From contig NZ_SBJL01000004.1 of the NCBI RefSeq assembly GCF_004634425.1, forward strand, positions 389,429 to 453,428: a stretch of DNA of 64,000 bases, given 5' to 3'. Shown here in pieces: positions 1 to 64,000 of this stretch; within the stretch, counting starts at the first letter, position 1, and every line of letters begins with the position of its first letter. The stretch is from Vitreimonas flagellata (GTDB taxonomy: Bacteria > Pseudomonadota > Alphaproteobacteria > Caulobacterales > Aquidulcibacteraceae). The notes beneath the pieces are model-generated. The model had not been told where the DNA came from. It was given only the letters and a program-made list of their open reading frames with translations, and did no database searches. The translations under genes and the position numbers were made by a program.

Positions 1-48
1 GTGTTTGTTTGGATGAAGAAGCGTGCGCCGCAGCGGGCCGTATCCTGA

Positions 49-207
49 CTCCACCCATTCCCGCGGCGATGCAAAGCATCGAGCCCGAGACCCATAAACC
101 AAGACGGCGGCAGCACACGTACGATCGACACGCGCGCGTAAATTTCAGCTCGTAGAGTTTATGGGTCCCGGACTTGTCGCTGCGCGCCAATCCGGGAATG
201 GGTGTTG
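49..207. repeat. Nested inverted-repeat intergenic element
   Basis: Seen directly: an outer inverted repeat pairs CACCCATTCCC (about 52-62) with GGGAATGGGTG (about 194-204), and an inner pair is GACCCATAAAC (89-99) with GTTTATGGGTC (157-167). Within the right arm, 167-196 folds into a further hairpin (CCCGGA ... TCCGGG) with about 12 of 14 positions paired. The whole 160-bp stretch can therefore form a branched hairpin just downstream of ihfB (which ends at 211 on the minus strand). It may be a BIME- or MITE-like intergenic repeat or a transcript-end structure; the family name is not known to me. Bases 1-48 show nothing else. Confidence 0.6.
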
Positions 208-210
208 AGC

Positions 211-501
211 CTACGGCTCTTCGCCGCCATTCACTTTGAGGCGCAGCTCTTTGCCGGGTTTGAAGAAGGGCACTTTCTTGGCGGCGACTTTCACGGCATC
301 GCCCGTGCGTGGGTTGCGGCCGGTGCGGGCGTCGCGCTTGCGCACGGAGAATGCGCCGAAGCCGCGCAGCTCGACGCGACCGTCTTGGGCGAGCGCGGTC
401 GAGATTTCATCGAGCACCACGTCCACGGCGTGCTCGATTTCGGCGGCCTTGAGCGGCGCCATTTCTTCTTGAAGCTTGGCGACCAATTCCGAGCGCAGCA
501 T
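211..501 (-). CDS. ihfB: Integration host factor subunit beta
   Basis: A 96-residue HU/IHF-family DNA-bending protein. The N-terminal LRSELVAKL helix, the GFGAFSVRKR beta-arm base and the conserved arm sequence GRNPRTGDAVKVAAKKVPFF are all visible, followed by the usual KPGKELR end. IHF binds and bends DNA as an alpha/beta heterodimer in replication, recombination and transcription. The start at 501 gives the normal family length and is preceded by AGGGGAA at suitable spacing; a longer reading from 564 would add 21 residues with no family counterpart. It lies downstream of rpsA on the same strand, the classical proteobacterial rpsA-ihfB order, but a terminator-like hairpin stands between them. 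Confidence 0.95.
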   Translation of the reverse strand: MLRSELVAKLQEEMAPLKAAEIEHAVDVVLDEISTALAQDGRVELRGFGAFSVRKRDARTGRNPRTGDAVKVAAKKVPFFKPGKELRLKVNGGEEP

Positions 502-593
502 GGCCGGTGGTTCCCCTATTGCCCGTCCTGCCCAGATAGAGCCGTCTGGAAGCGCCGGCGTCAACCGTCCATCGACTTGAAACTTTGAAAGAA

Positions 594-624
594 AAGGCCC
601 GACGCGGGGTCCGCGCCGGGCCTT
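594..624 (-). terminator. Rho-independent terminator after rpsA
   Basis: A 14-bp stem with one mismatch (arms 594-607 and 611-624, three-base loop) lies 28 bases beyond the rpsA stop. On the minus strand it is followed by a T-rich run (TTTTCTTTC), so the orientation fits termination of rpsA transcripts before ihfB. Confidence 0.8.
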
Positions 625-651
625 CTTGACATAATTGATGCCGGTAGTCGC

Positions 652-2343
652 TTATTGCTTGTTCTTCAAAGCCGCGCCGAGGATGTCGCCGAGCGAAGCG
701 CCGCTGTCGGACGAGCCGAACTGCGCGATTGCTTCCTTCTCGTCGGCCAATTCCATCGCCTTGACCGACAGCGAGACCTTGCGGCTCGCGCGGTCGAAGC
801 CGGTGACCATGGCGTCGATACGGTCGCCCTTGGAGAAGCGGTCAGCGCGCTGCTCCTGGCGATCGCGCGACAGGTCCGACTTGCGGATGAAGCTGCGTGC
901 GGCATTGCCTTCGCCGAAGGCGACTTCGATGCCGCCCGTGGCCACGTCCACCACTTCGACAGTGATGATCTGGCCGCGCTTGAACTCGGAATCCGAGATT
1001 GGGTCGTTGGCGACTTGCTTGATGCCGAGCGAGATGCGCTCCTTTTCGACGTCGACGTCGAGCACCTTGGCTTGAACCACATCACCCTTGTTGAAGCGGG
1101 TGAGGGCTTCTTCGCCTTGGGCGTCCCACGCGATGTCAGAGAGGTGGACCATGCCGTCCAGCTCCGGCGTCAGGCCGACGAATAGACCGAACTCGGTCAC
1201 GTTCTTCACTTCGCCTTCGATCACCGAACCAACCGGGTGTTCGGCGATGAACGCGTCCCACGGATTGGCTTGCACTTGCTTGATGCCGAGCGAGATGCGG
1301 CGCTTTTCGCCGTCCACGTCGAGCACTTGCACGTCGACTTCCTGAGACGTGCTCAGGATCTTCGACGGGTGCAGGTTCTTCTTGGTCCAGCTCATTTCGC
1401 TGACGTGCACCAGACCTTCAACGCCGGCTTCGAGTTCAACGAAAGCGCCGTAGTCGGTGATGTTCGTGACGCGGCCGGTGAACTTGCCGCCAGCCGGGTA
1501 CTTGGCGTCCACGCCATCCCACGGATCGGTCAGCAGCTGCTTCATGCCGAGCGAGATGCGCTGCGTGTCCGGATTGATCTTCACGATCTGGACTTTCACC
1601 GTGTCGCCCACGTTGAGCACTTGGCTCGGGTGGTTGACGCGCTTCCAGCTCATGTCGGTGACGTGCAGCAGCCCGTCGATGCCGCCGAGATCAACGAAGG
1701 CGCCGTAATCGGTGATGTTCTTCACAACACCTTCGCGGATTTCGCCTTCCTTCAATTGACCGACGATTTCAGCGCGTTCCGAAGCGCGGCTCTCTTCGAG
1801 CACGGCGCGACGCGAGACGACGATGTTGCCGCGCTGACGGTCCATTTTCAGGATCGCGAACGGCTGCACGATGTTCATCAGCGGGCCGACGTCGCGGACC
1901 GGACGAATGTCCACTTGCGAACCCGGCAAGAACGCGTTGGCGCCGCCGAGGTCGACGGTGAAGCCGCCCTTCACGCGGCCAACGAGCGCGCCGTTCACGG
2001 CGTCGCCAGCGGCGAACGACTTTTCGAGACGCGTCCAAGCTTCTTCACGGCGCGCCTTCTCACGGCTGACGACAGCGTCGCCGAGCGCGTTCTCGATGCG
2101 GTCGAGATAAACTTCGACAATGTCGCCGGGCTTCGGTTGGCCCGCGCCGTCGTCGACGAGGAATTCACGGAGAGGGATACGGCCTTCGGTCTTGAGGCCA
2201 ATATCGACGACTACGAAGTCGTGCTCGATTGCGACAACGGTCGCCGGGATCACCCGGCCTTCGACCATGCCGCGCGAACCGAGGCTTTCAGAGAGGAGAG
2301 CCGCGAAATCATCACGGCTCGGATTGAGGGCTTCTACCGCCAT
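652..2343 (-). CDS. rpsA: 30S ribosomal protein S1
   Basis: 563 residues, the usual alphaproteobacterial S1 length. It consists of six successive S1/OB-fold repeats; repeats three to five carry the characteristic ITDYGAFVDL, ITDYGAFVEL and VTEFGLFVGL cores followed by LLHVTDMSW, LVHVSEMSW and MVHLSDIAW. S1 binds mRNA leaders and helps the 30S subunit initiate on structured messages. Start ATG at 2343 has a GGAG upstream. Located between cmk (upstream, same strand) and ihfB (downstream), the standard synteny. The roughly 200 bases up to cmk are a plausible promoter/leader region but no clear motif was identified there. Confidence 0.98.
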   Translation of the reverse strand: MAVEALNPSRDDFAALLSESLGSRGMVEGRVIPATVVAIEHDFVVVDIGLKTEGRIPLREFLVDDGAGQPKPGDIVEVYLDRIENALGDAVVSREKARREEAWTRLEKSFAAGDAVNGALVGRVKGGFTVDLGGANAFLPGSQVDIRPVRDVGPLMNIVQPFAILKMDRQRGNIVVSRRAVLEESRASERAEIVGQLKEGEIREGVVKNITDYGAFVDLGGIDGLLHVTDMSWKRVNHPSQVLNVGDTVKVQIVKINPDTQRISLGMKQLLTDPWDGVDAKYPAGGKFTGRVTNITDYGAFVELEAGVEGLVHVSEMSWTKKNLHPSKILSTSQEVDVQVLDVDGEKRRISLGIKQVQANPWDAFIAEHPVGSVIEGEVKNVTEFGLFVGLTPELDGMVHLSDIAWDAQGEEALTRFNKGDVVQAKVLDVDVEKERISLGIKQVANDPISDSEFKRGQIITVEVVDVATGGIEVAFGEGNAARSFIRKSDLSRDRQEQRADRFSKGDRIDAMVTGFDRASRKVSLSVKAMELADEKEAIAQFGSSDSGASLGDILGAALKNKQ

Positions 2344-2540
2344 ACGTGTACTTACTCCGATACAATCAAAAAGGGCCGACCGGTTGGCTCCGGCGGTCTC
2401 GGCTGCACCATGCGGCCGTCCTCTGGGTGGGTTTAGCTTGGCAACGCCAAACGGCCCGAGGGCCGCTTAGGCCCTGGGTCGTGCGGGCTCTATAGGCGTC
2501 GTGGGCCTGGGCAGCAAGTGGGGGCGCTGGGGGCGGCGCA

Positions 2541-3164
2541 TCACCGGCGCGCGGCATCCACGATGCGGGAGGCTGCCTCCGCCGCCTCTTCAACATTGAG
2601 TTCCGTCGTATCCAGCAGATGCGCGTCCGGGGCTTGGCGGAGGGGGGCGTCGGTGCGGCCCATGTCGCGGGCGTCTCGTTCTTGGATTTGGGTTTTGAGC
2701 GTCTCGAAATCGAGCGTCTCGCCGCGAGCTTGAAGCTCGGCCAGCCGTCGCGTGGTGCGGGCTTCGAGCGAGGCGGTGACAAAGAGCTTCACGTCGGCGT
2801 CGGGGCAAATGATGGTGCCGATGTCGCGGCCGTCGAGCACGACGCCGGCCGGGTCGGCGGCAAAATCGCGTTGGGCTTTGAGCAGGGCGGCGCGCACGGC
2901 GGGCTGGGCGGCCACTTTGGAGGCCGCGGCGCCGGCGGCGCTGGAGCGGATGCGGTCCTGGTCGATCGCGGCCAGATTGAGCGCTTGGGCGGCGGCGAGC
3001 GCTGCGGCCTCGTCGGCGGGATCGCCGCCCACGTCGAGCACGGCCAAACCCACGGCGCGGTAGAGCGTGCCGGTGTCCAGAAGCTTCAGCCCATACCGGG
3101 CGGCCAGATGTTTGGCGACGGTGCCCTTGCCGGAAGCAGTAGGTCCATCGACGGCGATAATCAT
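2541..3164 (-). CDS. cmk: (d)CMP kinase
   Basis: 207 residues. The P-loop is at residues 7-15 (GPTASGKGT), followed by LLDTGTLYRAVGL, the substrate-side VVLDGRDIGTIICPDADVK segment and the RDARDMGR lid motif. Phosphorylates CMP and dCMP using ATP in pyrimidine nucleotide supply. In most alphaproteobacteria aroA lies immediately upstream of cmk; here aroA is about 6.9 kb away, separated by four unrelated genes, so the ancestral cluster has been opened. Confidence 0.97.
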   Translation of the reverse strand: MIIAVDGPTASGKGTVAKHLAARYGLKLLDTGTLYRAVGLAVLDVGGDPADEAAALAAAQALNLAAIDQDRIRSSAAGAAASKVAAQPAVRAALLKAQRDFAADPAGVVLDGRDIGTIICPDADVKLFVTASLEARTTRRLAELQARGETLDFETLKTQIQERDARDMGRTDAPLRQAPDAHLLDTTELNVEEAAEAASRIVDAARR

Positions 3165-3262
3165 GCAGGCGGTTTATGTGCGAACGGGAGCGGTGGGAAG
3201 TCAGCGCTTCCGATTGTCTGGGTCTGCGCTATCGTGACCTCGGGTTGTGCGATGGAGGGGGG

Positions 3263-4759
3263 ATGCGCGGCTGGATTCTTGGGGTGATGGTGCTGTGGGC
3301 GGCAGCGACCGGCGCCTCCGCCAATGAGTATGCTCTTTCGCGAGCCCGCACGCTGTACGGCCAAATGCTGCAGGAAGGGCAGTGCGAAGTCGCTCTGCCC
3401 GCTGCGCGCGAGTTTTGGCGCAGTACAGACTTCTCCACGCTGCCTGAGTCGGCGCGCGCGGATTTTTTGCGTGAGATTGTGCGATGCGCCTGGGAATTGC
3501 GCGATCAAAGGGCCGCGGTGGAGGCGGCGCGGGCCGCTGGCGAGCTTGGAGCGCCGTGGACCGACCTTCTGCTCACATATATTGGAATGTCGTTCGAGGA
3601 CGATCAACTCACGGTCGACTCGTTCTTAGCGCTGTCAGAGAACAATCAGCGCGCACTGTCGGAATTGCCATCGCGTCTTGCGTGGGGCGTTATTCGCGCT
3701 GCCAAGAAGCTCGATGAAGACGACGCTGCTGCGTTGCGTGTCCATGACATACTGGCTCGCACCAATTATCTGCCGCCCGAAAACCCCAACGATGATTACC
3801 TCCGCATGGATCATGCGCGTCTTCTTCTCCGGGCTGGGATGAACGAGCGCGCGTCAGTTAGACTTGAAACGATCACCTCACCACGTCTCATCATGACGAT
3901 GCGTGTTGATCGTACATTTGATGCGTTGCGCACCGAGGCGTTTCAGGGCCGGCTAGATGTCCTGGCCGCCGCTGAAGCTGACCTTGAGCGCGCGCAGCGC
4001 GCTCAAACGGCCGACGCCCGCAAACTGGCCTTAGTGGTGGAGTTGGGGCAGGCGCTTCGTGCTCTCGGCCGCTTCGAAGAGGCTCGAGCTTTGCTCGATC
4101 GCCACATAAAACGTGCGCAATCGGCTGACGGCCCATCCGTCTATTCCGACATCGAAGAGCAGCTGAACTGGGCGCTGAACGAACTTGCTTACGTCTATTA
4201 TGACCTTGGCCGCGCTGCTGAAGCACGTGAGACGTTTGGCCTCTCAATCGCCGTTGGCGAGAATGGCGAATGGAGCGTGAGCCAAGTCATCAACTTCGCA
4301 TCCATGCTTGAATCGGAGGGTCGGGGCGCTGACGCTTTGGAGGTTCTGCGGACAACCGGACGAGCCTCGCCCTACGGCGATATGTGGGTGGCGTCGGTGC
4401 GGGTTTGCGCAGCAGATCAAACGGGCAATCGCCGTTTGCGCGATGAGGCGCTTGCCTTCGTCCGCGAACACGAAGCTGACAATCGGGCCGCCGCCGCGCG
4501 CGCGCTTCTTTGCGTGAATGACATTGAGGGGGCCGCAGCGGCCTACATTCGTCGCCTTGCAGACGAAGAATCACGAGCGGACGCCCTGCTTGCGCTGCAG
4601 GACTACCCAGAGCGCTCAGACGCCGTGTTTCCCCGCGAAGACATCCTACGTCAGCGCCTGGAAATGGTGCGTGATCGCGCAGACGTGCGCGCAGCCATCG
4701 AAGCTGTCGGGCGCGTAGAGCAGGTGCCGTTACGGGGCGTGTATTGGGGTGATTTCTAA
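3263..4759 (+). CDS. Exported TPR-like helical repeat protein
   Basis: 498 residues from the ATG at 3263, which sits just behind a GGAGGGGG ribosome-binding site. The first 20 residues (MRGWILGVMVLWAAATGASA) form a signal peptide, so the protein is periplasmic or outer-membrane associated. The rest is rich in paired amphipathic helices with alanine/leucine spacing typical of tetratricopeptide-type repeats (for example around residues 230-350, LVVELGQALRALGRFEEA and LNELAYVYYDLGRAAEA). No enzymatic motif is visible. It is divergent from cmk. The specific function is unknown; it may be a scaffold for envelope proteins. Confidence 0.75.
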   Translation: MRGWILGVMVLWAAATGASANEYALSRARTLYGQMLQEGQCEVALPAAREFWRSTDFSTLPESARADFLREIVRCAWELRDQRAAVEAARAAGELGAPWTDLLLTYIGMSFEDDQLTVDSFLALSENNQRALSELPSRLAWGVIRAAKKLDEDDAAALRVHDILARTNYLPPENPNDDYLRMDHARLLLRAGMNERASVRLETITSPRLIMTMRVDRTFDALRTEAFQGRLDVLAAAEADLERAQRAQTADARKLALVVELGQALRALGRFEEARALLDRHIKRAQSADGPSVYSDIEEQLNWALNELAYVYYDLGRAAEARETFGLSIAVGENGEWSVSQVINFASMLESEGRGADALEVLRTTGRASPYGDMWVASVRVCAADQTGNRRLRDEALAFVREHEADNRAAAARALLCVNDIEGAAAAYIRRLADEESRADALLALQDYPERSDAVFPREDILRQRLEMVRDRADVRAAIEAVGRVEQVPLRGVYWGDF

Positions 4760-4866
4760 GCGCGCTTGCGGCTGCTCAGAGAATCTACGTTGACGCGTGT
4801 CAAACTTGCGAGTGACGGCGCGTCACGATTTACTACCTAGAAAGACCACATAGGGAGCGCCAGCAG

Positions 4867-6369
4867 ATGGCCAGCGAACATTTCGACGTCCTGATCGTGG
4901 GCGCTGGCTTAAGCGGCATCGGTGCGGCTTACCACCTGCAGAAGAAGTGCCCCGGCAAGAGCTATGTTATTCTCGAAGGGCGCGAGGCGATCGGCGGGAC
5001 GTGGGATCTGTTCCGCTACCCCGGCATTCGCTCCGACAGCGATATGTACACGCTGGGTTACGCCTTCAAACCGTGGACCGAGCAGAAGGCGATCGCCGAT
5101 GGGCCTTCGATCCGCAAATACGTGAATGAGACGGCGCGCGAGAATGGCATCGATGAGCACATTCGCTTTGGCCATCAGGTGAAGCGCGCGTCGTGGTCGA
5201 CGCAAAACGGCCGATGGTCGATCGAGGCCGAGCAGAACGGCGAGCGCAAGAATTTCACCGCGAAGTTCGTGATGATGTGCGCCGGCTATTATCGATATGA
5301 CGAAGGCTTTACGCCGAATTTCGAGGGCGTCGGTGATTTCAAAGGCCAGCTCATCCATCCCCAGCATTGGCCGGAGAATTTGGATTATGCCGGCAAGCGC
5401 GTCATCGTGATCGGCTCCGGCGCGACGGCGGTGACCTTGGTGCCGTCGCTCACCGACAAAGCCGCGCACGTCACGATGCTGCAGCGCTCGCCGACCTACA
5501 TGGTGTCGCAACCGGCCGAGGATGCGGCGGCGAATTGGCTGCGCCGCGTGCTGCCGGAGAGCGTCGCGTACGACATCACGCGTTTCCGCAAAGTCGTGTT
5601 CCAGCAGCTCTTCTTCCGTTTGGCGCGCGCGCGGCCGGCGAAGACGAAAGAGCGCTTGCTCGGGCTGCTGCGTGAGCAACTCGGGCCGGACTACGACCTC
5701 GATACGCATTTCACGCCGCGCTACAATCCGTGGGAAGAGCGCCTTTGCCTCGTGCCGGACAACGACATGTTCGTGGCGATCAAGGAAGGCAAAGCTTCCG
5801 TCGTCACCGATCACATCGACCGCTTCACGGAGAAGGGCATCAAGCTGAAATCCGGCCAGGAGCTGGAAGCGGACATCATCGTCACCGCCACCGGCCTCAA
5901 TCTTCAAATGATGGGCGGCACGGAATTGGTGGTCGACGGCGAGAAGGTCGATACCGGCAAGACTTACGCTTACAAAGGCGCGATGTTCTCCGATGTGCCG
6001 AACTTGGTTTCGGTGTTCGGCTACACCAATGCGTCCTGGACGCTGCGTGCCGATTTGATCAGCGAATATGCCTGCCGCCTGATCAATTATCTTGATGACT
6101 ATAAGCTGGACCAAGCGACGCCGCGGATGACGCTTGAGCACGTCGAAGAAAAGCCGTTCGTTGATTTCTCGTCCGGCTATTTCCAGCGCGCCAAGCATCT
6201 CTTGCCGAAGCAAACCACAACAGCGCCCTGGAAGCAGAACCAATCCTATATGCACGACATGATGGATCTGCGGTACGGCGCGCTGGAGGATGGCGTGCTG
6301 GAGTTCAAGAAGAAGCCGACTGCCGTCGAAGCGAGCGCGCGGCCCGCGCGCGCGGAACCCGTGGCCTGA
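4867..6369 (+). CDS. Flavin-containing (Baeyer-Villiger-type) monooxygenase
   Basis: 500 residues. The FAD Rossmann motif GAGLSG is at residues 12-17, followed by GGTWDLFRYPGIRSDSDMYT, which is typical of class B flavoprotein monooxygenases. The Baeyer-Villiger fingerprint FKGQLIHPQHWP is present near residue 158 and the NADPH-binding motif GSGATA near residue 180. Such enzymes insert oxygen next to a ketone or oxidise heteroatoms using NADPH and O2; the substrate here cannot be read from sequence. Upstream is a GGAGCG before ATG 4867. It is not obviously in an operon: a 107-bp gap precedes it and the transporter following has its own start. Confidence 0.93.
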   Translation: MASEHFDVLIVGAGLSGIGAAYHLQKKCPGKSYVILEGREAIGGTWDLFRYPGIRSDSDMYTLGYAFKPWTEQKAIADGPSIRKYVNETARENGIDEHIRFGHQVKRASWSTQNGRWSIEAEQNGERKNFTAKFVMMCAGYYRYDEGFTPNFEGVGDFKGQLIHPQHWPENLDYAGKRVIVIGSGATAVTLVPSLTDKAAHVTMLQRSPTYMVSQPAEDAAANWLRRVLPESVAYDITRFRKVVFQQLFFRLARARPAKTKERLLGLLREQLGPDYDLDTHFTPRYNPWEERLCLVPDNDMFVAIKEGKASVVTDHIDRFTEKGIKLKSGQELEADIIVTATGLNLQMMGGTELVVDGEKVDTGKTYAYKGAMFSDVPNLVSVFGYTNASWTLRADLISEYACRLINYLDDYKLDQATPRMTLEHVEEKPFVDFSSGYFQRAKHLLPKQTTTAPWKQNQSYMHDMMDLRYGALEDGVLEFKKKPTAVEASARPARAEPVA

Positions 6370-6430
6370 CCGCGCTAGCGCGCGCTCGAAGCGTAAGCTA
6401 CCACGCTAGCGGACTTCGCCGGGGGCGCGC

Positions 6431-7681
6431 TTGAAACGTATCAGCTTACTCGTACTCGCAGGCCTGATTGCCGGCATCATTGTCGGAGAGCTGGCCAAGG
6501 CGAGTGGCAATCCGACTGTGGTGAGCGCCGTTGAGGTGATCGAGGCGTTCGGCGGGCTTTGGCTGAATACGTTACGCATGACGGTCGTGCCGCTTGTGGT
6601 GTCGCTTCTGATCGTCGGCGTCGCTTCGGTGGCGGACACGACCAAGACCGGCGGTCTGGTGGCGCGCGCCGTGGTGCTCTTCACCTTTCTGATCTTTCTC
6701 GCGGGCGCGTTCACCACAGCCGCGACGCTCGGCATGCTCGAACTCTGGCCCGTAGATCGCGCGGTGGCGGAAGCATTTGTGGCCAGTGTCGGCGGCAATG
6801 CGGTGACCATCACCGAGCCGCCCACGTTCGTATCCTGGCTGCAAGGGCTTGCGCCCTCCAATCCGGTGACGGCGGCGGCGGAAGACGCTGTGCTGCAAGT
6901 CGTCGTGTTCTCGATCTTCTTCGGCTTCGCCGTGACGAAGCTCGATGCGGGCTTGCGCGACCCGATCGTGACGTTCTTTCGCGCCGTGTCGGAAGCGATG
7001 ATCGTGATCGTGCGCTGGGTGCTGATCGCGGGGCCCTTCGGCGTATTCGCGTTGGCGACCGGCGTTGGATTGCGCGCCGGCTTCGAAGCTGCGGGCGTGC
7101 TGACGCAATACGTGATCATCGTATCCGCCGCGACGCTGGGCATCACGATCGTCGCGTATCTGCTCGCGATCACCTGGGGTCGACAGCCGATCGGGCGTTT
7201 CACGGCGGCCGCAGCACCCGTGTGGGCAATCGCGGTGTCGACGCAATCGTCGCTCGCGTCGTTGCCGGCGATGCTGGATGCGGCGCTGCGTGGGTTGGGA
7301 ATCCCGGCGCGCATTGCGGACGTCGTGCTGCCGCTCGCGGTCGCCGTGTTTCGCTTCACCAGCCCTGTGGCGAATTTGGCCGTCGTCTATTTCTGCGCCC
7401 ACCTCTACGGCATCGAGCCGACCTTGATGCAAATCGGCGTCGGTTTGGTGGTCGCGTACGCCGTATCGATCGCAGCCGTCGGTTTGCCGGGGCAGGTGTC
7501 GTTCATCGCCTCAATCGCGCCGATCTGCTTGGCGATGGGCGTGCCGACGGAATTGCTGGGCATCCTCATCGCGGTCGAGATCATTCCGGACATCTTCCGC
7601 ACGCTCGGCAACGTCACCGGCGATCTCGCGGCGACGACAATCCTGTCACGCAACGAAAAGCGCGAGGAAAGCGCCGCTTAG
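6431..7681 (+). CDS. Dicarboxylate/amino acid:cation symporter (DAACS/SDF family)
   Basis: 416 residues, starting at a TTG (6431). About eight hydrophobic segments plus re-entrant-like stretches are visible. The serine-rich re-entrant region reads [19 protein letters not shown] (around residue 260) and the conserved TM7 analogue is [15 protein letters not shown], replacing the usual NMDG-containing helix found in glutamate and C4-dicarboxylate carriers. Expected to import an acidic organic solute with Na+ or H+. The 3' end overlaps the convergent histidine kinase by 4 bp. The substrate remains unassigned because the canonical NMDGTA motif is diverged. Confidence 0.9.
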
Positions 7682-9966
7682 GCGGCTTCGAACTGAACGC
7701 TCGTGTCGTTGGCCACGTTCTGTGGCGCGCGCGCGGGGATACGCAGCGTAAACGCGGACCCTTGGCCTGGCGCGCTCTTCAGCGTGACGTCGCCGCCCAT
7801 CATCCGCGCGAGGCGGCGCGTGATGGCGAGGCCAAGCCCGGTGCCGCCGTATGCGCGCGTCGTGCTCGCATCAGCCTGCACGAACGGCTGGAACAACCGG
7901 GCCTGCGCCTCTGGCGAAATGCCGATGCCGGTGTCGAGCACTTCGAACACAACCCATGACGCGCCGTCGCTATCTTCGCGGCGCGCGCGCAATTTGATCT
8001 GGCCGTGCTTGGTGAACTTCGCCGCGTTGGCCATCAGGTTCAGCAAGCATTGGCTGAGCTTGAAGCCATCTGTGTCGGCGCTGCCCAATTGCGCCGGTAT
8101 GTCCAGCGAGATGGAATTGCCGTTCGCGGCCGCAGTCGGCGCGACGGTGGCGACGACCTCTTGCGCAAGCGCGTTGAGATTGACGGCCTCGATCGCCAGC
8201 GCCGCGCCGCCCGCTTCGATCTTCGACAGATCGAGCACGTCATTGATCATGGCGAGCAGGCGATGCGCCGCGCCGTGGATTTTCTCCAGATCGCCACGAT
8301 CGGCGGCATCGCCGCGATCGTCAGCCGATTCCATCAGCATTTCGCCGTAGCCGATAATGGCGTTGAGCGGCGTACGCAGCTCATGGCTCATGGTGGCCAG
8401 GAATTGCGATTTGGCGATGTTGGCTTCCTCGGCCGCGACACGCGCCGTGTCGAGTTCGTTGAAGGCTTGCTTCAACGCCACGTCGCGGCGCTCGATTTCG
8501 TCCATAATGTTGCGCAAGCGTTCCGTCGGACGCTCGCGCTTGCGATCGTTGGCGGCGATTTCGGCTTTGTCGCCGCGACTGGCGAGAATTTCCTCGGCGC
8601 GGCCCACGAGGTGCAGCATCGAGCGGCGGCTGCGATAGATCAGCAGCGCAATCACGAGGAGGCCCGCAAAGAGTGCGCCGCCAAGCATGATCGCCAGCGT
8701 CATCAATTGCAGCGCCTGCGACTGGATTTCGGACCGCATGGCCTGCGCTTCGGCGCGTTGTTCGGCGGCCGCGACTTCGCTTTCCAGATTGGCGCGCACT
8801 TCGCGAACGCCGTCATTGAAGCGCGTGCGCGAGAGCGCCTCCGCGGCTTCATGCGCGCGAAGCAGCACGGAGAACGCTTCCACGTGCCGACCTTCGGCGG
8901 CGAGCACTTCCGGCTCGATCATGTCGAGCTGTTCGGTGAGATAGGGGTCGCCGCGCGAGGTGGCGAGCGCACGCACGCTATCGAACGCTTGACGTGCTTC
9001 GTCTGAGCGCTGCAAGCGGGCGAGCGCGTGCACGTGGTAAACCAGAAGCCGGCTCATGTACTCCGGCGGCGCGCTGGTGATCGCGCGGCCAGTCTCGGCG
9101 CAGCGCAAAGCGGCCTGGTAGTTCGACGCAAGGAAGTTCACGCGCGCGCAGAGCAGACTCGTGAAGAAGATGTCGGATTGCTGACCGCCGCGTTCGGCGA
9201 TGCGGCGATGAATGGCGGCAAGGCGTAGAGCTTCGTCGTGCGCGCCCGCTTCGGCGAACATACCGGCCAGATTGTTGACAATCACAGAGCCATCGACCGG
9301 TTTGCCGCTCTCAGTGTCGAGTTCGACAGTGGTCTGGAGATGCTGCAGCGCTGTGCGATAATCGCCGATGCTGGTGGCGTTGTAGGCCAACGCGTCGTGC
9401 AGACCGGAGCGCAGCGTGCGGGTGGCCGGCGTGTCAGGTAGGCCGACCAAACCGGCGCGCGCCGCTTCGACCGCGTTGCCGAAGAGGCCAAGATCGGTGA
9501 GCGCGTACGAATGCAAACGCTCGCCGGCGGCGCGGACCAGCGGGTCCTGCACGTTTGGCATCAATTGTTCGAGGTTGCGGCGCGCGGCGACGTAATCGCC
9601 ATCAAGCGCCGGCGCATAGGCGCGGAGCACGCCCGCCATCGCGCTGAAGCGGCGGCTGTTCTGCGCGTTGGCTTCCTCTTCGAGGGCGCGCAGCGAGTGC
9701 ACCGCGGATTCGGCATCGGACGCGACATAATCGTCGGAGGCGAGATCGTAGAGTGCTTGAAGCCGCGCGTCGCCCCGCAGTCGCGCCGCCTCGGCCTCCC
9801 GTGCGCTGCGGACGCCTGGCGTTATGAAAAGATTGCCGGCTTCGATCCGGCGCGCCAGCGCTTCGCCGCGGACAACCCAGTCCGCGCTTTCCTGCGCGTG
9901 CGCCGCACCCGCAAAGCAAACGACGAGCGCGCACGCTCGCAGCGTGCGCATCATATTGGCCAGCAT
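7678..9966 (-). CDS. TPR-containing sensor histidine kinase
   Basis: 762 residues from ATG 9966 (a GTG at 9975 is also possible). Order: signal peptide ending AGAAHAQ, about 370 residues of TPR-like helices in the periplasm, one membrane helix ([23 protein letters not shown]), a coiled linker, HisKA dimerisation domain with the phospho-acceptor box [16 protein letters not shown], and an HATPase domain with N box [19 protein letters not shown] and GTGLGLAI. There is no receiver domain and no adjacent response regulator, so it is an orphan kinase. It lies downstream of aroA on the same strand, 78 bp away, and is probably transcribed from its own promoter. Confidence 0.92.
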
Positions 9967-10053
9967 CAGCCCCACCTGTTTTCAGGCGATGATGCCGAAC
10001 GGGCGTTAAGGGAGCGCCCTAATCATTAGGTAAAATTGAGATTTACTACACGC

Positions 10054-11361
10054 TCACGCTGGCGCGATGTCGGCGCCCAGGCTGCGCATGAAATCGGTGA
10101 AGCCGGGGAAGGAGGTGGCGATCATGTCGGCCTCGTCGACTACGATCGGCTCTTTCGACGCCAAGCCCATGACCAGGAACGACATGGCCACGCGGTGATC
10201 GCCCATGGTGCGGATTTGCGCGCCACCGCGGACGCTCTTCCGCCCGCGTCCACGCACGATCAGGCCGTCCGAGAGCTCCTCCACCTCGACGCTGCACGCG
10301 CGCAGGCCTTCGACCATGAGTGTGATGCGGTCGCTTTCCTTCACCCGCAGCTCGGCTGCGCCGGTGATGCGTGTCTCGCCGTCGGCGAAGGCGGCGATCA
10401 CCGATAGGATCGGGAATTCGTCGATCATCGAGGGCGCGCGCTTCGGCGGCGGCGTCACGCCCACCAATTCGCTGCCGCTGACGACGATGTCGGCGATCGG
10501 CTCGCCGATTGGATCGCGGCGTTCTTCAAAGCGCAGCTTGGCGCCCATTTCGAGCAGCGTCTCATAGAGCCCAAGCCGCAACGGATTGATCAGCACGTCC
10601 TGCACGCGCACTTCAGACTTGCCGGTGATCAAAGCCGCCGCCACTGGGAAAGCCGCTGACGATGGATCGGCCGGCACATAGACGTTCGCCGCCTTAAGCT
10701 CGCTGGCGCGGACGCGCGGGCAAAGGCTGCCTTCGATTTCGACCGTGTCGATATTGGCGCCGAAGACGCCCAGCATGCGTTCGGTATGGTCACGCGAGCG
10801 CTCCGGCTCGATCAGCACGGTCTCGCCCTCGGCGCGCAAGCCGGCCAACAGCACGGCTGACTTAATCTGCGCCGATGACACCGGCGAGCGGTAGGTGATG
10901 CCCTTGAGCTGGCCGCCATGCACGATCAGCGGCAGGCGGTTTTCCACCCCGTCAAACCGTGCGCCCATCTGCGAGAGCGGGGCGACGACCCGGTTCATCG
11001 GCCGCTTGCGCAAAGATTGGTCGCCGTCGAAACGGGCGCTCAGCTTGTAACCGGCGACCGCCCCCAAGAGCAGGCGGGCCGCGGTGCCGGAATTGCCGCA
11101 ATCGATGGTCTCGGCCGGTTGGCGGAAGCCGCCGGCGCCCGTGACCAGCCAGCGGCCCGGCTCGATTTGCTCGGCGTTCGCCCCAAGCTGACGCACGGCC
11201 TCGGCCGTGTTGAGCACGTCGGCCGCCTCCAAAAGCGCCGTCACCTCGGTCTTGCCGGTGGCCAAAGCCCCGAAAATCAACGCCCGATGGGAGATGGATT
11301 TGTCGCTCGGCGGGCGGACTTGGCCATTGAGCAGGCGTACGGAACGCGCCCTGAGACGCAT
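10054..11361 (-). CDS. aroA: 3-phosphoshikimate 1-carboxyvinyltransferase (EPSP synthase)
   Basis: 435 residues from the ATG at 11361, the first start that aligns with the family N-terminus; extending to 11535 would add 58 unrelated residues. Motifs: PPSDKSISHRALI near the N-terminus, DCGNSGTAARLL, LRKRPMNRVVAPL, SSAQIKSAVLLAGL, PSMIDEFPILSV, LRVKESDRI and MGDHRVAMSFLVMGL. The overall pattern resembles class II EPSP synthases. It joins phosphoenolpyruvate to shikimate-3-phosphate in aromatic amino acid synthesis. Divergent from the TIGR02300 gene with a short shared upstream region. Confidence 0.97.
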   Translation of the reverse strand: MRLRARSVRLLNGQVRPPSDKSISHRALIFGALATGKTEVTALLEAADVLNTAEAVRQLGANAEQIEPGRWLVTGAGGFRQPAETIDCGNSGTAARLLLGAVAGYKLSARFDGDQSLRKRPMNRVVAPLSQMGARFDGVENRLPLIVHGGQLKGITYRSPVSSAQIKSAVLLAGLRAEGETVLIEPERSRDHTERMLGVFGANIDTVEIEGSLCPRVRASELKAANVYVPADPSSAAFPVAAALITGKSEVRVQDVLINPLRLGLYETLLEMGAKLRFEERRDPIGEPIADIVVSGSELVGVTPPPKRAPSMIDEFPILSVIAAFADGETRITGAAELRVKESDRITLMVEGLRACSVEVEELSDGLIVRGRGRKSVRGGAQIRTMGDHRVAMSFLVMGLASKEPIVVDEADMIATSFPGFTDFMRSLGADIAPA

Positions 11362-11494
11362 GGGAGAAAGCCCTCTCTGCGGGGAGACTGAAAAGGGAAC
11401 GACAAAGCTTTTGACAGGCGCGCCGGACGGTGGCAAGCGAGCGCCCCGCGTCAGGGGTGTGGAATCTCTGGCGAAAAGGCGAATGGAGAGGCGT

Positions 11495-11986
11495 TTGGCC
11501 AAGACCGACTTGGGCGACAAGCAAGTCTGCCCCAATTGCGGCGCGCGATTTTACGACCTGCGTAAGCGTCCGGCCGTCTGCCCGAAATGCACCACCGCTT
11601 TCGACCCCGCCGAAGAGGGCCTCCGCGCGCGTCGCAGCCGCGGCCGCGTAGCCGCGCACGACCCGGCCCTCGAGGACGATGAGGATGAAGTCGACGCTAA
11701 GAAGAACAAGAGCGGCGACGACGAGGATGAGGACGAAGAGGCCGAAGAGACCGAGGCGCTCGATTCCGAAGAGGTCGAAGTCGCTACGCTCGACAGCGAC
11801 GACGACGACGCCGACGACACCGCCAAGGGCGGCGACGACGATCTGCCGGAAGGCTTCTCGGAAGATGACGGCGAAGATGTCGCTGACGCTGACGACGACA
11901 CCGTGCCGCTGATCGACGACGAAGAAGAATTCGATGAGGACGAACTTGGCGTCCCGGGTGGCGATGACGACGATAGCAACCGATAA
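11495..11986 (+). CDS. TIGR02300-type acidic zinc-ribbon protein
   Basis: 163 residues if started at the TTG 11495, which matches the family N-terminus (MAK..LG.KRVCPNCG) and has GGAGAGG just upstream; an ATG at 11483 would add four residues. The N-terminal part carries CPNCGARFYDLRKRPAVCPK, two CxxC pairs forming a zinc ribbon and the signature FYDL. From about residue 55 on the protein is extremely acidic, with long Asp/Glu runs. The family is confined to alphaproteobacteria, commonly next to aroA; its function is not established. Confidence 0.88.
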   Translation: MAKTDLGDKQVCPNCGARFYDLRKRPAVCPKCTTAFDPAEEGLRARRSRGRVAAHDPALEDDEDEVDAKKNKSGDDEDEDEEAEETEALDSEEVEVATLDSDDDDADDTAKGGDDDLPEGFSEDDGEDVADADDDTVPLIDDEEEFDEDELGVPGGDDDDSNR

Positions 11987-12071
11987 GGCTGCTTGACGAA
12001 TTAAGCGCGGGGGCTAGTTTCCGCGCTTCCTTGAGTCCGGGGGCTTCGCGTGTCGAAGCGCCAGCGACGAT

Positions 12072-12147
12072 GGGCCCTTAGCTCAGCTGGGAGAGCGCCT
12101 GCATGGCATGCAGGAGGTCAGCGGTTCGATCCCGCTAGGGTCCACCA
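12072..12147 (+). tRNA. tRNA-Ala (anticodon GGC)
   Basis: 76 bases including an encoded CCA. The acceptor arms GGGCCCT and AGGGTCC pair over seven positions with one G-U. The anticodon stem CCTGC/GCAGG encloses the loop ATGGCAT with anticodon GGC. The T arm AGCGG-TTCGATC-CCGCT is perfect. A decayed recombinase follows on the opposite strand, so the gene may have served as an integration target. Confidence 0.97.
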
Positions 12148-12439
12148 CCTTCTGCGCTCCTGTATTTGCAGGGATTTTTCTCAATCCGGACACTTGGCGC
12201 TGTCTTGTCGCGCCGGCCAACGAGAGAGCGGCGCGAAGCGCTCACCAATCTGCGCGTTTGCGCGGCCTATCTCTCGCCGTTTGGGATTAGTTAGCTCTTC
12301 GCGCACGTCTGCTTCATCGTGTGTACGTGTTGATGCAGTGAGGCGCATACACGCGATCGCTTTGTGCAGTGAATGCATACGAATCCGTACAGCGCAAACA
12401 AGACGCCGCACACACATGCGCATTGGTGATGTCGCGAAG

Positions 12440-13255
12440 GCGCCTCGTGCGCTGTGGTAAAGCGTTCGCGTTGCGCGCTCCAATCGAGCGGCAGTGGTTC
12501 AGAAATCAACGCCGTGAGCGTCAGCGTGCGCGGCTGACGCCCTTCCAAGATTTGCGCCACCAGATCCAGCGCCAAAAATGCCAGCGGCAAGAGCTTGGCG
12601 GTGTGCAGGATGCAAAGACCCTCGTTGCGCGCCAGAGCTTTTATCGAGATCGGCGACCTGCTTCCAGGCGCTTCACCCAGGACCGCGCCATCACCACGGC
12701 GCGCACCAGTGAACGATCCATTTGGCGGAGAGCGGCGCGCCGGCCCGGATCAGGGCGGTTGAATTCCGCGGCCGCTCGAAGGCGTCCGGGCAGCGCAGCG
12801 TGACCGGCTCGGCCTCGGCTTCCCCGCCCAAAGCCTCTGCCGCCGCTTCGATCAGCAACTCGGTTGGGAAGATTCGCACCCGCTGAACGGCCTCTACCGA
12901 CCGTTCTCACGTGTCAGGCTCCCAACTCGGGGCGAGGCGAGGGGTGACGATTTCCACGACCGCCGCCTTATATTCGGCCATCGGCGCCCGATGCACAGCG
13001 CCTCGCGGGCCTTCAAGCCCGTGCTTTCGGGTGACGTAGAAGCGATAGCGCACCTTGGTCTTCAACACGGTGCTGGGGCTCATTGGATTGTTCAGTGAGT
13101 CAAACACCTTGCCGATGAAGCATGCGCCCCTTGCCGCGCATTTTCGCCCGTAGCGTTTGCACCGTGTCCCACAGTTCTTGGTCGCTGATGCGCTCGTGCT
13201 GGCCTGCATACCGCACGCCCCCTTGTGACGGATGTGCGGGACGTTTGGCCATGTG
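12440..13255 (-). pseudogene. Decayed serine recombinase (resolvase/invertase family), C-terminal two thirds
   Basis: Pieces of one protein are spread over several minus-strand frames. In order: the recombinase-domain end YAGQHERISDQELWDTVQ (about 13200), then after a frame change near 13115 the zinc-ribbon neighbour FDSLNNPMSPST and KVRYRFYVTRKH, then RIFPTELLIEAAAEALGG, then LVRAVVMARSWVKRLEAG, and after another frame change near 12655 ISIKALARNEG and the terminal LPLAFLALDLVAQILEGRQP ... LPLDWSAQRERF. These are diagnostic of large serine recombinases that end with a helix-turn-helix block. At least three frame disruptions and loss of the catalytic N-terminal domain make it non-functional. 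Confidence 0.8.
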
Positions 13256-13698
13256 CGCCACTCGCGCCGGTACGACCGCAAGCCCGGACGACGGGGCGAG
13301 ACAGGAGTGGGGCAAGCGTGGTTGCTTCTCGGCGGCGAAGTCCTGCGTGGAGCCTGAGCGGAGGCGACGCGCCCTTAGTCCAGCTGTAGGCGACGGCATG
13401 AAGGCCAGCGGTGTTCGCGCCGCACAAACAGGCCGGACACATGGGCGTTACCTGCCGCCGAGCATGATTAGAGATTTTCCTTGCCAGCAAGGCGTCGTCC
13501 ACACATGGGGTGCGCTGCCCTCAGCCTTCTGCGAAGCGGCGTTGACCAATCCGGGTCGGCCGCCAAGAAGCACGCTTCAAGCTCGGCCAGGATGAGCGTT
13601 CGGACGTGTTTGCTCAAATCTTGGAGAAGGTGTCGCCAGATTTGCGATGCGCCATGTCGGGCACGGTGAATCAATGCTTTGGCGCAACGCCGCCCCAC
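13256..13698. other. Intergenic stretch with no supportable gene
   Basis: About 440 bases between the recombinase remnant and the PepSY gene. A 76-codon minus-strand reading (13468-13698) has no recognisable motif. This may be more debris of the inserted element. Confidence 0.5.
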
Positions 13699-15240
13699 TC
13701 ACGCATCGGCGGGCGCGGGCACGCCTTGCGCAAGCGCGAGCGGGGATGCGCCGCGCGCGCGGTTACGGGCGCCGAGTGCGATGAGAAACACCGCACTCAA
13801 GGCAAGACTCGCATTCATCCAAATTCCCGCCGGCGACAACGCATCGGCGCCGAAGCGCGCGATGTGGGCGATCGGAAGCGCCAGCGTCAGGATGCCAGTC
13901 ACGAACGGTGCAAGCCAGTGCACAACGCGTTGCGGAATCCAAACGCCGGCGAGGCTCAGCAACAGCAGACCCGCCCAGAACACAGGCTCGGCCGGCACAG
14001 TCCACAGGATGTAGAGCGTGCTGGCGAGTGCGAGCATGGCGGGTGTCGCCCACACGAAGCTCGTCCAGGCCGATTGAATGCGGGGATGTTCGCGGCCACG
14101 CGCGGCGGCTTTCGCAAGCCAGATATCGACGCCCGTCGTGCAGATGAAACTGAGCGCCAGCCCAAACGCCAGGTAGAGAAGCTTCACTGCCAAACCGCCA
14201 AAGGCGCCCGCGTGAATACGGAACATGCTGGCCAGCACTTGGCGCCCAGCATCGCCTTCGGCGTAGCCATCCGCGCTCATCAAGCCGCCGGCGCTGTCGA
14301 AGCGATAGGTCTCGCTATAGATCAAGCGATCGCGATGGCCGGCGCCGATCGAGACAATCTCGTCGGACGTGCCGAATTGATTGAGCGCCATATAGATCGG
14401 CGGATTGTCTGGGCGTTCGCGCGCGAGCGTTTCCAGCGCGGCCACAATCTGCGCTTCGGGGAGCGTGTTTGCCGGCGCACCCGCTTCACGCGCCTGCGCC
14501 GCGATCGCGGCAGGGTCGCCGTACATCTCGCCCATGGCGCGCGCGCTGTCGCCGCCGAACATCATCGGGCCCGCCACGCTCATCGCCACGAGCGCGAGCC
14601 CCATCACCGCACCGGACGCCGCAACCAAGAAATGGAACGGCAAGCCCCACACGGCCAAACGATTGTGAATATCGACACGCGAGAGGCGGCGGCCGCCATC
14701 GAGGCGCAGCGTGAAGGCGTCACGAAACATGCGCGGCAGCGCCAACGCGCCGCCCACGATCAGCGCGACCAACAACACGCCCAGCACGCCAATGACTATG
14801 AAGCCGATCTGCCAGGGCAGGTGCAGCGCATAGTGCAGTTCGGTGAGAAAGTGCGTGAGTTCGTGCGCGCCGGGCCCGGCATAGGCGCCGTTTGCATCGA
14901 AGGCGAGCACGTCCTCTTCGTAATCGATGACGAGGCGTGGCATCTCCGCGCCCGGCGTGATGACGTACACATCCGTCGGCGCAGCGCCAGTTTCTGCAAT
15001 GTGTTGGCGCACGTAGGCGACAGCGCGGCCGACGGCCTCCGGCGAGGCTTGCGCCATTTCCGGCGCGCCCGGCCGCTCCCAGCGCTCGAACTCGGCGTAG
15101 AATACAGCGATCGCGCCGGTGATACAGACGAGATACATCACCGACGCCAGCGCCAAGCCGAGCAATTTGTGCGCCAGCAATTGGCCTTTGACAAAGCCAG
15201 ACGGCATGCGCGGCCAGATCGGTTTTTGTGCGCCGGCCAT
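13699..15240 (-). CDS. PepSY-associated transmembrane protein
   Basis: 513 residues from ATG 15240. The N-terminal segment KGQLLAHKLLGLALASVMYLVCITGAI style helix with HKLLG, then a periplasmic PepSY-like domain, HYALHLPWQIGFIVIG, a second cytoplasmic-facing DIHNRLAVWGLPFHFLVAAS helix and several C-terminal helices match the PepSY_TM family (PiuB/FegB-like). Members are commonly encoded with siderophore receptors and are thought to reduce or help release iron from imported ferric siderophores; that role is inferred from context, since the siderophore receptor lies two genes upstream on the same strand. The start codon overlaps the stop of the upstream membrane protein (TGATG), which indicates translational coupling. 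Confidence 0.9.
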   Translation of the reverse strand: MAGAQKPIWPRMPSGFVKGQLLAHKLLGLALASVMYLVCITGAIAVFYAEFERWERPGAPEMAQASPEAVGRAVAYVRQHIAETGAAPTDVYVITPGAEMPRLVIDYEEDVLAFDANGAYAGPGAHELTHFLTELHYALHLPWQIGFIVIGVLGVLLVALIVGGALALPRMFRDAFTLRLDGGRRLSRVDIHNRLAVWGLPFHFLVAASGAVMGLALVAMSVAGPMMFGGDSARAMGEMYGDPAAIAAQAREAGAPANTLPEAQIVAALETLARERPDNPPIYMALNQFGTSDEIVSIGAGHRDRLIYSETYRFDSAGGLMSADGYAEGDAGRQVLASMFRIHAGAFGGLAVKLLYLAFGLALSFICTTGVDIWLAKAAARGREHPRIQSAWTSFVWATPAMLALASTLYILWTVPAEPVFWAGLLLLSLAGVWIPQRVVHWLAPFVTGILTLALPIAHIARFGADALSPAGIWMNASLALSAVFLIALGARNRARGASPLALAQGVPAPADA

Positions 15241-15830
15241 CAAGCTGCTCCGCCCAAAACAAAAAGATACGCCCCGCCGCCGAGCACGAACGCCGCGAAT
15301 GTGGTGACGAGCGTCGCGCGCCATGGGCGCATGGTTGCGAGCAGCCAGAGCGTGGCCGCCGTCCACACGATCATGAGCGCGAAAATGCTGAAGGCAAAGC
15401 GATCAGCGTTCACCCCTGGCACGAACGCCTGCCACGCCGCCATCGCCGCCAACGCCAAAGCTGGCGCTGCGATGAGCGCGCCGATCCAGCGCGCGACGTT
15501 TCGGCTCAACCGGCCGGGGGAGGTGCTCTCGGCTTCAAGCGACTCTTGCGCGGCGCGCGCTTTCTTGGGTGTCGCGCTATTGCCGACACGCGCAAGCGCG
15601 TCGGGCGCCAGCAGGAACAATCCCGCCGCCATCGGCGCGAGCATCGCAAGGGCGAGCCCGCGCTCAATCGAGACATGCATCAGCCATGGCAGTGCGCCGA
15701 GCGCGATCAGCGCCCAGCCCGCGACCAACACCGCACCGCCAAGCCCGCGCTTTGCGCGCCAGTGCAAATAGAGGATCGCAAGCCCAGCGACCTGAACCAT
15801 CATCCCCAAAATCTGCAAAGCAATGTCCAT
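15240..15830 (-). CDS. Small integral membrane protein of iron-uptake operon
   Basis: 196 residues with about six hydrophobic helices (for instance LGMMVQVAGLAILYLHW at the N-terminus and LVTTFAAFVLGGGAYLFVLGG at the end) and a charged linker near residues 85-105. No enzymatic signature. It sits between the siderophore receptor (17 bp upstream) and the PepSY protein (stop/start overlap), so the three genes form one operon. I do not recognise a named family; position suggests an accessory subunit for iron reduction or transport. Confidence 0.8.
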   Translation of the reverse strand: MDIALQILGMMVQVAGLAILYLHWRAKRGLGGAVLVAGWALIALGALPWLMHVSIERGLALAMLAPMAAGLFLLAPDALARVGNSATPKKARAAQESLEAESTSPGRLSRNVARWIGALIAAPALALAAMAAWQAFVPGVNADRFAFSIFALMIVWTAATLWLLATMRPWRATLVTTFAAFVLGGGAYLFVLGGAA

Positions 15831-15847
15831 GCGCCGCCTGTTTGTGC

Positions 15848-17977
15848 CTAGAACCGATACGTCAAAGCGACGGTGTAATTGCGCGGTGCGCCGTAGCGAT
15901 ATTGGCTGAAATAGCGGATCTGGCTGTAATAGGTTTCGTCAAACACGTTATCGGCGTTGGCCTGCACCGACACTTGATCGGTGAGATCGTAACGCGCCAT
16001 CAGGTTGACGAGGGCGTATTCATCTTGCTCGATCCGCGTCGGAGCCAAAGTCACCGGGTTGGTGGCGTTGGTGTAGGCGTAGCTGCGCCACGTCGCGCCG
16101 CCGCCCAGCGTGAGGCCGTCGAGTGCGCCGTCGAAGCTGTACGTGGTGAAGAGCGTGAAGCTTTGGCGGGCTTGGTCCGTGTTGACCTCGCCGCCGCTGG
16201 CGTCCTCGATCTCAAACTGGCTGTAGCCCAAGCTCACGTTCCAATTCTCGGTGACGCGGCCGAGCACCTCGAACTCGAGGCCTTCGCTGGTCGCGCCTTC
16301 GGCGGCGCGATAGGCGAATTCCGGCGGGTTGGTGCCAGGGATGGCGCCGCCGGTGGGTTGACCTAAGCCGTCCTGCGTGATGCTGAAGATGGCGAAGGAG
16401 GTTTGCAGCGCGTCGTTCAAGAATGCGCTCTTCAGGCCGATCTCGTAGGCTTGGCCCACGATCGGATCGAGCGTCGCGCCCGTTTCCGTGCGCAGATTCT
16501 GCGGCTGGAAGATCTCCGTGTAGCTGGCATAGAGCCGATGCGTCGGCGTCAAATTATACAGCACGCCGAGATAGGGGATGACGACATCATCCGCGCTGTA
16601 ATTCTGCATGACGCCGTATTCCGTGCCCGAGCGCTCCCATGACGAGACGCGGGCGCCGGCGATGACGCTCAGCGCATCGGTCGCATTGATGCGGGTCGCG
16701 GCGAAATATCCGCTCTGCTCGGTTTCGATCGCCTGATCGTGTGTGCCTGCTGTCGAGAATTCAGGACGCGGGAAAGCGCCGTCCCACGTGTAAAGGCTCG
16801 TCGCCGGCAGGAACGCGTTCGGGCCGGTGGCGGCGAAGGCGTGGGTGTCGGCGTCTTGCTGGGAGTGCAGTGCGCCGACGGTGAATTCATGCACGCGGCC
16901 AAAGAGCGTATAGTCACCGCGCAGTTGAATGTCGAAACTGTCTTGAACGCTCTCGCCGTCGCTCTTGTAGGGCCAGGTCGCGAGACCAACGCCCGTGGCC
17001 TCATCGATGGCGCCGTAGAGGTAAAGGATTTCGGTTTCTGCGCCGTTGATCAGGCGGTTGTAATTGAAAGTCAGGCGCCAACCATTCGCGAATTCGTGGT
17101 CGATGTTGGCGAAATAATTGGTGTTTTGCGTGTCCCAATAGGCCCAGTTCGCCGAAGTGCTTTGTGAGCGCGGCAGATTGGTGAGTTCGCCATTGGTGTA
17201 GAAGGTCGGCAATGCCCCCCAGAGCGGCGCTGTTGGATTGTTGGTTTGCTGACTGGCGCCGACTCGCACTGTGGTGGCGTCTGTCACGTCCGCTTCTATG
17301 ACGCCATAGAAGACGGTCTTATCGAAATTAAAGAGATCGATGTAAGATTCGCCTTCTTCGTATTTGGCGACGAACCGCCCACGGATCGAGCCGCTTGCGT
17401 TGAGTGCGCTGGCCACGTCGGCTTCGATCTGGCGATTTTCCCAACTGCCGAACGAGCCGCGAATATACGCCTCTAGATCGCGCGCGTCCGCGTGCTTGCG
17501 TACGAGATTGATCGAGGCGGACGGGTCGCCTGCGCCCGTGAGCAAGCCTGTCGCGCCGCGCACGAACTCCACGCGTTCGAAGATCGAAACATCAGCAAGT
17601 GTTTCAGCTGCGTCGCCGGCCAAGCTCCACGAGAGCGGCACGCCGTCGATTTGGTAATTGGTGATTTCGAAGCCGCGTGCGTTGAACACGTTGCGCACAT
17701 CATCGACTTCAACCATCGACACGCCCGCCGTGTTGCGCACGACATCGGCGATGGTTTGGAGATTTTGGTCGGTGATGCGTTGCTGCGTCACGACGGTGAC
17801 CGATTGCGGCGTCTCGCGCACCGTAAGGCCGAGGCCGGTGGCGGTATCGATCTGCTCATCGACCGTATAGCGGCCGACCACCACGATATCGTCACCGTCG
17901 GCAGCTTCCTGTGCGTAACCTGGCCCGGCAACGCACATGACCGCCGCGCCGGTCAGCAAAATGCTTCTCAAACCCAT
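15848..17977 (-). CDS. TonB-dependent siderophore receptor
   Basis: 709 residues from ATG 17977 (ATG/other starts up to 18019 are possible but the signal peptide MGLRSILLTGAAVMCVAGPG begins here). The mature N-terminus has the plug domain: GLTVRETPQSVTVVTQQRI, IADVVRNTAGVSMVEVDD, NVFNARGFEITNYQIDG and the VEFVRGATGLLTGAGDPSAS segment characteristic of siderophore receptors. The C-terminus ends in RNYTVALTYRF, a final beta-strand with terminal Phe as expected for BAM insertion. It imports ferric siderophores across the outer membrane with TonB energy. First gene of the operon with the two membrane proteins downstream. No Fur box could be confirmed by eye. Confidence 0.95.
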   Translation of the reverse strand: MGLRSILLTGAAVMCVAGPGYAQEAADGDDIVVVGRYTVDEQIDTATGLGLTVRETPQSVTVVTQQRITDQNLQTIADVVRNTAGVSMVEVDDVRNVFNARGFEITNYQIDGVPLSWSLAGDAAETLADVSIFERVEFVRGATGLLTGAGDPSASINLVRKHADARDLEAYIRGSFGSWENRQIEADVASALNASGSIRGRFVAKYEEGESYIDLFNFDKTVFYGVIEADVTDATTVRVGASQQTNNPTAPLWGALPTFYTNGELTNLPRSQSTSANWAYWDTQNTNYFANIDHEFANGWRLTFNYNRLINGAETEILYLYGAIDEATGVGLATWPYKSDGESVQDSFDIQLRGDYTLFGRVHEFTVGALHSQQDADTHAFAATGPNAFLPATSLYTWDGAFPRPEFSTAGTHDQAIETEQSGYFAATRINATDALSVIAGARVSSWERSGTEYGVMQNYSADDVVIPYLGVLYNLTPTHRLYASYTEIFQPQNLRTETGATLDPIVGQAYEIGLKSAFLNDALQTSFAIFSITQDGLGQPTGGAIPGTNPPEFAYRAAEGATSEGLEFEVLGRVTENWNVSLGYSQFEIEDASGGEVNTDQARQSFTLFTTYSFDGALDGLTLGGGATWRSYAYTNATNPVTLAPTRIEQDEYALVNLMARYDLTDQVSVQANADNVFDETYYSQIRYFSQYRYGAPRNYTVALTYRF

Positions 17978-18213
17978 GTCGATGTCCCCAAGGCCCCGAA
18001 TTTGGCGGCCACTAATCACGAATGCGAGTCAGTCGCAATAGCAAAAATGTAGCGAGGATGTTGGGCCTTCTTTTTGATCGCGCTCAATTTTCTGGAGTAC
18101 CGCTGGGTTTCGGGCGCGGCTTATCCCACAGCCGGCACGTTTAAACGCCAGCGTTTCCTACGCCCGCGCCCGAATCCATCCTACACTCGCGCGCTGCGCC
18201 TACACTCCCGCGC

Positions 18214-18737
18214 ATGAAACACATCCCCGCAACCCCGCTGACAGCACATCGCTGCGCCAGGCTTATCGCCTGGGGCAGGCTGATGCTTGTGTGGTTGAGT
18301 GCGGTGATGTTCGCCGAGCGCCGGGTCTCGCGCCGTCACATGCGCACGCGCTATCCGCTGTGCGACGCCAATCGCTTCGCGCGCTATATCGGCAATCTCA
18401 TTTTGATGCGCGCACTCGCCGACAAGCCACATCTGCGCGCATCAGGGCTTTTGCAACAAAACCCGCGCCCCGGCCTGCACACAAATGCACGTCCGCAACG
18501 CGCTGTGCGCGCCGCGCGCGGCTCTGTTCTGCGCAAATGTCTGCGCCATCGCGACCTGCGCACGCGCTTCGGCTCTTCATGTACGCGCTCGACAACCTCG
18601 ATGAACTCGCGCGCGTCTTGAGCCCACAACTCGCCCGTCCCCTCACGCGTCTGCAACAGATACTCACGCGCCCCTGCGTCGCCGAAGCACTGCGCACGCT
18701 CGCCATGCCAGAAGTGCGTAGCGCGGATTTCTCCTGA
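18214..18737 (+). pseudogene. Small hypothetical gene, apparently frameshifted
   Basis: The first reading frame from ATG 18214 begins with a hydrophobic stretch (LIAWGRLMLVWLSAVMFAE) and then a basic segment RYIGNLILMRALADKPHLR, continuing to LRKCLRHRDLRTR. Around 18570 the coherent reading moves to the +2 frame: LRLFMYALDNLDELARVL followed by LARPLTRLQQIL, ending at 18737. Joined, the pieces give about 170 residues with an amphipathic C-terminal helix that looks protein-like, whereas the tail of the first frame after the shift (Ser/Arg/Thr-rich) does not. Either a real frameshift or coincidence; I do not recognise the family. Confidence 0.35.
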
Positions 18738-18781
18738 CCCGATCGCCGGCTCCTAGCCGGCATCTTCAACGACGCCACGGA

Positions 18782-18806
18782 CCGCGTAGAGCCTCGCTCT
18801 ACGCGG
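18782..18806. other. Perfect 11-bp hairpin upstream of aldehyde dehydrogenase gene
   Basis: CCGCGTAGAGC and GCTCTACGCGG are exact complements separated by three bases. No T-run follows on either strand. A second, smaller hairpin (GCCGGC-TCCTA-GCCGGC) lies at 18745-18761. These could end transcription from the left or be a leader structure of the dehydrogenase gene 106 bases downstream. Confidence 0.55.
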
Positions 18807-18911
18807 GCGCCGGCGCTTGTCCCGTGTGGGACCGCTCTCAGCTGGTCTGAAGGTCTAGAATTCGTCGGTTAAGGTCTCGGCAAAATCGGCCCCGCTCGCT
18901 AAAGCGCTCCG

Positions 18912-20432
18912 ATGACACTCGCTCTCCGCGCCGAGGCGCGCAAAATTCTCCATAGCTTAGGCGTTGACGAAGCCGCACTCGACGGCGGTGCGCTTGTTGT
19001 GCGCTCGCCAGTGAATGGCGAGGTGCTCGCGCACGTTCGCGAGACGAACGTCGAAGAGGCGCGCGCGCAGATCGCGGCAGCGCATCAGGCTTTCTTGGCT
19101 TGGCGCTCTGTGCCTGCGCCGCGACGCGGTGAGTTTGTGCGACTGCTTGGCGAAGAGCTGCGCGCGCACAAGGACGCGCTCGGGCGGCTCGTTTCGATCG
19201 AGGTTGGCAAAGTGCTTTCCGAGGGCTGGGGCGAACTGCAGGAGATGATCGACATCTGCGACTTCGCCGTCGGTCTCTCGCGTCAACTCTATGGCCTGTG
19301 CATACCCTCGGAGCGTGGCGACCATCGCATCACCGAGCAATGGCATCCGATCGGGCCCGTCGGCGTGATCTCCGCCTTCAACTTTCCGGTCGCGGTGTGG
19401 AGCTGGAATGCTGCGCTTGCTTTCGTGTGCGGCGACAGCGTGGTGTGGAAGCCGTCGGAGAAGAGTCCGCTGACAGCGCTGGCCGTGAGTGCGCTCGTGA
19501 ATCGTGTGATTGAACGCTTCGGCGCCGACGCGCCGTCTGGCCTTTCAAGCGTTCTTATCGGCGGCCGCGCGCTGGGCGAAGTGTTGGTGGACGATCCGCG
19601 CGTGCCGGTGATCTCGGCAACGGGATCAACACGCATGGGGCGCGACGTCTGTGCGCGCGTGGCGCAGCGTTTCGGTCGCACCATTCTCGAACTCGGCGGC
19701 AACAACGCCTCGATCGTCACGCCCTCGGCCGACCTTGATCTCACACTGCGCGCGGTGGCTTTCGGCGCGATGGGCACGGCAGGTCAGCGTTGCACCACGC
19801 TGCGCCGTCTGATCGTACATGAATCTGTCTATGATCAGCTCGTGCCGAAACTCATTGGCGTCTATGAACGGATCAGCGTCGGCGATCCGTTGTCTTCCGA
19901 TGCGCTCGTCGGGCCGTTGATCGATGGAGCCGCTTTCGACGCCATGAAAAGGGCGCTCGACGCTGCGCGCGGCGCTGGCGGGCGCGTGCATGGCGGCGCG
20001 CGTGTCCATGTGAACGGCGATCAATCGTTCTATGTCCGGCCAGCCTTGGTAGAGATGGACACGCAAGCGCCGTGCATGCGCGAGGAAACCTTCGCGCCCA
20101 TTCTCTACGTGTTGAAGTATCGCACGCTCGACGAGGCTATCGGGCTACAGAACGACGTGCCGCAGGGATTGTCGTCATCGATCTTTGCGACAGACATGCG
20201 CGAGGTGGAGCAATTCCTCTCCACCGCCGGCTCTGATTGCGGCATCGCCAATGTGAACATGGGCACATCCGGCGCCGAAATCGGCGGCGCGTTCGGCGGC
20301 GAGAAGGAAACCGGCGGCGGCCGTGAAAGCGGCTCGGACTCCTGGAAAGCCTACATGCGCCGCCAAACCAACGCGATCAATTACGGGCGCACCCTGCCGC
20401 TGGCGCAGGGCGTCAAATTCGATCTCGACTAA
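18912..20432 (+). CDS. amaB: Aldehyde dehydrogenase, ALDH7/aminoadipate-semialdehyde type
   Basis: 506 residues. NAD-binding and catalytic features: PIGPVGVISAFNFPVAVWSW, WKPSEKSPLTA, the active-site glutamate motif LELGGNNASIV, and the catalytic cysteine in MGTAGQRCTTLRRL, followed by EEIFAPI-like REETFAPILYV. The C-terminal GAFGGEKETGGGRESGSD and WKAYMRRQT match the antiquitin/ALDH7 clade, whose bacterial members oxidise L-aminoadipate semialdehyde (piperideine-6-carboxylate) in lysine breakdown. The gene name is a family-level assignment. The 3' end overlaps the convergent OsmC gene by 4 bp. Confidence 0.88.
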   Translation: MTLALRAEARKILHSLGVDEAALDGGALVVRSPVNGEVLAHVRETNVEEARAQIAAAHQAFLAWRSVPAPRRGEFVRLLGEELRAHKDALGRLVSIEVGKVLSEGWGELQEMIDICDFAVGLSRQLYGLCIPSERGDHRITEQWHPIGPVGVISAFNFPVAVWSWNAALAFVCGDSVVWKPSEKSPLTALAVSALVNRVIERFGADAPSGLSSVLIGGRALGEVLVDDPRVPVISATGSTRMGRDVCARVAQRFGRTILELGGNNASIVTPSADLDLTLRAVAFGAMGTAGQRCTTLRRLIVHESVYDQLVPKLIGVYERISVGDPLSSDALVGPLIDGAAFDAMKRALDAARGAGGRVHGGARVHVNGDQSFYVRPALVEMDTQAPCMREETFAPILYVLKYRTLDEAIGLQNDVPQGLSSSIFATDMREVEQFLSTAGSDCGIANVNMGTSGAEIGGAFGGEKETGGGRESGSDSWKAYMRRQTNAINYGRTLPLAQGVKFDLD

Positions 20433-20833
20433 GCCGTACCGCCGTCCAGCGTTGTCTCGATATCAAAGCCGTGCATGAGCGCGAGTGTGACGGGCGTGCG
20501 TTCCACGATTTCGCGCAAGCGCGCGATCTGCTCGAGGCTGAGCGGGCCGCTGACATCGACGTGGCGCTCAATGCGGCGTTTCGGATCGCCCGCGTGGAGG
20601 CGCAGTTCGACCTCGATGCCTGTCACCGGCATGGCTTTGCGGTCGGCGTACATCTTCAGCGTGATCAGTGTGCAGCCGCTCAAGCCCGAGAGCACCAGTG
20701 CAAACGGCGAGGGTCCGGCATCGCCGCCGCCAAGCTCCGGCGGTTCATCTGCGACGAGCGCATGTTCGTTGGCGTTGATCTCCACCCGGTAATTCGGCGC
20801 GCCCAGTTTCGCGCGCACGTGAGCGCCAGCCAT
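20429..20833 (-). CDS. OsmC-family peroxiredoxin-like protein
   Basis: 134 residues. The family pattern EPPELGGGDAGPSPFALVLSG followed by LSGCTLITLKMYADRK places the conserved cysteine in the middle helix; the second OsmC cysteine position near the C-terminus (usually VxCPV) reads ERTPVTLAL, so one of the two catalytic cysteines is missing. OsmC proteins reduce organic hydroperoxides with a two-cysteine centre; lacking one, this member may have a different or weaker thiol chemistry. Convergent with the aldehyde dehydrogenase gene. Confidence 0.85.
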   Translation of the reverse strand: MAGAHVRAKLGAPNYRVEINANEHALVADEPPELGGGDAGPSPFALVLSGLSGCTLITLKMYADRKAMPVTGIEVELRLHAGDPKRRIERHVDVSGPLSLEQIARLREIVERTPVTLALMHGFDIETTLDGGTA

Positions 20834-20980
20834 CGATCCGTCTCCAGTTTCGCAGGCGCAAAGTTCGCAACCGCCCGCTTGTCTTGAACACGCAGTTAAG
20901 CGCTCTGGCGCGGTTGTAAAGCGGGGGGCTTGGCGCTACGGGAGGGGCAAGAAATCTCCTTATTTGCCGAGGCATACCAA

Positions 20981-22006
20981 ATGAAGGCGTTGGTCAAACG
21001 CGAAGCCAAAAAGGGCTTGTGGCTGGAAGACGTGCCGGAGCCTGAAGCCGGCCCGAACGATGTGAAAATCCGCGTCAAGCGCACTGCGATCTGCGGCACG
21101 GATGTGCACATCTATAAGTGGGACGAGTGGGCGCAGAAGACGATCCCGGTGCCGATGACGGCTGGCCACGAATTCGTCGGCGAGATCGTCGAGGTCGGCG
21201 AGAACGTCAACGATTATAAGCCCGGCATGATCGTCTCCGGCGAGGGCCACATCGTCTGCGGCCGCTGCCGCAATTGCATGGCCGGCCGTCGCCACCTCTG
21301 TCCGCACACGAGCGGCGTCGGCGTCAATCGCGATGGCGCCTTTGCCGAATACATCGTCATCCCGAACGCCAATGTCTGGCACCATGCTGACGGCATCGAT
21401 CTCGACATCGCTGCCATCTTCGATCCCTTCGGCAATGCCACGCACACGGCTCTGCAATGGGATATGATCGGCGAAGACGTGCTGATCACGGGCGCTGGTC
21501 CCATCGGCGCGATGGCCGCGGCAATCGCCAAACACGTCGGCGCGCGTCACGTCGTGATTACCGACGTAAACGACTATCGTCTGGAGCTGGCCAAGAAGCT
21601 CGGCGCCACGCGCACAGTGAACGTCTCGCGCGAAACCTTGAGCGACGTGCAGAAAGATCTCGGCATGACCGAGGGTTTTGATGTCGGCCTTGAAATGTCC
21701 GGCGCGCCAAATGCGCTGAAAGACATGATCGACAATATGAGCCACGGCGCGAAGATTTCGATGCTAGGCATTCCGTCGGGCGATATGCAGGTCGATTGGA
21801 ATAAGGTCGTCTTCAACATGCTGACGATCAAAGGTATCTACGGCCGCGAAATCTTCGAGACCTGGTACAAGATGAGCGTGATGATCCAATCGGGCCTCGA
21901 TCTTTCGCCTATCATCACGCATCGCCTGCCGTATCAAGAATTCGAAGAGGGCTTCGAGACCATGATCGCGGGCAAGTCCGGCAAGATCATTCTGAATTGG
22001 GATTGA
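20981..22006 (+). CDS. tdh: L-threonine 3-dehydrogenase
   Basis: 341 residues, standard length. MDR-type zinc alcohol dehydrogenase with catalytic-zinc motif [22 protein letters not shown], the structural-zinc region [15 protein letters not shown] and the cofactor-binding [26 protein letters not shown]-type sequence after CGTD is diagnostic of Tdh. Oxidises L-threonine to 2-amino-3-ketobutyrate with NAD+. ATG 20981 gives the family N-terminus (MKALVK); an upstream ATG at 20930 would add 17 unrelated residues. The stop is 3 bp before kbl, so the two enzymes of the threonine-to-glycine pathway are coupled. Confidence 0.97.
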
Positions 22007-22009
22007 GCC

Positions 22010-23197
22010 ATGTACGGCGCGTTTCAAAAGCATTTGCAGAATGAGCTTGACGGCATTCGCGAGGCCGGCTTCTACAAAAACGAGCGCATTATCGCGACGC
22101 CGCAAGGTTCCGAGGTGGAGGTCGCCTCCGGCCAACACCTGCTCAATCTCTGCGCCAACAATTATCTGGGCCTCGCGCAAGACAAACGCGTGCAAGCCGC
22201 GGCGCGCGAGGGCTTGGAGCGTTGGGGCTATGGCATGGCCTCGGTGCGCTTCATCTGCGGCACACAGCAAAACCACAAGGCGCTCGAGGCGGAGCTTTCG
22301 GCCTGGCTGAAGATGGAGGACACGATCCTCTATCCCTCATGCTTCGACGCAAATGGCGGCTTGTTCGAGACGCTGCTTGGCGCTGAAGATGCGATCATCT
22401 CGGATGAATTGAACCACGCCTCGATCATCGACGGCATCCGTCTCTGCAAGGCGCAGCGTTATCGCTACAAGAACAACGATCTCGCCGATCTCGAAGCACA
22501 GCTCAAAGCCGCCGACGCTGCAGGCGCGCGCTTCAAGCTGATCTCAACCGACGGCGTCTTCTCGATGGACGGCGTGATCGCCCAGCTCGATAAGATTTGC
22601 GATCTGGCCGAGCGCTACAACGCGCTTGTCCATGTCGATGACAGCCACTCGACCGGTATTGTCGGCCCAGGTGGACGCGGCACAGCTGAGCACTGCAATT
22701 GCATCGATCGGATCGACGTCCTCACGAGCACGCTCGGCAAAGCGCTCGGCGGCGCCAGCGGCGGCTTCACCAGCGGCAAAAAGGAAATCATCGAAATCCT
22801 CCGCCAGCGCTCGCGCCCGTATCTTTTCTCCAACACCGTGCCGCCTTCAATTGTCTCAGGCGCGCGCAAGGCGGTAGAGATCGCAGCAAGTGGCGACGAT
22901 CTCCGCGCGCAGCTGCGTGACAACATGCGCCGCTTCCGCGAAGGCCTGACGCAAGCCGGCTTCGATCTACTGCCGGGCGAGCACGCCATCATCCCCGTCA
23001 TGCTTTACGACGCGAAGAAGGCCGGCGCGCTCGCCGAAGCATTGCTGCAAGACGGCGTCTACGTGATCGCGTTCTCGTATCCCGTCGTGCCCAAAGGCAA
23101 AGCTCGCATCCGCACCCAAGTCTCCGCCGCGCACACACGCGAAGAGATCGACCGCGCGGTGGCCGCATTCGCAAGCGCTGCGAAGCGAATCGGCTGA
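22010..23197 (+). CDS. kbl: Glycine C-acetyltransferase (2-amino-3-ketobutyrate CoA ligase)
   Basis: 395 residues. Fold-type I PLP enzyme of the alpha-oxoamine synthase family: [10 protein letters not shown] near residue 47, [13 protein letters not shown], the Asp/His PLP contacts in [13 protein letters not shown] and the lysine-containing [13 protein letters not shown]. Cleaves 2-amino-3-ketobutyrate with CoA to glycine and acetyl-CoA, immediately following Tdh in the pathway. Start ATG 22010 is fixed by the 3-bp gap after tdh. Confidence 0.97.
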
Positions 23198-23211
23198 CGG
23201 CCAACTTCGCC

Positions 23212-23895
23212 CTAAGCCGGTACCGGCGGCTCCACATACGACGCCACCTTGGTGATGATCTCATCCGGCGTCGCGAGCATCTGCTTATATTGCTCAAGCG
23301 GGTACGGCATGTGCGGCTTGCTTGGATCGTAAGCAGGTTGCGGCGCGGGGCTTGGGCCTGAATAGGGCGCGGGCGCTTTGAAGCGTTCGGCTTCTGCCGC
23401 CGAGATGCCCGCGCGCTCCAGCACGGACGGATCAATCCAGCGCTTCGGATCAATTGACCCGCGCACAGGCGTCGCGACTTCCAGCGTCATGTGGTCGGGG
23501 CCGGCGAAATAGATCGATTTGCAGAAGCCGTGATCGAGTGGGCCGATCACGTTGACGCCATTGCCGCGAATGCGGTCGCGCATCGCGATCAATGCATCTT
23601 CGCTGCCGACGCCAAATGCGATGTGCTGCAACGTACCGGCCGCTGACGGCTTCTCGCCGCGCCCGGCGTGCGTCACGCCAAGCTGGATCGGAATTTTGTC
23701 GACGTCGGGCAATTGCACGATCGAGAAATAACTCGTCTCGCTCAAGCGCAAGAAGGCGTGCAGACCGCCTGGCACGCCGTGCATGTCAAACAGTGCGACC
23801 AGCGGGCAGCCCACGACATCGGAGAAGAACGCGATGTGCTTCTTGATGTCGGCCGCCATGAAAGCGACGTGATGAATGCCGTTTGGTTGGGTCAT
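23212..23895 (-). CDS. VOC-family dioxygenase/glyoxalase-like protein
   Basis: 227 residues. Two beta-alpha-beta modules of the vicinal-oxygen-chelate fold: the first begins GIHHVAFMAADIKKHIAFF with the metal-binding His, the second contains LQHIAFGVGSEDALIAM and ends YFAGPDHMTLEVAT with Asp/Glu ligands. The C-terminal 60 residues are proline-rich and not part of the fold. Probably a metal-dependent dioxygenase or isomerase acting on a small organic acid. It is divergent from the hydrolase/CoA-transferase pair at 24008, which suggests one degradative unit; the substrate is unknown. Confidence 0.85.
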   Translation of the reverse strand: MTQPNGIHHVAFMAADIKKHIAFFSDVVGCPLVALFDMHGVPGGLHAFLRLSETSYFSIVQLPDVDKIPIQLGVTHAGRGEKPSAAGTLQHIAFGVGSEDALIAMRDRIRGNGVNVIGPLDHGFCKSIYFAGPDHMTLEVATPVRGSIDPKRWIDPSVLERAGISAAEAERFKAPAPYSGPSPAPQPAYDPSKPHMPYPLEQYKQMLATPDEIITKVASYVEPPVPA

Positions 23896-24007
23896 CGGCG
23901 TGTCCCGTCTTGCTTATTGCCTTCCGTGGCGGCGACTGCGCCACTTTCAGATCAATGAGGTTGCCGCCAAAGGCGCACGGGCGCAATACTGACCAAGGGA
24001 GAGGCCG

Positions 24008-25165
24008 ATGACGAGTGTCGTTCGCGAGCCGTACGGCTTTGTTCATGCGGACACGAGCCGGCTCAAGGAAGTGTATGGCGGGCCGTCCGGGCAGGTGTTT
24101 GTCGAATGTATGCGCGTTCGCCCGGTCGCCGGTGAATCCAAGACTGTCATCCTGTTCTCGCACCCGATCGGCGGGGGATCGTTTCTACCGCTGGTGAGCG
24201 CGCTCGCGGCGGCGGGGCGGCACGTGATCTATTGCAATCCGCGTTATCGCGGCAATGACACTGCGTTGATTATGGAAAAGTGCCTGCTCGATCTCGGCGC
24301 GTGCGTCGCCGATCTGAAGCAGCGCTTCGGCTATGGCAAGGTCGTGCTCGGCGGTTGGTCCGGCGGCGGCTCGCTGTCGCTGTTCTATCAGGATCAAGCG
24401 ACGCAGCCGACGATCGATGAAACGCCCGCTGGCGATTATGTCGGCTTGCACGACGCCAAGCTGCAGCCAGCGGATGGCGTGCTCTTGCTGGCGGCGCATC
24501 TGAGCCGCTCGGTGACGATGACCGAATGGCTCGATCCTTCGATCATGGACGAAGCGCGTCCATTTGAACGCGATCGGGGGCTGAACATTTATGATCCCGA
24601 TTGCCCCGCGCAGCCGCCCTATGACGCGGCCTTTGTCGCGCGCTTCCGCGAAGCGCAGATCGCGCGCAATCGGCGCATCACAGCGTGGGCCAAAGCCGAG
24701 CTTGCGCGATTGAAGGCGAGCGGCGGACCGGATGCAGAACGCTGCTTTGTCGTGCAAGGCACGATGTGCGACGTGCGGTGGACCGATCCGACGCAAGATC
24801 CCTCCGACCGCAAGCCGTACACCTGCTATCTGGGCGATCCGAAAATCGCTAACGATGGTCCTGTCGGCCTTGGCCGTTTCACCACGCTCCGCTCCTGGCT
24901 GTCGCAATGGAGCTATGATGAAAGCCGCGCGCATGGCGAGCGCAACGCCGCGCGCGTAACCTGTCCCGCGCTTGTCGTGAACAACACGGCTGACCTTGCT
25001 TGCACGCCAAGCCACGCGGCGCGCTTGTTCGCGGCGCTAGCCTCGGCGGACAAAGAAATCGTCCACATCAAGGATGCCGACCATTATTACATCGAACGCC
25101 GCGATCTGTTGCCGAAAGCCGTCGGCGCAATTGGCGCGTGGCTCGATGCGCGAGGGTTTGTGTAA
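24008..25165 (+). CDS. Alpha/beta hydrolase
   Basis: 385 residues. The nucleophile elbow is GGWSGGGSLSLFY (Gly-x-Ser-x-Gly) near residue 120; the oxyanion-type HPIGGGSF lies near residue 55; the late Asp and His appear in NNTADLACTPSHAARLF and KDADHYYIERRD. This resembles dienelactone-hydrolase or esterase-like members that act on soluble esters or thioesters. SD GGGAGAGG precedes ATG 24008. The stop overlaps the next start (TAATG), so it is cotranslated with the CoA transferase. Confidence 0.85.
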   Translation: MTSVVREPYGFVHADTSRLKEVYGGPSGQVFVECMRVRPVAGESKTVILFSHPIGGGSFLPLVSALAAAGRHVIYCNPRYRGNDTALIMEKCLLDLGACVADLKQRFGYGKVVLGGWSGGGSLSLFYQDQATQPTIDETPAGDYVGLHDAKLQPADGVLLLAAHLSRSVTMTEWLDPSIMDEARPFERDRGLNIYDPDCPAQPPYDAAFVARFREAQIARNRRITAWAKAELARLKASGGPDAERCFVVQGTMCDVRWTDPTQDPSDRKPYTCYLGDPKIANDGPVGLGRFTTLRSWLSQWSYDESRAHGERNAARVTCPALVVNNTADLACTPSHAARLFAALASADKEIVHIKDADHYYIERRDLLPKAVGAIGAWLDARGFV

Positions 25166-26325
25166 TGACGGAGGACACCGCTGGCCCGCTCGCCGGCATC
25201 CGCGTCGTCGAGATGGGACAGCTGATCGCCGGCCCATTCTGTGGCCAGCTGCTTGGCGACATGGGCGCCGAGATCGCCAAGATCGAACCGCCCGGCGAAG
25301 GTGACCCTATGCGCAATTGGGGCCAGGGCGGCACGCCGACCGCATGGCGCGTGATCGCGCGCAACAAATACTCAGTCGCGCTTGATCTGCGCTCCGCGGA
25401 AGGTCAAGAGACCGCGCGCCAGCTCATCCACGCCGCTGACATTCTCATCGAGAATTTTCGCCCCGGTACGTTGGAGCGTTGGAATCTCGACCCGAAAGAT
25501 TTGTGCGCGGCCAATCCTAAGCTCATCGTCGTGCGCATTTCCGGCTACGGCCAGGATGGGCCTTACGCGCAGCGCGCGGGCTTTGGCGGCGTCGGTGAAG
25601 CGATGGGCGGATGGCGCGGCATTGTCGGTTATCCGGACCAACCGCCCGCGCGCATGGGCGTGTCGATCGGCGATTCATTGGCAGCGACATACGGCTGCAT
25701 GGGCGCGCTCGCGGCGCTGCATCATCGCAACCAAACGGGGCGCGGCCAGATTGTAGATAGTGCGCTCTATGAATCCGTTCTGCAGGTCATGGAATCCATG
25801 GTGCCGGAATTTCAGGTCAATGGATGGAAGCGCAAACGCAGCGGCTCAACCATCGCTGGGATTGCGCCGTCGAATGTGTATCCGTGCAAGGACGGCGAAT
25901 ATCTGATCGGCGCAAATCAGGACGCAATTTTTTTGCGCCTGTGCGACGTAATGGGGCGGCCGGAGCTGGCGCGCGACGAGCGCTATGCAACGCATTTAGC
26001 GCGTGGCGCGCGGATGGAAGAGATCGACGCGGAAATCGCGGCGTGGACGTCAACGCTCACGATCGCCGAACTCGAGGCCAAGATGATTGAAGCGTCCGTA
26101 CCGGCCGGCCGCATCTACGACGCCGAAGACATGCTCAACGATCCGCACTTCGCCGCGCGCAACGCACTGGTCACCGTGAATGATCCCGTGCTCGGCCCCA
26201 CGACGATGCAGGGCATCTTCCCGAAGCTCTCGGAAACCCCCGGCTGCATCCGCCGCCCCGCGCCGCGCGACGTGGGGCAAGACACCCGCGAAATCCTGCA
26301 GCGTTGGCTTGGCATGGGTGGTTAA
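25165..26325 (+). CDS. CaiB/BaiF family (class III) CoA transferase
   Basis: 386 residues starting at ATG 25165, overlapping the hydrolase stop by one base. Family features: LAGIRVVEMGQLIAGPFCGQLLGDMGAEIAKIEPPGEGD in pieces at the N-terminus, FRPGTLERWNLDPKDL, YGQDGPYA, and the Asp-containing GVSIGDSLAATYG where the catalytic aspartate of the family lies. These enzymes swap CoA between carboxylic acids through an aspartyl-CoA thioester, typically activating a substrate for degradation. Likely works with the hydrolase encoded upstream and the divergent VOC protein. Confidence 0.93.
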   Translation: MTEDTAGPLAGIRVVEMGQLIAGPFCGQLLGDMGAEIAKIEPPGEGDPMRNWGQGGTPTAWRVIARNKYSVALDLRSAEGQETARQLIHAADILIENFRPGTLERWNLDPKDLCAANPKLIVVRISGYGQDGPYAQRAGFGGVGEAMGGWRGIVGYPDQPPARMGVSIGDSLAATYGCMGALAALHHRNQTGRGQIVDSALYESVLQVMESMVPEFQVNGWKRKRSGSTIAGIAPSNVYPCKDGEYLIGANQDAIFLRLCDVMGRPELARDERYATHLARGARMEEIDAEIAAWTSTLTIAELEAKMIEASVPAGRIYDAEDMLNDPHFAARNALVTVNDPVLGPTTMQGIFPKLSETPGCIRRPAPRDVGQDTREILQRWLGMGG

Positions 26326-26475
26326 TCTCAGCCTTTGCACGCGATCCCCCGCCAAGTCCGCCTCTGTGTGTCCAGCGGTTCTTAGGCGCCCCTGCACAAA
26401 ATCTGCACGAAAGCTGTGGCGGCCCTGCGCGGGCGCGCCACACACGCTGCGCCCGCTTGGGGCAGGGTGGCGCTT

Positions 26476-26637
26476 ATGGACAAAATTTCCTCCAGCAGGC
26501 CGCAGCCCATTCCGTCGCGCCCCGATACGATCGGCGAAAGCTGGCGTCCGGCTGAGCCTGCGCGCCATCCCGGCCACGCCGAGCCCGAGCCGCAGCGCCC
26601 CACCCCGCGCGTTGGCCGTTTCGACGACCTGTTCTAG
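26476..26637 (+). CDS. Small hypothetical protein
   Basis: 53 codons (MDKISSSRPQPIPSRP ... RVGRFDDLF), proline- and arginine-rich, ending 11 bases before the region of the response regulator start. No motif recognised. It could be a real small protein upstream of the two-component operon or random coding potential in GC-rich DNA; the ribosome-binding site is weak. Confidence 0.3.
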   Translation: MDKISSSRPQPIPSRPDTIGESWRPAEPARHPGHAEPEPQRPTPRVGRFDDLF

Positions 26638-26699
26638 GGGCTGCCCCCATGGTGACGGTGCTGCCGCAGCCGCCTATCATCGCCCGCGAAAGCGAGCGC

Positions 26700-27404
26700 A
26701 TGGTCTATCGTATCCTTGTCGTCGACGACGATCCGCACATCCGCGACGTGATCTGCTACGCGCTTGAAAAAGCCGGCATGAACGCCGTGACCGCGCAGGA
26801 TGGCGCCGAGGCGTTGTCCAAGCTTGAAGCCGCGCCGCCCGATCTTGTCGTGCTCGATATCGGCATGCCGGAAATGGACGGGCTCGAAGTCTGCCGCCGC
26901 ATTCGCCGTCATGGCGACACACCAATCCTCTTCCTCTCCGCGCGCAGCGACGAGATCGACCGCATTGTCGGCCTCGAACTTGGCGGCGATGATTACGTCA
27001 CCAAGCCGTTCAGTCCGCGCGAGCTGGTGGCGCGCGTGAGCGCCATCCTCAATCGCGTGAAGCGCAGCGCGCCAGCGCCGCAGCCGGCGGACCACAACGT
27101 GCTGCGCCACGGCGCGCTGACGCTCGATCCGCCACGCTTCCAGGCGGAATATGGCGGCCAGCCCGTCGCGCTCACAGCGCTCGAATTCGCCATCGTGCGC
27201 ATGCTGGCGCAGCGGCCAGGCGTCGTCTTTAACCGCGATCAGATCATGGACACCGCTTATGCGGACAATGTCCACGTCTCGGACCGCACCATCGACAGCC
27301 ACGTTAGAAACATCCGCGCGAAGTTCGCCGCACTGGGGTGCGCCTCTGTGATTGAAACCGTTCATGGCGTAGGATTCCGCCTCGGCGACCTCACCAAGGC
27401 CTGA
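26700..27404 (+). CDS. OmpR/PhoB-type response regulator
   Basis: 234 residues from ATG 26700 (an ATG at 26649 adds 17 residues of no family similarity). The receiver domain starts RILVVDDDPHIRD; the phospho-acceptor Asp is in PDLVVLDIGMPEMDG; GGDDYVTKPFSPRELVARV holds the conserved Lys. The winged-helix effector domain follows, with LTALEFAIVRMLAQRPG, VFNRDQIM and VSDRTIDSHVRNIRAKF. DNA-binding transcription regulator partnered with the kinase 2 bp downstream. Confidence 0.95.
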   Translation: MVYRILVVDDDPHIRDVICYALEKAGMNAVTAQDGAEALSKLEAAPPDLVVLDIGMPEMDGLEVCRRIRRHGDTPILFLSARSDEIDRIVGLELGGDDYVTKPFSPRELVARVSAILNRVKRSAPAPQPADHNVLRHGALTLDPPRFQAEYGGQPVALTALEFAIVRMLAQRPGVVFNRDQIMDTAYADNVHVSDRTIDSHVRNIRAKFAALGCASVIETVHGVGFRLGDLTKA

Positions 27405-27406
27405 AC

Positions 27407-28984
27407 GTGACGCAAGAGAAATGGCGGCCCAGTATCGGCGTGATCACCGCAGCCGTGATCGCCAGCGTGCTCGTGCTGCCACTCGTCGGCTTGCTCTTCT
27501 TCCGCGTGTTCGAAAACCAATTGGTGCGGCAGACCGAATCCGAGCTGATCGCCCAAGCGGCGATGCTGTCAGCCGTTTATGCGCGTGAGATCGAGCATGC
27601 GCCGGAGGCGTTTCCGATCGGCGCGCCACGTCCACCGCATGATCCCTCCATCGCCATCGACGGCCGCTACACGCCGATTCTGCCGTCGCTCGATCTTGCA
27701 TCGTCGCCCATTCTGCGCGCGCGACCTGAAGCAGCGCAGGCGACGATTGAATCGAACGCGCAGGCATTCGAGATAGGCCGCGAGCTTACTGAGATTACCG
27801 AAGCGACGCAGCGCACCACACTCGCGGGCTTCCGCTTGCTCGACGCCAACGGAACAGCCATAGGCGGGCGCGGCGATCTGGGTCTTTCCTTCGCGCACAT
27901 GGAGGAGGTGCGCGAAGCGATGCAGGGGCGCTTTAGCGCCATCATGCGGGTGCGCGATGAACTCAGCGAACCGCCGCCGATCTATTCGATCAGCCGCGGC
28001 ACCAAGATCCGTGTCTTCGTGGCGATGCCGGTGTTCGTCGACAATCATGTGCGCGGCGTGGTGTTCCTCTCGCGCACGCCCGACAACATCCTGCGCGCAC
28101 TTTATCGCGAGCAAAGCAAAGTCTTTGCCGCCGTGATCCTGGCGCTCGCTGTCGCGAGCGCCATCGGCTTTGTGTTCGTGCGCACGATCGCGCGGCCAAT
28201 GCGCGAGCTTGCCGCAAAGGCGGAAGACATCACCGCTGGGCGCGCCGACGCCATCGGCCCGCTCAAGCGCAACGGCACGCGCGAATTGGCCAGTCTCGCC
28301 GAGAGCTTCATGACGATGGCGAAGCGGCTCTCGGATCGCTCGGCCTATCTCTCCGGCTTCGCTAATCACGTGTCGCACGAACTCAAATCACCGCTCACGG
28401 CCATCCGCGGTGCAGCCGAACTCATCCGCGATTCCGAAAGCGCGATGACGCCTGAACAGCGCGAGCGCTTCCTTTCCAATCTTCTCGCCGATACTGATCG
28501 GATCAGTGCCTTGCTCGATCGCCTGCGCGAAATGGCGCGCGCCGATAATCCGACGACGGGCGGCGCGGCGCTCCTGGCCGAGATCGAGCCGGCGCTGCGT
28601 GAGCGCTTCGAGCATCTGGACATCGCCTTCAACGCAAGTGAAACGCCTGCGATGGCGATGGCCGCCGACAATGCGCAAATCGTCTTCGGCCATTTGCTCG
28701 ACAATTCCGCTCGTCACGGCGCAACTCAAGTCAGCATCAGCGCACACGAAGAGGGCGGCACGCTCTATGTGCGCGTCGCTGACAATGGCGCTGGCGTCTC
28801 GCCCGGCAACCGCGATCGCATCTTCGATCCCTTCTTCACCACACGCCGTGTCGAAGGCGGCACCGGCATGGGCCTCGGCATCGTCCGCGCACTGCTCCGC
28901 GCCCACGGCGGCGACATCACGCTTGAGGAGAGCGAAGTCGGGGCGATATTCATGGTCAGGCTGCCGATCGCGCAGACCGCCTAG
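27407..28984 (+). CDS. Membrane sensor histidine kinase
   Basis: 525 residues, starting at GTG 27407 two bases after the regulator stop. A first membrane helix (VITAAVIASVLVLPLVGLLFF), a roughly 200-residue periplasmic sensor, a second helix (FAAVILALAVASAIGFVFV), HAMP domain (RTIARPMRELAAKAEDI), HisKA with phospho-acceptor in FANHVSHELKSPLTAI, and an HATPase domain with LLDNSARHGA, DNGAGVSPGNRDRIFDPFF and GTGMGLGIV. Partner of the response regulator. The 3' end is convergent with DUF3754, 2 bp apart. The signal sensed cannot be read from sequence. Confidence 0.95.
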   Translation: MTQEKWRPSIGVITAAVIASVLVLPLVGLLFFRVFENQLVRQTESELIAQAAMLSAVYAREIEHAPEAFPIGAPRPPHDPSIAIDGRYTPILPSLDLASSPILRARPEAAQATIESNAQAFEIGRELTEITEATQRTTLAGFRLLDANGTAIGGRGDLGLSFAHMEEVREAMQGRFSAIMRVRDELSEPPPIYSISRGTKIRVFVAMPVFVDNHVRGVVFLSRTPDNILRALYREQSKVFAAVILALAVASAIGFVFVRTIARPMRELAAKAEDITAGRADAIGPLKRNGTRELASLAESFMTMAKRLSDRSAYLSGFANHVSHELKSPLTAIRGAAELIRDSESAMTPEQRERFLSNLLADTDRISALLDRLREMARADNPTTGGAALLAEIEPALRERFEHLDIAFNASETPAMAMAADNAQIVFGHLLDNSARHGATQVSISAHEEGGTLYVRVADNGAGVSPGNRDRIFDPFFTTRRVEGGTGMGLGIVRALLRAHGGDITLEESEVGAIFMVRLPIAQTA

Positions 28985-28986
28985 AC

Positions 28987-30255
28987 CTAGCGCCGCGCTG
29001 AAAAGCTGAAGAGGCCGTCCCATGCTGCATCCACTTTGCGCAGTGCTTCCTCAGGCGCGATCGGCGTATAGGTTTCGCCTTCGCGCGTGACGAGGCCCAG
29101 TCGCTCTAACTTGTTTAGCGCGTCGTGGATTTCGAAATCGATTTCGAGGTTGAAGCGCTCGCGCAGATAATCTTCGGCGAAATTGTCGATCTCGCCTTTC
29201 GCGAGCGGACGTTGAGCTCGGCGGAGGAGGCCGTAGGCGAGGATCGCTTCCTTGGCGTCCTGATCCTCGCCGGCGCCCACCAGAAGATCGAGTACGCCGG
29301 CATTGTTGGCGAGGTTGCGGAAATAGACGGTGTCGGCGAGGCGCTTTTGATAGCGCAACGTCGTCGCTTCATATTTCAGGCGCTGGCGCATGATGAAGGC
29401 GCCCACCGCGATCAAGCCGGACATCGCCGCAATCGCGCGCTTCAATTCGTTTTCCTCGATCACGCCTTGCGCGCCGAAATAGGCGGCAATCACAGCGAAC
29501 AGCACGGTGATCGCTGGCCAAAGATTGAGCAGCACCGGCACGCCCGTCGCCACCGCGGGTGCGGCCAAGAACACTTGATCGCGCGGGCGCATCGAGGGCC
29601 GCGCGCCCGGATGCAGTGTCACCAATTCGGGCGACGCCACATTTCGGAAATGCTTCATCAGCGCAGCGCCCGGCCGCACGCCCCTCCGCGTCGCCGCGAA
29701 CGCTTTACGATCCGTCCGCTCGATCTCGTCACTCGCCTTGAAGCCCACGAGCACCACGACATCGTTCATGACTTGCGTTTCGATCGCATGCTTGCGCAGG
29801 CCGAACCAGGATTTCACCTCGATGGTCTCGCTGCGTGCGCCGCGCGCGAAATAGCGGATGCGGCGAATGCCGGCGTGTGACGGCTTGATCGCCAGCCCTG
29901 TCAGCCGCTTGGTCGCTTCGCGGGTTTGCACCGTGTCGGGATCGATCTCGACAAAGTTCGCGCGGCCGAGCGCTTCGATGAAAGCGGCTTCGAACGTATC
30001 GAACGCGCCGGAGCTGGTGTCGCGCAGCGATGGCGCGGCGTCAGGGTCGAGCGGAAAATAGAGCGCCTTCAATTCGTCGAGGTGCTCGTGCGATTCGTGG
30101 TGCAGGTATGCGCCGAGCAGACGGAACAGGTCTGGTAAAACAGCGGAATCGCCCGCAGGCAAGTCAGGGTCGGCGGCTATCGCTTCGGCCAATTGGCCCT
30201 TGCGCGCGGCGATGAAGCCGTCCCGGCGGCTCGATGGATTGGTCCCCTCGTACAT
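28987..30255 (-). CDS. DUF3754 (TMEM143-like) membrane protein
   Basis: 422 residues. Two hydrophobic segments lie in the middle (VPVLLNLWPAITVLFAVIAAY and AIAAMSGLIAVGAFIM), flanked by soluble domains. The C-terminal signature RYQKRLADTVYFRNLANNAG followed by VLDLLV and KEAILAYGLL matches DUF3754, a family shared with the mitochondrial protein TMEM143; its biochemical role is not known. Start ATG 30255 is divergent from the C13 peptidase gene. Assignment is from recall of the C-terminal pattern. Confidence 0.75.
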   Translation of the reverse strand: MYEGTNPSSRRDGFIAARKGQLAEAIAADPDLPAGDSAVLPDLFRLLGAYLHHESHEHLDELKALYFPLDPDAAPSLRDTSSGAFDTFEAAFIEALGRANFVEIDPDTVQTREATKRLTGLAIKPSHAGIRRIRYFARGARSETIEVKSWFGLRKHAIETQVMNDVVVLVGFKASDEIERTDRKAFAATRRGVRPGAALMKHFRNVASPELVTLHPGARPSMRPRDQVFLAAPAVATGVPVLLNLWPAITVLFAVIAAYFGAQGVIEENELKRAIAAMSGLIAVGAFIMRQRLKYEATTLRYQKRLADTVYFRNLANNAGVLDLLVGAGEDQDAKEAILAYGLLRRAQRPLAKGEIDNFAEDYLRERFNLEIDFEIHDALNKLERLGLVTREGETYTPIAPEEALRKVDAAWDGLFSFSARR

Positions 30256-30362
30256 GCGCCCAGTGCTAGCCCAGCGGGCGCCGCCGCGCTATCCGGCTGG
30301 TCGGGATTGCGGGGAAGCGCCGGATGCGGAATGCTCGCCCGGTTCGCGAAGGGAGCTGATGC

Positions 30363-31238
30363 ATGGCCCGTTTCTGGATGTTGATTGCTGCGGTCTTGGC
30401 GCTTTCGGCGCCGGCTTATGCACAGCAGCAGCGCGATCCGTTCAACGGGCAGTTTGGCGTCATCGAGCTCGCGGCGCCGCCGGCGGAAGCCGCGCGTCTG
30501 GCCAAGCTCATGGGCGATTCCCTGAATGGCCTCGCGGCGCAGCGTCCGGGCCAGCTCGATGTGTACATGATCAGCGCCGGCTTCTGGAGCGACGCGGTCT
30601 TCGAGCGCGAGACGACGCAAGCGGCGGAAATTCTTGGCGCGCATTTCGGTGAAGCGGCGCAGGGGCGCTCCATCGTCTTGAGCGCGGGCGGACAGGGCGC
30701 GCGCAATTATCCGGCCGCGACCCCGGACAATTTCTCCGCCGCGATCGGCCAGATCGGCGCGACCATTGATCCGAATGAAGATCTGGTCGTGTTGTTCCTG
30801 ACGTCACATGGTTCGCCCGATGGTTCGATCGCGCTCCGCGAACACAATCGCCTTGGCGCCTCGATGCGACCGACGCATTTGCGTGACATGCTCAACGCCG
30901 CCGGCATCCGGAATCGCGTGATAATCGTCTCGGCCTGCTTTAGCGGCGCGTTTATTGCGCCTTTGATGGACGACAACACGATCATCCTTACTGCCGCGCA
31001 GCACGATCGGTCGTCATTTGGTTGTCAGCCGCAGCGTGATTGGACCTTCTTCGGCGACGCCTTGTTCAGCCACAATCTGCGCAATGGCGAGTCGCTTCTC
31101 GAAGCGTTTGATCGCGCCAAGGTGCTGATTGAGCGTTGGGAGCGCGAGCAGCGTCTGACGCCAGCCTCGAACCCGCAACGCCATGTCGGTGCGCGCGCTG
31201 CTGATATGCTGCGCCGCGCGGAACGCGCCGCGCGCTAA
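30363..31238 (+). CDS. C13-family (legumain-type) cysteine peptidase
   Basis: 291 residues with a signal peptide ending SAPAYA (cleavage about residue 20). The catalytic dyad of clan CD is plain: His149 in LFLTSHGSPDG and Cys192 in IIVSACFSGAF, each following a hydrophobic beta-strand. Bacterial C13 proteins are secreted or periplasmic and usually shorter than eukaryotic legumains, as here. The physiological substrate is unknown. SD GAAGGGAG precedes ATG 30363. The stop codon overlaps the convergent Lrp-type regulator by 4 bp. Confidence 0.9.
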   Translation: MARFWMLIAAVLALSAPAYAQQQRDPFNGQFGVIELAAPPAEAARLAKLMGDSLNGLAAQRPGQLDVYMISAGFWSDAVFERETTQAAEILGAHFGEAAQGRSIVLSAGGQGARNYPAATPDNFSAAIGQIGATIDPNEDLVVLFLTSHGSPDGSIALREHNRLGASMRPTHLRDMLNAAGIRNRVIIVSACFSGAFIAPLMDDNTIILTAAQHDRSSFGCQPQRDWTFFGDALFSHNLRNGESLLEAFDRAKVLIERWEREQRLTPASNPQRHVGARAADMLRRAERAAR

Positions 31239-31729
31239 CCTTCTTTCAGATCGCCGAGCACAAGCTCAAGCGGCGCCGCCGTCGTACGCTTTGAGACACG
31301 CATGACGATGCGTGATTGCACGTCTGAGACCAAGCCAAGCGCCAGCATCTTGTCGCGCAGGAAATCATCATACGCGTGCATGTCGCGCGTCACGATCCGC
31401 ATCATGTAATCGACGGCGCCGGTGACGGTGGCGCAATCGACCACCTCCGGCCATTCCTTCACGGCGTTCTCGAACTTTTCGAGGTTCTCGCGCGAGGGCA
31501 ATTGCAGCTTCACCGAGGCCATGACCTCGAAGTTGAAACCGAGCTTTTCTTGATCGAGCAGGGTGACCTGCTTCTGGATCACCCCGGCCTTTTTCAGCCG
31601 CTCGATCCTCCGCCATGCCGGCGACGATGAAAGGCCAACTTTTTCAGCGATTTCTGCGATGGATAGGCTGGCGTCCCGCTGCAGCAAATCCAGGATGCGG
31701 GCATCGACCGCGTCCAACTCTTCGGACAA
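31235..31729 (-). CDS. Lrp/AsnC-family transcriptional regulator
   Basis: 164 residues if started at the TTG at 31729, which has an excellent GGGAGGAAACA leader; a longer reading to 31798 lacks this and exceeds the family length. The N-terminal helix-turn-helix reads LDAVDARILDLLQRDASLSI followed by IAEKVGLSSSPAWRRIERL, and the C-terminal RAM ligand-binding domain contains VVDCATVTGAVDYMMRIVT. Members sense amino acids. No obvious target operon adjoins it; the C13 peptidase is convergent and the DsbA-like gene lies 108 bp upstream of it on the same strand. Confidence 0.92.
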   Translation of the reverse strand: MSEELDAVDARILDLLQRDASLSIAEIAEKVGLSSSPAWRRIERLKKAGVIQKQVTLLDQEKLGFNFEVMASVKLQLPSRENLEKFENAVKEWPEVVDCATVTGAVDYMMRIVTRDMHAYDDFLRDKMLALGLVSDVQSRIVMRVSKRTTAAPLELVLGDLKEG

Positions 31730-31836
31730 TGTTTCCTCCCGCAGCCTTGCGCTGGGATAATTGACCCCAAGAATGGAGGCGATTTTGCCCTCAAGCAAGC
31801 CAATACCTGCCCTTGGAGGAAACGATTTTGCCGATT

Positions 31837-32448
31837 TTAGCCGGCGGCGTCCAAAATGGCGGCCATCCCATCCGGGGTGAGGAAGGTGGGGTCGGCTAGG
31901 TGCTGGTCGTTCAGGTAGAAGGTCGGGGTCGAGTTCACGCCGCGCGCTGAGGCCTCCTGGATCGATCGGCCCACGCGCGCGGCGCCCGCCTGGTCGGTGA
32001 TCGAGGCCCAGATCTGCTCGTTGCTAAGGCCCCATTCCGCACCGACGGCAAACAGCGCGTCGCGCACGCCAGCCATCGAGCCGCTGGAGAGGATGGCGCG
32101 CTGGCGCTCGAACAGGATGCCGAGGCGGCGATAATATTCGGCAGCGTCCGCGCCATTGCAGCGCGCGACCTGAAACATCGCGACGGCCACGGGCGGCGGC
32201 GGCGTCACCATTTCGCGCAGCGTGTAACGCACGCGGCCAGTGTCGATGTAGCCGCTCTTCAACCGCGCCCAATTGGTCTCATGGAAATGCGCGCAATGGG
32301 GGCAGGTGGCCGAAGCGTACTCGACCAGATGTAGCGGCGCGTTCGCCGCGCCCAATGTGAACATCTCGTCCGAATTCTGCGCCCACGCCGCGCCTGCTGT
32401 AAGCGCCAGTGCGCCTGCGCCAATCGTAAAGGTACGCCGATCTAGCAT
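31837..32448 (-). CDS. DsbA-family thiol:disulfide oxidoreductase
   Basis: 203 residues from ATG 32448, preceded by GGGAGGGAAA. An N-terminal twin-arginine-like RRTFTIGAGALALTAGAAWA export signal, then the thioredoxin-fold redox centre CPHC (residues 49-52, ATCPHCAHFH) and the cis-proline loop NSTPTFYLN. The CPHC pair is the same as in DsbA. A periplasmic oxidant or isomerase for secreted proteins. Extending the start to 32577 would run through the tRNA fragment, which argues against it. Confidence 0.92.
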   Translation of the reverse strand: MLDRRTFTIGAGALALTAGAAWAQNSDEMFTLGAANAPLHLVEYASATCPHCAHFHETNWARLKSGYIDTGRVRYTLREMVTPPPPVAVAMFQVARCNGADAAEYYRRLGILFERQRAILSSGSMAGVRDALFAVGAEWGLSNEQIWASITDQAGAARVGRSIQEASARGVNSTPTFYLNDQHLADPTFLTPDGMAAILDAAG

Positions 32449-32506
32449 GCTTTCCCTCCCGAACGCGCTGCATGCGCGTCGATTGTGGCGCCACCGGGGA
32501 AAGGAA

Positions 32507-32552
32507 TGGTGGTGGGGGGGGAGAATTGAACTCCCGACCTCGGCGTTATGAA
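32507..32552 (-). other. 3' half of a tRNA-Met gene (probable attachment-site remnant)
   Basis: On the minus strand the sequence begins TTCATAA (an anticodon loop with CAT), continues CGCCG (3' anticodon stem), AGGTC (variable loop), a perfect T arm GGGAG-TTCAATT-CTCCC and ends CCCCACC-A-CCA, with one extra C before the acceptor arm. The 5' half, including the D arm and the other acceptor strand, is absent: upstream bases form instead a hairpin (GCGCC ... GGCGC) and the end of a hypothetical gene. A tRNA that is intact exactly from the anticodon loop onward is what site-specific integration leaves behind. Confidence 0.6.
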
Positions 32553-32573
32553 GCGCCAGCTTAGCCGGCGCAA

Positions 32574-32897
32574 TCAACAGCTCGAGATCTGCGTTTCTTC
32601 AGCCATCAAGCGCAATGCGCTGATCTCAGCTTCCGCCAGCGCATCAGTGAGCTCTAAAAACGTGAGTGAATCGCGCTGGACCAAGAGATCCGCGGCCGCC
32701 TGCGCCGCGCGCACCAGACCCACCACACCGACCAGAGTTTCCCGTGAGTGAGGGGGGTGAGACATCAACTCAGCGCCGATTTCGATCGGCGCTGAAACGT
32801 GGGTGGAGGCGGGCGTGTCGGTCATGGCGAATTTCTGAGCGGCGGCCCGAGCAAGTGGACCATCGCGACTAGAAAACACCTCGTCCGGGCTTTCCAT
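32574..32897 (-). CDS. Hypothetical small protein at island edge
   Basis: Up to 107 residues; an internal ATG at 32825 would give 83. The C-terminal half is a continuous alanine/leucine helix (LVGVVGLVRAAQAAADLLVQ, LELTDALAEAEISALRLMAE), ending only 22 bases from the tRNA fragment. No family recognised. The putative start at 32897 coincides with the Crp-type site, so a start further in is likelier. Confidence 0.45.
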   Translation of the reverse strand: MESPDEVFSSRDGPLARAAAQKFAMTDTPASTHVSAPIEIGAELMSHPPHSRETLVGVVGLVRAAQAAADLLVQRDSLTFLELTDALAEAEISALRLMAEETQISSC

Positions 32898-32912
32898 GTG
32901 CGATATTTAACA
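32897..32912. promoter_or_regulatory. Putative Crp/Fnr-type operator (half-conserved)
   Basis: TGTGCGATATTTAACA differs at two positions from TGTGCGATATTACACA at 37683, which precedes the Crp-like gene. The left half-site is identical. It lies 72 bases upstream of the MFS gene start and at the start of the divergent hypothetical gene, suggesting that the island regulator acts here. Confidence 0.45.
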
Positions 32913-32983
32913 TTGCGGTATGTTGAGGCCGTTCGAGGACCTCAAGGCTGGCGAGGGCGGCCGCAATCAAGTTTGGGCGGGGC

Positions 32984-34219
32984 ATGAATCACATCGAGGC
33001 GCAGGCTGGAGCAGGGCGGCTGCGGCAGATCGGGATACTTGTTGGGGCCACCTTGGGCTGGGGCGGCGGGGTCGCGATGTTTGTGCTGTTGGGCGGGCTC
33101 TTCATCGCGCCGCTTGAGGCGGCCTTTCTATGGCGACGCGGCGACATCGCGCTTTCGAGTTTTATTCTCTTGGGCATGGGATTGATGGCGCCGCTCATTG
33201 GCGTCGCGGCCGATCGGATCGGCGCTCATATTTTTGTGGGCGTAGGCGCAATCGGATTTGCCTGCGCTTATGTCGCCCTGGCTACCATGAACGGCGAGCT
33301 TTGGCGCTATCTCGCCATCCTTGGCTTTGTCGCCTTGATTGCAGCGCCAGCGACATCGCCGCTCATCTATTCCAGGGTCGTGGTGGCCCATTTCACCAAG
33401 ACGCGAGGGCTTGCGCTGTCGATTTGCCTCAGCGGCTCGACGGCTTTGGCGGCTTTGATGCTGCCGCTTACCCAATACGTGATTGCGAGCTTTGGCTGGC
33501 GCGCGGGCTATTACATGCTTGCAGGACTTGCGTTGATGATCGGCGCCATCAGCTTTGTGCTCTTGCGCAAGGCCGCGCCGCCGCGCCAAACCGAAGCCTC
33601 CTCTGGCGCGTCGAAATGGGGCGCTCTAGCGCGCGCCTTGGGCGACGCCCGCTTTTGGTTGCTTGCGCTCTGCTTTGCATCGGGCGGGTGTGCGTTGGTG
33701 GGGGTAAGCGCGCACACGCAACCTTTCCTCACCGAGAGCGGCTTTGATCCCATGCGCGCCGCCTGGCTCGGCAGCCTGCTGGGCGTGGTGATGATCGTTG
33801 CGCGCGTGACGGTGGGAGCCTTGCTCGATGTCATGGAGCCGGGCTGGCTTGGGCTTACGGCGTTTCTGGCGGCTGTGTTGGGATGCCTTGGGTTGGCTTG
33901 GCCCCAAGCGCCAGCATTGGCGATCATCGTTGCGCTTGCGCTGATCGCTTGCGCGCAGAGTGCTGAAAGCGACTTCCTTGGGTTTTTCACCGCACGCTAT
34001 TTTGGCGTGGCGCATTTCGGCGTGATCTCAGGCGCGCTCAGTCTGATCTTTGCTGTGTTCGTGGCATTGGGCGGCGTTATTGCTGGGCGCATGCACGACA
34101 CCTTTGGCGATTATCGCGCCTTCTTCTATCTCGCCGCGATCCTTTGTTCGCTGGCGGGCGTCGCGTTGTTTGCGAGCGCGCGACTTAAGGCGCCCGAGGT
34201 GCGCAACAGCGGCCAATAG
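32984..34219 (+). CDS. MFS transporter
   Basis: 411 residues with about 12 hydrophobic helices. The cytoplasmic loop after helix 2 reads GLMAPLIGVAADRIGAHIFV, the expected MFS motif A position (G-x-x-x-D-R-x-G). The overall pattern resembles the monocarboxylate/oxalate-formate porter branch (start of helix 1 GATLGWGGGVAMFVLLGGLF). Encoded in the same direction as the amine-oxidase-like enzyme and the borosin-type pair downstream (94 bp to the next start), it is a candidate exporter of the peptide product; this is inferred from position only. Confidence 0.9.
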   Translation: MNHIEAQAGAGRLRQIGILVGATLGWGGGVAMFVLLGGLFIAPLEAAFLWRRGDIALSSFILLGMGLMAPLIGVAADRIGAHIFVGVGAIGFACAYVALATMNGELWRYLAILGFVALIAAPATSPLIYSRVVVAHFTKTRGLALSICLSGSTALAALMLPLTQYVIASFGWRAGYYMLAGLALMIGAISFVLLRKAAPPRQTEASSGASKWGALARALGDARFWLLALCFASGGCALVGVSAHTQPFLTESGFDPMRAAWLGSLLGVVMIVARVTVGALLDVMEPGWLGLTAFLAAVLGCLGLAWPQAPALAIIVALALIACAQSAESDFLGFFTARYFGVAHFGVISGALSLIFAVFVALGGVIAGRMHDTFGDYRAFFYLAAILCSLAGVALFASARLKAPEVRNSGQ

Positions 34220-34313
34220 GGTGCGTCATCGCCCGCACTAATGCGAGTGTCGGCATGCATGTCTTGGCCGCACACCTGATGCATTGGCGTCTTCTCTTCA
34301 ACGGAGACACCTT

Positions 34314-35798
34314 ATGCGCGTCGATCGCAATCAATCCATCGCCATCATCGGCGCCGGCGTAAGCGGGCTCTATCTCGCCTATCGTCTGCAAGAGGCGGGC
34401 TTTCAGAATGTGCGTGTGTTTGAGGCGCGCGCACGCGTCGGCGGGCGCATGCATGATCGTCAAATCGGTGTGCTCGGAGCCGAGGTCGCGTTGGGCGCGC
34501 TAAGTTTCAGCGACGCCCACCCACATGTCAGTGGGCTTTGCGCGCATTTGGGCTTGAAGCGCCATGAGCTCGCGTTCGTGCGCGCGGGCTTTGCCTTGCG
34601 CGGCGCACGTTCCGACGGCGCCGATCAGGCAGTTGTGCGTTCACGCTACGGTCTTGGGGACGAAGGCGCCGTCGGCGACGCCTATGCTCTTCTACTCACA
34701 TTGGTCGGCGTGGTCGCGCCCGACTTTGCGCGATACTGGCGCGATGACGATGCGCTCCTCCGGTACCTGCAAAATTGTGTCGTCGATGGCCGTGCATTGT
34801 CGCAATGGGGCTTTTGGCCATTGGTTGCGGCCAAGCTTCCTCCAGAGGCTTGCGCCTTTGTGCGCGATTGCCTTGGGCTTCGCTCTTGTGTCGCCGCCAC
34901 CCAAGCGGCGGGCGCGATTTTTACCTTGCTGTGGGAGATGCGACCCGGACAAACGCATTTTGCCTTGACGGGCGGGTTTTCAGCGCTTGGCGCACGTCTG
35001 TACGCTGAGACCGCGGCCGGCGATGTCTATCATTTTTCGAGCACGCTTGAGCGCGTCACGACGCACGGGACGGGCTTTCAACTGACGATCCGTCGTGATT
35101 GCGGGGCGCGCGAAGTGTTCGACGCCGAAATCGTCATCCTCACATGCCCGCCAGCTGCGCTGAAGGCGCTTGAGTTTGACGATCAAGTATTCGCCTCTCA
35201 TGTGGCGTCGGCGTGCGCAGATGTCGCCGCCATCGAGGCAAGCAAGCTTGTTTTACTGTTTGAGCAGTCATCGCGTTCGGACGCAGGCGCGGCGCGGGTC
35301 ATCCACACATTCTCTGCGGACGCGCCGCTCGCGCTGGTCTTGAGTGAAGCCAACCCATCGGGCGCACAATTATTCACGATTTTTGCCGACGGGGAGAACG
35401 CGCACTTTTGGGCGAGCTTTGCGGGCGCCAGCGACGCCCCGGCCAGTCCAGAGGCGATCGTTGCAGCGCAGCGAGAGCTCGAGTGGGCTCTCGGCCAGAG
35501 GCTCGGCGCGCCTGTCGCCTCCTGGTGGATTGAGTGGTCGCGTAGAGGTGAAGGTGCTGCCTGGCACGCCTGGTCGGTCGGCGCCGACGCGGCGACGACG
35601 CGGGTGCGCATCATGCGTCCTGATCCCGATAAAGCGCTCTTCATTTGCGGCGAGGCGTTTGCGGCCCCGCAAGGCTGGGTGGAAGGCGCATTGAGTTCCG
35701 CCGAAATGGTTCTCGAACGGCATTTCGGCATGACGCGGCCGCATTGGCTGCGTGAACACACCACGTTCGAGATTTCACGAGAAAGGAATATCTCATGA
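34314..35798 (+). CDS. Flavin amine-oxidase-like oxidoreductase
   Basis: 494 residues from ATG 34314, preceded by CGGAGACACC. The FAD dinucleotide-binding motif is IAIIGAGVSGLYLAYRLQEA, followed by VFEARARVGGRM (the GGR motif of the monoamine oxidase family), and the C-terminal FAD contact FICGEAFAAPQGWVEGALSSAEMVL typical of the family. Family members oxidise amines, amino acids or carotenoid-like substrates. The stop overlaps the start of the 56-residue ORF (ATGA), and the borosin-type methyltransferase follows, so it is a likely tailoring enzyme of that peptide; no family member is known to me in that role. Confidence 0.9.
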   Translation: MRVDRNQSIAIIGAGVSGLYLAYRLQEAGFQNVRVFEARARVGGRMHDRQIGVLGAEVALGALSFSDAHPHVSGLCAHLGLKRHELAFVRAGFALRGARSDGADQAVVRSRYGLGDEGAVGDAYALLLTLVGVVAPDFARYWRDDDALLRYLQNCVVDGRALSQWGFWPLVAAKLPPEACAFVRDCLGLRSCVAATQAAGAIFTLLWEMRPGQTHFALTGGFSALGARLYAETAAGDVYHFSSTLERVTTHGTGFQLTIRRDCGAREVFDAEIVILTCPPAALKALEFDDQVFASHVASACADVAAIEASKLVLLFEQSSRSDAGAARVIHTFSADAPLALVLSEANPSGAQLFTIFADGENAHFWASFAGASDAPASPEAIVAAQRELEWALGQRLGAPVASWWIEWSRRGEGAAWHAWSVGADAATTRVRIMRPDPDKALFICGEAFAAPQGWVEGALSSAEMVLERHFGMTRPHWLREHTTFEISRERNIS

Positions 35799-35965
35799 CA
35801 AGCCCCCACATCATGGCGATGGACCCGTTTGCGCGCGCCGCCCATTTGCGCCGAGTCGGTGCGGCGCGGCGCGTACGCTCTGCTGATGCGCTGCCAGCGC
35901 CTAAGATTGTGCACGCTGGCGCGCCTCAGCCGAAGATCGTGCACGCGCTGATCACGCACGTCTAA
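35795..35965 (+). CDS. Putative borosin-type RiPP precursor peptide
   Basis: 56 residues, starting at an ATG that overlaps the stop of the oxidoreductase (ATGA) with its own AAAGGA ribosome-binding site about 8 bases upstream. Residues 1-32 form a basic, alanine/arginine-rich leader (MDPFARAAHLRRVGAARRVR). The C-terminal part repeats PKIVHA twice (residues 36-41 and 47-52) and ends ALITHV, a hydrophobic, beta-branched stretch like the backbone-N-methylated cores of borosins. It lies 63 bp before a stand-alone borosin-type methyltransferase. Known split borosin precursors carry a longer binding domain, so this would be unusually small. Function inferred from context. Confidence 0.6.
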   Translation: MTSPHIMAMDPFARAAHLRRVGAARRVRSADALPAPKIVHAGAPQPKIVHALITHV

Positions 35966-35973
35966 AGCCCCTC

Positions 35974-36000
35974 GGCGTCGGCCCTCACTGGGTCGGCGCC
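35974..36000 (+). terminator. Hairpin between precursor and methyltransferase (attenuator candidate)
   Basis: An 11-bp stem (35974-35984 with 35990-36000; nine Watson-Crick pairs and two G-T) encloses the loop TCACT, nine bases after the precursor stop. Only a short pyrimidine run (CCCCCTTTCTTC) follows, so partial termination or 3'-end protection is more plausible than full stop. This arrangement commonly gives more precursor than enzyme in RiPP operons. Confidence 0.65.
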
Positions 36001-36028
36001 GCCCCCTTTCTTCAATGAGGCAAACGGA

Positions 36029-36820
36029 ATGACGCAAGAAGGTTGTCTGATTATCGCGGGGCTTGGCCTGCATCCGGGCCAATGCACGTTGGAAGCGCGC
36101 GCCGCGCTTATCGCTGCCGACATTGTATTCGTGCAAGCGGGCGAGGCTGACATGCTGGCTTGGGTGCGCGAGCTCAATGGCCGAACCCTCTCGCTTCAAG
36201 ATTTCTATGCCGGTCGCGCCACACGGCTTGACGCTTATGCGGCCATGGCTGAGGCCATGCTGGCGCCGGTGCGGCGGGGCTTACGGGTTTGTGCGGCGTT
36301 TTACGGCCATCCCGGGGTGTTTGTGTCGCCCTCTCATATTGCGTGTGGACGCGCTGCTGAAGAGGGGCTCCTCGTGGTGATGTTGCCAGGCGTGTCGGCC
36401 GAAGATTGTCTCTTCGCTGATCTTGGCGTCGATCCAGGCCAGAGCGGGCTGCAATCTTACGAGGCGCGCGACTTCTTCGTGCACGCGCGCCAGATCGACG
36501 CCACCGCGCCGCTCGTGCTTTGGCAACCCATTGTGGTCGATGAGGCGGCGCTGTCGGGTTTTAACTCTCGCCTTGGCGCCATCCGCGCCTTGGCGGCGGC
36601 CCTCATGGAGATCTATCCGCCAAGCCACGAAATTATACTTTATGAGGCGGCTGTGCGTATGGACGAGTCCGCGCGTATCGAGAAGCTTACGCTTGCGAAT
36701 TTGGAGCGCGCCCAGTTTGCCCAAGAAACGACGCTCTATGTGCCGGCGCTGCGTGGTCCTGCATTGTCAACTTCCCGCGCCCGTTTGATGAAGCGCCTGC
36801 TCGCTGAGGACAATTGCTGA
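36029..36820 (+). CDS. Split borosin-type peptide alpha-N-methyltransferase
   Basis: 263 residues, a complete tetrapyrrole-methylase-fold (class III SAM) domain. It has the borosin signature in order: GLGLHPGQCTLEARAALIAA, ADIVFV, FYAGRATRLDAYAAM, FYGHPGVFVSPS, MLPGVSAEDCLFADLGVDPG, LQSYEARDFF and ILYEAAV. The residues equivalent to OphMA Tyr66, Arg72, Tyr76 and Tyr98 are Tyr60, Arg66, Tyr70 and Tyr92, all present with the same spacing. Unlike OphMA, the protein ends after the catalytic domain with no fused core, as in SonM-type split systems. It should methylate backbone amides of a separate precursor using S-adenosylmethionine; the 56-residue ORF upstream is the candidate. GAGG lies before ATG 36029. 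Confidence 0.9.
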   Translation: MTQEGCLIIAGLGLHPGQCTLEARAALIAADIVFVQAGEADMLAWVRELNGRTLSLQDFYAGRATRLDAYAAMAEAMLAPVRRGLRVCAAFYGHPGVFVSPSHIACGRAAEEGLLVVMLPGVSAEDCLFADLGVDPGQSGLQSYEARDFFVHARQIDATAPLVLWQPIVVDEAALSGFNSRLGAIRALAAALMEIYPPSHEIILYEAAVRMDESARIEKLTLANLERAQFAQETTLYVPALRGPALSTSRARLMKRLLAEDNC

Positions 36821-36821
36821 C

Positions 36822-37619
36822 CTACGATCCGAACACTGCGCCAAGTTCGCGGGCGGCGAGAATGGCGCTCGCCAGATGCAATTCGGCTGCGTCCAATTCC
36901 ATCATGCCACGCCACAGCGCGCGCATATCGTCTTCGCGATCGACAATGATGATGAGGCCATGGGTCCCAGCGGCAAGCACGGCGACGGGGTAGGGCTGGG
37001 CGCCGTCGCGCAGTCGCGTCAGCGCAGGCCGGGCGCCATCGCCTGAATTGAATGCACGATCCATACAATCGGCGATGCTTTGCGCGTCGCGGTCTTCAGC
37101 AAAGGTAAGACGCTCGCGATCGGACCACAGACTCAAGCGTCGGTCCAACAAGGTTCGTGCGCGCGCATTGGCCGATTTGATCTCCAGGTTACGGTCCACG
37201 AGCAGCGCCGCGAAGGGCAGCGCGTCCAACATCATGAACGGGTAGGTGAGCGCTGCGATCCGGTCGCGCTCCTGTTGCAGCGCGAGGGCGGCGAAGGGCG
37301 CGAGCGCGTCAAAAGCCGCAGAGCTTACGCGCGTTGACCAGGCGATGAGGAAGCTGCGCTCAAGCCCGCCAAGCGGGTGGAGACGGAGCTTGGGGTGCTG
37401 TTGCAGGGGGCCTGACATGGCGTCATGGAAAGCTTGGGCCAGCGCGTCAGCGCTTGGCCCCGCACAGGCGATGCGCCATTGATCTTGCCCCTCAGTGTAG
37501 GCGATTGCCAAAGCCTCGGCCTGGATTGCGCAGCGGCAGGATTCCAGCGCCTCCAATACGTGTCGCACCGGCTTATCCTGGCGCAAGCTGAAGGGCGCAT
37601 GGGTGACGAGGGCATTCAT
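36822..37619 (-). CDS. PAS-domain regulator-like protein lacking its LuxR end
   Basis: 265 residues. The first 125 residues resemble a sensory helical domain, then a PAS-like fold: MMLDALPFAALLVDRNLEIK, SANARARTLLDRR, SIADCMDRAF and GAQPYPVAVLAAGTHGLIII. In LuxR-type PAS regulators the following segment is ..LTxAEaRlA.AlaaG.s.. leading into the helix-turn-helix; here it reads ELDAAELHLASAILAARELG and stops five residues later. The DNA-binding domain is therefore missing. The stop lies 1 base from the borosin methyltransferase stop (convergent). It may be a decayed regulator or act through protein contact. Confidence 0.7.
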   Translation of the reverse strand: MNALVTHAPFSLRQDKPVRHVLEALESCRCAIQAEALAIAYTEGQDQWRIACAGPSADALAQAFHDAMSGPLQQHPKLRLHPLGGLERSFLIAWSTRVSSAAFDALAPFAALALQQERDRIAALTYPFMMLDALPFAALLVDRNLEIKSANARARTLLDRRLSLWSDRERLTFAEDRDAQSIADCMDRAFNSGDGARPALTRLRDGAQPYPVAVLAAGTHGLIIIVDREDDMRALWRGMMELDAAELHLASAILAARELGAVFGS

Positions 37620-37682
37620 GAGCGTGCGCCTGCTTTGTCAAACACTGATCCAGTGTCTGGCGCAGGGCGCTCAGGCTCGCCA

Positions 37683-37698
37683 TGTGCGATATTACACA
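37683..37698. promoter_or_regulatory. Putative Crp/Fnr-type operator
   Basis: TGTGCGATATTACACA is a near-palindrome with the form TGTGnnATATnnCACA, 48 bases before the Crp-like gene and 64 bases before the divergent PAS gene. It resembles the CRP half-sites TGTGA/TCACA with a different spacer. A two-mismatch copy lies at 32897. Autoregulation by the adjacent Crp-like protein is the simplest reading. Confidence 0.55.
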
Positions 37699-37745
37699 TT
37701 ATAACCGACGCAATCTGCGACGTTCGCGACGAAGGGGTATGACGC

Positions 37746-38480
37746 GTGAGCCGGCGTGTGCGTTTCCAAGCGCAAGAGAGCGCGCGCCGGCTGGGTGCAA
37801 TCGGCGTGTTTTCAGCGCTCGATGCCGACGCGATTGCGGTGATCGCCAGCGAGATTGTATGGAGCGCCTTCGAGCCTGGGGCGCAAATTCTTTCTCATCT
37901 CGACCAATCGCGAGAATTCTACATCTTGAGTGAAGGCGAGCTTGAGGCGCGGCTTGATAGCCCCATTGGGCGCGGCGTGCGTGTGCGGCGTTTGCAGGCT
38001 GGCGCGCATTTTGGCGAGTTGGCGCCGCTTACGGGCGCTCGGCGCAGCGTGACATTGGTGGCGACCGGCGATGTTGTTGTCGGCGCGCTTGGCGAAACGA
38101 TTTTCCAGCGCCTGCTGCAGACCCAAGCAGGGTTCGCCGCCGCCCTCGCTGTTGATCTGGCGCGCAGCGTCGTTCATCTCACCGAACGGGTCTATGAGTT
38201 GGCCGCGCTTGAAATGCGCTTTCGCCTTTATGGTCAATTGTTGCGTTTGGCGGTGCGCACCGGCCTGAATGCAGCAACTATTGCCCCGGCGCCCACCCAC
38301 GCGGAGTTCGCCGAAATGATCGGGGCCCGACGCGAGGCTGTAACGCTTGAATTAAACTATCTTGAACGCGAGGGGGTGCTCCTGATCGAGCGCGCCGGCA
38401 TTCTCATCGTCGACATGGCGCGTCTGACCGACATGTTCGCCAAGCGCGCGGGATCGTCGCCGCAGACCGGTTTTGAGTAA
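37746..38480 (+). CDS. Crp/Fnr-family transcriptional regulator
   Basis: 244 residues, starting at GTG 37746 with GAAGGGG upstream. The cyclic-nucleotide-binding-type beta-roll runs from about residue 20 to 125 (FYILSEGELEARL, LQAGAHFGELAPLTGARRSVTLVA), where GELAPLTGARRS matches the phosphate-binding cassette of cNMP-binding domains including the Arg. A dimerisation helix follows, then the winged helix HAEFAEMIGARREAVTLELNYLEREG as recognition helix. The four-Cys cluster of FNR is absent, so oxygen sensing via iron-sulfur is excluded; ligand likely cyclic nucleotide. It is 3 bp upstream of a cyclase-containing gene. Confidence 0.92.
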   Translation: MSRRVRFQAQESARRLGAIGVFSALDADAIAVIASEIVWSAFEPGAQILSHLDQSREFYILSEGELEARLDSPIGRGVRVRRLQAGAHFGELAPLTGARRSVTLVATGDVVVGALGETIFQRLLQTQAGFAAALAVDLARSVVHLTERVYELAALEMRFRLYGQLLRLAVRTGLNAATIAPAPTHAEFAEMIGARREAVTLELNYLEREGVLLIERAGILIVDMARLTDMFAKRAGSSPQTGFE

Positions 38481-38483
38481 CCT

Positions 38484-41135
38484 GTGCAACGCGGATACCT
38501 CTTCTCCGACATCGACGGCAGCACGCAAAAATGGGAGCGCGCTGGATTTGCGATGCAGGCCGCCATGCGTCGCCACGACGCCATTTTTGCGGAATTGATC
38601 GCCGCCCATGGCGGGTTCATTCATGACCATGTCGGCGACAGCGTTTTCGCCATCTTCGAGACGGGAGATCCCCTAGCGTGCGCGCTCGATCTGCAACTGG
38701 CTTTCGCACGTGAAGCGTGGCCATTGACTGAAGGCTTGCGCGTGCGTGTGGGCGTGCATGCGAGCGCCTCGGCGACGTCAGAGGGGGCGGGGGCGATTGC
38801 CGAGCGCATCGCGGCCAATCGTGTGGCGCGTATCGCCGATTGCGCCGCGGGTGGTCAGATCGTGGCGAGTGTCGAAGCGGTGAGCGCCTATGGCGCGCCG
38901 GCGCACACGCGCTTCGTCGACCTCGGTGCGGTCTTGTTGAAGGGCGTGGAAGCGCCCGTGCAAATCTTTGGCCTTGATCACGAGGCTTTGCGGGGCGCTC
39001 CTTTCACGCGCGTGCGCCGCCAAGCGGCGGCGCACGCGAATTTGCCAAAACCCATGGCGCCATTGCTCGGGCGCGCGCAAGAATTGGCGCGATTAGCAGA
39101 ACTTATCGCAGCGCCCGAGGGGGGGCGCATTATCAATGTGGTGGGACCAGCGGGCGTCGGCAAAACCCGTTTGGTGCAAGAAGCGGCCTATCAGTTCAGC
39201 CAGACCCAACCCGTCTTATATCTACCGCTTGCATCGCTGCACGACGGGGAAGATCTGATCGGGGCGCTCGCGCGTGCGCTGAATCTTCCAGCGTTAGGCG
39301 CCGCCTTGACCGCGGAGGCGATTAGCGAGGCCCTGCGGGTTCGGCCCCGACTTCTGGTGCTCGACAACGTTGAGCGCGCAAGCCCTGACGCCTTGACTGC
39401 GTTCGGCGAGTTCCTTGCGACGCACCGTCACGTCCATGCAGTTTGCGCCAGCCGCTGGCCCTTGGAAATTGCCCATACGCGCTTGCGTGTGAAAGGACTC
39501 GCCGCCCCTGGGCCGGGAAGGGAGGCGCTGGCCGAGAACGCCGCCTATGGCTTGTTCGCGCGCGAAGCCGCACACGCCGGCGCAAGCCTTGAAGCTGACG
39601 ACCGAACGGCGTCTTTGTTCGCCCGATTATGCGACGCGCTTGGCGGTCTGCCGTTGGCGCTGCAACTGAGCGCAGCGTGGTTGCGTTATTTGCCATTGGA
39701 TGCGGTGGTGGAGCGCTTGGCGCAGCATCGGGGCGAATTTGGCTTTATCTTCGCAGACACTTGGGCGGCTCTGTCGCCTGATGTGCGCGACAAAATCGGC
39801 CGTCTCTCAATCTTTCGCACCGCTTTCTCCGCCGCGGCGGCCGCCGAAGTGGCGGGCGTCGAACTTGGCGAATTGATCAAGTTTGAGGAAAGCGGATTGG
39901 TGGAGAGGGCGGCGGAGCGCTGTTTCATCTTGCATCCGCTCTTGGCTGAAATGGCCGAGGCGAAGACGGCGAATTTCGATACCGCCCAAGCCCATGCGGA
40001 ATATTTTCTCTCAGCGCCCATGCTGGCGCCGCGCCCGCGTGGGGAAGGACATGTGCCGATTGCAGAGGTGGAAGCAGCGTGGATGTTGGCGCGTCGCTTT
40101 TGGCCGGAGCCGAAATTGCAAGCGGCCGGCGAGCGACTCTTCTATTGGTGCGCCTTTGCAGGCCTCTTCAAAGAAGGCGCTTCATTGTTCGCGGCGCGAG
40201 ACGCCGAGGGCGAATTGGGTTTCTACATATCCGCTTTGCGCGCCAATTGTTTGGTGCACGCCCATGAGGGAGAGGCCGCTCAAAAGCTGGCGGCCGCGGC
40301 GAGCGCCAGTTCTGACGCCTTGACGCGCGCACACGGATTGCATGCGCTGGGCAATCTAGCGCATGCGCGCGGCGATTTCGATGAAGCGGAAGAGTTTTAC
40401 GCTGCGGCGCTGCCAATAAGGCGCGATCTTCATGATCGCATCGGCGCGCATTATACAATCATGTCTATGGCCGCGCTCGCTTTGGCGCGTGGGCATGCGG
40501 CCGCCGTCGGCCAAATCTTGGTGGACGCGCTTAATGATGCGCATGCCCACCCGGTCGCTATGATCCACACCCACTTCTTTGCCGGCGAGGCCCTCTTGGC
40601 CCAAGGTCGCCATAAGCAAGCGGAGATCAACTTTCAGCGCGCGCTTGAACTCGACGCCTTGATTGAACATCCCGCATTCCGCACGCGTCTTTTGCTGCGT
40701 ATGGGCGCCGTCGCCAATTTGGCCAGAGATCGGGCGCGTGCGCATGCCTTTTTCGATGAGGCGCAGCTTTTGGCTGGGACCCTGGGGGATCGGCGCGGCG
40801 GTTGCTATGCAGCTATTGAGCTTGCCCTTGCCGCCCACGTCGCCGGCGACAGTGCGCGTGCGAAAGCAGAATTGTTGACGGCGGTGCGGGTGGCCTTGGA
40901 ATTGCGCTCAAAGCCTTTGGTGGCGCGCGCATTGTTGGCGCTTTTGCAGGTTGAGATGGAAATTGGCGACGATCAGGCGGCGGAGAGATTGCGCGAGGTT
41001 CTGGCTGGCGCGGACTTGGGCGAATTGAGCGCAAGGTTCGCGCAATTGACCAAGACGCCGCCACGCGCGGGCGACGATGGTCGGGGCGGTCAGGTGCTCT
41101 TGGAGGAAGGGGCCCGACGGGTGTTGCAGCTTTGA
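38484..41135 (+). CDS. Class III cyclase-like / AAA ATPase / TPR regulator
   Basis: 883 residues from GTG 38484. Domain order: class III nucleotidyl cyclase-like (1-165) with metal Asp9 in LFSDIDGST and Asp52 in VGDSVFAIF, and the NR..R motif ANRVARI; then a STAND-type ATPase with Walker A GPAGVGKT (221-228) and Walker B RLLVLDN (289-295), the winged-helix region LSIFRTAFS, and from about 560 a string of TPR-like repeats (LHALGNLAHARGDFDEAEEF). In usual adenylate cyclases the adenine-contacting Lys of VKTxGD is present; here the position is Asp48 (IHDHVGD), so activity or base choice is uncertain. Translationally coupled to the Crp-like gene, suggesting a signal-producer/receiver pair. Confidence 0.88.
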   Translation: MQRGYLFSDIDGSTQKWERAGFAMQAAMRRHDAIFAELIAAHGGFIHDHVGDSVFAIFETGDPLACALDLQLAFAREAWPLTEGLRVRVGVHASASATSEGAGAIAERIAANRVARIADCAAGGQIVASVEAVSAYGAPAHTRFVDLGAVLLKGVEAPVQIFGLDHEALRGAPFTRVRRQAAAHANLPKPMAPLLGRAQELARLAELIAAPEGGRIINVVGPAGVGKTRLVQEAAYQFSQTQPVLYLPLASLHDGEDLIGALARALNLPALGAALTAEAISEALRVRPRLLVLDNVERASPDALTAFGEFLATHRHVHAVCASRWPLEIAHTRLRVKGLAAPGPGREALAENAAYGLFAREAAHAGASLEADDRTASLFARLCDALGGLPLALQLSAAWLRYLPLDAVVERLAQHRGEFGFIFADTWAALSPDVRDKIGRLSIFRTAFSAAAAAEVAGVELGELIKFEESGLVERAAERCFILHPLLAEMAEAKTANFDTAQAHAEYFLSAPMLAPRPRGEGHVPIAEVEAAWMLARRFWPEPKLQAAGERLFYWCAFAGLFKEGASLFAARDAEGELGFYISALRANCLVHAHEGEAAQKLAAAASASSDALTRAHGLHALGNLAHARGDFDEAEEFYAAALPIRRDLHDRIGAHYTIMSMAALALARGHAAAVGQILVDALNDAHAHPVAMIHTHFFAGEALLAQGRHKQAEINFQRALELDALIEHPAFRTRLLLRMGAVANLARDRARAHAFFDEAQLLAGTLGDRRGGCYAAIELALAAHVAGDSARAKAELLTAVRVALELRSKPLVARALLALLQVEMEIGDDQAAERLREVLAGADLGELSARFAQLTKTPPRAGDDGRGGQVLLEEGARRVLQL

Positions 41136-41137
41136 CT

Positions 41138-41542
41138 TTAAGCTTTTGATCGCTTGGCGATTGCGCGTTTGGCGTCGCGGTGCAGGGCGCGTCCAACATT
41201 GAGCAGAGTGGCGCGTCCTTCGCCATCGAGACCCGAGAAGATCCGCGTGAGCTCGATCAAGTCGTCGCTGGCGAGCACGCTGGAATCCGCGCGCGCGATC
41301 GCTGAAGGCAAAAGCTCGCCGGCCGCTATATCCAAGGCGTCGCTTATATCGACGAGTGTACTCGCGGCTACGCGATTGACGCCCTTCTCGTACTTTTGAA
41401 CCTGCTGGAAGGTGACCCCGATCGCGGCGGCCAATTGTTCTTGCGACATTTTTCGTTCGCTACGGCGGGCGCGAATCCGCGCGCCCAATTCGATATCGAC
41501 GCGGGTGGCTGTGCGCGGGCTGGTGGAGGCCGATTTGGCCAT
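41138..41542 (-). CDS. XRE-family HTH regulator
   Basis: 134 residues from ATG 41542, which has AGGAAAGAGAG upstream; ATG 41563 would add seven residues. Helix-turn-helix: IRARRSERKMSQEQLAAAIG followed by VTFQQVQKYEKGVNRVAAS, the classic lambda-repressor-like fold, with DISDALDIAAGELL behind. The C-terminal 50 residues form a helical tail (IELTRIFSGLDGEGRATLLN). Convergent with the cyclase gene, 2 bp apart. Possibly an island repressor. Confidence 0.9.
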   Translation of the reverse strand: MAKSASTSPRTATRVDIELGARIRARRSERKMSQEQLAAAIGVTFQQVQKYEKGVNRVAASTLVDISDALDIAAGELLPSAIARADSSVLASDDLIELTRIFSGLDGEGRATLLNVGRALHRDAKRAIAKRSKA

Positions 41543-41845
41543 GCCGCTCTCTTTCCTGGTCATCGTCGATCTTTGTCATGCGCGCAGGCGTTGAGCAATC
41601 CAGGCGGGCCACAAAATGGGTCAGGCTGGCGGCGGTGAACAAGAGCGGCGCCAATCCCAGATCCAGCGCCCCCCGTTCTGCAACACAAGCGCGGCGCCGA
41701 AGCGGCGCATAAGGCCCACAAATCACAATTAGACGTCGTCCTGATTTTTCCGGATCGCACATTTTCTAATGGCGCACCGCACACTTTCAGGACCGATTGT
41801 CTTTAACCGTCCTGGGGCTGCTTGGATTTGCATGAAGGACGGCTA

Positions 41846-42589
41846 ATGGCGCTCGCTGCGCTTACACATCGCACAAAGACGGGCGCGCCTTATCGGCGTC
41901 CGGCTGCGGTTGAAGGGCAAATCCAAGCCGCCCTCGCCGCACAGATGGATGCGGTTTGGCGATTGGAGGGCCGCGATTGGAGCCAATTGGGTCTGGAGGC
42001 CCTGGTCTATTTGGCGCGCCAAAGAGCGGTTGCGGGCGATCACGGCGCGTGCGGCCAATTCGTCGAGATGATCCTGGCGCGCTCCTATAAGATAATCGCG
42101 CGATGGTCGAAAGGCTTTTCACTCGCAGACGGCGAGGAAATTGAAGCCGCCGTGGTGACACGCCTTGTGGCGCTGCTCTTGGCCGCCGAACCCACCAGCA
42201 CGGCGGAATTCCTCGAGATCAACGCCGCCCGCGTCATCAAGCAATTGACCCTTCGCGAAGTGTCCAAGCGCCGTGATCGGCCGCGACCGAAGGATTTCGC
42301 TCAGAGCCGGGAGGGCGGCGACGCCGCAAGCGACATCGCCGATCCCCATGCTCTTGTCCATGCGCACGAAGAGACAGCGCCCATCCAGTTGCGGCGCGTC
42401 TTGAAGGCAATCAAGGATCGCCGTCACCGGGAGGCGTTCATTCTGCACAAATTGCGCGGCTGGCCCGTGCAGAGTGAAAAGGCCGGACAGCCTAATCTCG
42501 TGGCGCGCTTCAACATGTCCAAGCGTCAGATTCACGCTTGGATCGCGATCGCGTCCTCACAAGTCAAACACGCGCTCGGAGAAGCATGA
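41846..42589 (+). CDS. Sigma-factor-like regulatory protein
   Basis: 247 residues from ATG 41846 with GAAGGA seven bases upstream. The C-terminal 80 residues look like a sigma region-4 type helix-turn-helix: RRVLKAIKDRRHREAFILHK, LRGWP, then LVARFNMSKRQIHAWIAIAS. The central part (VEMILARSYKIIARWSKGFS, ADGEEIEAAVVTRLVALLL) recalls region 2. The match is weak and the protein may be a diverged ECF-like sigma factor or a phage-type regulator. It overlaps the next gene by 4 bp (ATGA), forming a two-gene unit. Confidence 0.5.
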   Translation: MALAALTHRTKTGAPYRRPAAVEGQIQAALAAQMDAVWRLEGRDWSQLGLEALVYLARQRAVAGDHGACGQFVEMILARSYKIIARWSKGFSLADGEEIEAAVVTRLVALLLAAEPTSTAEFLEINAARVIKQLTLREVSKRRDRPRPKDFAQSREGGDAASDIADPHALVHAHEETAPIQLRRVLKAIKDRRHREAFILHKLRGWPVQSEKAGQPNLVARFNMSKRQIHAWIAIASSQVKHALGEA

Positions 42590-43296
42590 TGCGATCAGAA
42601 CGCGACGCCCGATTGGAAGAGCTTCTGCTAGAAGACATTTTGAGCGAAATCGTCATTCTCGACGATGAGCCAACGCCCGCGCGACTCTCTCAATTGTGCC
42701 AAGACCATCCCCGTTGGAGAAAGGAATTCTACGAATTTTTCGAAACATGGCGCGAGCAGATGGAGTTCGGCGGCGGCGATGCGCCCGAAGAAACGAGCGA
42801 AGAATTAGACAATCGCCGGCAAAGCGTGTGCGCGCGAGGCTTGGCCCAGGCTCTGGCGCTGCTCACCCAAAGACATTGCACGGATCAAGTCGGAGCCGAC
42901 GGGCCGCTGCGCTTATCGGCAATTTTGCGAAACTTTGGTTTGGATGAAGCGCGCTTTGCGCGCGCTTGCGGACTGGATAGGGCGATCATGAGCAAGCTCG
43001 ATCGAAGATGCATTCAGCCCGCCGAGGATATTCCGCTCCGATGCTTTGAGCTTATGAGCGAAATCGTGGTGCGAAATGTGGGCGCGGAGCAAAGCGGAGC
43101 GCACTCAAAAAAAGCGCTGATACAAATTCTTCAGGGCGCTGTTCGTGGTGCGCCGGTGGACATAGAGCGCGGCGTGCTTGCGTTTTTTAGGCGACGAAGT
43201 CCCACGCAGAGTTTTGCCCAAGCCATCGAGAGTTCCAGCCTGAGCGAGGATGAGAAACGCTTGTGGCTGGACGCGAACGTCGCTGACACGGTTTGA
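42586..43296 (+). CDS. Hypothetical protein with Cro/C1-like segment
   Basis: 236 residues, start ATG 42586 overlapping the stop of the sigma-like gene, with GGAGAAGC upstream. The first 80 residues are acidic and helical (EELLLEDILSEIVILDDEPT, HPRWRKEFYEFFETW). The middle reads LRLSAILRNFGLDEARFARAC then GLDRAIMSKLDRRCIQPAED, which looks like a helix-turn-helix of the Cro/C1 type. An acidic N-terminal arm translated with a sigma-like gene suggests an anti-sigma or co-regulator; that is speculation from gene order. Confidence 0.55.
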   Translation: MMRSERDARLEELLLEDILSEIVILDDEPTPARLSQLCQDHPRWRKEFYEFFETWREQMEFGGGDAPEETSEELDNRRQSVCARGLAQALALLTQRHCTDQVGADGPLRLSAILRNFGLDEARFARACGLDRAIMSKLDRRCIQPAEDIPLRCFELMSEIVVRNVGAEQSGAHSKKALIQILQGAVRGAPVDIERGVLAFFRRRSPTQSFAQAIESSSLSEDEKRLWLDANVADTV

Positions 43297-43381
43297 GCAG
43301 CGCACATCACCTCTCGTGCGACGCGCTCAGCGTTGAGGCGCGGGCGCTTCGGCGTTTGACGCGACTTGATTGGCCGCTTCC

Positions 43382-43525
43382 TCACAGCCTCGGCGCTAGG
43401 CGCTTATGACCGCTCGGCGCTTCAAGCCAGAGCGAGACGATGTCGTGGCTGGCGCCGCCATGTTCGATTCGGCGCGTCTTTGGATCGTTGACGAGAATTC
43501 CGGTGAGGATGACTTGGTTTATCAT
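43382..43525 (-). CDS. Truncated SSB-like OB-fold protein
   Basis: 47 codons starting at ATG 43525, with a fine AGGAG ribosome-binding site eight bases upstream. The product begins MINQVILTGILVNDPKTRRI and continues HGGASHDIVSLWLEAPS, the first beta-strands of a single-stranded DNA-binding protein (MINxVxLxGxLxxDPExR pattern). It stops after strand three (GHKRLAPRL), while SSB proteins need about 110 residues for the OB fold. This is therefore probably a gene fragment from a plasmid or integrative element; the retained start signals suggest it is recently broken or a very short derivative. Confidence 0.6.
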   Translation of the reverse strand: MINQVILTGILVNDPKTRRIEHGGASHDIVSLWLEAPSGHKRLAPRL

Positions 43526-43966
43526 GGGGTAGCTCCTGCTGGCTCTAGGGCGCGCGGGAGATCGCCCGCGACGGCGCTCCCGCGCCCAGCCCAGCAGCGG
43601 CGGCGTGCAAGTTCAAAATGGTGGGGCCCGCGCCCGTAGGGTCGCAAAGCGACGCGCGCTCAGCGCGCGCGGGGAAACGATTTTGGACTTGTCGGGACGA
43701 CGCGGGGCCGGGCGGATTGGCGACGGCGTGGGCGAGATGACGCGCGAGAGGAGTGAGCCGAACCTTAGCGCCCGCTGAAAACTAGGCAGCCTCACCTTAG
43801 AGACGCGAGCCGGCGATGATCCAGCATTTCGGGCGGGCGTCGGGCGACGCATCTTGTTCTGCGACGGAGGGTAGGCGGAAATCAGTGCGGGCTCATCAAG
43901 CGGATTGCTCGCGCGCTGCGTCAGGCTGTGCTGCATGCGGCGTGGCCCCAACGCGCGCCTAGCCGC
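43526..43966. other. Intergenic stretch with no supportable gene
   Basis: About 440 bases between the SSB fragment and the Toprim gene. Open frames are arginine- and proline-rich without motifs. Probably the promoter region of the SSB fragment plus debris. Confidence 0.5.
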
Positions 43967-44851
43967 TTAAGCGCCGAGCGCGCGAGCCCAATCGTTCCAA
44001 TCGCCAAAGCCGTCGGGGGCCAAAGCGATTTCGCACGCAATCGCGCCCGCCACGCGTTGCAGCACGCGTGCTGCAACGGCTTTACCGGCAGCGTCTCTGT
44101 CAGCCGCGATAATCAATCGGTCGATGACTGGCGGGGGTTCAAACTGGGCCAAATTCTCTGCGCTGAGGAAGGCCCATGCGCCGGCGGCGAGCGCGCGGCG
44201 CGCCGACAATGCGGTCTCTAGACCTTCGGCGATCACCAGCGTGTGGCCAGGCGCGTCAATGCGCACATAATGGCCCATCAGGCGCCCGATGGTCCGGCGC
44301 GGCGTCGCGACCGGCGCCTTGCCGGCGCCATGCGCCGTCAGCAGCGTGACTTGCACGCCTTGCAGCGCCCCGTCCGCATCGACGAGCGCGCTCATAAGCG
44401 CTGGTCGTCGAAGACGATCATCAAGGCTTGTCATACGCGGGTGAAAGCGCAGCACGTCAGGGCCGGGCAATTCGCCCTCGATGGCGCGGGCGCGCAGATA
44501 GCGCTCGGCCACCGTGCCGGCGATGGGCTGCGATTCAGCCCAAAGCCGGGTCACGCGCGCCATGCGCTCTTCGTCACGCGGCTCAGAATGGACGCGCACA
44601 ATCTGTTCGGATGAATCTTCATGCTGATCGCGGTCTTCTTCAAGAAGACCAAGGTCGGCGAGTTCAGCTCGCACGGCGCGCCAATCGTCACGCGGTGAGA
44701 AACAATGGATGAGCACGCGGCCATCTTCGGTCTCTAAGAGAGAGACAGAGCGATCCGCGGCCCCATGCCCAGGACCGCGGATCAGGGCTCGGCGTCCGCC
44801 GTCCATAAGCTGACCGCCCATGGCGTCGACGATGCGCTTAAGCCGCGACAT
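43967..44851 (-). CDS. Toprim-domain primase/helicase-accessory protein
   Basis: 294 residues from ATG 44851. The N-terminal part resembles the zinc-less CHC2-type domain of plasmid primases (GGQLMDGGRRALIRGPGHGA, SVSLLETEDGRVLIHCFS). The middle has AERYLRARAI, and the Toprim catalytic core follows: HTLVIAEGLETALSARRAL with the Glu, and DRLIIAADRDAAGKAVAARV with the DxD-type motif. Such DUF7146/Toprim proteins are characteristic of plasmids and integrative elements and are usually next to ArdC-like genes, as here (14-bp overlap with the ArdC fragment). Confidence 0.85.
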   Translation of the reverse strand: MSRLKRIVDAMGGQLMDGGRRALIRGPGHGAADRSVSLLETEDGRVLIHCFSPRDDWRAVRAELADLGLLEEDRDQHEDSSEQIVRVHSEPRDEERMARVTRLWAESQPIAGTVAERYLRARAIEGELPGPDVLRFHPRMTSLDDRLRRPALMSALVDADGALQGVQVTLLTAHGAGKAPVATPRRTIGRLMGHYVRIDAPGHTLVIAEGLETALSARRALAAGAWAFLSAENLAQFEPPPVIDRLIIAADRDAAGKAVAARVLQRVAGAIACEIALAPDGFGDWNDWARALGA

Positions 44852-45392
44852 GGATTTCCTCCGGCGCGGGGCTTTTGTCCACCAGCCAATCGAGGGCGTT
44901 CTGCGCTTGCGCTGCAGCAAACAAAAACGCGCGTTTGTCGTGCTCGAGCACTTTCATCCAGCTTTCAATATAGGCGGAATGATCTGCGATGTGACCGGGC
45001 GGCATGCCTAAATGCGCGCCCAGAATGGCTGCGCCGATTTCGGCGATCAATTCCTCGACGACGTAAGCTGCACGATCAAAGCGCTTGGAGAGATCGCGGC
45101 CGACACGGTGGGGAGCGGCGGTGGCGTGCACGCATTCATGGTTCAAGGTCGCAGCGTAGGCGTCCAAGGAATCGAAGGCGGCGATCGGCGGCATGGCGAT
45201 CATGTCGCGGCTTGGGATGTAGCAGGCGATGTCGCGCGAGAGGGTGCGCTCGATGTCCAGACGCTGAAACCAGGCCTCATGCGCGCCGGCAGCCGAGGCG
45301 GCGTCGAAGATTGGTGCGGGATGAAAGTGCGAGGGCAGTCCCTCGATCTGGTTGGCGTTGAAGACAATGTAGGATTTGAGGAAGCGCGCCAT
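44838..45392 (-). CDS. ArdC-family zincin, N-terminally truncated
   Basis: 184 residues. The zinc motif HECVH (in TLNHECVHATAAPH) with the downstream EELIAEIGAA glutamate is the ArdC C-terminal metallopeptidase domain. The sequence begins at FLKSYIVFNANQIEGLP, which is internal in full-length ArdC proteins (about 300 residues); the N-terminal ssDNA-binding domain is missing and no continuation is seen in the upstream frame. ArdC protects incoming plasmid DNA from restriction. A truncated, probably non-functional remnant that overlaps the Toprim gene. Confidence 0.75.
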   Translation of the reverse strand: MARFLKSYIVFNANQIEGLPSHFHPAPIFDAASAAGAHEAWFQRLDIERTLSRDIACYIPSRDMIAMPPIAAFDSLDAYAATLNHECVHATAAPHRVGRDLSKRFDRAAYVVEELIAEIGAAILGAHLGMPPGHIADHSAYIESWMKVLEHDKRAFLFAAAQAQNALDWLVDKSPAPEEIHVAA

Positions 45393-45476
45393 TGTCTCGC
45401 CTGGCGCTGGGCCGCGCTGCCCTAGGCCGTATCGGGAATGGAGTTGTCCGTAGTGGATGGCTTTCGGAAATCCGAC

Positions 45477-45520
45477 TTCCGCTTTGCGGCGGGCAAACGC
45501 TTAGGACCGTTATTGGGATT
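45477..45520. repeat. Copy A of a 44-bp dispersed repeat
   Basis: Begins TTCCGCTTTGCGGCG and ends GTTATTGGGATT, with a variable middle of about 16 bases. Matches copies at 46198 and 49124 at both ends. This copy and copy B bracket the ParDE module. Confidence 0.6.
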
Positions 45521-45541
45521 TTCCCGACGTCTGCGCCTCGT

Positions 45542-45853
45542 TTAATCTTCGCGCAAAAGGCTCTCGTAGTCCTGACCGCCGTAGAAAATGCCGAGAACGG
45601 TAACTACCTTCGGGAGCGCCGAATAGGCAATCGCGACGCGTCTGCGGAAGAAGGTCATTCTCAGACCTCGTCGGATATCGTCCCGTGCGGCGCCAGCGAG
45701 GGGCGTTGCGCCGAGCCTTTCGCAACGCTCAACGATTGCGCCGGTGTAGCTCTCGGCAATGGTTGGAGAAGCGTTGGCCGCGATATATTCGTAAAGCGCG
45801 ATGATCTGCGCTTCCGCTTCAGGAGAGAAGACGACCTCTTTCGGCCGGCTCAT
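45542..45853 (-). CDS. parE: ParE/RelE-type toxin
   Basis: 103 residues. The fold pattern VVFSPEAEAQIIALYEYIAA at the N-terminus, IVERCERLGATPLAG, the basic RDDIRRGLRMTFFRRRVAIAY and final VLGIFYGGQDYE match the ParE/RelE superfamily. ParE members poison DNA gyrase. It overlaps the antitoxin gene by 4 bp (ATGA), the antitoxin being first in the operon. The gene name indicates family, not proven activity. Confidence 0.9.
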   Translation of the reverse strand: MSRPKEVVFSPEAEAQIIALYEYIAANASPTIAESYTGAIVERCERLGATPLAGAARDDIRRGLRMTFFRRRVAIAYSALPKVVTVLGIFYGGQDYESLLRED

Positions 45854-46128
45854 GTTCGTTTGGAGTTGCGCTTGTGAACACGAGCCAGCGACGCCTTAAC
45901 ATCCGCGCTTGAGCGCGCGCGACTGGGATCTGCCTTCATCCGATCATACGTCGCTGCGACTTCGCCACGGAGCCAGTGTTCGATCGCTTTGTCGCGGGCT
46001 TGCAATGCTCGAAGACCGTCGCGAATGACCTCACTTTCGCTTGCGTATTCGCCAGTAGCGACCTTGTGAGCGACTTCCTTGGCCATCTCGTTGGGGAGGG
46101 TGACGCTTAGCTGCTTTGTGGATCGCAT
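45850..46128 (-). CDS. parD: ParD-type antitoxin
   Basis: 92 residues from ATG 46128. The N-terminal ribbon-helix-helix (STKQLSVTLPNEMAKEVAHK, then ASESEVIRDGLRALQAR) is typical of ParD/CopG-like antitoxins; the C-terminal tail is the disordered toxin-binding part. A longer reading to 46218 would start inside the operator palindrome and is unlikely. Expected to neutralise the toxin and repress its own promoter through the palindrome just upstream. Confidence 0.92.
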   Translation of the reverse strand: MRSTKQLSVTLPNEMAKEVAHKVATGEYASESEVIRDGLRALQARDKAIEHWLRGEVAATYDRMKADPSRARSSADVKASLARVHKRNSKRT

Positions 46129-46140
46129 AATGTCCTCGCC

Positions 46141-46159
46141 AGTAGGATTTAATCCTACT
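46141..46159. promoter_or_regulatory. Palindromic operator of the parDE operon
   Basis: AGTAGGATT-T-AATCCTACT is a perfect 9+1+9 palindrome, 12 bases upstream of the parD start. Autoregulatory ribbon-helix-helix antitoxins bind such sites. Confidence 0.8.
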
Positions 46160-46197
46160 AAGAAAAATGTCAAGTTCGGCCCGATTTCAGCGCTCAC

Positions 46198-46241
46198 GTC
46201 CGCTTTGCGGCGCCGCATCGTGGAGGGCTGTTATTGGGATC
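46198..46241. repeat. Copy B of the 44-bp dispersed repeat
   Basis: Begins GTCCGCTTTGCGGCG and ends GTTATTGGGAT. Lies 39 bases beyond the parD operator. The remaining bases to the ACT gene hold a small hairpin (CGTCCC-TGC-GGGACG, 46358-46372) and nothing else recognised. Confidence 0.6.
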
Positions 46242-46473
46242 ACGCAGCTCGCGTGGCGCGCTAGCGGGGAGGCGAGGCCACTTTCCTTTCGCGTATGGAT
46301 GCACTAAACAAACCGCATGACGCGCGCCATCCGGCCCCAGATCGCCAGCATTATTATCGTCCCTGCGGGACGGTGATAGCGCGCGTTATTTTCAACAGCG
46401 TTAGATTTACCCACCCGTGCCCAACCAGGCCCGCGGGATCAAATACGCGTGTCTGGCACTCTAGGAGAGCCAC

Positions 46474-46761
46474 ATGCGTCACGACACTACGCGCCTAACC
46501 CATGAACCCCAGGATCGCGGGGCGCGGCATCACATCATCGATGTGGAATGCGCACCGGACCTCGGCATTGTCGTACGGGTGCTAAATTTGCTCGCGACCG
46601 CTCGGGCAAAGGTGACATCGATTGCTTCAGAGGTGGTAGGCGAGCGCATGCGTTTACGCGTCAATGCCCGCGGCATGAATGCGCGCCAGGGCGAAACGCT
46701 CAGGTGGCGACTAGAGGTTATGCCGGGCGTGTCGCAGGTCCGCCTAGTGAGCGGTAAGTAG
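46474..46761 (+). CDS. Small ACT-domain-like protein
   Basis: 95 residues with TAGGAGAG before the ATG. After a charged N-terminal 20 residues, the sequence HHIIDVECAPDLGIVVRVLN, LLATARAKVTSIASEVVG, MRLRVNARGM and LRWRLEVMPGVSQVRLV follows the beta-alpha-beta-beta-alpha-beta order of an ACT domain (acetolactate synthase regulatory-subunit-like). ACT domains bind amino acids to regulate enzymes. No partner enzyme lies adjacent. Stand-alone and probably acquired or orphaned. Confidence 0.75.
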   Translation: MRHDTTRLTHEPQDRGARHHIIDVECAPDLGIVVRVLNLLATARAKVTSIASEVVGERMRLRVNARGMNARQGETLRWRLEVMPGVSQVRLVSGK

Positions 46762-46949
46762 ATCAGCGCCGCATCATTCCCAACCACACATGTAGCACCG
46801 TGGATCTTCAGGACACTTGTAGTGAAGGTCTGTTGTTGAGAACCATCTCGCTTACTTCTGTTTCTGGGATCCCGCGGTCGACCGACAGTCGCGCCAAGTG
46901 GTCATGAGAGGACTGCGGAGCCCATCACTATCTAGCCCAGTTTCGAAGT

Positions 46950-49004
46950 TCAAATCGAAAGCTCGACGTCCCCCTCAACCACTTCTTGCTGTAACTGCGG
47001 CCGCTCACCCCGCGCCCAGTGCGCGACGCGGTGCACGACGCGGTAGCGTAGCGGGCCGCCGTCTACTGTTTCGGCGCGTTCAAACGGCGTCGGAATGCAG
47101 ACGAACTCAGTCTCCAACGCATCCAGCGAAGCGCGCACGGTGGCGTAACCATATCCGCCATAATCGGCGAATTTGAGGTTCGGCGAGACATCCGGATTTC
47201 GCACGGCGCGGGCAGCGGCGACATCGCCAGTCTCCTGAAGCATGAGCGAAGAGCGCACACCGTGTAGGATCGTCATGTTGGTCGCGCACTGCGTTGCGCC
47301 ATCGGGCATGTCACGGATGTAGAGCGCGCGGTAGGGATGATCTCGGCGCATACCGTTGGCGACCACTTCGGCGTGACCTTGGGCCGTGATCGATCCGGTG
47401 ATGAATTCCACGCCGACGGGGTCGAAGGGGCGTGGCGGCAATGTCTTGCAAGGATAGCCTGCCCAAAACGAATGCTTGTCGCCGGCGACGATTGCAAAGC
47501 CGGTGACGCCTTCTTGGCGGACCATGTCGAAAATCTCGCCATGCTCGACAGCGTAACCTGCGTTGAAAACGGCGTAATCATCGTCGGGCCAACGCTCATT
47601 GAGCGGCGCAGGCAAATTCTGCGGATCGGCGCGCAAAGTGAGCGTGCCCAAGGAATGACCCCATATCTTCCACGGTGCGGATGAGGCGCGCAGGCGATCC
47701 TTGAACCAGGCGATTTGATCAAGCCCTAAATAGCCGTCCGGCGTGGCGCTGACACACTCGTTTGGAATTTCCTCGGCCCCGAAGCGGATGGTCGCAGGGG
47801 GCGCGCCGTTATTGTACTCGCGGCCCTGGTCAATGATGTCGAGCGCCGTTTCTGGCAGCATGTTGGGCGGCATGCTCATTTCGAACCAAGTGTTTTGCGG
47901 GTTTGGTCCCGCCTTGTAGGAGCGGTTGTCGGTGAGGATCAGTTCAGCGTTCCGGCCATAGCGAAATGCGCGGTGAATTCGCAGTGCGTGGATGGCTACG
48001 AGATTGTTAGGCTCGCGACTGAGGCCGCGCCCGTCAAAATCTGACAATGGCGTGTCCGTCACGGCGGGCGCCTCGAACGCATCGCCCGCGCTTGGTTTGA
48101 CGACGCGCGCGGGCTGGTATTCGTACCAGGCTTGGCTGGCCGCGACCTTCAGATTTTGCGCCGGCTCTGGCGGATCGTTGAAGATTTGCGACTGGCTTTG
48201 GAAGCCATTCCACGAGAATTCATGATTGTCCCACACCGGCACGAACGGCCAACGTGCGCGCGCATCCTGTAAGTCGGGATCTGTGAGATAGGCGCGATAG
48301 ATGGTTCGATAATCGCCAAGATCGGTCGGGAAGTGAAAGTTGCGCACCTTCTTGCCGTTCGGATATCGGAAAAGCTCGCGAAGGCGACGGCCGCGATCTC
48401 GTCCATCTGGTGCATCTTCTGGATATTTTACAATTTCATAGACAAAGTCGCCCAAGTGCAGCACAAAACCGAGTTGCTCAGCGCGCGGACGGCGCACGTC
48501 TTCGTAGATCATCCGCCGATAAGCGTTGAGCGCGCCGATGGTCGGGTCCTGGCAACTCACGAACGCAAAGCGCACTGGGCGATCGTCATTCTCCGCTGGC
48601 GCGGTGAGCGTGCGGCCGACGCGGCTCATATTTCCCGCCTCGTCGACGAAGCGATACCAATATTCGCGCGCGGGCCGCAGGCCTGCGGCTAGGAAGCGGC
48701 AGGTCCAGTCGGTGGCCGCACTCACCTCTACATCGCCACGCGCTACGACTCGGGAGAACGCCTCATCGCTGGCAATCTCGACGACAAGGCGATGCGCGCT
48801 CACGCCTTCGTCCGGCTCACGGCGCGTCCACAAGATGACGCTATCGGGCGCCGGGTCGCCTGAAGCCACGCCTTGAGGGTAGAGGGCCCGCCGTTCGACG
48901 CGGGGCCCCGACGGGGCGTGCGCGCAGCTTTGGCCGAAAGCAAGCGCAGCGCCCAGAGCGGCCGCCTGCTTCATTAGCGTTCGGCGTGTCGATGCTGCGC
49001 CCAT
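46950..49004 (-). CDS. phoD: PhoD-like alkaline phosphatase
   Basis: 684 residues. A twin-arginine signal (STRRTLMKQAAALGAALAFG) directs folded export. Metal-site motifs are in place: FAFVSCQDPTIGALNAYRRM, LHLGDFVYE, VPVWDNHEFSWNG, and the later DKHSFWAGYP region with the conserved Asp-Lys-His. PhoD enzymes are Ca2+/Fe3+ phosphodiesterases/phosphatases of the periplasm acting on phosphate esters. The last 100 residues extend beyond the core. Start ATG 49004 fits the Tat signal. It stands alone; no Pho box was identified by eye. Confidence 0.92.
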   Translation of the reverse strand: MGAASTRRTLMKQAAALGAALAFGQSCAHAPSGPRVERRALYPQGVASGDPAPDSVILWTRREPDEGVSAHRLVVEIASDEAFSRVVARGDVEVSAATDWTCRFLAAGLRPAREYWYRFVDEAGNMSRVGRTLTAPAENDDRPVRFAFVSCQDPTIGALNAYRRMIYEDVRRPRAEQLGFVLHLGDFVYEIVKYPEDAPDGRDRGRRLRELFRYPNGKKVRNFHFPTDLGDYRTIYRAYLTDPDLQDARARWPFVPVWDNHEFSWNGFQSQSQIFNDPPEPAQNLKVAASQAWYEYQPARVVKPSAGDAFEAPAVTDTPLSDFDGRGLSREPNNLVAIHALRIHRAFRYGRNAELILTDNRSYKAGPNPQNTWFEMSMPPNMLPETALDIIDQGREYNNGAPPATIRFGAEEIPNECVSATPDGYLGLDQIAWFKDRLRASSAPWKIWGHSLGTLTLRADPQNLPAPLNERWPDDDYAVFNAGYAVEHGEIFDMVRQEGVTGFAIVAGDKHSFWAGYPCKTLPPRPFDPVGVEFITGSITAQGHAEVVANGMRRDHPYRALYIRDMPDGATQCATNMTILHGVRSSLMLQETGDVAAARAVRNPDVSPNLKFADYGGYGYATVRASLDALETEFVCIPTPFERAETVDGGPLRYRVVHRVAHWARGERPQLQQEVVEGDVELSI

Positions 49005-49123
49005 TGATCTCTCTCCACATGATCGCGTCTTGTAGGACCTCCCCTCGCGCGCTGAGGAGCAATCGAAGATCGACAGAGCGGAGGGGATAGGCGACCGGTT
49101 TCGCCGATCAGCAGACGGCTGGC

Positions 49124-49167
49124 GTCCGGTTTACGGCGTTCAAGCCGGAAGGGCCCTTATTGGGATT
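49124..49167. repeat. Copy C of the 44-bp dispersed repeat
   Basis: Begins GTCCGGTTTACGGCG and ends CTTATTGGGATT. Diverged from copies A and B in the first part. It lies in the 506-base gap between phoD and the MFS gene (49005-49510), in which no gene or other structure was seen. Confidence 0.5.
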
Positions 49168-49510
49168 TCGCTCCCCTTCATCACCTGAAGTCGCTGAGGG
49201 CAAGCGCGCGCCAGCGATCAAAGCCCGAAGGGTGGAGACGCACGCAGGCGTGCGGCTCCATCGCGGCACGCGACGCAAGCGCGCTCGGCGAGGGCCGAGG
49301 CGCCCAAATTCTAGCTACCGCAAATAGCATGAAGGCCAGCAATGTTCGCAGAGGACCCAAGCGATGCGAGGCGCTTCAGTGGGGCGTGCCAGCACCCGCT
49401 AAATAGCGAGCGTCTATTCATCAGGCGCTGTCGTCTCAAAGGGGAGCCTTCGGATTCACCGGGGCGCGCTTCATCGGGCGGAAGGCAGACTGCCGAGAGC
49501 GCAGCGCCCA

Positions 49511-50803
49511 TTAGCGCGCTTTGATCAGAGCCGTGGCGAAGCCGAGTGTGGCGGCGATGCTGGTGGCTGCGCCGCAATAGGCGAGGCCGTAGCGCAGTGC
49601 GTCCGGGCCGCCGATTGCGTCTCCGATCAGTGTCACCATGGTTGGCGCGGCGCCAAAGCCGATGATCGCGCCGACGACGATGAAGGCGCCGAGGCATACG
49701 CCGCGGATTTCGTTGGGGACGAGCACGGCGATGGCGGCGGCGGTGACGAGGCCGGTGATCGCACCGCACGTCAGCAGCAAGAGTAGCAGCCAGGCAAAAC
49801 CTGCTGCATCCGACATCAAGGGAAAGAATGCGCCTGGGATGGACAGTGCGGCGGCGATAACTGCGCCGATCAAGATACCGCCCTTGATTTTGCTCTTGTG
49901 CCCGAAGTCGGCGGCAAAGCCGCCAACGAGCGCGCCGATCACGCCTGAACCCAGGATGACGAGGCCCATCCAGCCGCCAAATTGCTCGGGCGTGAGATTG
50001 TAATGACGTTCCAGCACGGGTGCTGCCCAAATGCTTGCGGCAGCGTCAGCCATCACCACTGTGACTTGACCAAGAAAGAGCGGTGCAAGCAGGCCGCGCC
50101 TTTCCCACAATTCGCGCAAGGCCACGGAGAGCGCGGGGTTGGATTCGCTGATTTCCCGCCGTGTGGGTTCACGCAGTGTCAGCAACAGCAGCGAGAGGAC
50201 GAGGCTGACGCCAGCAAAAACCAGGAGCACATTGCGCCAAGGCGAAAGGCCTTCGATGAGCGGGGCTGCGTTTGCGTAATAGCCGAGAAGCGCTCCGCCG
50301 AAGGCGAAGGCGGCGGCGGCGCCCACCATGTTGCCGAGCGAAAGCAGCATCAGCGAACGGCCGCGTGTCGACGGCGAACTCAGGTCAGCCGCCAGTGAGA
50401 TTGCAACCGTGAGCGAAGAGAAGGCGCCAATGCCGGCGAGCATGCGCGCCGCGAAAATCTGCCAGAACTCCGTGGCGAAAACGCTAAGCGCAGTGCCGAT
50501 CGTCCAGAGCATGGCGAGGCTGAAGAGGAGATTGGCGCGATTGCCGCGGTCGGTCATGCGGCCGACAGGGATGGCGAGAAGGCCGATCGGGATGGAAATC
50601 GCGAGCCCCTGCAGCAGGCTCATCTGAAAATCGTTGAGGTGCAGGTCGGTGGCGGCGACCTCTTGCACGGGGCTGAACACAGTGCGCATCGCCGAGGCGC
50701 TGGCGATGGTGGTTGCGAGCAGAAGCAGCGACGTCAGCACGCGGGTCCGTTTGGCGGGGGCGGTTACGCCGCCATCGGCGACGACGACGTCAATCTGCGC
50801 CAT
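49511..50803 (-). CDS. MFS transporter
   Basis: 430 residues, about 12 hydrophobic helices. Helix 2-3 loop GLLAIPVGRMTDRGNRANLL fits MFS motif A. The type resembles spinster/AmpG-like carriers. It overlaps the upstream FadR-type regulator by 14 bp and is the last gene of the AraC-FadR-MFS operon, so it probably imports a compound released by the esterase and flavoprotein encoded beside it. Substrate unassigned. Confidence 0.92.
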   Translation of the reverse strand: MAQIDVVVADGGVTAPAKRTRVLTSLLLLATTIASASAMRTVFSPVQEVAATDLHLNDFQMSLLQGLAISIPIGLLAIPVGRMTDRGNRANLLFSLAMLWTIGTALSVFATEFWQIFAARMLAGIGAFSSLTVAISLAADLSSPSTRGRSLMLLSLGNMVGAAAAFAFGGALLGYYANAAPLIEGLSPWRNVLLVFAGVSLVLSLLLLTLREPTRREISESNPALSVALRELWERRGLLAPLFLGQVTVVMADAAASIWAAPVLERHYNLTPEQFGGWMGLVILGSGVIGALVGGFAADFGHKSKIKGGILIGAVIAAALSIPGAFFPLMSDAAGFAWLLLLLLTCGAITGLVTAAAIAVLVPNEIRGVCLGAFIVVGAIIGFGAAPTMVTLIGDAIGGPDALRYGLAYCGAATSIAATLGFATALIKAR

Positions 50804-51524
50804 TGTTGGCCTCGGCTTTCAAGAGATCGCCGATGGCGTCGTCGAAGTGTAGCGCCATAGCGACCGCCGCGGCGTCCGGATCCCGCTTCAGTATCGCGGC
50901 CGCGACGGCGCGGTGGCGATCAATCATCACTTGCCTGCGGCTCTTGGCGATGCGCGTGCTCCACGCCGTCGGCACCGCCACTTCCATCAAGGGTGCAAAC
51001 GAAGCAACGATCTGGATGAAGAGGGCGTTGTGGCTCGCTTCGGCGATGGTGTTGTGAAACGCGATATCGTGGGCCGTGCGTTTGGCGAGATCGTCTTTGT
51101 CAGTGGCCATCGCTTCAGCGAGCGCAACGATGCGTGCGGCTTGGGCGTCCGTGCGTGCTGTCGCGGCGAGGGCGGCGGTGCGCTGTTCAATGGTGCGGCG
51201 CACGTCCCATACATCCGGCACCGTGATTTGCGCGGTGGAGACAGCGTGTTGCAATGAGGTGGCGATCACGGACCCATCGAGTGCGCCAACACGAGGCTTT
51301 CGACCATTGCCCACATTGATGACCCTGAGCGCTGCGAGCGCGCCGAACGCTTCGCGCATCACCGCGCGGCTGACATCGAGCACTTCCGCGAAATGGCCTT
51401 CGCCAGGCAGCGTGTCGCCAACACGCAAACGATGGTCGCGGATGTAGTCAGTGACCGCGTTCATCGCGGATTGAACGAGCGAGTTGCCTTCGCTTGCACG
51501 CAAGGATGTGGTGGGGATCGACAT
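50790..51524 (-). CDS. GntR/FadR-family transcriptional regulator
   Basis: 244 residues with AAGGAGC before the ATG. N-terminal winged helix: DYIRDHRLRVGDTLPGEGHF, VLDVSRAVMREAFGALAALR. The helical FadR ligand domain follows, with the metal/ligand residues in RRTIEQRTAALA, AFHNTIAEASHN and DRHRAVAAAI. Ligands are normally small organic acids. It is encoded between an AraC-type regulator and the transporter; the palindromic sites at 52324, 52348 and 56917 have the size expected for a dimer of this type, which I infer it binds. Confidence 0.94.
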   Translation of the reverse strand: MSIPTTSLRASEGNSLVQSAMNAVTDYIRDHRLRVGDTLPGEGHFAEVLDVSRAVMREAFGALAALRVINVGNGRKPRVGALDGSVIATSLQHAVSTAQITVPDVWDVRRTIEQRTAALAATARTDAQAARIVALAEAMATDKDDLAKRTAHDIAFHNTIAEASHNALFIQIVASFAPLMEVAVPTAWSTRIAKSRRQVMIDRHRAVAAAILKRDPDAAAVAMALHFDDAIGDLLKAEANNGAD

Positions 51525-51533
51525 CGGTGCTCC

Positions 51534-52283
51534 TTACGCCGCGGCTGCGCACGCGCGTAAATCAGAGGGCGAGACGCCGAAGCGGCGCCCAAATGCGCGC
51601 GCAAAGCTCGCATTGTTGAGATAGCCGTTTTCGTAGCCAATGGACGACACCGGCAGGTTCGTCGTGAGCAACATGCGCTTGGCTCGGCTGAGGCGCTGTT
51701 CGGCGATCGCTTCGGCGATACTGCACTTGAACATATCGCGGAAGCCGCGCGTGAGTTTTGCGCGGTTGAGTCCGCAAGCGCGTGCGATGGTGTCGAGCGT
51801 GAGCTTCTCGTTCCAGCGCTCATCAATGATGCGGCGCGCGGCGACGACACGACGTGTGTCTTCAAGTGAGAGCGCCCCTTCACCGGTGAGCGGCAACAAT
51901 TCGTCGCCCGCAAGCAATTGGATGGTTTCGCACAGCAGTTCGATGCTCTTGCCGAGGCGATAGATTGTCAGCGTTTCCCCGCTCAGTTCGGCTTCGCGAA
52001 TGGAGCGCACAATTGCGCGCAAGGCGGAGGGGAGGTGAAACTCAACACCTGTCGGCATGACGCCGCCGACGCGAAGGAAAGCGGCGCGTTCAATCACCAA
52101 TGTCAGTCGTGTCTCGTTAGATAGCGAAGCAAGACTCGGTGACAGATCGAATGCGATCGAAGGCGCATCGCTGTCCGCGTCGAAGGCAAGCGCGATGTAA
52201 TTGGGCGGCATCGGCACGCCACCGAGCGGACCAGCACCCAGAAGCAGCGTCATCTCCGCTGAGACTTCGACGAATTCGCGCAT
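51534..52283 (-). CDS. AraC-family transcriptional regulator
   Basis: 249 residues from ATG 52283, with GAGGAAC just upstream; the reading to 52325 would pass through an operator. The C-terminal 100 residues hold two helix-turn-helix motifs: LTLDTIARACGLNRAKLTRG and LPVSSIGYENGYLNNASFAR, followed by FGRRFGVSPSDLRA. The N-terminal half has no recognisable sugar-binding cupin. First gene of the AraC-FadR-MFS operon and just downstream of two operator copies. Confidence 0.92.
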   Translation of the reverse strand: MREFVEVSAEMTLLLGAGPLGGVPMPPNYIALAFDADSDAPSIAFDLSPSLASLSNETRLTLVIERAAFLRVGGVMPTGVEFHLPSALRAIVRSIREAELSGETLTIYRLGKSIELLCETIQLLAGDELLPLTGEGALSLEDTRRVVAARRIIDERWNEKLTLDTIARACGLNRAKLTRGFRDMFKCSIAEAIAEQRLSRAKRMLLTTNLPVSSIGYENGYLNNASFARAFGRRFGVSPSDLRACAAAA

Positions 52284-52323
52284 GTTCCTCACCCAGTTAT
52301 TCTGGTTGTTGAGGACAGTCTGC

Positions 52324-52338
52324 ACCTTTCAGATAGGT
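52324..52338. promoter_or_regulatory. Operator copy 1 (catabolic regulon)
   Basis: ACCTTTCAGATAGGT, which on the other strand reads ACCTATCTGAAAGGT, identical to the copy at 56917. It lies 41 bases upstream of the AraC start. Confidence 0.7.
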
Positions 52339-52347
52339 ATGGCAAGA

Positions 52348-52362
52348 ACCTATCTGATAGGT
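52348..52362. promoter_or_regulatory. Operator copy 2 (perfect palindrome)
   Basis: ACCTATC-T-GATAGGT, a perfect 7+1+7 palindrome, centred 24 bases from copy 1. It overlaps the stop codon of the esterase gene and faces the AraC gene. Confidence 0.75.
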
Positions 52363-53330
52363 TTTTTGGCCTCGTGGTGCAGTGCGCTTTTCAGAGCTTC
52401 GAGGCTGTCGCGGCGGGCGCGGGCGGAGATCGGCGCGTCGCCGCCGAAAATATCGAAGCCGTGGAATCCGCCTGGATAAACATGGAGTTCGACCGGCGTG
52501 CCGGCGCGCAACAGGCGGGTCGCATAGGCGATGTCCTCGTCGATAAAGAGATCCAGGGTCGGGCAGGCGATGAAGGCTGGCGGCAAGCCGGATAGGTCCG
52601 GCGCCCGCGCTGGAGCGGCGTAGGGCGAAACGCCAGCCTGGCCGGGCTCGTGACCGAGGAGTGCGGTCCAGCCAAAGCGATTGTTGTGCGCCGTCCAGAT
52701 GAATTCCCCGGCGACGGGGTTTGGCTCGGCGACACAAGTGCGGTCGTCGAGCATCGGATAGATCAAATGTTGGAAGGCGAGCTGGTGTTCGCCGCGATCG
52801 CGGGCGAGCAGCGCGAGTGCTGCGGCCAAGCCGCCGCCTGCGCTTTCGCCCATCACGCCGATACGATTGCGATCAATGCCGAGCGCGTCAGCGTTTGCGA
52901 AGGTCCAGGCGAGCCCAGCATAGCAATCTTCGATGCCAGCGGGGTAGGGATTCTCCGGCGCCAGTCGATAGTCGACACTCACGATGACGCAATTGAGGTC
53001 GTAGGCCGCCGGACGATGCAGCGGTTCAAGCTGCCCCGCCGCGCCGCCGACATAACCGCCGCCGTGGATGTGATAGATGCACGGCAAGGCGCCTGGCGCA
53101 TTGCGCGGCTGATAGATGGTGAGCGTGATATCCGGCGCGCCGGCGGGGCCGGGAACGCTGCGAATTGTTTGCGCGACTGCGTCGGTGATTTCCGCAGGCG
53201 CAACGATTGGTAGTTTCGCGAAGCGTTCCGCTTCACGCATCGGCGCCAGAAGTTCGCTGGTCAGCGCAATCGTCGGGAAAACATCCAGCACCGGAAGCAG
53301 TGCGGGATCGACGAGCTTGCGCGTGTCCAT
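52350..53330 (-). CDS. Hormone-sensitive-lipase-family esterase
   Basis: 326 residues. HSL-family oxyanion motif HGGGYVGG (in YHIHGGGYVGGAAG), nucleophile elbow GVMGESAGGGLAAALAL, late Asp in LDLFIDEDIAYATRLLRAG and catalytic His in VYPGGFHGFDIF. Hydrolyses short-chain esters in the cytoplasm. It follows the D-lactate-dehydrogenase-like gene by 4 bp and is the last gene of the receptor-led operon. No signal peptide. Confidence 0.93.
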   Translation of the reverse strand: MDTRKLVDPALLPVLDVFPTIALTSELLAPMREAERFAKLPIVAPAEITDAVAQTIRSVPGPAGAPDITLTIYQPRNAPGALPCIYHIHGGGYVGGAAGQLEPLHRPAAYDLNCVIVSVDYRLAPENPYPAGIEDCYAGLAWTFANADALGIDRNRIGVMGESAGGGLAAALALLARDRGEHQLAFQHLIYPMLDDRTCVAEPNPVAGEFIWTAHNNRFGWTALLGHEPGQAGVSPYAAPARAPDLSGLPPAFIACPTLDLFIDEDIAYATRLLRAGTPVELHVYPGGFHGFDIFGGDAPISARARRDSLEALKSALHHEAKKPIR

Positions 53331-53334
53331 GAAG

Positions 53335-54738
53335 TTACTCCGCGAAGATTTTGCCCGGGTTGAACAGGTTTTTCGGGTCGAGCGCCCTTTTGATCGTGCG
53401 CATCATGTCGACGCCATCTTCGCCGAGCTCGCGCACGAGCCAATCCTGCTTGCCGAGTCCAATGCCATGTTCGCCAGTGCAGGTGCCGTCCATATCGAGC
53501 GCCCGTTGCACGAGGCGCTCGTTGAGCGCTTCCGCTTCTCGGTGCTCGGCTGGATTGTTCGGGTCAATCACGAAGATGACGTGGAAATTGCCGTCGCCCA
53601 CGTGACCGAGGATCGGCGCGGGGAACGAGGCTTTCTCCAAATCCTTCTTGGTCTCGTTGATGCATTCGGCCAGCCGCCCGATCGGCACGCACACGTCCGT
53701 CGGCCAACCGATCGCGCCTTTGCGCATAGCGGTGGCGGCGTAGAAGGCTTGGTGGCGCGCCTTCCAGAGCTTGGCGCGTTCTTCGGCCAAGTTGGACCAA
53801 TGGAATTCACCGCCGCCATTTTCGCGCGCTAGATCGCCGATCGTGGCGATCTGTTCTTTGACCGCATGCTCGCTGCCGTGAAATTCAAAGAAGAGCGTTG
53901 TCAGTTCTGGATAATCAAGCTTCGCGTGTTGGTTCACTGCGCGCATCTGCACGTCATCTAGGATTTCGACGCGCGCCAAGGGAATGCCGAGCTGGATCGC
54001 CTGGACAACGGTATCGACGGCGCCGGCCAATGTACTGAAGCCGCAGACCGCAGAGGAGATCTGTTCTGGAATACCGTGCAGTCGAAGCGTCACCTCGGTG
54101 ATGATGCCGAGCGTGCCTTCCGAGCCGATCATCAAGCGCGTTAGATCGTAACCCGCCGCGCTTTTGCGTGCGCGCCGCGCGGTGCGGATATCGCGGCCAT
54201 CCGGCGTGACGACACGGAGGGAGAGAACCGCTTCGCGCATGGTGCCGTAGCGCACGGCGTTGGTGCCTGAAGCGCGCGTGGAGGCCATGCCGCCGATAGT
54301 GGCGTTGGCGCCTGGATCGATTGGGAAGAAGAGCCCCTTGTCGCGGAGGGCGATGTTGAGCTCTTCGCGCCGGACGCCGGCTTGCACGGTGCAATCGAAG
54401 TCGTCCGGATTGACCTCGAGGATTTTGTTCATCTCCGAGAGATCGACACAGATGCCGCCGCGCACGGGGGTGGTGTTGCCCTCGACGGAGGTTCCGGCGC
54501 CATACGCAACGATCGGTACGTTGGCTGCCGTGCAAGCTTTCACAGCGGCGACGACCTCTTCAGTGGAATGCGCGAATACGACCGCATCAGGCAAGGCGGT
54601 GGCGAAGTGTGTTTCGCTGCCGCCGTGCTGGGCGCGCATGGCTTCGCCGAGGTGGAGCCGGCTTCCGAAGATTCCGCGCAATACCTCGACGAAGGCCGGC
54701 GCGAGCGGAGCGCGCGCGCTGAGTGCAGGCGCGCCCAT
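53335..54738 (-). CDS. FAD-linked D-lactate/2-hydroxyacid dehydrogenase (VAO fold)
   Basis: 467 residues. FAD-binding PCMH domain: VPIVAYGAGTSVEGNTTPVR, GANATIGGMASTRASGTNAV and MIGSEGTLGIITEVTLRL; the C-terminal cap ends GTCTGEHGIGLGKQ and DPKNLFNPGKIF, both diagnostic of the DLD/GlcD family. Family members oxidise D-lactate, glycolate or related 2-hydroxy acids and pass electrons to cytochrome or quinone. Lies 4 bp after the TonB receptor gene and 4 bp before the esterase, so the set looks like uptake, ester cleavage and hydroxyacid oxidation of an imported compound. Confidence 0.92.
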   Translation of the reverse strand: MGAPALSARAPLAPAFVEVLRGIFGSRLHLGEAMRAQHGGSETHFATALPDAVVFAHSTEEVVAAVKACTAANVPIVAYGAGTSVEGNTTPVRGGICVDLSEMNKILEVNPDDFDCTVQAGVRREELNIALRDKGLFFPIDPGANATIGGMASTRASGTNAVRYGTMREAVLSLRVVTPDGRDIRTARRARKSAAGYDLTRLMIGSEGTLGIITEVTLRLHGIPEQISSAVCGFSTLAGAVDTVVQAIQLGIPLARVEILDDVQMRAVNQHAKLDYPELTTLFFEFHGSEHAVKEQIATIGDLARENGGGEFHWSNLAEERAKLWKARHQAFYAATAMRKGAIGWPTDVCVPIGRLAECINETKKDLEKASFPAPILGHVGDGNFHVIFVIDPNNPAEHREAEALNERLVQRALDMDGTCTGEHGIGLGKQDWLVRELGEDGVDMMRTIKRALDPKNLFNPGKIFAE

Positions 54739-54742
54739 CGCT

Positions 54743-56842
54743 CTAGAACCGCGCGCTGACGCGGACGCCGATGCGGCGGCCTTCGCCCATGATGCCGAGA
54801 TCGCGCGTGATCGGGTTCATGGGGCCCGCTGGGCCGAAGATGGCGCCCAGCAGCGAGTCATCGAGATAGGACTCGTAATATTCGGAGTCGGTGAGGTTCG
54901 TGCCCCACAGCGCAATTTCCCAATTATCGCGTTGGTAGGCCAGGTTGGCGTTCACAAGATAATAGCCTTCGAGCTGCGGCTGGAAGGTGGGATCGAGACT
55001 CGAGCCAGCCCGATCGCCCTTATAGCTGATCGTCGTGTTGAAGATGACGTCCGCATCGGCGCCGACGCCCCAGGTGAAGGTGGGCGTGACAAAGAAATTC
55101 CAATCCGGCTGGAAGAGGATGCGGTCCGACGCAAGGCCGCCTGGGAAGACAGCTTCGAACTCGCTGTCATCGGTGATGCGCGCGTGATTGTAGGTGACGC
55201 CGCTTTGGAGGCTGAACCACTCGCTCGGCGACCATGCCGCTTCGATTTCAGCGCCATAGCTCACGACATCGCCAGTATTGAGGTTGACGGCAACAGGCCC
55301 CGGCGCCGGCGTCAGCGAGTTCTGGCCGATATAGTGCTGGTAGTCGTTGTAATAGAGCGCCGCGTTGATGGTCCATTCGCGGTTGTCGCTGGTCCACTTG
55401 TTGCCGAGCTCGTAGGTCCAGACCGAGTCGCCTTGATAGAATTGAAGCGGCGCGGCTGGCGCGTTGGCGCCGCCGCCGCGGAAGCCGCGCGCAATCGAAA
55501 TGTACGACATGTGATTGTCGCTCCAGCGCTGCGTCAGGGCCATGCGCGGCTGCCACTCCTCGGCCGAATAGCTGCCTGCCGTGCCCGTCGCGGTGACTTC
55601 CTGTTGATCGTAGCGGATTCCCGCGGAGAGCTCGAGCGTAGCCGTGAGATCGTAGAAGATGTTGGCGAAGAAGGCCTGCGAGTTCTGCTCGATCGTCTGC
55701 GACTGCGAGGCGGTCAGCACGAACGGCACGATGAGCTGGGTGTTGGCGTTCGTCGTTTGTGAGTCGTTGGCGAAGAAGCCGATCAAAGTGCTCATTCGAT
55801 CGCCCCATTCGGTGTCGAAGCGCAGTTCGCCAGTGTAAGTCTCTTGCGAGTTGTTGCCCTGCAGAGTGCGGGCGAAATCGACATTGGTGAAGTCGGCGTC
55901 GCCGACCGCTTCACCAGACTTGTCGTCGTAAGCGGCGATGGCGGTCATCGTCGTATGGCTGGTGATGTCGAACTCGCCGCGCAGATTGACGCCCCAGTAT
56001 TCGAATGTGGCGACGCTATCGACGTTGAGGGCTGTATCCTGCACATAGTCGGTCGGTCCGCCGGGGGAGGAATAGGCGGTCTGCGAGCCGGTGACGCTGT
56101 TGAAGTAGGTATTGACCGTCAACTCGGCGCCGGACGAGATGTCCCAGGCCAGCGTGCCGTTGATGGATTCATTCTCTACCGGGCGTGCATCGTTGCCGGT
56201 GATGGTGTTGGTCGAGAAGCCATCATGTGTGTGATAGCTCGCGGCGAGACGCCCGCGCAGGACGCCTTCGACAAGCGGGCCGCTGACGCTCCCGGCGAAG
56301 GTTTGATAATTGTCCGGGTCTGCGAGCGAGGCCGAGACGCGGCCAGTGAATTCATCCGTCGGCGCGCGAGTGATAACGCTGATGGCGCCGCCCAATGTGT
56401 TGTTGCCGAACAGCGTGCCTTGCGGCCCGCGCAGCACTTCGATGCGTGCGACATCGACGACGGGATTGTTCAGATAGGACGAGTTCGGCTGGTAGATGCC
56501 GTCCACGAAAATGCCGACGCCCGGCTGAACCGTATCGATGAGGGTCGTGCCAACCCCGCGGATCGACATGAAAGCGCGGCCAACGGCGTCCGTCGAGATG
56601 TTGAGGCCTGGCGACAGCGCTGCGACCTCGCGCACTGTGTTGATCTGTTCGCGCTCTAGCGTATCGGCGGTAAGCGCGGTGACGGCGACTGGCACGTCCT
56701 GCAGGCGCTCTTCGCGCTTACGGGCGGTGACCACGACTTCCTCGTCATTCGCCGCGCTCGCGCCTGCCTCCTGAGCAACCGCCATGGTGGGCGTCACGAA
56801 CGCCAGAGCCGCGCCGGCGAGTAATTGATGAATGCGCCGCAT
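54743..56842 (-). CDS. TonB-dependent receptor (catabolic type)
   Basis: 699 residues. Signal peptide (MRRIHQLLAGAALAFVTPTM) then the plug start DEEVVVTARKREERLQDVPV and ALSPGLNISTDAVGRAFMSI, VEVLRGPQGTLFGNNTLGGA, and a 22-strand barrel ending RRIGVRVSARF with terminal Phe. The VTARKREERLQDVPVAV plug is typical of the large sphingomonad/caulobacter receptors for organic substrates rather than siderophores. First gene of the operon with the hydroxyacid dehydrogenase and esterase. An operator copy lies 75 bp upstream. Confidence 0.95.
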   Translation of the reverse strand: MRRIHQLLAGAALAFVTPTMAVAQEAGASAANDEEVVVTARKREERLQDVPVAVTALTADTLEREQINTVREVAALSPGLNISTDAVGRAFMSIRGVGTTLIDTVQPGVGIFVDGIYQPNSSYLNNPVVDVARIEVLRGPQGTLFGNNTLGGAISVITRAPTDEFTGRVSASLADPDNYQTFAGSVSGPLVEGVLRGRLAASYHTHDGFSTNTITGNDARPVENESINGTLAWDISSGAELTVNTYFNSVTGSQTAYSSPGGPTDYVQDTALNVDSVATFEYWGVNLRGEFDITSHTTMTAIAAYDDKSGEAVGDADFTNVDFARTLQGNNSQETYTGELRFDTEWGDRMSTLIGFFANDSQTTNANTQLIVPFVLTASQSQTIEQNSQAFFANIFYDLTATLELSAGIRYDQQEVTATGTAGSYSAEEWQPRMALTQRWSDNHMSYISIARGFRGGGANAPAAPLQFYQGDSVWTYELGNKWTSDNREWTINAALYYNDYQHYIGQNSLTPAPGPVAVNLNTGDVVSYGAEIEAAWSPSEWFSLQSGVTYNHARITDDSEFEAVFPGGLASDRILFQPDWNFFVTPTFTWGVGADADVIFNTTISYKGDRAGSSLDPTFQPQLEGYYLVNANLAYQRDNWEIALWGTNLTDSEYYESYLDDSLLGAIFGPAGPMNPITRDLGIMGEGRRIGVRVSARF

Positions 56843-56916
56843 GTTTATTCCTCCCCAAGCGCGGGACTAATGTCTTCGAGTCCGCGTCGTTAGGACGAAA
56901 TCTACGCTCCTGTGCG

Positions 56917-56931
56917 ACCTATCTGAAAGGT
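56917..56931. promoter_or_regulatory. Operator copy 3 (catabolic regulon)
   Basis: ACCTATCTGAAAGGT lies 75 bases before the TonB receptor start and is the reverse complement of copy 1 at 52324. With copies 1 and 2 it ties the receptor operon and the regulator operon to one repressor. Confidence 0.75.
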
Positions 56932-56990
56932 CTGGTAGCCAGCAATGCTGTGCCAGGCGGCTCCGAGGCTTGGCCGAGCCGCTCGCCAAC

Positions 56991-57764
56991 CTACCAGCAG
57001 GAATAGCCGCCGTCCGCCAAGACGATGCTGCCGGTCATCAGACTGGCTGCGTCCGAAGCAAGAAAAAGGATCACCGACGCGACCTCTTCGGGCTCGCCCA
57101 GCCGTCCCATCGGCGTGCCGTCGATCCAACGGCGATACATCTCGCTTGTCTTGTCGGCGAATTCGTTGAGTGGGGTGCGAATGTAGGTTGGCGCCACGGC
57201 GTTCACGCGTACGCCCCGTGGCGCCCATTCAGCGGCGAGCGACTTTGTGAGCTGGTGCACGGCGGCTTTTGAGGCGTTGTAATAGCTCTGCGGCTGCGGC
57301 CGGTTGACGATGAAGCCCGACATCGAACCGACGTTCACGATCGCACCTTGACCGCGCGCGAGCATATGCTTGCCGAAGGCGCGCGCACACCAGAAGGCGC
57401 CGTTCAGGTTGACGTCGAGCACATTAAGCCAGTGCTCGTCAGCGACGTCTTCGGCGCGCGTCTCGCTCCGGGCGATGCCGGCATTGTTGACCAGGATGTC
57501 GATGTGCGCCTCACGCACAACGATCTCGTCGGCCACTTCGGCGACGCGCTTGGAATCGGTGACATCCATCACGATTCCGTCGATGTGATAGCCCAGCTTG
57601 CTGAGAGCGCCACGCGCCTTATCGATCGAGGCGGCGTCTCGATCGGCGATGATCACACGCGCGCCGGCCTCGGCGAGCGCTTCAGCGGTTGAGAGTCCGA
57701 TGCCGCTTGCGCCGCCCGTCACGACAGCGACGCGGTCCGTCAGCTTGAACTTTTCGAGATACAT
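56991..57764 (-). CDS. Short-chain dehydrogenase/reductase
   Basis: 257 residues from ATG 57764 (a GTG one codon earlier is possible; GAGGA precedes). Classical SDR: cofactor motif VVTGGASGIGLST, ADRDAAS where Asp after beta2 favours NAD(H), NNAGIARS, catalytic Ser in VGSMSGFI, and YNASKAAVHQLTK with Tyr and Lys four residues apart. C-terminal LASDAASLMTGSIVLADGGY. Probably oxidises an alcohol. It is 4 bp downstream of the carboxylesterase start gene on the same strand, pairing with it. Confidence 0.95.
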   Translation of the reverse strand: MYLEKFKLTDRVAVVTGGASGIGLSTAEALAEAGARVIIADRDAASIDKARGALSKLGYHIDGIVMDVTDSKRVAEVADEIVVREAHIDILVNNAGIARSETRAEDVADEHWLNVLDVNLNGAFWCARAFGKHMLARGQGAIVNVGSMSGFIVNRPQPQSYYNASKAAVHQLTKSLAAEWAPRGVRVNAVAPTYIRTPLNEFADKTSEMYRRWIDGTPMGRLGEPEEVASVILFLASDAASLMTGSIVLADGGYSCW

Positions 57765-57771
57765 CACGTCC

Positions 57772-59304
57772 TCAGGGTAGGAAGCGTTCAGCGACCAGCG
57801 GCGCTTCAGGCGCGGCTTTATCGGTTGCGGGGTCGTAAACGATGCGCGTTGAAGCCTCGTAGGGGGGCCACGGCAACGCGCCGCTCTTGGCGAAATCGAC
57901 CCAGATCTTATTCATGCGATTCGCAAGCTCTTGCGGCGGATTGGCGCCCGCGAGGCCCTTGTCGCCGTCTACGGTCGAAAGCGTGTTGAATACAAACGGC
58001 AGCTCGATCGCGTGGCAGGCGCCGAGCGCTCCGTTGTACGCCGTCGATCGCCAAGAGAAGTCGTACACATGCGTGCGGCCCTTGTGCGCGGCGGCGAAAC
58101 GGCGCGCGGGCAGGCGAAACACGAGATCCGTGAGCGCTTCGGTGAACGCATCGCCCGGTCGCTTGGTGCGATCGTCGATGCCGTAGGCCTTGAGAATCTC
58201 CGTTGCCCTTGGCTCCGCGCGCTTGGTGATAAAGTTCGCGAGGAATTTGCCGATCTTTTTGCGCACCCCGCTCGGCACGAAGTAGAGGTTCATTTCCTCT
58301 GCATTGGTGCCGACGATTAGTTCGATGTCGGCGCCGATTCCATTGCGCAGCGCAGTGATGGGGTGTTCGGGCAGAACGTCGTCGCCGTAGACGGGCAGAA
58401 AGCGGCTCAGGCCGAAAGCGGGTTCGCGCTTGTCCGGATTGCGTAGATCGATGTTTGCCGTTGGCAGTGAAACCTTGCGCTGCGCTTGCAGGCACTCGGC
58501 GACGGACCGGCTACGGAAGCCCTCAATCGTTGGCGTCACGCGCAGCAGCTTCGCGAGCTTGTTCACCAGCCGCTCTGCAACCGGGATCGGCCGCACCATG
58601 TCGCCGTGGCCGCTTTGTACGATAGCGCGCTGGAAGAGGCCCTTAGTCAGCGGCGAAGCAACCAAATTGGCGACCGACATGGCGCCCGCGGATTCGCCGA
58701 ATGCCGTGACGTTGCGCGGATCGCCGCCGAAGACGGCGATGTTGTCCTGCACCCAGCGGAGCGCGGCGATTTGATCGCGGAGGCCAAGGTTTGTTGGCGC
58801 GCCGGGAATTGGCAGGAACCCCTCGACGCCCAGGCGATAATTAATGGAGACGTATACAATTCCGGCGCGCGCGAACGCCGTGCCGTCATACACGTCCGCC
58901 GCGCCGGCGCCGCCAGTGAACGCGCCGCCGTGAATGAACACCATCACCGGCGCGCCGCTTGGGTTGGCGGGCGTCCAGATGTTGAGCACGAGGAAGTCGT
59001 CGCCTTGAGCCTGATCGCCGCCGATCAAGGGCTGAATATCGAGGCCCGGAAGGGCCTTTTCCATTTCTGCCGGCGTCGGAACCGGTTGTGGCGCGATGAA
59101 GCCGCGCGTGGTCGCATCGCGCACGCCATCCCATGGCGCTACCCGTGCGGGAGGTGCAAAACGCAAAGCGCCGACAGGTGGGGCCGCGTAGGAGACGCCC
59201 AGAAAGCGGCGCACGTCGCCGAGCAGCAAACCTTGCAGCGCGCCAGTTGGCGTCTGAACGGTCACCGGATCGGCGGTCGGGATGGAACGCAGAGATTCTG
59301 GCAT
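57772..59304 (-). CDS. Carboxylesterase type B
   Basis: 510 residues from ATG 59304 (59364 adds 20 residues without family match). Features: RRFLGVSYAAPPVGALRF, the oxyanion region VFIHGGAFTGGAG, nucleophile elbow in VTAFGESAGAMSVANLVA (Ser of GESAG), the Glu of IVGTNAEEMN and late His in GACHAIELPFVF. Hydrolyses carboxylic esters. No signal peptide is seen. Upstream of the SDR by 7 bp; together ester cleavage then alcohol oxidation, next to the regulated receptor operon. Confidence 0.94.
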   Translation of the reverse strand: MPESLRSIPTADPVTVQTPTGALQGLLLGDVRRFLGVSYAAPPVGALRFAPPARVAPWDGVRDATTRGFIAPQPVPTPAEMEKALPGLDIQPLIGGDQAQGDDFLVLNIWTPANPSGAPVMVFIHGGAFTGGAGAADVYDGTAFARAGIVYVSINYRLGVEGFLPIPGAPTNLGLRDQIAALRWVQDNIAVFGGDPRNVTAFGESAGAMSVANLVASPLTKGLFQRAIVQSGHGDMVRPIPVAERLVNKLAKLLRVTPTIEGFRSRSVAECLQAQRKVSLPTANIDLRNPDKREPAFGLSRFLPVYGDDVLPEHPITALRNGIGADIELIVGTNAEEMNLYFVPSGVRKKIGKFLANFITKRAEPRATEILKAYGIDDRTKRPGDAFTEALTDLVFRLPARRFAAAHKGRTHVYDFSWRSTAYNGALGACHAIELPFVFNTLSTVDGDKGLAGANPPQELANRMNKIWVDFAKSGALPWPPYEASTRIVYDPATDKAAPEAPLVAERFLP

Positions 59305-59526
59305 AAACGCTACCCTAAAGCGAATGCGGAGCGTTTGAACGCCTGATATTGTGCGGATCGGCACGGGTTCGATGCCGCGCTATCGCGACCCCGTTGCGGT
59401 GACGTCAGCCCGAGCTCCGCGCCGCGCCGCATTCGGCGATTTCCGTTATGAAGCGGGGATCAACCAGAGTCGGCTTTTGGGATGGAGCGCCGCGTGAGGG
59501 CGCGCCGCCCAGCATCGAGCCTTTGG

Positions 59527-60450
59527 CTATGGCTGCGCGAAACCTTGGTGAAGGGCTCCGCCCTCAACGAGGGCCGAGATCGCGATGGCCTCGTGACCGG
59601 GTACGAGGACTAAACCTGGATTGTCGGCCTGCAGAACCCGTAGCGTTTCGACTTGCGCGAGAACCGCGGCGCGATCGTCATGTGAGATCCAATTGGTGAC
59701 CAAACGTGAGCGGATGTGACCCGTGGTGACGTTAGCTTCCATCGAGGCGGTGTCGCCCATGAAGATGTATTCGCGGCCGGTGCTGAGACGGACATAGACC
59801 ATTTATGAACCGGGTGTGTGCCCAGGCGCTTTGATGAGAACAACGCCAGGGGCAATGGCGCGGTAGCCCGCGTATCGGACGAGGCTCAAATGCTGAAGCG
59901 CATCGGGTGACCAAGGCGGCGTTGCATCCTCGGGCGACGCCACCTGTTCGGGCGTCAAGAGCGCGCGCGTGGCAATCGACGGATCCGTGCGCGCCAGTGA
60001 AATGAGACCACCAAGATGATCCGAATGTTCATGGGTGACGACGATGAAGCGTGCCGAACGCATGGCTTGCGTGATGCGAGAAAAGGCGTCGTCGTCGAAT
60101 GAGTCCGCCTGTGTCGCGGTAGCGCGATCGTATGTCGTATCGATAATTCCGGCATCCGAGTTCGCCCAAACTAGGCGATAGCTTGTTCGCACAAGATCGA
60201 CCCCTGTCCAACTTGCGCCAGTGACCATGGCGATCTCAGGCGCACTTTGGTGGCTAACAATCTCAACCTCAATGCGCTCGGGCGACGGGCCCTCCACACG
60301 TCCGGCTTCAGCACGGATGCCGGCAAGGTCGATTGCGTACGTCTGCTCGGTCGAACCGTTGTCGTAAAACAAATGCCAGATCCCGCCGACCGCTAATGCA
60401 GCGAGAAGCGCAAGGGCGCCGAGAGCGGCGAAGAGTATGGGGCGTCGCAT
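59527..60450 (-). pseudogene. MBL-fold metallo-hydrolase split by one stop codon
   Basis: One continuous frame of 308 codons interrupted by a single TAA at 59803-59805. Before the stop: a membrane anchor (LFAALGALALLAALAVGG), zinc motif VVTHEHSDHLGG (HxHxDH) and the metal His in APGHTPGS; immediately after: MVYVRLSTGREYIFMGDTAS with the bridging Asp, and PGHEAIAI. Both parts are clean MBL-fold sequence with no other damage, so the break is recent or a read-through site. The 5' part would lack the last metal ligands. Nothing is seen in the 160 bases downstream to the carboxylesterase. Confidence 0.8.
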
Positions 60451-60647
60451 TTGAGATTGAGGCTACAGGGTTATAGCTGGGGTGTCGCGTTGGTTGTATT
60501 GACTGAGTGCGCGATGGCTCAATGGCTTCAATCGGCGATCAACCATCTGCCGGGGTCCGCTGTGGGGCACGAACGCGGGAAGGGCCTAATGCAGCATCTA
60601 GTATCTCACACTATCCCCTCTCGGTCGAAGCATGCGGATGGTTACGA

Positions 60648-60953
60648 ATGAGAGTTCTTCTTGCCAGCGCGTTGCTTGCTTTGGCGGCATGCACCCAAGA
60701 GCCGCCCTCGCGAACCGAGTCGACCGGTCTCGTCGGGCCGATCGAGTGCAGGTCCGTGAATCGGGAGTTGGAGCCTACTGGCTTCTCGATCGAGAATGTC
60801 ACGTTGGTTGGCGCCGACGAACCAAAACGTGTTTTCATCTTCACGCACCTTGATCGGGAACACGCCGTTTCTGCACGCGCTAAGCGACTAACCGCAATCG
60901 GGAGAGTAGGCCGGTCGTCGATCGCGTTCTTGACCTTTGGCGTGCGACGCTAG
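60648..60953 (+). CDS. Small putative lipoprotein
   Basis: 101 residues from ATG 60648. A lipobox LLALAAC is at residues 12-18 after a short hydrophobic signal (MRVLLASALLALAAC). The mature part (CTQEPPSRTESTGLVGPIEC) has a second cysteine but no motif. It is 2 bp upstream of the AraC-type gene. The ribosome-binding site is weak, so the call rests on the lipoprotein signal. Confidence 0.5.
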   Translation: MRVLLASALLALAACTQEPPSRTESTGLVGPIECRSVNRELEPTGFSIENVTLVGADEPKRVFIFTHLDREHAVSARAKRLTAIGRVGRSSIAFLTFGVRR

Positions 60954-60955
60954 AA

Positions 60956-62116
60956 ATGGCGCAAGCTGAAGCTGGGCGCTTGTCGACAATGTTCGATTTC
61001 AATGTTTTGAACGTCACATTGTTGGTGAGCGCCGGCCAAGGCGTTGTGCTTGCATGCATGTTGGCGCTCTCGCCACACAATACGACGGCAAACCGTTGCC
61101 TCGCTGCGCTGATCCTTTCTGTGGCGCTCTATATGACGCCGTTCATCATCGGCTATGGCGGTCTCTATGATCGATTGCCTTGGCTCAGTTTTGCGCCTTT
61201 CGATGTGACGCTGATCTTTGGGCCATTGTTCTATTGGCACACGCTTGCCCTGACCGGCGGGCGACTGGGCGAAAACCGGCTTTGGCACTTTGCGCCTTTT
61301 TCTGCGCAGTTTCTCTCGCAGGCGATCATTTTTCCATGGCCGCTCTCGTTCAAGAATTGGTGGAACACGATCGCACATGAGCCTTTGGTCGATCCATTCT
61401 TCACAGTTGCGGCCTTTGTCTCGTTGGGCGCCTATGGTTGGCTGAGCTGGCGTCGCTATCGGGCCTACAAGGAATGGCTTCGAAACAACCGGGCCGACGG
61501 CGAGCGCTTCGACCCTACTTGGATCCGAAATGCGCTCTACGCGGTGGCGCTTGTCGCGATGGTCTGGGCGGGGTTCGCGATCGCCAACGCGCTCGATCCC
61601 GCGCGCGACTATTTCGACCAGTTTTGGCTGTATGTAGGGTTTGGGCTGCTGGCGATCTATCTCGGTGTTGAGGGTTGGCGAAACGCCGGTCAAGTCTATC
61701 CGTCCATGACCCATGCTTCGCCGCCGGATGCTGCAACATCAGATGCGCCAGCGCGGAATGCTGATCGAAATTGGGCCGAGCAGGGCGCGGCCTGGGCCGA
61801 TGAGATCGAGCGCCTTGAGCTTTGGCGCGACCCCGACGTGTCGCTTGCTTCTATGGCCCGCGCCGTGGGCGCCAACACAGCCTATGTGTCGAAGGCGTTG
61901 AATGAGGGCTTGGGGGTTTCATTCCATGACTTTGTCAACCGCCGCCGGGTCGACGCGCTGAAACGGCTGCTTGCCGATCAGGCCGAAACACGAGATTTGA
62001 TGAGCCTCGCCTTTGAGGTGGGGTTCAGGTCGAAAGCAAGCTTCAACCGCGTTTTTTCCGACATTGCCGGGATGACGCCGAGCGCATTTCGCCAGGCCGC
62101 GCGTCTCAAACAGTAA
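60956..62116 (+). CDS. Membrane-anchored AraC-type regulator
   Basis: 386 residues (a start at 60989, giving MFDFNVLNVTLLVS, is equally possible). Seven hydrophobic segments in the first 240 residues, for example VVLACMLALS, IFGPLFYWHTLAL and YVGFGLLAIYLGVEGW, then a cytoplasmic AraC-type double helix-turn-helix: SLASMARAVGANTAYVSKAL and MSLAFEVGFRSKASFNRVF, followed by GMTPSAFRQ. This 7TM-like sensor plus AraC layout is known as a membrane-bound regulator. It precedes the S41 homologue by 138 bp and may control it. Confidence 0.9.
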   Translation: MAQAEAGRLSTMFDFNVLNVTLLVSAGQGVVLACMLALSPHNTTANRCLAALILSVALYMTPFIIGYGGLYDRLPWLSFAPFDVTLIFGPLFYWHTLALTGGRLGENRLWHFAPFSAQFLSQAIIFPWPLSFKNWWNTIAHEPLVDPFFTVAAFVSLGAYGWLSWRRYRAYKEWLRNNRADGERFDPTWIRNALYAVALVAMVWAGFAIANALDPARDYFDQFWLYVGFGLLAIYLGVEGWRNAGQVYPSMTHASPPDAATSDAPARNADRNWAEQGAAWADEIERLELWRDPDVSLASMARAVGANTAYVSKALNEGLGVSFHDFVNRRRVDALKRLLADQAETRDLMSLAFEVGFRSKASFNRVFSDIAGMTPSAFRQAARLKQ

Positions 62117-62253
62117 AAAGAGGCGGCTTTCGTAGGTTGAGACGTCTCACTCTGCAAATATTGGAGTGGCTATCGCCTATTGAGGCGCTTCCGGACACGC
62201 TTTCCGACATCGCTCTTCTCATCGCCGCATCGGGTGGCCAGGAGAAAAGCAAA

Positions 62254-63774
62254 ATGCGGTCATTGCTTGTGTCTGTTGCGCTCGCGTCGGGGGCGTTGAT
62301 AGGGGGCGCGTTCGGTCTTGCGCCGCCCGTTCATGCGCAGGAAGGCGCTGTCGTCGCCGCCGCACCAGTGGGTATGCTCACAGCTGAAGCAGCGCGGGCC
62401 GACGTTGCCCTCATGCGCCGGGCCTTGGAGACGATCCACCCGGGTCTTTACCGGTACACGTCCCGGCAGGCGATGGACAGGGCGTTTTCGGACCTTGAGC
62501 GCTCGCTCGACGAACCGATTACCGACGCTGAACTCTACCGGCGCGTCTCGCTTACACTGGCGCTGGTGCGCTGCACCCACACCAAGGCCGAGCAAACAGA
62601 CGCGATGGAGACGTGGCGCACCGACAATCCAACCCACTTACCGTTGCGTTTTCGCATCGTCGAAGGCCGTATGCTGGTCGTGTCGTCCGACCCCAATCAG
62701 GCCGCCTTGGCGCGGGGGACGGAGGTGCTTTCCATCAATGGACGCCGTGTCAGCCATTTAGTCGAGACGCTCGGCGCTTATGTACCAATTGACGGCGCAA
62801 CGACGTGGTCTCGCGCCAGCTATCTGGCCGATGACGGCGATCTGATGGGAGCGGATTTCGATCACTTCTATCCTTATGTTTTCGGCTTTGCCTCTGAGTT
62901 CAGGTTGACCGTTCGAGACCGAGCGGGTGCTCCGCGCCGCACGGTGCGCCTTGCGCCCATCAGCTTTCGCAACTGGGTTCGCTTGGATAATGACGGCGTC
63001 GGCTTTCGCGAGAATTTTTCGGAGGCCACCGAATGGCGTATGCTGGACGATGGCGTTGGCTATCTTTCGGTGCGTACCTTCGTCAATTATCGAAATCCGA
63101 CGGATGCGGCCGCGCTGTTCGAACGCGCGCTGCGCGAACTCCAGGCCGTGGGCGCAAGCAGTCTAATCGTTGATCTGCGCGAAAATGGCGGCGGGTCAAA
63201 CGACGCCTCTCTAGCTTTGCTCGATGCCTTGGCGCGCGAGCCATACACTTACCAGCGTGCGGTTCGTCTGCGTGCAGTGCGCTACGGTGATCTGCCGAGC
63301 TTTATCTCCACCTGGGGCGATCGCGAGGCGCTGTTCAATCCGCCAATGGAAAATTTTGTGCCTACGGCCGATGGCCGCTTCGATCTGCGTCCCGATCTTG
63401 CTCCGGACGTTCTGATGCTGCGTCAGCCAGCACCTTATGCGTTCCAGGGATCGGTCACGGTGCTGATTGGTCCGGCGAATGCGTCCGGCGCCACCATGAC
63501 TATCGCCAAACTTCGCGACATGGATCGTGTGACACTCGTGGGCGCTCGCAGCGGCGGCAGCGCCGAAGGTCCGACCGCCGGGACAATCTTCAATGTGGCT
63601 CTGCCCAATAGCGGCATCGTCGTTCGTGTGCCGCTGGCGTTGAACCTGATGGATGTGCGCTCGCCCGACCCGGACGGAGGCGTCACGCCTGACGTGGAGG
63701 TACGTGAGACCGTGCGCGACTTCCGCGATCGCTTTGATCGAGCCTTGTCAGTAGCGCTCGAATCTCAACGATGA
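62254..63774 (+). CDS. S41-family peptidase homologue
   Basis: 506 residues from ATG 62254 with AGGAGAAA upstream; the reading from 62137 lacks a ribosome-binding site and would place the signal peptide internally. Signal peptide ends PPVHAQ. The tail-specific-protease-like domain starts around residue 290: GYLSVRTFVNYRNPTDAAAL, LIVDLRENGGGSNDAS, then the nucleophile region GPANASGATMTIAKLRD where the Ser of S41 enzymes lies, and ARSGGSAEGPTAG. A PDZ-like segment precedes it. Secreted peptidase or non-peptidase homologue of the tricorn/CtpA core. Confidence 0.88.
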   Translation: MRSLLVSVALASGALIGGAFGLAPPVHAQEGAVVAAAPVGMLTAEAARADVALMRRALETIHPGLYRYTSRQAMDRAFSDLERSLDEPITDAELYRRVSLTLALVRCTHTKAEQTDAMETWRTDNPTHLPLRFRIVEGRMLVVSSDPNQAALARGTEVLSINGRRVSHLVETLGAYVPIDGATTWSRASYLADDGDLMGADFDHFYPYVFGFASEFRLTVRDRAGAPRRTVRLAPISFRNWVRLDNDGVGFRENFSEATEWRMLDDGVGYLSVRTFVNYRNPTDAAALFERALRELQAVGASSLIVDLRENGGGSNDASLALLDALAREPYTYQRAVRLRAVRYGDLPSFISTWGDREALFNPPMENFVPTADGRFDLRPDLAPDVLMLRQPAPYAFQGSVTVLIGPANASGATMTIAKLRDMDRVTLVGARSGGSAEGPTAGTIFNVALPNSGIVVRVPLALNLMDVRSPDPDGGVTPDVEVRETVRDFRDRFDRALSVALESQR

Positions 63775-63788
63775 TCAGGTCAATTCGG

Positions 63789-63810
63789 AGGGCGCGGATT
63801 GCCGCGCCCT
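63789..63810 (+). terminator. Hairpin after the S41 gene
   Basis: AGGGCGCGG and CCGCGCCCT form a perfect nine-bp stem with loop ATTG, 15 bases past the stop. The following bases (ATGGGTTGC) are not T-rich, so it is a transcript-end candidate rather than a certain terminator. The remaining 190 bases of the window show no gene. Confidence 0.6.
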
Positions 63811-64000
63811 ATGGGTTGCATCTAGGCAGTTCGTAGTGGGCATTCACTTGTCACCCAGTGACCGTTATCGGCGGATGCTGTTGAAAAAGTCCGAGAGGTC
63901 TTCGGCCCCTCCTGTTGTGTCGGAGGCTTTCGTCGAAGTTCATCGCCCGGCGGCTCGCGCCGCCCGGTAGTGCGTGCTCGCCCTAGGCTGAGGCCGCTAT

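What the first reader, a model, noticed from the sequence alone, without database searches (positions are those of the whole stretch)
34314..36820. Compact split-borosin RiPP cluster with a very short precursor
The 263-residue methyltransferase has the borosin hallmark segments (FYGHPGVF, PGVSAEDCLFADLG, QSYEARDFF) and all four residues matching OphMA Tyr66/Arg72/Tyr76/Tyr98. It has no fused core, and a 56-residue ORF of peptide character lies directly upstream, translationally linked to a flavin amine-oxidase-like gene. Known split borosins pair a stand-alone methyltransferase with a larger precursor that contains a separate binding domain; here the leader would be only about 30 residues. Sequence motifs are seen; the assignment to the family is established knowledge; the precursor role is inference.
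Basis: partly seen in the sequence, partly recalled or inferred. Interest (0 to 1): 0.93.

Follow-up and report, generated by a model that had tools for sequence, protein, structure and literature searches.

The report
Borosin precursor missing its docking domain
A bacterial gene cluster places an enzyme closely related to known peptide-backbone methyltransferases beside a conserved 56-residue peptide, likely its substrate, in which the docking domain carried by its relatives' peptides could not be found, so it would let one test how such an enzyme can find its substrate without that domain.

Summary
Window 34314-36820 carries a flavin amine oxidase (AO) gene, a 56-codon ORF overlapping its stop (ATGA), and a 263-residue methyltransferase (MT). 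By sequence and predicted fold the MT is a borosin alpha-N-methyltransferase (SonM E 2e-49; Foldseek TM up to 0.90) with all four active-site residues. The ORF is conserved: four database clusters and a split-frame copy in a congener share it, ending in a doubled motif, PKIVHA..PKIVHA. Sister clusters put a longer precursor after the AO gene; it has a ~55-residue borosin binding domain (BBD), and four of them end PPKVVNVP or similar. Two BBD models find it in 9 of 9 other MT-bearing congeners but not in the two genomes with the short peptide. MTs of this clade (6 rows, about four lineages) lack the proline of the loop that the BBD wraps in SonM. AO, MT and a cyclase-AAA-TPR regulator occur in the same 11 of 30 genomes of the genus. 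Best reading: a BBD-less split borosin with a ~33-residue leader and tandem core, derived from BBD-type ancestors. BBD-less clusters are already named (Class 4), so this is a variant, not a new kind. Methylation, the AO reaction and the product are untested.

The parts
32984..34219 (+). MFS transporter gene, possible exporter
   Evidence: Pfam MFS_1 2.3e-27; conserved at the same place in congener L013, 73% identity in its largest piece. Of the 92 loci held only L013 matched (E 1e-6); many have short flanks. Membership uncertain.
34314..35798 (+). Flavin amine oxidase (L-amino-acid-oxidase type), predicted tailoring enzyme
   Evidence: Pfam Amino_oxidase 5.8e-29; best PDB matches are amine oxidoreductases and FAD L-Lys/L-amino-acid oxidases, 3.4e-25 to 3e-19; same 11 of 30 congeneric genomes as the MT.
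35795..35965 (+). 56-residue predicted borosin precursor, including stop
   Evidence: Conserved family P0121-P0124; third-position bias against L013; ATGA overlap with the AO gene.
35795..35893 (+). Short leader, residues 1-33, no borosin binding domain detected
   Evidence: hhalign against BBD precursors 0.5% probability; no better than shuffles; DPFARA invariant in 5 of 5 rows.
35900..35917 (+). First PKIVHA of the predicted core
   Evidence: Invariant in 5 of 5 rows; four sister precursors hold PPKVV, PPKII or APKII near the end.
35930..35947 (+). Second PKIVHA of the predicted core
   Evidence: Invariant in 5 of 5 rows; its codons differ from the first copy only at synonymous third positions.
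35973..36001 (+). RNA hairpin (12-bp stem) between precursor and MT genes, possible attenuator
   Evidence: z -2.89 in the window; a 14-bp stem, z -6.10, between the same genes in L013. Function inferred.
36029..36820 (+). Borosin alpha-N-methyltransferase, 263 aa
   Evidence: SonM 2e-49, OphMA 2e-40; model pLDDT 92.8; Foldseek SonM TM 0.84-0.90, OphA 0.85-0.90 among the 50 rows shown.
36822..37619 (-). PAS-domain protein
   Evidence: PAS_4 9.4e-4, below the Pfam cut-off; syntenic in L013, 40% identity.
37746..38480 (+). CRP/FNR-type regulator
   Evidence: cNMP_binding 3e-14, HTH_Crp_2 7.1e-12; 67% identity in L013; relatives in loci L093, L094 and L098 of the six fetched.
38484..41135 (+). 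Cyclase-like, AAA and TPR regulator (883 aa)
   Evidence: Pfam AAA_16 and TPR hits; Guanylate_cyc 3.8e-4, below its cut-off; same 11 of 30 congeneric genomes as the MT.

Best explanation
This is a split-borosin gene cluster in which a SonM-like methyltransferase would N-methylate the backbone of a 56-residue peptide, its likely precursor, that shows no detectable borosin binding domain and carries the motif PKIVHA twice. Inferred working: a ~33-residue basic leader (conserved DPFARA..L.R.GA) or the core itself brings the peptide to the MT dimer. The hydrophobic residues of the two PK-I-V-H-A repeats and the tail (I38, V39, I48, V49, L52, I53) would thread through the active site past Y60/R66/Y70/Y92 and SAM, and be methylated from N to C as in SonA. 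The amine oxidase would then oxidise the peptide, most likely an alpha-amine freed by proteolysis (weak inference); an MFS pump might export it; a cyclase-AAA-TPR protein and a CRP-type factor would control expression. Shown: gene order, MT family and residues, conservation of the peptide, no detected BBD in two whole genomes, presence of BBD in the sister clusters, lack of the BBD-loop proline, and the shared genome distribution of MT, AO and regulator. Inferred: precursor role, methylation, sites, AO reaction, export, regulation.
For: MT: SonM 2e-49, OphMA 2e-40; AlphaFold pLDDT 92.8 and Foldseek SonM TM up to 0.90; four catalytic residues. Peptide: four database clusters P0121-P0124, PKIVHA twice in 5 of 5 rows; peptide P0122 and MT P0002 each list one contig of 27438 bases, which suggests linkage; third-position bias 9/6/26. 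Homologous slot: L014, L022, L003/L093 and L010/L094 have BBD precursors ending in PPKVVNVP.., PPKIITVP.., PPKIIVVP.. and APKIIQIP.. between the AO and MT genes. BBD loss: model A3 gives best E 0.198 in G000 and 0.876 in G023, but 8.8e-19 or better in 9 of 9 other MT-bearing congeners; six of those nine gave rows to A3. A model without any row of the genus (A8) finds no match at E 1 in G000 and G023 and hits the cluster's BBD ORF in 9 of 9 others, 8 at 6.7e-5 or better and G007 at 0.018. MT change: the SonM P212 position, in the loop 208-216 that the BBD wraps (PMC8429565), is M, M, T, L, A, A in 6 of 6 clade MTs, against P in 54 of 63 BBD-partnered MTs; SonM G172 is D in 6 of 6 against G in 63 of 63. 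MT, AO and regulator occur in the same 11 of 30 genomes.
Against: No methylation data. The modelled precursor-linker-MT chain left the peptide undocked (pLDDT 31-41 over its first 60 residues), though such a model was unlikely to succeed. No protease was recognised among the cluster's genes. The iterated BBD model misses some divergent BBD-like ORFs (L024, L030, L057, L069; seen by eye), so absence is not proof. The six clade MTs are about four lineages (window/P0001 99%, P0004/L013 93% identical), and the short peptide is seen beside the MT only in the window and L013; for P0002 it is inferred, for P0003 and P0004 unknown. The L013 copy is split by two apparent one-base indels; its MFS gene is split too, and P0123 is an intact near-twin. 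P0005's MT, sister to the clade, keeps the loop proline but has Asp at the G172 position; its precursor is unknown. That Asp lies in the top clamp, not in the BBD loop.
Confidence: 0.74

Rival explanations
1. The peptide is the substrate, but an undetected, divergent BBD encoded elsewhere acts in trans, as a detached docking protein.
For: The BBD model misses divergent BBD-like ORFs, for example in Kangiella loci L057 and L069 (by eye); a published class links BBD to the MT rather than to the core (Class 2).
Against: Best whole-genome match E 0.198 with A3 and none at E 1 with the genus-free A8, which still finds the BBD in 9 of 9 other MT-bearing congeners. AO and MT are about as long as in sister clusters (window 494 and 263 aa; L014 ORFs 485 and 262 aa). 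The BBD-loop proline is missing in the MT clade.
Confidence: 0.12
2. The 56-residue peptide is not methylated (for example a regulatory or attenuator peptide), and the MT acts on another peptide or small molecule.
For: No activity data; no docking in the fused model; an RNA hairpin follows the ORF.
Against: Amino acids are conserved, not only RNA; PK[IV][IV] shared with four BBD-type precursors in the same slot.
Confidence: 0.1
3. The amine oxidase acts on the core lysines (PK) and makes allysine that cross-links the two repeats, rather than on an N-terminal amine.
For: The Lys is invariant in both repeats in 5 of 5 rows and is present in four sister cores; AO matches an FAD L-Lys oxidase (7eii) at 2.4e-24.
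Against: AO also accompanies cores without such a Lys (L017, L018, L023: FIVL, FVIL, LIIF ends), so Lys cannot be the general target.
Confidence: 0.25
4. The methyltransferase is an ordinary cobalt/tetrapyrrole methylase next to a chance ORF.
For: Pfam TP_methylase 2.9e-17, a superfamily label that the MT relatives listed also carry (PF00590).
Against: SonM 2e-49 and OphMA 2e-40; NCBIfam YabN 48.5 bits against a cut-off of 525, cobI 13.3 against 163; ORF conserved.
Confidence: 0.01

Closest known systems
Type IV split borosin, SonM/SonA of Shewanella oneidensis (PMC8429565)
   Same: Separate 263-residue MT and separate precursor; same fold, same four active-site residues; hydrophobic stretch near the C-terminus.
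   Different: SonA has a five-helix BBD (residues 1-53) and one core; here a ~33-residue leader with no detected BBD and a doubled PKIVHA motif. The loop that the BBD wraps lacks its proline, and an amine oxidase gene is adjacent.
Class 4 borosins (MT and core separate, no BBD identified; PMC11395268, Figure 1 legend)
   Same: Separate MT and short putative core peptide, no BBD in the cluster.
   Different: The types behind Class 4 were not readable here (Imani 2022 and Lee 2024 not held, Cho 2022 not looked up), so sameness of precursor cannot be judged. Here relatives in the same genus carry the BBD.
OphMA / dbOphMA fused fungal borosins
   Same: MT domain homologous (2e-40 and 3.4e-44).
   Different: Core and clasp are fused to the MT in those proteins; separate here.
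AO + BBD-precursor + MT clusters of the same genus, Wenzhouxiangella and relatives (L003, L010, L014-L019, L021-L023, L026, L039)
   Same: AO gene, precursor in the slot after AO, MT, and in the genus the cyclase-AAA-TPR regulator (not always adjacent).
   Different: Precursor has the BBD; in L016, L019 and L021 the regulator gene lies between precursor and MT.

Membership tests
Split borosin (general) | MT homologous to SonM/OphMA, encoded apart from the core | tested here: met
   no fused core.
Split borosin (general) | Active-site Tyr/Arg/Tyr/Tyr (SonM Y58, R67, Y71, Y93) | tested here: met
   Window Y60, R66, Y70, Y92 in the alignment.
Split borosin (general) | Separately encoded precursor beside the MT | tested here: met
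   Conserved ORF 35795-35965 in the slot used by BBD precursors in sister clusters. Its role as substrate is inferred.
Split borosin (general) | Backbone N-methylation of the core | not testable with these tools
   Needs mass spectrometry.
Type IV split borosin (SonM/SonA) | Precursor leader is a ~53-residue helical BBD | tested here: not met
   hhalign 0.5%; shuffles; whole genome best E 0.198 with A3, none at E 1 with A8.
Class 4 borosin | MT and core are separate and no BBD lies in the cluster | tested here: met
   No BBD ORF (30-700 aa) in the 64-kb window at E below 1 or in the genome. The definition is negative and rests on one figure legend.
Class 4 borosin | Precursor similar to those of the published members | not tested
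   Two primary papers are not held; Cho 2022 was not looked up.
Cobalt/tetrapyrrole methylase | Reaches a curated family cut-off | tested here: not met
   NCBIfam best 48.5 bits against 525; only the superfamily model TP_methylase passes.

The most novel reading that the evidence does not exclude
Within one genus, a borosin methyltransferase has changed how it recognises its substrate: the folded BBD was lost and a ~33-residue linear leader, or the doubled PKIVHA core itself, took over docking, with matching change in the MT loop that the BBD grips; the oxidase module was kept. The pair would be a small, leader-simple backbone N-methylation system that makes an oxidised, N-methylated peptide not yet known.
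Probability: 0.45. Interest if true: 0.68.

Novelty: new variant of a known kind. Interest (0 to 1): 0.52.

Why it matters
In SonM the BBD gives most of the substrate binding (PMC8429565). A natural clade that works without it, with BBD-bearing sisters in the same genus, would give matched pairs to learn what else positions the backbone amide, and a compact 56-residue substrate would ease engineering of N-methylated peptides. The genus-wide co-inheritance of oxidase, MT and regulator also points to an oxidative step in borosin maturation. I saw no report of one, on thin ground: (borosin + amine oxidase) listed one paper, on graspetides, seen as listing and abstract start only; one search listed seven, of which I searched passages in one (borosin only in its reference list); and the library lacks Imani 2022 and Lee 2024.

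Tried and rejected
Leader as a relic of the BBD's second half: a by-eye alignment looked suggestive (ARAA.. to PK), but hhalign gave 0.5%, and against the BBD model the window leader's score was reached by 59 of 500 shuffles, P0122's by 352, P0123's by 353; P0124 got no score. Rejected.

Lysobacter hits to the leader (L056, L033; E 0.11, 0.21) lie 3 kb or more from the MT and overlap, on the other strand, an ORF found in both loci. Rejected.

Fused precursor-linker-MT model: peptide not docked, pLDDT 31-41 in its first 60 residues. Uninformative.

Legumain-like peptidase C13 at 30363-31238 as leader protease: tblastn finds it in no other of the 98 loci held apart from one weak partial match, L087, E 0.007; it lies 3 kb upstream of the AO gene. 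Not supported.

Promoter and terminator scan: 1 promoter-like site (0.8 expected) and 9 terminator-like sites (6.1 expected); no use. Literature: Imani 2022, Lee 2024 and a third borosin paper (DOIs recalled) are not held.

Limits: the MT tree (214 rows, FastTree, midpoint root) holds no tetrapyrrole methylase, so it does not test that rival. The search for related loci kept the best 80 of 130 relatives; BBD ORFs (E below 1e-3) were found in 63 of 80. Of the 17 without, one is L013; L025, L030, L058, L067, L083 and L085 have under 3 kb upstream of the MT; L024, L030, L057 and L069 have BBD-like ORFs by eye; L085 has a weak hit (0.024); the others I did not resolve. Rows of A3 come from loci of six of the nine BBD-bearing congeners; the genus-free control is. 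The co-occurrence cut-offs (AO 1e-12, regulator 1e-30) were mine.
Full report
Observation. AO 34314-35798 and the 56-codon ORF 35795-35965 overlap by ATGA; MT follows at 36029-36820. The MT is a borosin alpha-N-methyltransferase: phmmer against PDB sequences gives SonM 2e-49, dbOphM 3.4e-44, OphMA 2e-40, while curated tetrapyrrole families stay far below cut-off. An AlphaFold model (56-row alignment; mean pLDDT 92.8, pTM 0.83) matches SonM at TM 0.84-0.90 and OphA at 0.85-0.90 in the 50 Foldseek rows shown. SonM Y58, R67, Y71 and Y93, studied by mutation in PMC8429565 (abstract, sections 4, 6-9 and 16 and search passages read), align with window Y60, R66, Y70 and Y92.

The peptide is conserved. 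A search of about 5.8 billion proteins with the peptide found 2 relatives among 2 candidates, and with a three-row alignment 4 among 8: P0121 (96%), P0122 (75%), P0123 and P0124 (63 and 65% in alignment A4). All 5 rows of A4 share MTS, DPFARA, PKIVHA and a second PKIVHA. Peptide P0122 and MT P0002 each list one contig of 27438 bases; that they share it is inferred. In the congener locus L013 (Hyphomonadaceae bacterium JAD_PAG50586_4; by coordinates the same place as G023) the peptide lies in the same slot, interrupted by two apparent one-base indels; the neighbouring MFS gene is split there too, and P0123 is an intact near-twin. Over 42 comparable codons the differences fall 9, 6 and 26 on codon positions 1, 2 and 3. 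A hairpin between precursor and MT genes is present in both (z -2.89 and -6.10).

Sister clusters carry the BBD. Of 80 relatives kept from the genome collection (of 130 found), 63 have an ORF matching a BBD-precursor model built from ten sister precursors and iterated. In L014, L022, L003/L093 and L010/L094 the precursor lies between the AO and MT genes and ends PPKVVNVPGAFGAAA, PPKIITVPAAFAAV, PPKIIVVPAAAYARAA or APKIIQIPALPA. In L016, L019 and L021 the order is AO, BBD precursor, cyclase-AAA-TPR regulator, MT. So the window peptide sits where a BBD precursor sits in its relatives and shares a PK[IV][IV] core with four of them, but no BBD is detected in it.

Loss of the BBD is supported in four ways. 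(1) Model A3 (15 rows) finds nothing significant in the window's genome (best E 0.198) or in G023 (0.876), yet 8.8e-19 or better in 9 of 9 other MT-bearing congeners. Six of those nine gave rows to A3, so I repeated the search with A8, nine rows from outside the genus: no match at E 1 in G000 or G023, and the cluster's BBD ORF in 9 of 9 others, 8 at 6.7e-5 or better and G007 weakly at 0.018. (2) Profile comparison of the peptide family with the BBD precursors gives 0.5% probability. (3) Leader scores are not above shuffles. (4) The loop that the SonA BBD wraps in SonM (208-216; PMC8429565 section 8) lacks its proline in 6 of 6 clade MTs (window, P0001, P0002, P0003, P0004, L013), against P in 54 of 63 BBD-partnered MTs and 179 of 206 other rows. 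The six are about four lineages (window/P0001 99%, P0004/L013 93% identical), and the peptide is seen beside the MT only in the window and L013. A top-clamp glycine (SonM G172) is Asp in 6 of 6 and Gly in 63 of 63. P0005, the sister MT, has the Asp but keeps the Pro; its precursor is unknown. The correlation is suggestive; the sample is one clade.

The module. MT occurs in 11 of 30 genomes of the genus; AO (E 1e-12 or better) and the cyclase-AAA-TPR regulator (1e-30 or better) occur in exactly the same 11. If genomes were independent the chance of one such coincidence would be 1.8e-8, but they are related, so this is not a probability. The regulator is not always adjacent: in G008 its only match is on another contig than MT and AO. 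Among the 80 genome loci, 12 carry the AO at 1e-15, including Wenzhouxiangella. The AO resembles FAD L-amino-acid and L-Lys oxidases; its substrate here is inferred to be the peptide.

Mechanism. Shown: gene content, homology, conservation, no detected BBD. Inferred: the peptide is methylated on hydrophobic core residues N to C, as SonA is; the short leader or the core docks it; AO oxidises it; MFS exports it; the cyclase-like and CRP proteins regulate. A fused-chain model did not dock the peptide, so the binding mode is open.

Known or new. Split borosins without a BBD are already named: the Figure 1 legend of PMC11395268 (abstract, introduction, part of the results, discussion and figure legends read) defines Class 4 as MT and core separate with no BBD identified. 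The primary papers Imani 2022 and Lee 2024 are not held, and Cho 2022 was not looked up. A 2024 review, PMC11285071 (passages read), assigns types IV-X to bacteria. So this is a new variant of a known kind: a BBD-less split borosin with tandem core and oxidase, whose BBD-bearing sisters live in the same genus.

Noticed in passing
L096 9641-11443 (-), genome G004: One continuous 600-residue ORF holds the amine oxidase and, at its C-terminus, a BBD and a core: an oxidase fused to the borosin precursor, or a lost stop in one draft genome. If real, it ties the oxidase to the precursor directly.
   Followed up: partly
L075 5072-6001 and L077 5024-6001: In MAGs titled Myxococcales and Deltaproteobacteria the BBD is followed by many VVYAAG- or MVYGA-type repeats just before the MT: highly repetitive, possibly multi-core borosin precursors.
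   Followed up: no
L040, L059 and L074: Two borosin MT matches in the same locus.
   Followed up: no
window 30363-31238 (+): Peptidase C13 (legumain-like) gene, Pfam 3.6e-20; no match in L013.
   Followed up: partly
window 38484-41135 (+): Cyclase-like, AAA and TPR regulator co-inherited with borosin clusters in the genus. The cyclase domain scores below the Pfam cut-off and may be degenerate.
   Followed up: partly
P0005 (62% identical MT, 12 contigs listed): Sister MT to the short-precursor clade: keeps the BBD-loop proline but has the top-clamp Asp; its precursor would show which change came first.
   Followed up: no
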